A DNA stretch of 23,992 nucleotides from positions 1 to 23,992 of the IMG/VR virus record IMGVR_UViG_3300042938_000527; one strand, 5' to 3'. Source of the DNA: a virus. The first letter of the stretch is position 1. Each line of letters begins with the position of its first letter. Shown here in pieces: positions 1 to 23,992 of this stretch. A program made the translations under genes and the position numbers. The notes beneath the pieces are model-generated. The model was not told where the DNA came from and made no database searches. It was given only the letters and a program-made list of their open reading frames with translations.

Positions 1-1
1 T

Positions 2-823
2 GCTAACCCTAAACTAAGGGTCTCATCAGGTTACCGAGATACTGTCACTCAGAATAGGCTCCATTCAAAGGGAGTAGGACGTGTAGGACCCGCTTCTAAA
101 AGCGCCCATACCCGTGGCTGGGCTGCTGATATTGGTCCGACAAGCGAACTCGGTTGGGTCCAAGCAAACGCAGGTAAGTTTGGGCTTCAAACTGCTTCCC
201 ATGCCGGAGAACCTTGGCACGTCCAATCAGAGGGGACAATGCCTATTGGAGATCCTTCTTCCGAACCTATTGGGGATTGGATGTCTTCGTTAATGGGTGT
301 CGGTAAGGGAATTATGAGTACTGGAATGAACATTGCTTCCGGTGGTCTTACGGGTGGAGCAGGTGGATTGGGTAATGTTCTCACTAGTTTCATTAGCGGT
401 GGAACCCTGTCAGGCATGATTGATAAGGCTATCAGCCTGTTTATTAAGATGATGACCATACCTCTTAGCGGTTTAGCAAATGTTCTAGGCAAAGCAAACA
501 TTTCCGATGAGGACCTTAACGACATTATCGATAAGAAATCCTCTATTAAAGTAGACGTGGGTAAGTACGCTGGATTTACTCCTAAGACCAATGCAGCAAT
601 TATTGGTAAGAACGCTGCTCCTATTTTTGGTGATCCGATCTCCATGGCCTCGCAAACGTCGCCAACAATTAATGCGACTATGGAATCTCCTATTATCTTC
701 AAGACGGAAATAACTATCGGTGGTAGCGCCGGAAGCAGTCCTATGGACGCTCAACGAACTGCTTCAACTATTGCGGATCACCTTGAGGCTGAATTCTCTC
801 GTAGAGATTGGAGGAAGTCCTAG
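2..823 (+). CDS. Tail protein with M15-type (VanY-like) zinc peptidase domain, 5' end outside window
   Basis: The reading frame is open from base 2, so the start lies upstream; 273 residues are visible. Near the visible start is an M15 D,D/L,D-carboxypeptidase signature: S34-x-H36-x2-G39-x-A41-x-D43 and later E70-P-W72-H73. In this family H36, D43 and H73 bind zinc and the Glu is catalytic, so the domain should cut stem peptides of peptidoglycan. After it comes a glycine-rich, partly hydrophobic stretch (about residues 85-155) and a C-terminal tail without a recognisable fold. The gene lies directly before the baseplate genes, which fits a tail-tip lysin or the C-terminal end of a tape-measure-type protein; the missing N-terminus prevents a choice. 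The first in-window ATG (239) would remove the whole peptidase and is not the start. The stop overlaps the next start by one base. Confidence 0.85.
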   Translation, partial: ANPKLRVSSGYRDTVTQNRLHSKGVGRVGPASKSAHTRGWAADIGPTSELGWVQANAGKFGLQTASHAGEPWHVQSEGTMPIGDPSSEPIGDWMSSLMGVGKGIMSTGMNIASGGLTGGAGGLGNVLTSFISGGTLSGMIDKAISLFIKMMTIPLSGLANVLGKANISDEDLNDIIDKKSSIKVDVGKYAGFTPKTNAAIIGKNAAPIFGDPISMASQTSPTINATMESPIIFKTEITIGGSAGSSPMDAQRTASTIADHLEAEFSRRDWRKS

Positions 824-2259
824 TGCCCTCGTATGTAGAAACTAATACTTATAGAAACATAGGGGTTACTAGAAATAATCAAGCAGATTCTAGGGTATCT
901 CTTCTTAATAACACTGTTGATATTATTTCTGAATATCAATACGGGTTAGAAAGACTTGCATCTTCTGAACAAGGTCTTTCTAACCCTCCATTTAAATTAA
1001 CGTCTAGCAATAACCACATTGCTAGTTCTTTGAATTTAAGAGATACAAAGATTCTCCGTGGTTATATTCGTAGGGCATCCATCGATGCTTCCGATCCCAC
1101 TAGCAATCAGAGGCTGTACTTCATGTACAACCCTGAGTCTATTGAACGTACTTATATGGCGTACTTAGACCAACAGGCTTTAGATCCATACAACACTATG
1201 TTTGGCTCTAACAACATGACGGCACCTCCGGGTATCCTTGATTTTTCTTTCGATCTACTTTTTGATAGGCAACTAGAGGTTGCTACTGATCCCAACCACA
1301 CAGGTACGAAAGTAGATTACGATTTCTTTGATCTAGTTGTTCGTGGAGTTATAAGCGATACCAGCAACAGTGGAAATGCCATACCCGACAACGGCATTAT
1401 GATGATCAACCCTAGAAACGTAGCGGTAGTTTTTGGTCCTGAACTGACAGTTCACGGGCGACCGTACAATGCCTCTGTTAGGTTTGAGAAGTTTAATAAC
1501 AAGATGACTCCGACGAGGATGACTATCTCTATTAAACTGAAGGCCTTCTATATTGGACCTATTCAAACTCTTCCTAACTACAACGAGTTTGTTTCCGAAG
1601 GTATTTTCAGCGCCACTATTCCATATGACGAGAATCTTGAGTATCAGGCTAACTACGTTGATGTGAACGACGCTGTTTTAGTTGATACCGTGTCCTCGGG
1701 AAATACTGTTACTGCTCAATTCTCGGGTTCTTTCAGCGGTAATAACGGATCAAATAACGGCTACAACGGACCACCCGGAGTACGACCTGCTGATATACCT
1801 CAAGGTCCTTTTACCCTACGGGTAGTTCGGACCAGCAACTCCAATTACACCGGATCTAGCGTGCCCCCAGTTACCCTGTCCGGGGAACAGATTATGAGCC
1901 TTCTACTTGCTCAAGATTGCCCTCTTGAAGGAGCGGTGTTTCTTTGGGCGTTGTGTAAAAGAGAAAGCAGTTTCATCTCTAATTCCGCAGGTATTAACGA
2001 CAACGGAACTATGGACGCAGGGCTTTGGCAAATAAATCAAGTCAACTGGGGCGGTACTCCTGTTGAGCAGATAATCGATCCTTGGGTAAACGTGGGTATC
2101 GCTATGCGCCTATCCAACAACGGTACTAGGTTTGTCCCATGGCAGAGGACAGGTAATTACAGTACTCCTGATGGATCTCATGTCCAAGGTATAAATATGG
2201 ATGAGGCATACCAGTTCTTTGCGTCACGAGGGTACCAAGTCCCGAGGTTTGCAGGATGA
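823..2259 (+). CDS. Baseplate/tail protein with C-terminal lysozyme-like (transglycosylase) domain
   Basis: A 478-residue protein from GTG at 823, chosen because GGAGGA (810-815) sits 7 bases upstream and the TAG/GTG junction overlaps by one base; a TTG at 808 would lie inside that ribosome site. Residues about 77-285 are a tail scaffold strongly similar to the next gene (shared motifs include GYIRR, LYFMYNPE, ALDP.NT, NGIMMINPRN, KMTPTRM, TIPYDENL). A Gly/Asn/Ser-rich linker follows (about 295-350). Residues about 355-475 look like a lysozyme/SLT fold: a Glu (E381) in KRESSF, followed by AGLWQINQVNW at about 399-409. That Glu is the likely general acid that cleaves the glycan chain. The protein is probably a tail-tip part that opens the cell wall during DNA injection. 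The enzyme class is inferred from motif layout only. Confidence 0.8.
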   Translation: MPSYVETNTYRNIGVTRNNQADSRVSLLNNTVDIISEYQYGLERLASSEQGLSNPPFKLTSSNNHIASSLNLRDTKILRGYIRRASIDASDPTSNQRLYFMYNPESIERTYMAYLDQQALDPYNTMFGSNNMTAPPGILDFSFDLLFDRQLEVATDPNHTGTKVDYDFFDLVVRGVISDTSNSGNAIPDNGIMMINPRNVAVVFGPELTVHGRPYNASVRFEKFNNKMTPTRMTISIKLKAFYIGPIQTLPNYNEFVSEGIFSATIPYDENLEYQANYVDVNDAVLVDTVSSGNTVTAQFSGSFSGNNGSNNGYNGPPGVRPADIPQGPFTLRVVRTSNSNYTGSSVPPVTLSGEQIMSLLLAQDCPLEGAVFLWALCKRESSFISNSAGINDNGTMDAGLWQINQVNWGGTPVEQIIDPWVNVGIAMRLSNNGTRFVPWQRTGNYSTPDGSHVQGINMDEAYQFFASRGYQVPRFAG

Positions 2260-3791
2260 CAACCGGAAACTATGTAACGACTAACGAGTTTGTTCCTACT
2301 CTCGTTGTAAGCGACCCCAATGGTAGGTCTACTACTAATCCTGATTTAGCGTTTGATACGTTGCTCGCTAGTGAGCGCAACTTCTCTAACCTTCTCAAAC
2401 GTCATGCGTACGACAGGCTCAATGACTCTCCGTTAGCAAGGTCTAATCCTCCATTTGATACGGGTAGCGCTGGTCGTCTTACTTCGTTAGTTACTAGCGG
2501 ATCGGGAGGAAATAGCCCACAGATTTCTCGGGGTTATATCCGTAGAAGCAATTTGAATTCGTCAGATCCTACTGACGGGTACCGGTTGTACTTTATGTAT
2601 AACCCCGAAGATATTCAACGTGATTACGTTGCGTACATTGAGCAGAATGCGTTGGACCCTTTCAACACCATTTATGGGTCGAACAACCTAGTAGCACCCC
2701 CGGGTATTCTTAACTTTCAGTTCAGTTTGTTTTTTGATCGTCAAACAGAGAACGCAAATGGGTCTATGCCTCGTGGAGTTCTTGAGGATTATGACTATTT
2801 TGATTTAGTAGTCAGAGGCATGGTCCCCGGTAACCAAACTAATCCCATCCAAGACAACGGAATTATGATGATCAACCCCCGGAATATCACCGTGGTGTTT
2901 GGTCCTCAACTTTCTGTACAAGGACGGGCCTTTAGGGCCTCGGTTCAGTATCAGAAGTTTGACCACAAGATGACCCCTACACGCATGGTCATTACTATGT
3001 CTATGATGGTTTACTACTTCGGGCCGTTGAAAGAAGACTTTACGTTTGCTAGCAGCGATACGGAAAGTACATTTGAAGCCACTATCCCGTATGACGAAAA
3101 CCTACAGTATGAAGTTACATACACAGATGTTAGAGATGCTTCTCTTACTGACGACGTTAATCTGATAAATGCTTCTACTGGGGTAACCAACGCCAGTACT
3201 ACATTAAATAATATCAATGCTATTACAGGACCTTTGAACGGCTCTGCACGTCAAAAAGCCTTACAAGTCGCTATGTCTTTAGGTAACTCTACGGTCCAAT
3301 ACGATCAGGTTAGGCCCATTTCTACCAGCGACCGACCTACTGCTCTAGATTGCTCAGCACTGGTTATTTGGGCATACAACAAGGCCGGGGTGATAGAGGC
3401 TATTGGACAGTCTCCAAGTTCTGGTCGCACCAGCACATTGTTAGATGCCGGTTTTCGTTTAGGTACCGTCATTGCCGGAGCAGGATCTCTTGTTCCTTTT
3501 AATGATGATTTTTTGTCTAACTACCTACAGCCCGGAGATCTTATTCTTAGTAAAGAACTACATGTGGCTATGGTTAAAGAAGTAAGAAACGGGCGAGTGT
3601 ATACATACGAGTCGGCTCCTCCTTGGAGAACAGTAGGTGCTGGAGGACCTCGTGAGTTGAACTTTAGTTTCGGTGCTATTTACGGAAGCCCTAATTTCCA
3701 CACTCATGCCATACGTCCAGCCGGGGCAGGTAACGACACCCTTGCTAATATTGATCCAGCGACTATCGGTAATCTAGGATTGCGAGTTTGA
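2256..3791 (+). CDS. Baseplate/tail protein with C-terminal NlpC/P60-like cysteine peptidase domain
   Basis: A 511-residue protein whose ATG overlaps the previous stop (ATGA). Residues about 90-300 repeat the scaffold of the preceding gene almost motif for motif. After a linker, residues about 330-490 form a different enzyme: ALDCSALVIWAYNKAG with C366 as the likely nucleophile, LQPGDLIL before the catalytic strand, and H436 in KELHVAMV, the order expected in NlpC/P60 peptidases. These enzymes cut peptide cross-bridges or stem peptides of peptidoglycan. A third polar catalytic residue cannot be fixed by eye. With its neighbours it gives the tail tip a glycan-cutting and a peptide-cutting arm on the same structural base. 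A CHAP-type amidase is a close alternative. Confidence 0.85.
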   Translation: MTTGNYVTTNEFVPTLVVSDPNGRSTTNPDLAFDTLLASERNFSNLLKRHAYDRLNDSPLARSNPPFDTGSAGRLTSLVTSGSGGNSPQISRGYIRRSNLNSSDPTDGYRLYFMYNPEDIQRDYVAYIEQNALDPFNTIYGSNNLVAPPGILNFQFSLFFDRQTENANGSMPRGVLEDYDYFDLVVRGMVPGNQTNPIQDNGIMMINPRNITVVFGPQLSVQGRAFRASVQYQKFDHKMTPTRMVITMSMMVYYFGPLKEDFTFASSDTESTFEATIPYDENLQYEVTYTDVRDASLTDDVNLINASTGVTNASTTLNNINAITGPLNGSARQKALQVAMSLGNSTVQYDQVRPISTSDRPTALDCSALVIWAYNKAGVIEAIGQSPSSGRTSTLLDAGFRLGTVIAGAGSLVPFNDDFLSNYLQPGDLILSKELHVAMVKEVRNGRVYTYESAPPWRTVGAGGPRELNFSFGAIYGSPNFHTHAIRPAGAGNDTLANIDPATIGNLGLRV

Positions 3792-3792
3792 G

Positions 3793-4119
3793 ATGATTAC
3801 TAATGACTCTAGATACACGGCTTCTGCACATGAGATTGCAGCAACCCATACATACGACGACATCTCCCGTGTTGAATACGACGCTGACAACGTAAATGTA
3901 CCGAATAGCGTTTCACGGGATACTACATATCTTCTCACCACAGGGTTTGCTTCGCCCCCACCTAAGCAATATATGGTGAAAGAAACAGACAATATTCAAT
4001 TGCTCTCCTACCGAAGCCAGCGAGACCCAACAAGGTGGTGGGTACTAGCCAACGCTAATCCTCAAATCCGACACCCGTTTGATTTATCAATGGGTGACAT
4101 GATCCATCTTCCAGAGTGA
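3793..4119 (+). CDS. Small baseplate protein with C-terminal LysM domain (gpX/gp53-like)
   Basis: A 108-residue protein. Its N-terminal half (1-55) is low in recognisable structure. Residues about 60-107 fit a LysM module: a Y-x-V-K-E-x-D-N-I-Q-x-L opening, then RWW.LANANPQI, and a GDMIHLPE ending. In phage baseplates small LysM proteins such as P2 gpX and part of T4 gp53 sit between the wedge and the hub, where LysM helps assembly and may touch peptidoglycan. It lies one base after the previous stop and just before the gpD-like hub gene, the usual place for this protein. Its role is from family and position; the LysM call is from the sequence. Confidence 0.8.
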   Translation: MITNDSRYTASAHEIAATHTYDDISRVEYDADNVNVPNSVSRDTTYLLTTGFASPPPKQYMVKETDNIQLLSYRSQRDPTRWWVLANANPQIRHPFDLSMGDMIHLPE

Positions 4120-4123
4120 TCCC

Positions 4124-5383
4124 ATGGTAGTAGCAGTAAACAACGCAGCACTTAACTCTATTCAGCAGATCCTTATTACTGATGTAGAGATTAAGGGAGA
4201 ACTTCTTAACCTCACCTCTTCAGAATTGAAGCAGGTTAGGATGTCTAATGCCGAAAACAAGCACGAATCAGTAGTTATTACCACCCAATTAACTAAGGCC
4301 CAGATTGATAGGTACGTTGGAGCACCTATCACTTTTCATTATGGACCTAGGTTCTCTGGTAGTACGTTTTATGGATATGTAATCACTATTAATCCCAATC
4401 AGGATTATCAACAAGACACTATTGTTGATATCACATGTTTTGGATCAACATGGCCTATGCAGTCAGGTCAGCCTAGGTTTTTTCTTAACAGTAAGGCTTC
4501 CGACGTAGTTGCTAACATTGTTAATAGTCATTCTTTAGGATGTCAGGTAGAAGACGACCCATACCGCTGGCCTGCCTTGGCTCAAACTGATGAAAGCGAT
4601 TGGGAGTTCATTCAAACTCTTGCTATGCGTCATGGTTTTGCTATTTATATTTACAACGGTGTTGTTCGTATGCTTAACCCCAAGCGGGTATTGAATCAAA
4701 GCGAAGTTAGGCAGAGGTACATACGTTCGGACGATGTGCTAGACCCGTCTAGGCAGTTGCTAGATTTCAACGCCACTACTCAGTCTCTAAGAATCAGAGA
4801 CAACGTAAAGCCGTCGTTTGGATACTTTGACGGAGTTGTACCTAGGCTCTCTCAACCTTTGACGGTAAGTCCCTACAGGATGTCTAACGACACTCCTGTA
4901 AAAGATAAGGGTATGTCGGATGCATACAGTGAGGCTTGGGAGCGCCGTATTGATTTCTGGAATCAACAGGCAACCGCACGGATTAATGGGAACGCCAACA
5001 TCATTCCCGGTGTAAATATCTCAGTACAACTAAGTAACAACCCGTCCGGTAGAAACGAGCATGACGGAGTATGGTTTGTACGAGGAGTCGAACATTCGTT
5101 CACTAATAACTCCTTCCAGACATCATTAGATTTAGCCCGTGACACTATAGGAATTTCTCCTAGAAATACTGATTACCGAGGTACCCTCTCTAGCACTACT
5201 CAGGGAAGTCCAAAGATGCAAAGCGTGACTAGGGGTAACCCTCCAAAGAAATACTGGGCTTCGTCATGGACGGTTCCTGAGTTCATCAGAGACACCCTTA
5301 GGATCTCCGATCCTATTCCACCTATCGTTATACCTACCGGTATGGCTACTCCTGTAATCGGAAACAGTTTGTTAGGACAATGA
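4124..5383 (+). CDS. Baseplate hub protein, gpD/gp27-like
   Basis: A 419-residue protein starting four bases after the LysM gene. The pattern ITFHYGPRFSGSTFYGYV, then FFLNSKASDVVANIV, DESDWEFIQTLAMRHGFAIYIYNGVVRMLNP, and a late GVWFVRGVEHSF...FQTSLDLARD is characteristic of phage late-control gpD / VgrG-type hub proteins: two barrel-like domains around an insertion, ending in the 'V..V.H.F....F.T.L.L.R' strand pair. These trimeric proteins join the tail tube end to the spike and baseplate. The C-terminal about 75 residues are Ser/Pro/Thr-rich and look like an extension. No lysozyme insertion is seen in this hub; the lytic domains sit in the separate proteins upstream. Confidence 0.8.
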   Translation: MVVAVNNAALNSIQQILITDVEIKGELLNLTSSELKQVRMSNAENKHESVVITTQLTKAQIDRYVGAPITFHYGPRFSGSTFYGYVITINPNQDYQQDTIVDITCFGSTWPMQSGQPRFFLNSKASDVVANIVNSHSLGCQVEDDPYRWPALAQTDESDWEFIQTLAMRHGFAIYIYNGVVRMLNPKRVLNQSEVRQRYIRSDDVLDPSRQLLDFNATTQSLRIRDNVKPSFGYFDGVVPRLSQPLTVSPYRMSNDTPVKDKGMSDAYSEAWERRIDFWNQQATARINGNANIIPGVNISVQLSNNPSGRNEHDGVWFVRGVEHSFTNNSFQTSLDLARDTIGISPRNTDYRGTLSSTTQGSPKMQSVTRGNPPKKYWASSWTVPEFIRDTLRISDPIPPIVIPTGMATPVIGNSLLGQ

Positions 5384-5384
5384 T

Positions 5385-5777
5385 ATGAAAGCCTTTGATA
5401 TTCCTCTCTCCATTAATAATGGAACTATTTCTATGACTGACAACTACGACCGTATTGTCAGGAATCAAGTTATTGATGCCATTACTACTAATCAGGGCGA
5501 ACGAGTCATGCACCCTGATTGGGGATGTGACATCCAGTCGGTCTTGTTTAATCCATCTGACATGCTGGAACGTCAGGATACGGCAGCATATGTCCGTGAT
5601 AGACTGGTCCAGTTCGTACCCCGTTCATTCATTAAAAGTGTTGGTGTCAATGTTTCTGACGCTGAACCGAACTTGGTACTCATCGACATCAATTATAAGT
5701 CCTCTAGTTACATGCCTGAATCCAGCGTTACCGTTGGTCTTAACACGGCAGCGGATACCACAGGGAGTACCCAGTGA
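5385..5777 (+). CDS. Baseplate wedge protein, GPW/gp25-like
   Basis: A 130-residue protein, close to the usual family length. It shows the gp25 core: IVRNQVIDAITTNQGERVMHPDWGCDIQSVLFNP (about residues 25-58), where the 'GER.M.P.WG' turn is the hallmark, followed by a C-terminal strand pair (NLVLIDINY). T4 gp25 and P2 gpW are wedge proteins that touch the tube and start sheath polymerisation, so this is one of the better indicators that the particle has a contractile-type baseplate. It starts two bases after the hub gene and its stop overlaps the next GTG start (GTGA), implying translational coupling. Confidence 0.9.
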   Translation: MKAFDIPLSINNGTISMTDNYDRIVRNQVIDAITTNQGERVMHPDWGCDIQSVLFNPSDMLERQDTAAYVRDRLVQFVPRSFIKSVGVNVSDAEPNLVLIDINYKSSSYMPESSVTVGLNTAADTTGSTQ

Positions 5778-8086
5778 GCACCACGGCAACGACATCGTCA
5801 TCAACAAACCGAATTGTTCTTGACTACACGAGTCGGGATTACAAGGCTATCCGATCCATGCTGGTCGGACTTGCCAAGGGTCTTCTTCCCGAGTGGCAGA
5901 CGGTAGGAGAGACAGGAGATTTTGGTACTCTCCTGCTGGAACTCTACGCATACTCAGGAGACGTAACTAACTATTACATCGACCGTGTTGCTTCGGAAGC
6001 ATTCCTTGGTACTGCGATTCGCCGTCAAAGCATCATGTACATCGCTGATATGTTCGGTTATACCCCTCTAGGGCAACGTGCGGCCACAGTTCCGCTGTCG
6101 TTTACTTGGCAGTGGGATACAGATAGCCTCCCCGGTGGGTCAATTCCTGTATATACATACGACATCAATAGTGCGTCAGTCGCTAACGGGGTTGTAAGTA
6201 TGAACATTTCTAATGATACCTACTCCGTGAACATGGTAACCGGTCAAACTATTACTGTCTCAGGAGTAGGAACTCCGTACGATGGTGTGTTTGTTGTCGA
6301 TTCCGTTGTTAGTCCGGCAAACACTACGGCTGTAGACATCACTTATAGCGTTGTTTCAGCAGTCACTGGTACGGCAACTATTTCCGGTAGCCCCACTCTC
6401 ACTACTGGAAGTATCGTTATTATTCCGGCTGGTACCTATGTAACGTCTGCTCCCGATTCGGTAGGAAACGTAACTGTATTTGAATTGAACTTTGACGTAG
6501 TACTTGATACCACGTCAGCAAAGCCTGTTAAGGAAGGATCGACTATCTATTCGGTTTCCCAACTTACAGCAGCGTCCGAAGGGGCTACTATCGACCCAAC
6601 TCTAGCGGGAGTTAGTAAGGGTATCCCTAATGCTGAATTTGTTCTCGCAAATCCGGGCGTTATTGACCGAACAGTTCAGGTGTACACAAGGGAAGCCGGT
6701 CAGGTAGTCCAGTGGTCTGGAGTAGACAAGATTTCTCTTGCTACCCCCACTCAGTCAGCGTTTACAACTTATATCGATGACCAGAACTATACCCACGTTC
6801 TTTTTGGTGATAACTCATCTGGCCGTGTCCCACCGACTAATGTGGAGATCTACGTTAGTTATAGGTACGGGGCGGGTGTATCGGCCAATAGCCTTGGTGT
6901 AAACACTATTACTGTACTTAATAATGACTATGCGACTCAGAGCGGTATTACAGTCACTAACACTGCATCACCCGTAGGTGGCGCTGATGTCGAGTCTGTT
7001 GAGTCGATGAGGTACTCAATCCCTCGTGCCGCTTCTTTGAAACAACGTGCCGTTACTATTGAGGATTACGAAAACCTTGCTCTTCAGGTTCCCGGTGTTA
7101 CTAAAGCAAAAGCCTATGGGGAAAACTATACGGCTGTTTATGTCCGTGTTGCTTCTAACTCGGGGTCTGTTGCATATATTACGAGTGACGCAATTATTAA
7201 GTACGTCAATTCAGGTGTCGCCACTGTTGCTATTTCTGAATCGCCAAGCCTTAGTGTTGGGCAGACTGCTTATGCAACCGGTGTTGGCACCGGTCTCAAC
7301 GGTAGCGTTAAGGCCACGAAAGTGTTTTACTCGGGTAGCCCAGTAAACGTGGTCAACAAGGTGTTGTCTTCGAATACCGCCAAGATTTCAATTACTGCGG
7401 TTGGTACCTTTGTTGTTGGTCAGCCAATCACCGTCTCCATCTCAGACGCTGTGTTTGACGGAACACACGTTATAAGCGCTATCACTTACGATAGCGTTAA
7501 CTCTAGGTATGACATTTCATATAAGAAAACTAATACGAATGTAAGCACCGCTGCCGTTACTACTGGTACCGTAACTGGTACCGCTGGTATCACATACGAT
7601 ACTGCTGCTTCAGATATTCTTGAGGCTCAGTCAACTACAGGAACTATCACTACTACTAGTGCTGAAATGCAGTTACTTATCAACTCAGTTGAATCCTACT
7701 TGAGCGATAAGAAACTCGTAGGGTCCGTAGTATACGGAGAACCTGTTGAATGGACTGAGGTAGATGTAAGTCTAAACGTACAGGTGCGACCACTCTACAA
7801 CCGAGAGGCCGTACGAGCAGCCGTTCAGGCGGCTATTGTAAGCGTGATCTCATATGACAACGTGGACTTTGGTAAGCGCATCTCTATTGGAGATGTATAC
7901 CGAGCGGCTCTTGCGGTTGATGGTGTTGACTACATCACTCTTAATACCTTGAAAATAACCGGAGACGCTGGTCCTATTGAGGACATCGACACTCCTACTT
8001 ACAACCTCCCCCGTATTGACCCCACTATTGATGTGCTTCATCCGGCAGGATGGGTAATTGCTAGCGGCGGTTTGGTTAACACATGA
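5774..8086 (+). CDS. Baseplate wedge protein, J-like (P2 gpJ / T4 gp6 type), with inserted repeat modules
   Basis: A 770-residue protein from GTG at 5774. Residues about 14-110 (DYTSRDYKAIRSML..., DFGTLLLELYAYSGDVTNYYIDRVASEAFLG) and the core around 285-460 (VLFGDNSSGRVPP, GGADVESVESMR, RAVTIEDYENLALQVPGVTKAKAY) match baseplate J-like proteins. The C-terminus (EWTEVDVSLNVQVRPLYNR, then DFGKRISIGDVYRA) is the usual closing domain. The protein is longer than a typical 300-500 residue gpJ because beta-rich modules are inserted at about 131-204, 470-535 and 540-605. The wedge protein forms the ring that rearranges when the baseplate fires. Its stop overlaps the next ATG (ATGA). Confidence 0.9.
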   Translation: MSTTATTSSSTNRIVLDYTSRDYKAIRSMLVGLAKGLLPEWQTVGETGDFGTLLLELYAYSGDVTNYYIDRVASEAFLGTAIRRQSIMYIADMFGYTPLGQRAATVPLSFTWQWDTDSLPGGSIPVYTYDINSASVANGVVSMNISNDTYSVNMVTGQTITVSGVGTPYDGVFVVDSVVSPANTTAVDITYSVVSAVTGTATISGSPTLTTGSIVIIPAGTYVTSAPDSVGNVTVFELNFDVVLDTTSAKPVKEGSTIYSVSQLTAASEGATIDPTLAGVSKGIPNAEFVLANPGVIDRTVQVYTREAGQVVQWSGVDKISLATPTQSAFTTYIDDQNYTHVLFGDNSSGRVPPTNVEIYVSYRYGAGVSANSLGVNTITVLNNDYATQSGITVTNTASPVGGADVESVESMRYSIPRAASLKQRAVTIEDYENLALQVPGVTKAKAYGENYTAVYVRVASNSGSVAYITSDAIIKYVNSGVATVAISESPSLSVGQTAYATGVGTGLNGSVKATKVFYSGSPVNVVNKVLSSNTAKISITAVGTFVVGQPITVSISDAVFDGTHVISAITYDSVNSRYDISYKKTNTNVSTAAVTTGTVTGTAGITYDTAASDILEAQSTTGTITTTSAEMQLLINSVESYLSDKKLVGSVVYGEPVEWTEVDVSLNVQVRPLYNREAVRAAVQAAIVSVISYDNVDFGKRISIGDVYRAALAVDGVDYITLNTLKITGDAGPIEDIDTPTYNLPRIDPTIDVLHPAGWVIASGGLVNT

Positions 8087-10011
8087 CCAACATTTTTGAG
8101 GTAGATGTAGATGCCGTCGGAACGCAGACAGCATCAATTACGCACAAGGCTCTTACTGCCAACTTAGCGACAATTACTACTGAAGATCCCCATAGGTTTG
8201 CTAAGGGCTGGTATGTAAAGATCAGTGGGGTTGACGATGTCTTTGATGGTATTTACGAAATCAAAGATGTATCCGATATTGATCCTGACGTTGCTACAGA
8301 ATTTACTTACGCACTAATTTCTGAGAATGTTGTTACTACCGCAGTATCACCCAATGGCGTAGCAACTGCCCCCGCTCCGTCATATGTCCGTTATCAACCA
8401 AATGACACAGTTATTGACTCACTTGCGTCAAGAACCAACTTTTATGCAGAACCTTGGGACTACAACACTTCAAGAATTGTTTGGGGTGTTGACTCTGTAG
8501 TTAATGAAAAAGTTCTAGACGACGTACAAGCCGGACTAACTCCCCTAGTAGCGGTTACTAGGTCTGCGTTTGGGCCACCCGTTACACCTCTAGACGGCGA
8601 AAAGATCTTCGAACGTAAGTACACCGATGTATTCTCCTATAGCGGTAATCTCCAAGTACCTATGGTTATGGAGACGCAACCTGCATCACCCGATAATGAG
8701 TTCCAGCGACCAGTTGCAAACTCACAAAGTCTTTATGACCGTAACCTCACACCCGGTAAGTGGTATTACTACACTCTATTTTTCTACGTCAAGGGTAGTT
8801 ACGAAACGGCTAGGTGGGTACAAGGCGGGTCTACCGACACACTTCTTCCTAATAATTACAAACACTTTGAAACTTTCTACGATCTTATTCCTCCTTACTA
8901 TCGCTTTAAGGACAAAGAGTTCACTATTGGAACAGGTCAAGCGGGAGTTCTAGAACGGCTCATTCGAATTATTGGATTTGAAGCCGACTACACCCGAACC
9001 CTCGCTGAGGGTACAGAGAATATCTACAACGTAGATTATGTACATGACGATCTTCTTCATGCCCTTGGGGAAACCAACATGGGCGTTGAGACTGAAGATG
9101 GTCTAGGGGATATCCGGTACAGATCTATTATGGCAACTATCAATAAGTTGTATGACGAGCGGGGCAGTACACGGGGTATTCAAAAACTCGCTTTGGCTAG
9201 TACTAAATACGGCAATAAAATCCTTGAGGGAGTCAATATGATGAACCTCACCGACGATGCTGAATTTGTATTTAACACAGGGTCATGGGGGAGTTTAGTA
9301 GGTACGGAAAATACGTTTGTTAATTCCGAATCATGGGGAAGTAGCGCCACGGCGTGGAACCCTGTGGATATTGCTACGGTTGACTATTCTAATTCCCCAT
9401 CTATCCGTAAGAGAGCACTTTCCACCGCATACGCAGCCGGTACAGCCTCCGATAGTGCTGCTGCGGCAGCAAGTAAAGGGCTACTGCTTACATGTGGTCT
9501 AGGAGTAGGAGAGGTTATTAACCGCCTACATTTGGTTGAGTCGATTAACTTCTATCCTCAGTTTCATGGAATCCGATGTAATTCAGGAAATATCTACACT
9601 TTCTCTTTTTATGCAAAGAGGCTTGGTACCGACGGAGGTAGCACAGCAGCAAATGTGACTGCTGGAATAATGTGGTTTAACCTCCCTGCTAATCACGAGT
9701 TCGATATCACTGATGATTTCGTCTCATTTGATAAGCAAACTACTTCTACGGCTAACGGTGCTGATACCACTAGCCTGCTTAGGTATTCGGTACAGAGCGA
9801 GGCCCCGATCTCTCTTCGTGGAGAAGGATACGTCTTTGCAGTTCCTTATATTGCCTTTGACAATTCGTATCAGCGGTATGTGTCTGCCTGTATGTTTAGT
9901 CCTGAACTAAACGCTGCTTCTTCTTTTGCTGTTAAACCTGATACCACCCTAACTCTTGGTGTTCCAAACGAACTTCTTAACTCCACATATCTCCTCGGGA
10001 GTAATGTATGA
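8083..10011 (+). CDS. Tail protein, gpI-like core with N-terminal repeat module and C-terminal sugar-binding-like region
   Basis: A 642-residue protein with three visible parts. Residues about 15-105 repeat the beta module found inserted in the preceding J-like protein (KGWYVKISGVDDVFDGIYEIKDV). Residues about 260-400 (FYDLIPPYYRFKD, GVLERLIRIIGFEADYTRTL, YRSIMATINKLYDERGSTRGIQKLA) fit the P2 gpI-type tail protein that links baseplate J to tail fibres. The remaining about 240 residues look like a beta-sandwich of the carbohydrate-binding type (YTFSFYAKRLG). The position after gpJ and before a fibre-like gene is the classic J-I-fibre order. The first domain and the last are extras compared with short gpI proteins. 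The binding ligand is unknown. Confidence 0.8.
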   Translation: MTNIFEVDVDAVGTQTASITHKALTANLATITTEDPHRFAKGWYVKISGVDDVFDGIYEIKDVSDIDPDVATEFTYALISENVVTTAVSPNGVATAPAPSYVRYQPNDTVIDSLASRTNFYAEPWDYNTSRIVWGVDSVVNEKVLDDVQAGLTPLVAVTRSAFGPPVTPLDGEKIFERKYTDVFSYSGNLQVPMVMETQPASPDNEFQRPVANSQSLYDRNLTPGKWYYYTLFFYVKGSYETARWVQGGSTDTLLPNNYKHFETFYDLIPPYYRFKDKEFTIGTGQAGVLERLIRIIGFEADYTRTLAEGTENIYNVDYVHDDLLHALGETNMGVETEDGLGDIRYRSIMATINKLYDERGSTRGIQKLALASTKYGNKILEGVNMMNLTDDAEFVFNTGSWGSLVGTENTFVNSESWGSSATAWNPVDIATVDYSNSPSIRKRALSTAYAAGTASDSAAAAASKGLLLTCGLGVGEVINRLHLVESINFYPQFHGIRCNSGNIYTFSFYAKRLGTDGGSTAANVTAGIMWFNLPANHEFDITDDFVSFDKQTTSTANGADTTSLLRYSVQSEAPISLRGEGYVFAVPYIAFDNSYQRYVSACMFSPELNAASSFAVKPDTTLTLGVPNELLNSTYLLGSNV

Positions 10012-11507
10012 CAACCACTGACTTAATTCTTACCGACTGGTTCAAGACTCATTATGAAGATATTGATTGGGACGGGTCTGTCCAAGTACAGGTAGCGCTG
10101 TACAGCAGAGTTCCACAGTTCACTGAGTACACCGCTGGTATCTTCGCTGATTTTGTCAACGCTTCTGAAATTGATGACCTACCGGAGTGGGTAGGGTCGC
10201 AATCACTTAGGACAGCAAAAACGTCCATTGCCGGTAGTCCTGAGTCTTTCTTCCTTACTAAAGTAATCCTTGATGGATCTCTAGAAGGTCTCCAGTTAGT
10301 GGATAGCAGTGGCTTCCCCATTGCGGTAGAAGATGGTGCCGGTTGGTACATAGATTCTGATCCGGCTCAGGAAATTATTGCTGCTGCTGTTTTTTATTTA
10401 ATAGGACCCCATGAGGGTGTAACTAACCCCTTACTGTTTGCGTCAACTAAAGGGTTTGGTACTAACACGGTTGCCCACTACGAGTCTGTATATGGTCAGT
10501 TTGAAACGGGTGCCGCTATAGGAGAGCAGTACATCATTGGTTATGACACTGTTACTTCTATGTTCTCCAGTGGGTATACCCTGTTAAAACTCCCCGTTCC
10601 CATTTGGGAAGGTGCCCACGCTCAGCACCTTTGGATTCAACCTCAGCGTATTAACTTTGCTGCAAACCCTTCCTTTGAACGCTCTGTCGCTCCTGTTCCA
10701 TATTGGAGGGTAGGGCGAGAATCAGGTAGTGGCTCGGCCACACTTAGTCGTGCCGGGTCTACAGGTACTCCTGCTGGTGTTGGTGGTACTGATCGACCAT
10801 ACTGTGGAAAGGTATTGTCTTCGGGAGGTTCCGAGCGAACAGTATTGGAATCTAACCTGTTTCCTAAGGTGAACGACTGGTACTCGGTTAGTTTCTTTGC
10901 AAGTGGTGACGCAGTAGTGGGTGACGATTCGGGGTCCCTTTACTTTGGTATTGTCGCCAGACCTTATGATTCCAGTGGTGCTATCTACATCAGGAACAAA
11001 GATGCGGCGGTACTAGAAGGCGGTACTGCATATTCAGGTTTTAAGAAGTTCACAGCCCTTATCCAAATTCCTGATGACGTTACCGATCTAATGTTCAGGG
11101 TTGAATATTCCGGTACAACTCTGTGGGTAGATAATGTGCTCATTGATCCCCACGAGGGACAGTATGAGTACTTTGACGGTAACTCCACGATAAGTTCTTC
11201 AGGAGATTTTCGGTGGATGGGTGGGTCTACATATGCCAATACCCATTTCTCACTTTGGTATAACAACTATGAAAATACCCGTGCACGACTTCTAGGTGAC
11301 TACGACACCCTAGATGACCTCTACAAGCCGGGTCTTATTGAAGAGTGGACTCCTACAGGATCTAATATTACGGCTCACTGGGATGCCGTCGTCAACGTAA
11401 CTCCTTTGAATTGGGTTGGAGATGCCTTCTACCCAATCAATGACGTTAACGGTACTCCCGTCAGCACCATCACAAGTTCTTTTGACTTCTCTCTCGGTAC
11501 GATCTAG
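10008..11507 (+). CDS. Tail-fibre-like protein with carbohydrate-binding-type domain
   Basis: A 499-residue protein coupled to the gpI-like gene by an ATGA overlap. The N-terminal about 215 residues have no fold I can name; they probably attach to the baseplate. Residues about 217-390 look like a CBM4/9-type jelly roll: AANPSFERSVAPVPYW at its start, WYSVSFFASGD in the middle, TTLWVDNVLIDP near its end. It is followed by the QYEYFDGN...FRWMGGS pattern that is common after such domains in actinobacteriophage minor tail proteins. A C-terminal stalk of about 70 residues follows. Last structural gene of the tail block, so it is the likeliest receptor-binding protein here. Ligand and trimer state cannot be read from the sequence. 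Confidence 0.7.
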   Translation: MTTTDLILTDWFKTHYEDIDWDGSVQVQVALYSRVPQFTEYTAGIFADFVNASEIDDLPEWVGSQSLRTAKTSIAGSPESFFLTKVILDGSLEGLQLVDSSGFPIAVEDGAGWYIDSDPAQEIIAAAVFYLIGPHEGVTNPLLFASTKGFGTNTVAHYESVYGQFETGAAIGEQYIIGYDTVTSMFSSGYTLLKLPVPIWEGAHAQHLWIQPQRINFAANPSFERSVAPVPYWRVGRESGSGSATLSRAGSTGTPAGVGGTDRPYCGKVLSSGGSERTVLESNLFPKVNDWYSVSFFASGDAVVGDDSGSLYFGIVARPYDSSGAIYIRNKDAAVLEGGTAYSGFKKFTALIQIPDDVTDLMFRVEYSGTTLWVDNVLIDPHEGQYEYFDGNSTISSSGDFRWMGGSTYANTHFSLWYNNYENTRARLLGDYDTLDDLYKPGLIEEWTPTGSNITAHWDAVVNVTPLNWVGDAFYPINDVNGTPVSTITSSFDFSLGTI

Positions 11508-11515
11508 GGTTGCAA

Positions 11516-11547
11516 GCAACTTGAAACCTTGCTAGGTTGCGAGTTGC
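11516..11547 (+). promoter_or_regulatory. Imperfect stem-loop between tail and lysis-type genes
   Basis: Arms GCAACT (11516-11521) and AGTTGC (11542-11547) enclose a second stem AACCT (11525-11529) / AGGTT (11534-11538) with a 4-base TGCT loop; a 3-by-3 internal loop separates the stems. It lies in the 69-base gap after the fibre gene, 30 bases before the next start. No U-run follows, so it is a weak terminator candidate, or an RNA processing or attenuation element. Confidence 0.4.
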
Positions 11548-11576
11548 ACAACTGACCACACATTGAACGGAACACA

Positions 11577-11828
11577 ATGGACTATGTATTAATGGCCCTC
11601 GGGGTCTTTTGGATAGTACGTCTCCTCCAAACTTGGATTGATGCCCCAGCATGGCTGTGGAGCATTATCCAGTTGGCACTTGCTGTGATCGTTATGCTCC
11701 CGTGGGATGGCTACAAGTGGTTCACACCGCTTGGAGTTGCGGGTATCATCGCCTTCTTTCAGATGGCTGAGAATCTTCTCATTGCCAAGTCTGATGAGGC
11801 TCTGTCCACGATCATGCGTCGTCGTTAA
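11577..11828 (+). CDS. Small membrane protein, holin candidate
   Basis: An 83-residue protein with two or three hydrophobic segments (about 3-20, 25-42 and 47-68: YVLMALGVFWIVRLL, WLWSIIQLALAVIVML, LGVAGIIAFFQMAENLLIA) and a charged C-terminus ending in RRR. Size, multiple spans, basic tail and position straight after the tail genes fit a phage holin, which would permeabilise the host membrane at the end of infection. No separate endolysin gene is found in the window, so this is a position-based guess; a general phage membrane protein is equally possible. The ribosome site is weak (CGGAAC about 7 bases upstream). Confidence 0.65.
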   Translation: MDYVLMALGVFWIVRLLQTWIDAPAWLWSIIQLALAVIVMLPWDGYKWFTPLGVAGIIAFFQMAENLLIAKSDEALSTIMRRR

Positions 11829-11840
11829 AAAGGAGAAACA

Positions 11841-12686
11841 ATGCTGTACACACTTATTGGTAACGGTAATGCCAACAAGAAGGAAGTCCTGTCGTCACTT
11901 GCCAGCCTGTCTGATGCGGTTGAAGAGGATGAGGATTTTTGGATGATCTTTGTTGATGGGGATCAGGAGATGTCTGATACCTACAAGGACATCGTCCAAT
12001 GGACTATCAAGAACTCAGTTCCATTTGAATACGTCACATCGGATTCGGGTGATTTAGCAATCCCTGAGTGGACTGACAAGGCTGACTATTGTCATTTCGT
12101 CAAGAGTCCAACGGCTTTTACCGTCAAACTGACTAGGGTCCGTCCTCAACCTGATGAGGATCGTGCAGTGCTTATCCTGTCCGATGATCTTGATAATGAC
12201 GAAGAGGTTCTCAGCGCCATTGAGAAGTTCATCGACCTAGGCATTCCGGTATATGACCTTGGCGGTCAGATGGTAGAAATCACCTTTGAAGAGGTGCCCG
12301 AGGACGCTGTTATCTCCCAACCTCTAGAGACCCCTACGGCTGAGGATTTCCAAATCAAGGTAGATACTTCTAGCGATGATGACATTGAGTTCACACGAGA
12401 AGATCTAATGGAACTAAACGTCACCGAACTCAAAGCCATGGTTCAGAGCCTAGGTGTAGTCCCTAGGGACATGCGTTCGAAGGATTCCATGATTGATGCC
12501 CTAATGGGTGACTCCCCATCATCCCCTGTGGAGGTTGATGAGCCAGTCGTTGAGGAAACTCCTGATAAGATGTATGATACGAAATCATCTACTCCGGTAG
12601 GGAGATTCTACCTCGTCAAGATCAACGCTGATGGACAGGCTGAGATGCGCTTGCTTACCGCCAAGCAAGCGGCGCTCGTCTACTAG
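11841..12686 (+). CDS. Acidic protein of unknown function with SAP/HeH-like helical motif
   Basis: A 281-residue, very acidic protein with a strong ribosome site (AAGGAG about 7 bases before ATG). Residues 1-65 alternate strands and helices (MLYTLIGNGNANKKEV..., FWMIFVDGDQ) and suggest a small alpha/beta fold; residues about 107-150 repeat a similar style (AVLILSDDL...IPVYDLGGQMVEITFEE). Residues about 185-223 (FTREDLMELNVTELKAMVQSLGV...SKDSMIDALMG) fit a SAP/HeH/Rho-N-type helix-extension-helix, a motif often used for nucleic-acid binding. A Pro/Glu/Val-rich linker and a short basic-hydrophobic end follow. I do not recognise the family. It is the last gene before the strong terminator, so it is probably expressed with the late genes. 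Confidence 0.75.
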   Translation: MLYTLIGNGNANKKEVLSSLASLSDAVEEDEDFWMIFVDGDQEMSDTYKDIVQWTIKNSVPFEYVTSDSGDLAIPEWTDKADYCHFVKSPTAFTVKLTRVRPQPDEDRAVLILSDDLDNDEEVLSAIEKFIDLGIPVYDLGGQMVEITFEEVPEDAVISQPLETPTAEDFQIKVDTSSDDDIEFTREDLMELNVTELKAMVQSLGVVPRDMRSKDSMIDALMGDSPSSPVEVDEPVVEETPDKMYDTKSSTPVGRFYLVKINADGQAEMRLLTAKQAALVY

Positions 12687-12707
12687 TACGGTTCTCCTTT
12701 CCCGTAC
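12686..12707 (+). promoter_or_regulatory. Short stem-loop at the stop codon of the acidic protein gene
   Basis: GTACGG (12686-12691) pairs with CCGTAC (12702-12707) around a pyrimidine-rich 10-base loop. It starts on the last base of the stop codon and precedes the much stronger stem-loop at 12724. It may protect the 3' end of the transcript or be incidental. Confidence 0.3.
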
Positions 12708-12723
12708 CAACCGTCAGCGTTCC

Positions 12724-12758
12724 GAGAGGCCCCTCAGTCCGCCACTGAGGGGCCTCTC
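12724..12758. terminator. Perfect 14-bp stem-loop, probable terminator between convergent genes
   Basis: Left arm 12724-12737 (GAGAGGCCCCTCAG) and right arm 12745-12758 (CTGAGGGGCCTCTC) are exact complements with a 7-base loop. No U-run follows on either strand, so it is not a textbook intrinsic terminator, but GC-rich stems without U-runs are accepted terminators in actinobacteria. It lies just after the last late gene and directly before the end of the - strand gene, so it can stop transcripts from both sides. Confidence 0.8.
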
Positions 12759-12900
12759 ACCCCTCTAGGTAGATATCCAGCATATTCCTGAGATCAGCCG
12801 CCATACGGCGATCTAGGACGATATGGAGTTCTTCATCTACCTCAGTACATATTTCCACAGTCACTGATAAGTCATGCCTGTAGGACAGGATGACAGGCAT
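12757..12900 (-). CDS. Short - strand protein of unknown function
   Basis: The frame runs 47 residues from the ATG at 12900 and ends with LDRRMAADLRNMLDIYLEG, a style seen in small actinobacteriophage proteins where a strand pair (SVTVEIC..., EELHIVLD) is followed by a helix. It is the only plausible gene on the - strand. A longer version from TTG at 12981 (74 residues) is possible, but no ribosome site precedes that TTG and the extra part overlaps a nested inverted repeat. The ATG has only a poor site (AGAAGAG immediately before it) and is itself inside an inverted repeat. The gene is therefore a moderate call; its stop lies inside the terminator stem. Confidence 0.5.
   Translation of the reverse strand: MPVILSYRHDLSVTVEICTEVDEELHIVLDRRMAADLRNMLDIYLEG
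12874..12900 (-). promoter_or_regulatory. Inverted repeat that contains the start codon of the - strand gene
   Basis: ATGCCTGT (12874-12881) and ACAGGCAT (12893-12900) are exact 8-bp complements with an 11-base loop. On the - strand transcript the first arm begins with the AUG start codon, so folding would hide it. It could act as a translational brake or, as DNA, as a repressor site. Confidence 0.4.
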
Positions 12901-12964
12901 CTCTTCTGATTGATAGTGAACGTGTGGATACACGGTTAGTAATTTAGTCGGTACCCTAAGAAAT

Positions 12965-13000
12965 CCACAAGCCCCCCACAAGATTGTGGAAGGCTTGGGG
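12965..13000. promoter_or_regulatory. Nested inverted repeats in the divergent intergenic region
   Basis: Outer arms CCACAAGCC (12965-12973) and GGCTTGGGG (12992-13000) match at 8 of 9 positions. They enclose CCACAA-GA-TTGTGG (12976-12989), a perfect 6-bp-arm inverted repeat. CCACAAG also occurs twice in direct order. The element lies between the ATG of the - strand gene and the replication operon, where an operator or a terminator would be expected; which of the two cannot be told. Confidence 0.4.
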
Positions 13001-13026
13001 TACAGATTACGGCCAACTCGTATCTG

Positions 13027-13058
13027 GCGCTAGGGGCCTACCCAGCCCCCAAAAGCGC
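13027..13058. promoter_or_regulatory. GC-rich two-part stem-loop
   Basis: GCGCT (13027-13031) pairs with AGCGC (13054-13058), and GGGGC (13033-13037) pairs with GCCCC (13045-13049) around a 7-base loop. It is unusually GC-rich for this intergenic region. It may be a structured RNA or a terminator for a transcript leaving the replication side, or part of a protein-binding site. Confidence 0.35.
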
Positions 13059-13072
13059 ACGACGGTCAGAAC

Positions 13073-13107
13073 TCGTACTGTACGACAAGACTGTACCACA
13101 TATAAAT
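13073..13107 (+). promoter_or_regulatory. Candidate promoter with overlapping palindromic operator for the replication operon
   Basis: TATAAAT at 13101-13107 is a good -10-like box. A 13-bp palindrome TCGTAC-T-GTACGA (13073-13085) lies where the -35 element would be and is partly repeated as CTGTAC at 13091-13096. No good TTGACA match is present, so the promoter could be activator-dependent. Transcription from here would leave a leader of about 65 bases before the initiator gene, whose ATG at 13180 has GGAG (13170-13173) upstream. Confidence 0.35.
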
Positions 13108-13125
13108 CCTAGAAAGCCCGAGTGA

Positions 13126-13143
13126 CACATCCTCAATCATGTG
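13126..13143 (+). promoter_or_regulatory. Leader inverted repeat with iteron-like half sites
   Basis: CACAT (13126-13130) and ATGTG (13139-13143) flank an 8-base spacer. The same two half sites form the junctions of the in-gene repeats at 13583-13643. It may be a site where the initiator binds its own leader; five-base arms alone are weak evidence. Confidence 0.3.
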
Positions 13144-13179
13144 CTTAACTCGCGACCCTCGTACGCATCGGAGTAACAA

Positions 13180-14229
13180 ATGTCACCTACCTATAGAACG
13201 CTGGACCTAGTCAGAGCGACCTCCTTTGGATGGTCCCAGCAGCACGATCTGAACCACAACGAGTATCAGGTGCTCCAGTTCATCGCCTTGAGGGGTAAAT
13301 CCAACGAGCCGGGAAACGCCTATGCGTGGTTCCCGAAGTATGGGCAAGAGTGGTGGGCCGACATCATGTCGATCTCTCATAACGTCCTCCGAAAGACCCT
13401 CTCACGGCTCCGAAAGAAGGGCCTGATCGTCAATATCAGTGGATCTGCGGACGAGAGATTCACCATGATCAAGGGTTACGGAATACCGGTACACGTCATG
13501 GATGAGTGCAAACAATGGTACGAAGACCGACAGGATATGGTCTACACACAGGTACCAAATGACATCAAGGAATTAGACGAAAATGTGCCATCTGGTCACA
13601 TCGATGTGCCATCTGGTCACATGCATGTGCCATCTGGTCACATTGACAACGCTGTGACCTGCGGAAACGCCCTACATACCCATGTATATACCCAAGAGGG
13701 AACCCAACTCCTTACGGATAGATCGAGATCTTCGATCTCTCCTACACAGACAGAGGACTCAATGAGATACGAAGATGAGTGGAGTGCTCCTAAAGAATCA
13801 CGATCAAAGCCAACTCGGTCGAAGAAGGAGGTTGACGACTTCTCCGTGCCTAGGGAAATGAAGGAGAAGCCCGCCCCGGTCTATGGACCGAACATGCGTT
13901 TGACTCAGCAGTTTCACAAATGCTGGATGGTGTCCCGTGAGAAGCGCCTCAACCTTGCAGTTGACTGGTCAGTTCAAAAGATCTTTCAGGCTCGTATGAA
14001 GTCTTTGCTAGAGACTCATTCTGAAGAAGAGATCTCCGAAATGATTGAGATCTTCTTCCGCATGGTTGATGCAGGTCAGATCTCCTTAAAGGCTGACGAG
14101 TTGTGGAAAGACTTTTGGTACAACAGAGGTCGCTTGCAGAAGATTGCTTCTCAGTCTTCTGACAAACCGGTTGTTGCCACCAGTGACAAGTCTGAACTAG
14201 AACGCTTCCGAGAAAGGATGAACCGATGA
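13180..14229 (+). CDS. Replication initiator-like protein with N-terminal winged helix
   Basis: A 349-residue protein. Residues about 22-100 fit a winged helix-turn-helix (DLNHNEYQVLQFIALRG, then MSISHNVLRKTLSRLRKKGLIVNI), as in phage replisome organisers and DnaD/lambda O-like initiators. Residues about 134-155 hold three copies of a 7-residue repeat with a VPSGH core, encoded by 21-bp DNA iterons. A charged, low-complexity linker (about 185-235) leads to a C-terminal helical domain (about 238-320, RLTQQFHKCWMVSREK..., HSEEEISEMIEIFFRMV) that could contact the loader or helicase. Directly downstream, with an ATGA overlap, is a DnaC-like loader, followed by DnaB and primase genes. Initiator function is inferred from domain, iterons and context; a transcription regulator is less likely. 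Confidence 0.7.
   Translation: MSPTYRTLDLVRATSFGWSQQHDLNHNEYQVLQFIALRGKSNEPGNAYAWFPKYGQEWWADIMSISHNVLRKTLSRLRKKGLIVNISGSADERFTMIKGYGIPVHVMDECKQWYEDRQDMVYTQVPNDIKELDENVPSGHIDVPSGHMHVPSGHIDNAVTCGNALHTHVYTQEGTQLLTDRSRSSISPTQTEDSMRYEDEWSAPKESRSKPTRSKKEVDDFSVPREMKEKPAPVYGPNMRLTQQFHKCWMVSREKRLNLAVDWSVQKIFQARMKSLLETHSEEEISEMIEIFFRMVDAGQISLKADELWKDFWYNRGRLQKIASQSSDKPVVATSDKSELERFRERMNR
13583..13643. repeat. Three tandem 21-bp iterons inside the initiator gene, candidate replication origin
   Basis: The 19-base unit ATGTGCCATCTGGTCACAT occurs exactly at 13583-13601, 13604-13622 and 13625-13643, spaced 21 bases apart with 2-base linkers CG and GC. The junctions are perfect 12-bp palindromes: CACATCGATGTG (13597-13608) and CACATGCATGTG (13618-13629). 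The VPSGH codons are identical in all copies, while the linker codons change the amino acids (Ile-Asp to Met-His) yet keep the palindrome. That points to selection on the DNA. Iterons inside the initiator gene are the arrangement of phage lambda O. A partial match (TGTGACC) follows at about 13652. Confidence 0.75.
13720..13738. repeat. Palindrome with three GATC sites near the iterons
   Basis: AGATCGA (13720-13726) and TCGATCT (13732-13738) are exact 7-bp complements around GATCT, giving three GATC sites in 17 bases. It lies about 80 bases downstream of the iterons, within the linker-coding part of the initiator gene. It could be a further origin element; it is also compatible with plain codon usage for Ser/Arg residues. 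Confidence 0.35.
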
Positions 14230-14795
14230 TTCGATCAGCAGAAAACCAGTTCATCACTGGATCAAGTATCCCTAAGACCCCAAGTATCGATATCTCCTCT
14301 AATTCTTTGATTGAGGAATACATGCTTTCTTCGGGATGGGAGAGCGGTATAGGTATTCTCATGCTGGGAACTGCTGGTTGTGGGAAGACCACTACCGGTA
14401 TTGAGATTCTCAAGCAGATCCATAAGGTCAATCGGACTGAGATGTTCTATTGGACCGAGTACGACTTCCTTGCTGACCTTCGTAACTTGTGGCGCATGGA
14501 GGAACTGTCTCAAAAGTATTCACGGGACGATGCGCTGTGGAATGAATACACCGAGTGGGAGCGTTCCTTTTGGAACATGAAGGAATCCCCGTTCTTGTTT
14601 TTGGATGATGTCGGTCGTGGTTACACACCAATGCAGACATACGAAGTTGAGAACCTTCTCCGACTTCGGGAGAACAAACGACTTCCCAACATAATTGCTT
14701 GTCAGAACGGTCTTTGGGACAACTTGCCCTCAGGCTTCAGATCTGTGGTAGAACGCAACAGCATGACAATTCGGCTTGATGCGAGGAACCTCTGA
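14226..14795 (+). CDS. DnaC-like helicase loader ATPase
   Basis: A 189-residue AAA+ protein. Walker A is GTAGCGKTT (residues 48-56), Walker B FLFLDDVG (123-130), a sensor-1-like IIACQN (156-161), and an arginine-finger candidate R177 in FRSVVERN, which matches the DnaC/IstB-type pattern ('RV.ER'). DnaC-like proteins load the replicative helicase on DNA at the origin using ATP. The N-terminal region before the ATPase is only about 45 residues, short for a helicase-binding domain. It overlaps the initiator gene by ATGA and is followed, one gene later, by DnaB, which supports the call. Confidence 0.85.
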   Translation: MIRSAENQFITGSSIPKTPSIDISSNSLIEEYMLSSGWESGIGILMLGTAGCGKTTTGIEILKQIHKVNRTEMFYWTEYDFLADLRNLWRMEELSQKYSRDDALWNEYTEWERSFWNMKESPFLFLDDVGRGYTPMQTYEVENLLRLRENKRLPNIIACQNGLWDNLPSGFRSVVERNSMTIRLDARNL

Positions 14796-15229
14796 TGGAA
14801 AATGGTGACATTGCAACGTGGATGGACAACCGAATCATTGTTGTACTTGAAGGCATCCTTGCTCAGGTTCCTCCCCCCGATACGCATCGCTCAGGAATCA
14901 TTCGCCAGCATAAGGAAATTGAGTGGGTCTCTGCTGATAATTGGGGCTGGAACAAACAGGCAATCAAACTCATAAATGACAAGGCTTACCGCTTGAACAC
15001 TCCTGTTGATATTGTCACCTTCATTGATCCCGAGGTGGGAGATATGGCTGCTGAGTGGCTAGAGAAATACGAGGTCCGTGTTTCAGGATGTGACTACAGC
15101 GATTTCGATATGTTCTGTGAATCACTTACTTGGCGACCCAATGTGCATCACGTTGTTGATTCGGTTCCTGAGAGGCTTGATCGTTACGGGATTCGTGCTT
15201 ACGAAACTCAGTACGGAGGAATGTTCTAA
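14795..15229 (+). CDS. Small HAD-like protein, catalytic residues apparently altered
   Basis: A 144-residue protein between the loader and helicase genes, starting in a TGATG overlap. The order of elements recalls a small HAD-fold phosphatase: an N-terminal strand and turn VVLEGIL (16-22) where DxDGxL would be expected, a central strand ending in Thr (DIVTFID, 72-78), and a C-terminal VVDSVPERLDRYGIRAY (120-136), the usual acidic motif IV. If that alignment is right, the nucleophile Asp is replaced by Val, so it may be inactive or have a structural role. The fold is my inference; I cannot name the function. No close relative is recognised. Confidence 0.6.
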   Translation: MENGDIATWMDNRIIVVLEGILAQVPPPDTHRSGIIRQHKEIEWVSADNWGWNKQAIKLINDKAYRLNTPVDIVTFIDPEVGDMAAEWLEKYEVRVSGCDYSDFDMFCESLTWRPNVHHVVDSVPERLDRYGIRAYETQYGGMF

Positions 15230-16555
15230 GTGGACACACAGAACGCCTGCCTTTCAAAGATGGTTCTTGAGGGTGAACTACTTCCGTTCATTGAGTCAAA
15301 GATCTCCGATGAATTCTTTCCTGACGATCGACACGCTCAGATTTGGGGAATGGTTCTTGGTCATTACAAGAAGTATGGAAACCCACCATCTGAAGATGTA
15401 ATTTATAAGGCTTATCCCACATACGAGTTCCTTGTTTACCCGGAGCCGGTTGGTTATTACCTCAACCAACTCAAGCAGGACCGTAAGAAAGTCATCCTTA
15501 CTACTCATGTGCAGGAATACATCCAGCGCTTGAATGAGGAGGAAGGTCCTGACATTGGTGATGACTTGGAGGTCATCCTCCGTCAGGGTATGGCTCAGGC
15601 CGCTCACGAGATTTCCCAAGGGAGAGACACCGACTTCTTCCTTTCACATGATCGAATTATGGATCGTCTTCGTGATCGCCGTGACAACCCCGGCTATCTC
15701 CGAGGAATTACTACAGGTCTTGACGGCATTGACCGGCTTACTGGCGGACTTCAGCCGGAACAGTTGATAACGATGGTTGGAACTCCGAAGGCTGGTAAAT
15801 CCAGCATCCTTCTTAAAATGGCATTTAATGCCCACCGAAACGGCAATGCCGTATTGTTCGTTACTTTCGAAATGGGTACCGAAGAGCAGGAAGATCGTTT
15901 AGTTTCTCTCATATCAGGAGTAGGTCTAACAAAGATCCTCACCGGTACGTTCACTCCGGTTGACGAAGAAAAGATTCGTAAAGCGTTGCTACTGCGTAAG
16001 GCTATGTCGGGGTTCACTATCACTAGCGATATCACGAGCGCCATCACGGTCTCAGGTGTGCAAGCAAAGATTCAGCAGTACCAACCGACTCTTGTCATTG
16101 TCGATGGCGTATATCTTATGGACGATGAGGGCGGGAACGATAAGGGAACTCCTCAGGCTCTCACCAGTATTACCCGAGGCTTTAAGCGTCTTGCACAGAC
16201 GACACGCATACCTATCGTGATATCCACTCAGGCCATGCTGTATCGCTCTAAGGGCGGCTTGAAGATGGAATCCATCGGATACTCCTCCTCGTTTGCTCAG
16301 GACTCTGACATTGTCTTCGGTGTTGAGCCTCACGAGCAGATTCAAGGTATGTCACGATTTAAGGTTCTTGCTTCCCGATCAAGTCCTAAAGGTGAAGCCT
16401 TTATCAACTTTGATTGGAGTCAAGGTCTAATTGAAGAGGTGGACAAAAACACCTATGAGCAGATGATTAATAATCAAATGCCTATCGCCAATTCTAGCGG
16501 CGCTCCAAAACCATCGTCACTTCACAGCCAATGGGACGACGAAGATGTTGCTTGA
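15230..16555 (+). CDS. dnaB: Replicative DNA helicase, DnaB-like
   Basis: A 441-residue protein from GTG at 15230, with GGAGGA (15215-15220) upstream. The N-terminal helical domain (about 1-125) is followed by a RecA-like core: GLDGIDRLTGGL (163-174), Walker A GTPKAGKSS (184-192), the catalytic Glu in VTFEMG (about residue 214), Walker B LVIVDGVYLM (288-297), a sensor-like VISTQ (330-334), and an arginine-finger-type SRSSPKGEAFINF. DnaB family helicases are hexamers that unwind DNA at the fork. The loader gene upstream and the primase downstream make a compact replisome set. It overlaps the primase start by 11 bases. Confidence 0.92.
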   Translation: MDTQNACLSKMVLEGELLPFIESKISDEFFPDDRHAQIWGMVLGHYKKYGNPPSEDVIYKAYPTYEFLVYPEPVGYYLNQLKQDRKKVILTTHVQEYIQRLNEEEGPDIGDDLEVILRQGMAQAAHEISQGRDTDFFLSHDRIMDRLRDRRDNPGYLRGITTGLDGIDRLTGGLQPEQLITMVGTPKAGKSSILLKMAFNAHRNGNAVLFVTFEMGTEEQEDRLVSLISGVGLTKILTGTFTPVDEEKIRKALLLRKAMSGFTITSDITSAITVSGVQAKIQQYQPTLVIVDGVYLMDDEGGNDKGTPQALTSITRGFKRLAQTTRIPIVISTQAMLYRSKGGLKMESIGYSSSFAQDSDIVFGVEPHEQIQGMSRFKVLASRSSPKGEAFINFDWSQGLIEEVDKNTYEQMINNQMPIANSSGAPKPSSLHSQWDDEDVA

Positions 16556-17447
16556 TATCGAAAGCATCCTCTACGAACTTGATATTCACATCTTAAGGGA
16601 GACCGGCGATGAACTATTGGCGAAGTGCCCGATGCACTTGGCACGAACCGGTAAAGAAGACGGACATCCATCTTGGTCAATCAATGCCAAGACCTATGTC
16701 CACCACTGTTTCTCTTGCGGATATGCGGGATCTCTATCAACTCTCTACCGAGACGTTGTGGGTGAAGTTCCCGACGACTTGGAGTGGGAACTATCCAAGC
16801 AGTCTGTGCTCTCATCGTTCGAACGGTCAAAGTCTGTAGAGAAGGAAGTAGGGCCGTCAATAGACGAGTGGTCCTTGCATAACTACACCGACTTACCTGA
16901 TCGAATGCTTGAGCGCCGTTACTTATCCCGTGATGCTGTAGACCATTTCGAGATCCGATGGGACAAGACGAACAAGACATGGGTAATACCTGTTCGATCC
17001 CCTAACGGAATTCTTATGGGGTATCAGTTTCGTCAGAAGGGAATTGTTCTTAACCACCCGACCGGCATGGAGAAGTCAACCACTCTCTTCGGGTTTCATC
17101 TATTTAAGAACGAGAACAAGATCACCATCGTTGAGTCTCCCCTAGACGCTGTTCGCTTGTACGGAGTTGGAGTTCCAGCGGTGTCCAGTTTTGGTGCAGC
17201 AATTAGTTCTGAACAGATGAATCTACTATCACGGACTTTCCGATATGTAGTTTCTGCTATGGACAACGATTCTGTTGGTAAACGTGCAACAGACCTGCTA
17301 CACAAGCGCCTTACAAAACAAGGTTGTGTAGTATTTGATTTTGATTACAGCGGGCTTGGCGTAAAAGATCCCGGCGACGTAGTGTCCGACCAAGACCTAT
17401 TTTCTGCTTGGAACCGAAGCATTTCACTCAATCTGACTAACTACTAG
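16545..17447 (+). CDS. dnaG: DNA primase, DnaG-like (zinc finger plus TOPRIM)
   Basis: A 300-residue protein. The zinc-binding domain uses C28-x2-H31 and C55-x2-C58 (CPMH ... CFSCG), the CHC2 type. The TOPRIM core shows E198 in IVESPLDA, D240-x-D242 in SAMDNDSVGKRA and D275-x2-D278 in KDPGD, which bind catalytic metals for RNA primer synthesis. Residues 105-185 are the usual N-terminal subdomain (YLSRDAVDHFEIRWD..., GYQFRQKG). It lacks the C-terminal helicase-binding domain of bacterial DnaG, typical for short phage primases. The strong ATG at 16545 is chosen because it gives a complete zinc domain and overlaps the helicase gene. Confidence 0.92.
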   Translation: MLLDIESILYELDIHILRETGDELLAKCPMHLARTGKEDGHPSWSINAKTYVHHCFSCGYAGSLSTLYRDVVGEVPDDLEWELSKQSVLSSFERSKSVEKEVGPSIDEWSLHNYTDLPDRMLERRYLSRDAVDHFEIRWDKTNKTWVIPVRSPNGILMGYQFRQKGIVLNHPTGMEKSTTLFGFHLFKNENKITIVESPLDAVRLYGVGVPAVSSFGAAISSEQMNLLSRTFRYVVSAMDNDSVGKRATDLLHKRLTKQGCVVFDFDYSGLGVKDPGDVVSDQDLFSAWNRSISLNLTNY

Positions 17448-17454
17448 GAGACCA

Positions 17455-17685
17455 ATGCGAAAGACTAGACAGCCCCTATGTGACCCCTGCTGGGTACATG
17501 AGACTGCCGAGTGGGCCGAGACCGATGACGGAGAATGGGTTCCTGTCTCCTACTCAATACCGGCCACAGCACCCGGATACCCACTTGAGGTATGTTGCCA
17601 ATGCGGCGTACACACAATTGCTGGTATCTATGTAATGCGGGACACCGACGCTGTCCCTTTCCCTACAATCATTCCTGAGGATTGA
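17455..17685 (+). CDS. Small putative zinc-ribbon protein
   Basis: A 76-residue protein with AGGAG 5 bases before its ATG. C9-x2-C12 (CDPC) and C47-x2-C50 (in CCQCG) give two CxxC knuckles about 35 residues apart, as in zinc ribbons. Between them lies a beta-type stretch (EWVPVSYSIPATAPG). Small ribbons like this in phage replication operons may bind DNA or host RNA polymerase; the target is unknown. Confidence 0.7.
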   Translation: MRKTRQPLCDPCWVHETAEWAETDDGEWVPVSYSIPATAPGYPLEVCCQCGVHTIAGIYVMRDTDAVPFPTIIPED

Positions 17686-17686
17686 A

Positions 17687-17860
17687 ATGAACACTATTGA
17701 AGAAGCAGTACACGAGTACATTGATTCACGACGCTGGGACACCCTTGTCGGGCGAGCGTGGGATATGCACTCTAGCGAGGGCAAGACAGAGTTTGCAGAG
17801 TTCTTGTCCAAGCACATCGAGGGAGTTATTGCTATCCTCCCACCGACTCCTCGTGGCTGA
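17687..17860 (+). CDS. Short helical protein of unknown function
   Basis: A 57-residue protein from ATG at 17687, one base after the previous stop. It is mostly helical and slightly acidic (EEAVHEYIDSRRWDTLVGRAW, then AEFLSKHIEGVIAIL). It fills the gap exactly and its stop overlaps the GTG of the next gene by 8 bases. No family is recognised. Confidence 0.6.
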   Translation: MNTIEEAVHEYIDSRRWDTLVGRAWDMHSSEGKTEFAEFLSKHIEGVIAILPPTPRG

Positions 17861-18086
17861 ATCAGTTTGGACTTGGGTCCTCTTCTGCTTCGAACTAATT
17901 GGAATCACAGGTATGTGGTTCGTTGGCAAAAAGTTTTGGTGGGGATGGGCCATTGTATTAACGCACTCTGTCCCATGGTTTGTGTACAGCCTTATCTACA
18001 ATAAGCCCGGATTCATCGCTATGTCATTCATGTGGTGGTCTATGAACTTTTACAATATGAGGAAATGGAAAAACGAAGATGCTTGA
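17853..18086 (+). CDS. Small multi-span membrane protein
   Basis: A 77-residue protein from GTG at 17853 that overlaps the preceding gene by 8 bases; a longer in-frame reading starting near 17697 is only the shadow of that gene. Three hydrophobic stretches (WTWVLFCFELIGITGMWFVG, WWGWAIVLTHSVPWFVYSLI, FIAMSFMWWSMNFY) are rich in Trp and Phe and end in a basic-acidic tail. The pattern resembles single-repeat, PnuC-like small membrane proteins found in actinobacteriophages. A membrane role during replication, such as altering metabolite transport, is only a guess. Its ATGC end overlaps the next start. Confidence 0.65.
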   Translation: MAESVWTWVLFCFELIGITGMWFVGKKFWWGWAIVLTHSVPWFVYSLIYNKPGFIAMSFMWWSMNFYNMRKWKNEDA

Positions 18087-18252
18087 TATGACATTGAAGG
18101 AATGGATCATCTACGGGATGGACCGAGGGTTTTGTTCTGATTCAGTGTGTGCTACCCATGAGGGCGTTCCCAACACATCCGCCGAAGAGGCCGAGTGGGA
18201 AAAAGGGTATGACCCTTGTATTCCCGCTGTACGGATTTGGATTAATGACTGA
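18079..18252 (+). CDS. Conserved-type small phage protein with Cys/His pattern
   Basis: A 57-residue protein from ATG at 18079, overlapping the membrane protein gene by 8 bases. The order CSDSVCATHEGVP..SAEEAEWEKGYDPC..AVRIW is a pattern I associate with small proteins in many actinobacteriophages, where Cys/His residues near the middle are followed by an acidic helix and a late DPC. Three Cys and one His may form a metal site. Function is unknown. Confidence 0.65.
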   Translation: MLDMTLKEWIIYGMDRGFCSDSVCATHEGVPNTSAEEAEWEKGYDPCIPAVRIWIND

Positions 18253-19810
18253 CGTTTCTCCTCTGCCCCCTCTCCGTCCTTACCAAGGAGAAGCAATAGA
18301 GCAGGCTCTCTCTCGTGGGAGCCTGCTATTAGCCATGACTATGGGTTCAGGGAAGACCCGGACTGCTATTGAAACCGTTGAACAGTTGGCCGCTGATAGG
18401 AAGATTATTGCTGGCGCTGTGTTCGTGCAGAACTCAACCAAGTTCCAATGGAAGCGTGAGATTGAATATTGGGCAAAGCCCAGTGTGATGGTCATCGACG
18501 GCAACAAGAAGCAGCGAACCTCTCAATATAAACAAGCCCATATGTATCGATACACGATTCTTAACTATGAGGCTCTTATTCACGACTGGGACCTGATTCA
18601 GGAGTATCTCCCTATCGACTTCATCATCGCTGACGAAGTAACCAACATTAAAAGTTTCAAGGCGCAGAAGTCACGACACCTTAAGGCTTTAGGGAAACAT
18701 ACGGATTACCGGTTTGGTATGTCGGGACAGCCTGTGGAGAACCGCCCTGAGGAGTTGTTCTCCATCATGGAGTTCGTTGACCCTGAGGTTCTTGGGTCAT
18801 TCCATAAATTCGACAGGACTTTCATTACCCGAGACAACTGGGGTCGTCCAAAGTTTTATAAAAACCTAGATACTCTTGCGTCAGTCTTGACTGAGTCAAT
18901 GTTCCGTAGAAGCCGTTCTGATATTGCTGAGTTCCTACCTAAAGTTCTTACCGTAGAGACACCTACTCCGTTAGACGACTGGAGTAGGAAACTTTACGAA
19001 GAGATCAAACTTGACCTTATAGACCTTATCGATATGGCTATGGCGGCTGGTATGGGTGGGTTTGATTTGCTGGCTAACTACGGGCGAGGAGAGAGCGACG
19101 CTGCCAACCAGTTCAAGGGGCTAATCATGTCCCGAGTGACTGTTATGCGCCTCTTATGCGACCACCCTGCGCTCCTATTGAAAAGCGCATCCGACTTTGA
19201 CGACGAGGAATCTAGGGGAGGCTCCCAGTACGCCTCAGAACTTAAAGAATCAGGTCGGCTAGACAAGGCTCCTGCTACCTCAACCAAATTGGTAGCCCTT
19301 ATGGAAACCGTCAATGAGATTCTCTCAGAAGATCCGATGAACAAGGTAGTCATTTTCTCCGGGTTCAAAGCAATGCTGGCAATCATTTCAGCCGAACTTA
19401 AAAAGGCTAAGTATGGTCATACTCTCATTTCGGGGGATGTTCCCTCCAAAATAAGAGACGAGCGCATTGTTAAGTTCAACACGGACTATTCGTGCCGGGT
19501 ATTCTTATCAAGCGACGCTGGTGCTTACGGTGTAAACCTAGACTCCGGCACCCACCTCATTAGTTATGATCTTCCATGGTCTGCGGGTTCTTTCGCTCAG
19601 CGAGTGGCCCGTATCGATAGGACTTCCTCTAAACACGAAACGATTGTTATCGATTCAATGTTCTGTAGGGGGACTATCGAAGAACGTCAATACGACATGC
19701 TGATTCAGAAACGTAAGATCAGCGAAGCCTTTATTGACGGGCAATATGACGCTAAAGGACAACTTCCACTGGATTTAACCAGTCTTCGGCAGTTTCTTGC
19801 AGATAACTGA
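18245..19810 (+). CDS. SNF2/DEAD-type superfamily 2 DNA helicase
   Basis: A 521-residue protein from ATG at 18245, overlapping the preceding small gene by 8 bases; an earlier ATG at 18149 would add residues translated from that gene in another frame. Motifs: Walker A MTMGSGKTRTA (about 31-41), motif II DEVT (130-133), motif III MSGQPVEN (159-166), motif V SSDAGAYGVNL (423-433) and motif VI QRVARIDR (452-459). The C-terminal half (FGMSGQP..., WSAGSFAQRVARIDRTS, GTIEERQYDML) is clearly SNF2-like. Such helicases move along duplex DNA or clear proteins, and phages use them for replication, recombination or DNA remodelling. Motif II is DEVT rather than DEAH/DEAD. Confidence 0.9.
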   Translation: MTDVSPLPPLRPYQGEAIEQALSRGSLLLAMTMGSGKTRTAIETVEQLAADRKIIAGAVFVQNSTKFQWKREIEYWAKPSVMVIDGNKKQRTSQYKQAHMYRYTILNYEALIHDWDLIQEYLPIDFIIADEVTNIKSFKAQKSRHLKALGKHTDYRFGMSGQPVENRPEELFSIMEFVDPEVLGSFHKFDRTFITRDNWGRPKFYKNLDTLASVLTESMFRRSRSDIAEFLPKVLTVETPTPLDDWSRKLYEEIKLDLIDLIDMAMAAGMGGFDLLANYGRGESDAANQFKGLIMSRVTVMRLLCDHPALLLKSASDFDDEESRGGSQYASELKESGRLDKAPATSTKLVALMETVNEILSEDPMNKVVIFSGFKAMLAIISAELKKAKYGHTLISGDVPSKIRDERIVKFNTDYSCRVFLSSDAGAYGVNLDSGTHLISYDLPWSAGSFAQRVARIDRTSSKHETIVIDSMFCRGTIEERQYDMLIQKRKISEAFIDGQYDAKGQLPLDLTSLRQFLADN

Positions 19811-19854
19811 TTATTACAGTAACTTAAACATCCACCCTAATTAAGAGAGTCTTG

Positions 19855-20262
19855 ATGATTGATCCTGAGATTGAGGACTATATTCACCATTATCTCCAGT
19901 TCCGACACGGACGGGAGCGTCTTCAAAAGAACGAAGACAACGCTAAAAAGCACCTTATGACTTACCTCGCTGAGCAGGGTGAGACAGATGATCGTGGATC
20001 GTCTTATTTTGAACTAGAAGAACCCATTGACAACGTAACTGGCGTTAAGCGTGAGCGACGAATCTCTCAGATTCTTGATGAGGATGTTGCTATGGAACTA
20101 GTTGCTAAATATCGTCTTGAAGAGTCTTGCTTAGAGACCATTACAGTTCTCAATGAGGACGGGTTGCTTGCCGCCAACTTTGCAGGAGTTATTCCTGACG
20201 AAGAAGTGAAGCGACTGTATTCAGAGAAGGAAACTTTTGCTTTTATTTTGATGAAGGAGTAA
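19855..20262 (+). CDS. Protein of unknown function, helical with acidic C-terminus
   Basis: A 135-residue protein from ATG at 19855 with AAGAGAG about 6 bases upstream (the TTG just before is not needed). The N-terminal about 50 residues are helical with many charged residues (EIEDYIHHYLQFRHGRERL..., KKHLMTYLAEQ). The central part turns to strands (SSYFELEEPI) and the rest is again helical. A 44-base AT-rich gap separates it from the helicase gene. I do not recognise it; a replication accessory factor is plausible only from position. Confidence 0.65.
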   Translation: MIDPEIEDYIHHYLQFRHGRERLQKNEDNAKKHLMTYLAEQGETDDRGSSYFELEEPIDNVTGVKRERRISQILDEDVAMELVAKYRLEESCLETITVLNEDGLLAANFAGVIPDEEVKRLYSEKETFAFILMKE

Positions 20263-20264
20263 AC

Positions 20265-20426
20265 ATGTCGTCAGGAAAGAAGGCCGCTTCTAAGCCTTCC
20301 CTCGTGTTTACCCATCACGATTTATTAGTAATGCAGCAGATTCTGAAAACTTGCAGCATTCCACCGAATCTGCAAGACTCCGCAATTGATTTGTACGACA
20401 GGATTACGGATTACTTGATACAATGA
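20265..20426 (+). CDS. Very short protein of unknown function
   Basis: A 53-residue protein with a strong ribosome site (AAGGAG 6 bases before ATG). A basic start (SSGKKAASK) is followed by a helical part (HHDLLVMQQILKTCSI, then DSAIDLYDRITDYLIQ). Its stop overlaps the next ATG (ATGA), so it is a genuine coupled gene. Confidence 0.65.
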   Translation: MSSGKKAASKPSLVFTHHDLLVMQQILKTCSIPPNLQDSAIDLYDRITDYLIQ

Positions 20427-20872
20427 GCGACCCACTACTTGATAGGTTTGCAGACCTCAATTATCCCGGTAGGCGAAAGCCCACTAATCGTCCTTCTAAC
20501 GTCTCTACTCAGAGGACTACCGAAGTATGGGATGAGAAGCCTGTCTACTATTTTGTACAAGGGGAGAAACGAGAGTTCTTTACGATCTCTCATTTGGCTA
20601 GCGCCCTCAACCGATCTGTGGTAACAATTAGGTCTTGGGAGAACAAAGGTCTCATACCTCGTACTCCCTACAGTTCTCCTCGCCCCCGAGGGGAAAACCT
20701 TCCCGGCACTGCTCCTAAGGGCAAAAGGCTATGGACCCGAGAACAAGTTCTTGGGATCATGCAGATTGCTTCTGAGGAGAAAGTGATACTTAATGGGAAG
20801 CCACCCACAAAGAGATTCAGCCAAAGAGTGCTGAGCCTTTACGCACAATTGATAGAAAGCGATTCACAATGA
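20423..20872 (+). CDS. MerR-like DNA-binding protein
   Basis: A 149-residue protein. Residues about 50-85 (EFFTISHLASALNRSVVTIRSWENKGLIPRTPY) show the MerR-type winged helix start: a helix, a 'TIRSWE' recognition helix, then 'KGLIPRTPY'. Residues about 86-105 are a Pro/Gly/Arg-rich linker before a second helical element (RLWTREQVLGIMQIASEE). It is shorter than a classic MerR regulator and lacks a long coiled-coil effector domain. It probably regulates phage transcription or acts as a replication-associated DNA binder; its position before the single-strand binding protein fits either. It overlaps that gene by ATGA. Confidence 0.75.
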   Translation: MSDPLLDRFADLNYPGRRKPTNRPSNVSTQRTTEVWDEKPVYYFVQGEKREFFTISHLASALNRSVVTIRSWENKGLIPRTPYSSPRPRGENLPGTAPKGKRLWTREQVLGIMQIASEEKVILNGKPPTKRFSQRVLSLYAQLIESDSQ

Positions 20873-21618
20873 GTAACGAAGAAGTAGATTACGACGACGA
20901 GGAAGAAATTGCTCCTCGTCCCCGTACTATGAAGCGCTCTTCCGTTGAGGAAGACGTTGAAGACGAGGTTTCCGAAACACCTAGTGTTGAAGAATCCGAT
21001 GAGGACGAGACCCTTGAGGTCGTAGCCCCCATTCACAGTGGTTGGACTGCTGGGCAAAAGGTCATGGACTCATCGTCTGACTACGCTCAGGTTCTGAAGT
21101 TGGAAACCAACATTCAGATCATCAAGTTCATCGAAGATCAACCCTACGCCAACTATCGCCGCCATTGGGTGGACCGTATGACGGCTAAGGGTCCTCAAAA
21201 GCGTGCGTACACATGTTTGGAGACCGTAGGCAAGACTTGCCCACTATGCTCCATCGGTGACCGACCGCAAGCAGTTTCTGCTTTCAACGTCATGCTTGTT
21301 GGTGACGACAGTCAAGTAATGCTGAAGACGTGGGATGTAGGCGCTCGCCTCTTTAACGTCCTCAAGGCTTACGCTAACGACCCGAAGATTGGCCCCCTCT
21401 CTAAGGGCTACTTTGCAGTTAGCAAGACCGGAGCAAAGCAGAACACTCAGATGAACGTGATTCCGGTGCGTGAGAACGCTTTGTCGGAGGATTACGACAT
21501 CACTCCCCCCACCGCTGCTGAATTCAAAGCGGCTGGTAAGTATGATGCTTCCATCATTCAGATCCCTAAGAAGACTGATTTGGAAGAGATCGCTCAGGAA
21601 ATCAGCGAATACGACTGA
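20869..21618 (+). CDS. Single-strand DNA-binding protein candidate, gp32-like zinc site
   Basis: A 249-residue protein. Residues 1-50 are strongly acidic (Asp/Glu runs). Residues about 75-245 form the core: IIKFIEDQPYANYRRHWVDRM, then C116 ... C124-P-L-C127, with H99 before it. The His-Cys-Cys-Cys order and the CxxC spacing resemble the zinc site of T4 gp32, which binds single-strand DNA during replication and recombination. Aromatic and basic residues around it would suit DNA contact. The placement directly before the DNA polymerase gene, with a TGATG overlap, also fits. The acidic part is at the N-terminus, unlike gp32 where it is at the C-terminus; the C-terminus here is only weakly acidic. 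Confidence 0.7.
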   Translation: MSNEEVDYDDEEEIAPRPRTMKRSSVEEDVEDEVSETPSVEESDEDETLEVVAPIHSGWTAGQKVMDSSSDYAQVLKLETNIQIIKFIEDQPYANYRRHWVDRMTAKGPQKRAYTCLETVGKTCPLCSIGDRPQAVSAFNVMLVGDDSQVMLKTWDVGARLFNVLKAYANDPKIGPLSKGYFAVSKTGAKQNTQMNVIPVRENALSEDYDITPPTAAEFKAAGKYDASIIQIPKKTDLEEIAQEISEYD

Positions 21619-23624
21619 TGTCCGAGGATCGTACGCCGGGGAGGGGACTTCGGTCCTCTCCCAGCGTCATCCGTACTCGTGAACAACTTGAGATGGCCGT
21701 TGGTCATATTTCTAAGTACGACGAGTTCACGGTAGACGTTGAGACCAACTTCGCCCATCCTAAGATCAACGAGATTTCGTGGATAGGGTTTGCTGTCCCT
21801 GATCGGGTGTTCCTTATTCCTATGGGACACCCCAAAGGTGTATTGCTCACACCTTCATATTCTGAGAAGCGTGTTCCTCCTGAAGAGGAGCGTAAGGTTC
21901 TTAAGAGCGGCAAGTTGAGTGAAGTAAAGAAGTCGTACACAGTCCCGGCTACATTCGCTGATCCGGGGCCTCAGTTGCGACAGGACGAGGTATTTGAACT
22001 TCTTAAACCTCTATTCTTTAGTGACCGCACGAAGATTGGTCACAACGTCAAGTTCGATCTTGAGTCCATTGCTAAGTACTACGGGGAGATTCCTCCCGGC
22101 CCGTATGTAGACACGATCATTCTCACCCATGTGTTGGACGAGAACTTGGATCGATATGGACTCAAGGACCTCATCATGGATTGGTTGCGTGTACCGCCTA
22201 ACCCTGATGTCAGGAAAAAGTTCTACCCAAACTTGGGAAAGATTGGTGTAAGCGAGCAGCCTATTGACGAGGTGGCTCAGTACCTTGCTAAAGACGTGTG
22301 GTACACGCACTTGTACTACCGAGAGAACATGAGGATTCTGAATAAGGTCCCTGCTCTCCGTGAGACATTTGATATTGAGATGGGCCTGTATCCGGTACTT
22401 ATGGATATGGAATTAACCGGTATCAGGATCGATGTGGATCTATTAAAGCGACGTGGTGTGGAACTGGAGCACGAACGTGCCGCTACCGCTGGGCGCATTT
22501 GGAGCATCTGTGGGGAGCAGTTTCCTATATCTAATCCGACCATGAAGCGTAAGTATCTGTTTGGTCCTAAGAAGGATGGCGGTCAGGGACTAAAGCCCAT
22601 GACGTTTACCGCTAAAACCAACACGCCTCAGTTAAACCAAGCGACGTTGGAGCATTACGCTAAGGAAAATGAACTTGCGGCCATGATGTTGGAGTGGGCT
22701 GACAAAGACAAGATTATCGGTACCTTTATTGAAGGTCTAACTGAGAAACTAGTCAAGAGTCGCTTACACACTTCTTTCAATCAGCACAGGACCGTTACCG
22801 GTCGTTTGTCCAGCATGAACCCCAACCTCCAGCAGATCCCCCGAGGGGATGTAATCCGTGATGCTTTTATTGCTGACGCTGGTCAATTACTAGTAGTCGC
22901 TGATTACGATCAGGTCGAACTGCGCTGTGCAGCCTTCCTATCTAACGATGCAGAAATGGTACGGGTCTTCAAGGAAGACTTAGACATTCATGCTCAGGCG
23001 GCTTCTGCCATGCTTAATGTTGCTTTGGAGGACGTAACTTCTGAGCAACGTCAGGTAGGCAAGACACAGAACTTTGGAACCCTTTATGGGGCGGGACCTC
23101 AAAAGATCGCTACTGTTGCTGACTGCTCTATGGAGCAGGCTCAGGAATTCATTGCACGATACTTTGAACAGTTTGCAGGTCTAGCGTCATGGAAAGACTC
23201 TATGATTCTTAAGGCCCGTAAGACTGGCCGTAGGAACGACGACAAGATGATCCCTTATGCGGATATCCCTCCATTCGGTCGTCGCCGTCGCCTACCTGAT
23301 CTTTACGCCGAGGAAATGCGTGACAGGTCACGAGCAGAACGTCAGGTCATTAACAGCATCGTGCAGGGGTTTGCTGCCAGCGTTATGAAGTGCGCTTTGA
23401 TTGATTTGCGTGAGAACATTATCCAATCAGGACTCCCTGTTACGATTCTTCTCAACGTGCATGACGAGGTCGTTGTTCAGGCCCCTGAGAATATGATAGA
23501 AGAAGCAAAGTCTCTCGTAGTAGACACTATGAGCGCAGTTACTTGTAACGGTAATCCAATCCTTGGCCCAGTACCCCTTACTGCGGCTGCCGGGATTGGT
23601 AAATCTTGGTCGGAGGCTAAGTAA
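21618..23624 (+). CDS. polA: DNA polymerase, family A (PolA-type), with 3'-5' exonuclease
   Basis: A 668-residue protein. The proofreading exonuclease shows D40-x-E42 (Exo I), H142-N-x3-D147 (Exo II) and Y222-x3-D226 (Exo III). The polymerase domain has motif A DYDQVELR (D429), motif B R478-x3-K482-x7-Y490-G and motif C VHDEVV (D616-E617). TGRLSSMNPNLQQIP (about 394-408) is the standard palm entry. F486 takes the place of the E. coli F762-type residue. No 5'-3' exonuclease domain precedes the exonuclease, as in T7-type phage polymerases, so another nuclease must remove RNA primers. Starts in a TGATG overlap and ends in a TAATG overlap with the next gene. Confidence 0.95.
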   Translation: MSEDRTPGRGLRSSPSVIRTREQLEMAVGHISKYDEFTVDVETNFAHPKINEISWIGFAVPDRVFLIPMGHPKGVLLTPSYSEKRVPPEEERKVLKSGKLSEVKKSYTVPATFADPGPQLRQDEVFELLKPLFFSDRTKIGHNVKFDLESIAKYYGEIPPGPYVDTIILTHVLDENLDRYGLKDLIMDWLRVPPNPDVRKKFYPNLGKIGVSEQPIDEVAQYLAKDVWYTHLYYRENMRILNKVPALRETFDIEMGLYPVLMDMELTGIRIDVDLLKRRGVELEHERAATAGRIWSICGEQFPISNPTMKRKYLFGPKKDGGQGLKPMTFTAKTNTPQLNQATLEHYAKENELAAMMLEWADKDKIIGTFIEGLTEKLVKSRLHTSFNQHRTVTGRLSSMNPNLQQIPRGDVIRDAFIADAGQLLVVADYDQVELRCAAFLSNDAEMVRVFKEDLDIHAQAASAMLNVALEDVTSEQRQVGKTQNFGTLYGAGPQKIATVADCSMEQAQEFIARYFEQFAGLASWKDSMILKARKTGRRNDDKMIPYADIPPFGRRRRLPDLYAEEMRDRSRAERQVINSIVQGFAASVMKCALIDLRENIIQSGLPVTILLNVHDEVVVQAPENMIEEAKSLVVDTMSAVTCNGNPILGPVPLTAAAGIGKSWSEAK

Positions 23625-23992
23625 TGTCTAATGATTCAGGCTGGTGGTCACGAAAGTTGGGAACGCCTCAACAGCAGCAACAGACTCCCATTTATCCACA
23701 GCAGCAGTACCCCCAGCAACAACAACAACAACAACAGCAATATCCACAGCAGCAACAGCAGCAGCAGTATCCACAGCAGCAGCAGCAACAGATAAAAGTA
23801 ACTGCCGCAAATCTGTTCGATGCTGCTATGACGTGGCAAGGCGGTCCCGCCGCACGAACAGAAACTCAATCTTGCCCTCAATGTGGTGGAGGACACTATT
23901 TCTCTCGTTCAAACGGCCCATCTAGAGGACCAGCACCTGCTCCTATGTGCTATGACTGTGGCTACAACGGAATGTTTATTCAAGGCGATCCC
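23624..23992 (+). CDS. Glutamine-rich protein with zinc ribbon, 3' end outside window
   Basis: The reading frame starts in a TAATG overlap with the polymerase gene and remains open for 123 residues to the window end; it is easy to miss because no stop is present. After a short start (MSNDSGWWSRKLGTP), residues 16-56 are almost all Gln (30 of 41) broken by Tyr-Pro (Q..YPQQQ pattern, four YP units). Residues 84-112 are a zinc-ribbon-like pair: CPQCG (84-88) and CYDCG (109-113), separated by a Ser/Gly/Pro-rich loop. A disordered spacer before a zinc domain suggests a DNA- or protein-binding adapter; function is unknown. The - strand reading of this repeat (Leu-rich) is an artefact. Confidence 0.75.
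   Translation, partial: MSNDSGWWSRKLGTPQQQQQTPIYPQQQYPQQQQQQQQQYPQQQQQQQYPQQQQQQIKVTAANLFDAAMTWQGGPAARTETQSCPQCGGGHYFSRSNGPSRGPAPAPMCYDCGYNGMFIQGDP
23667..23791 (+). repeat. CAG/CAA repeat tract coding for the glutamine-rich region
   Basis: Runs of CAG and CAA codons, interrupted by TAT/TAC-CC(A/C) units, form an imperfect repeat of about 125 bases. CAG and CAA codons are mixed rather than a pure triplet run, with one block of six CAA in a row, which suggests expansion in places followed by mutation. Length could vary between relatives. Confidence 0.8.

Follow-up and report, generated by a model that had tools for sequence, protein, structure and literature searches.

Why a viral gene should carry three exact copies of a 19-bp sequence within its coding region is the question raised by the window, a virus record of 23,992 bp in which tail and baseplate genes are followed by a replication block and all larger predicted genes lie on the plus strand. 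Our analysis indicates that the repeat array is very probably the core of a phage replication origin situated inside the initiator gene, resembling that in lambda O.

The gene carrying the array is an open reading frame of 349 amino acids (13180..14229, plus strand) that was assigned as a putative replication initiator based on AlphaFold2 modelling and fold matches. Its stop codon is overlapped by 4 bp by the start of a gene encoding a DnaC-like helicase loader (14226..14795, plus strand; PHROG_50, E 7.5e-8). Further 3', the order of genes is a conserved 144-amino-acid protein (14795-15229), a DnaB-like replicative helicase (15230..16555, plus strand; E 5e-61), a DnaG-like primase (16545..17447, plus strand; E 1.8e-37), an SNF2 helicase and a family-A polymerase. 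The 144-amino-acid protein between the loader and DnaB genes matched no known family and is common to BRock-like Streptomyces phages at 24–27% identity. Upstream, between a 281-amino-acid gene and the initiator, a minus-strand open reading frame of 74 amino acids (12757-12981) is kept as a protein (82% in G001/G005, 51% in G004) and possibly encodes a small regulator divergent from the initiator.

Relatives of the initiator gene were identified by scans of IMG/VR, with protein identities of 91% (L004 and L005), 67% (L006), 60% (L007) and 41% (L015). L004 and L005 are identical over the initiator gene, leaving four distinct relatives, and further viral scans, other anchors included, recovered the same contigs only. 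The initiator group, window included, consists of five lineages represented by contigs without an isolate. No relatives of the initiator were found in the phage collection, the plasmid collection or GTDB genomes, nor any of the loader in GTDB genomes; the phages carrying this initiator are a group not described before.

AlphaFold2 models of five family members gave a winged-helix N-terminal domain (residues ~7–123), a disordered linker (~122–231) and a helical C-terminal domain (~237–325). The pLDDT of the winged helix was 70–90 in the core, with a mean of 75.7 when modelled alone, and its best matches in the PDB were MarR-type dimeric DNA binders (best E 8e-4, TM 0.4–0.6). Among viral models, near-full-length fold alignments were obtained to phage HTH proteins, and slightly weaker ones to proteins named replication initiators or lambda GpO-like. 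TM-scores of these viral matches were low, as expected from the long unstructured linker, and we treat them as supporting evidence only. A search of protein families, Pfam and NCBIfam included, gave nothing above threshold, the weak matches being to HTH, MarR and replication-initiation models; a sequence search of solved structures gave no match, and the RepA_N domain (PF06970) was not detected by Pfam in any of the five members. The array (residues 135–155) is located in the disordered linker.

Three exact 19-mers at 21-bp spacing, as first read from the sequence, were confirmed, with ATGTGCCATCTGGTCACAT at 13583, 13604 and 13625 (iterons 1 to 3, 13583..13601, 13604..13622 and 13625..13643, plus strand). 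No further match to ATGTGCCATCTGGTCACAT with up to three mismatches occurs in the window (chance expectation 0.03). The encoded peptide is VPSGH-ID-VPSGH-MH-VPSGH with linker codons ATC GAT and ATG CAT, also as described before. All four distinct relatives contain three units of 21-bp period at the same position in the gene, and in their contigs (14.6–48 kb) the iteron sites lie inside the initiator gene only. Each unit is a dyad with arms of 7 bp and a spacer of 5 bp (7-N5-7), the first in the window being ATGTGCC-ATCTG-GTCACAT. The arms are ATGTGAC-N5-GTCACAT in the 91%, 67% and 60% relatives with a few exceptions, the window arm having one mismatch to ATGTGAC (C at the sixth base), and ACGATTC-N5-GAATCGT in L015. 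In all five phages the first base of each dyad is at codon position 2. A CRP/FNR site (16-bp TGTGA-N6-TCACA) was considered and rejected, as the spacer is 7 in this group and the arms of L015 are unrelated.

The sequence-only reading had also taken the 12-bp palindromes at the junctions between units as a sign of selection. They are indeed perfect in the window (CACATCGATGTG and CACATGCATGTG); the relatives, however, keep only the arms, and the central dinucleotide of the junction is self-complementary in 6/10 cases over the five phages and in 0/2 in the 91% relative. That the 19-mer is the unit follows from the conservation of the first and last arms, which would be unpaired under a junction-based unit. 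Since the conserved symmetric unit is thus the 19-bp dyad, the junction palindromes mostly follow from adjacency and are probably, in large part, a by-product of dyads set side by side.

Selection on the DNA was assessed against a null in which codons were randomised by gene usage with the protein held fixed. Arm pairs matched at 17–21 of 21 positions where 10–14 were expected (P<=0.0011 in every phage), and under the same randomisation the iteron copies resembled one another beyond what the peptide demands (P<=0.0015). Shared degenerate codons of the array were identical in 10/10 cases between the window and L006, 9/9 between the window and L007 and 9/9 between L006 and L007, compared with 45–49% in the rest of the initiator gene (83/169 for window and L006; p about 0.001 for the iterons at 10/10 and the 12-mers described below at 13/14). 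Weaker pairs in the array were L005/L006 (10/14) and window/L005 (14/17), and in six neighbouring genes the best 36-codon windows reached 20/27 synonymous identity. The synonymous and dyad tests draw on the same sequences, so they are not independent of each other. The sequence-only reading had named relatives with scrambled synonymous codons under the same peptide repeat as a refutation of its origin; between the window, L006 and L007 the shared codons of the array proved identical instead.

We regard L015 as the strongest evidence for selection on the array DNA. In this relative both the site sequence and the peptide have been replaced, while the number, period, dyad geometry and codon phase of the units are kept; array peptides differ wholly among the phages (VPSGHID, VTNSHNH, VKYSHTD and NDSDGIV). 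Because L015 retained three 21-bp dyads through this replacement, the comparison shows, as far as sequences can, that it is the array DNA rather than the repeated peptide that is under selection, so that the earlier claim of such selection, made from synonymous identity, is borne out both by the relatives' codons and by the geometry in L015. The predicted recognition helix (residues 67–79) also differs between L015 and the window (TIGRLKKALVGLRK versus SHNVLRKTLSRLRK), and judging from this one case the initiator protein and its sites may have changed together.

A second cis element that the first reading overlooked, four tandem 12-mers of AWACCC type, is located at 13676..13723 on the plus strand (ATACCCATGTAT, ATACCCAAGAGG, GAACCCAACTCC and TTACGGATAGAT; residues about 166–182, again in the disordered linker). 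The iterons had been given as the extent of the origin (13583-13643); they stand, but the end does not, as the region reaches at least 13723, ~80 bp further downstream. Relative to iteron 1 the 12-mers begin at +93, +105, +117 and +129 in the window, L004/L005, L006 and L007, and at +94, +107, +120 and +132 in L015, and L015 shares ACATACCCATGTA exactly with the window. Whereas the 12-mers of the other phages are in codon position 2 throughout, those of L015 are in positions 3, 1, 2 and 2; with three reading frames in use, selection there cannot be directed at the peptide. No AT-rich unwinding tract was found adjoining the iterons, where this conserved repeat tract stands instead. Thermodynamic prediction placed the tract in easily melted DNA for the window, L006 and the 91% relative, with no clear sign of this for L007 and L015. 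A G-quadruplex in the tract was rejected as a candidate, the minus-strand GGG runs counted by eye numbering four in the window and three in L006 and L015.

Weaker synonymous constraint was observed in a block 5' of the iterons (13456..13500, plus strand; AAGGGTTACGGAATACC...), where synonymous codons were identical in 9/10, 9/11 and 10/12 cases (p 0.01–0.13). The block may represent a third cis or origin element, or strong constraint on the protein. Within it, TTACGGAATACC echoes TTACGGATAG at 13712.

Sites for a winged-helix protein inside its own gene could also form an operator array through which the protein autoregulates by blocking transcription of the gene, with replication starting elsewhere. 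Dyads and a MarR-type winged helix suit a repressor equally well, autoregulatory binding would leave the same iteron footprint, and binding sites alone do not separate an operator from an origin. However, the sites are ~400 bp inside the gene with none near the promoter, the conserved 12-mers at fixed distance together with the loader, DnaB and primase genes downstream constitute the anatomy of an origin, and it is phage HTH proteins of replication type that give the near-full-length fold matches; we therefore consider an operator unlikely. Tandem dyads are also found at centromeres, which makes a partition or packaging site for another protein conceivable, but among the ten proteins around the site that were scanned there was no ParA/ParB-like or terminase match, and the location within an initiator gene, with the sites replaced inside the gene of their probable binder, makes this reading very improbable. 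Least credible of all is selection on the VPSGH peptide with DNA identity left by recent tandem duplication, for although the window, taken by itself, shows identical copies that stay in frame, the array is older than the divergence to 41% identity, dyad, period and codon phase are constant under wholly different peptides, synonymous codons are fixed, and AlphaFold predicts disorder at the repeat.

An origin is therefore the reading that we favour, and at the sequence level it appears well supported. The initiator probably binds the three sites within its own gene. Dimers of the winged-helix protein would bind the three 19-bp dyads, which the 21-bp period would place on the same face of the helix, and the resulting nucleoprotein complex could expose or capture the 12-mers, ~30 bp 3' of the last iteron, as the site of opening and loading. 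Delivery of the phage DnaB helicase would then fall to the DnaC-like loader, whose gene comes next, and the repeated peptide would be a flexible linker that takes its sequence from the DNA sites. We infer that the initiator dimerises and binds, that the DNA opens, that the helicase is loaded and that replication starts at the array. A GC-skew check suggested earlier lent no support, as neither all sites nor fourfold sites, compared left and right, showed a significant switch at the locus.

The origin of lambda is likewise located in the O gene (PMC7466680), an arrangement that extends to other lambdoid phages, and the lambda iterons are inverted repeats binding O dimers (PMC5043065), whereas plasmid iterons are mostly direct repeats and not dyads (PMC5043065). 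The parallel with lambda O drawn in the sequence-only reading holds for the layout, that is a winged helix, in-gene iterons in a disordered linker, a C-terminal domain and a loader gene that shares 4 bp with the initiator gene, as P overlaps O; it does not extend to sequence homology (hhalign probability 0.1% and no match to the Pfam O family). Features of a lambda-type in-gene origin present here are dyad iterons between the DNA-binding and C-terminal domains, selection on the DNA and a loader gene directly downstream. In both phages the dyad iterons come just after the winged helix (codons about 117–145 in lambda, 135–155 here), with a second conserved tract on their downstream side. Lambda differs in its dyad sequence and in iteron spacing (20/24/23 bp in several codon phases, against 21/21 in one phase), its downstream tract has 27% GC compared with 47% in the tandem 12-mers, and the phage described here encodes its own DnaB.

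Nearly the same three-part plan is found in pSK41 Rep (319 amino acids; N-terminal domain 1–120, linker 121–199, C-terminal domain 200–319), with four Rep boxes in the middle of the gene and an origin-encoded linker that is dispensable as protein (PMC5703833). That system, however, belongs to a plasmid and to the Gram-positive RepA_N family, while the initiator here has no Pfam or NCBIfam family match, and the C-terminal domain of pSK41 Rep contacts primase (PMC5703833), whereas here a loader gene comes next. For the 12-mers the closest likeness is oriV of RK2, in which four tandem 13-mers lie beside the iterons, as four 12/13-mers do here; TrfA binds a single strand of the RK2 13-mers and all four are needed (PMC4081077), but they are AT-rich (TAAACnTTnTTTT).

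An in-gene origin is thus known in kind (lambda O, RepA_N), and what is new in detail is the initiator family, the replacement of sites under an unchanged geometry and 12-mers that do not depend on the reading frame. Tentatively, and somewhat short of probable, these could add up to a composite origin within the gene, whose geometry stays fixed while exchange of the sites goes hand in hand with exchange of initiator specificity, and whose 12-mers, sequence-specific and not AT-rich, take the place of the usual AT-rich unwinding element. The fixed geometry may, with similar reserve, be three 7-5-7 dyads at 21 bp with tandem 12/13-mers at +93, and the 12-mer tract might be kept even in other reading frames of the gene. 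The group offers a natural experiment on coding DNA doubling as an origin, in which a complete exchange of the sites left the layout intact and the linker followed. It predicts a pairing of initiator and sites that can be tested by swapping, and its tract of conserved repeats, which are not AT-rich, also makes the opening of such an origin a testable matter.

By their other genes, the nearest isolated phages are of the Streptomyces BRock type (~30% identity). The regions fetched from these gave no tblastn match to the initiator, and no tandem repeats of iteron type were present in the matching region. As BRock-like phages are without a detectable initiator homologue, a change of initiation system has taken place in one lineage or the other. 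In the Streptomyces phage GiJojo (L020), gene 100 (2753-3229) encodes a protein of 158 amino acids directly 5' of the loader. It aligns weakly with the C-terminal domain of the initiator (WKDF/WRDF; probability 5%), suggestive at most that it is perhaps a stand-alone C-terminal domain in phages without the winged helix and in-gene origin. Elsewhere in the window, two adjacent tail genes share a stretch of DNA with 66% identity (1112-1514 and 2584-2980) followed by different C-terminal parts, as if this stretch had been duplicated.
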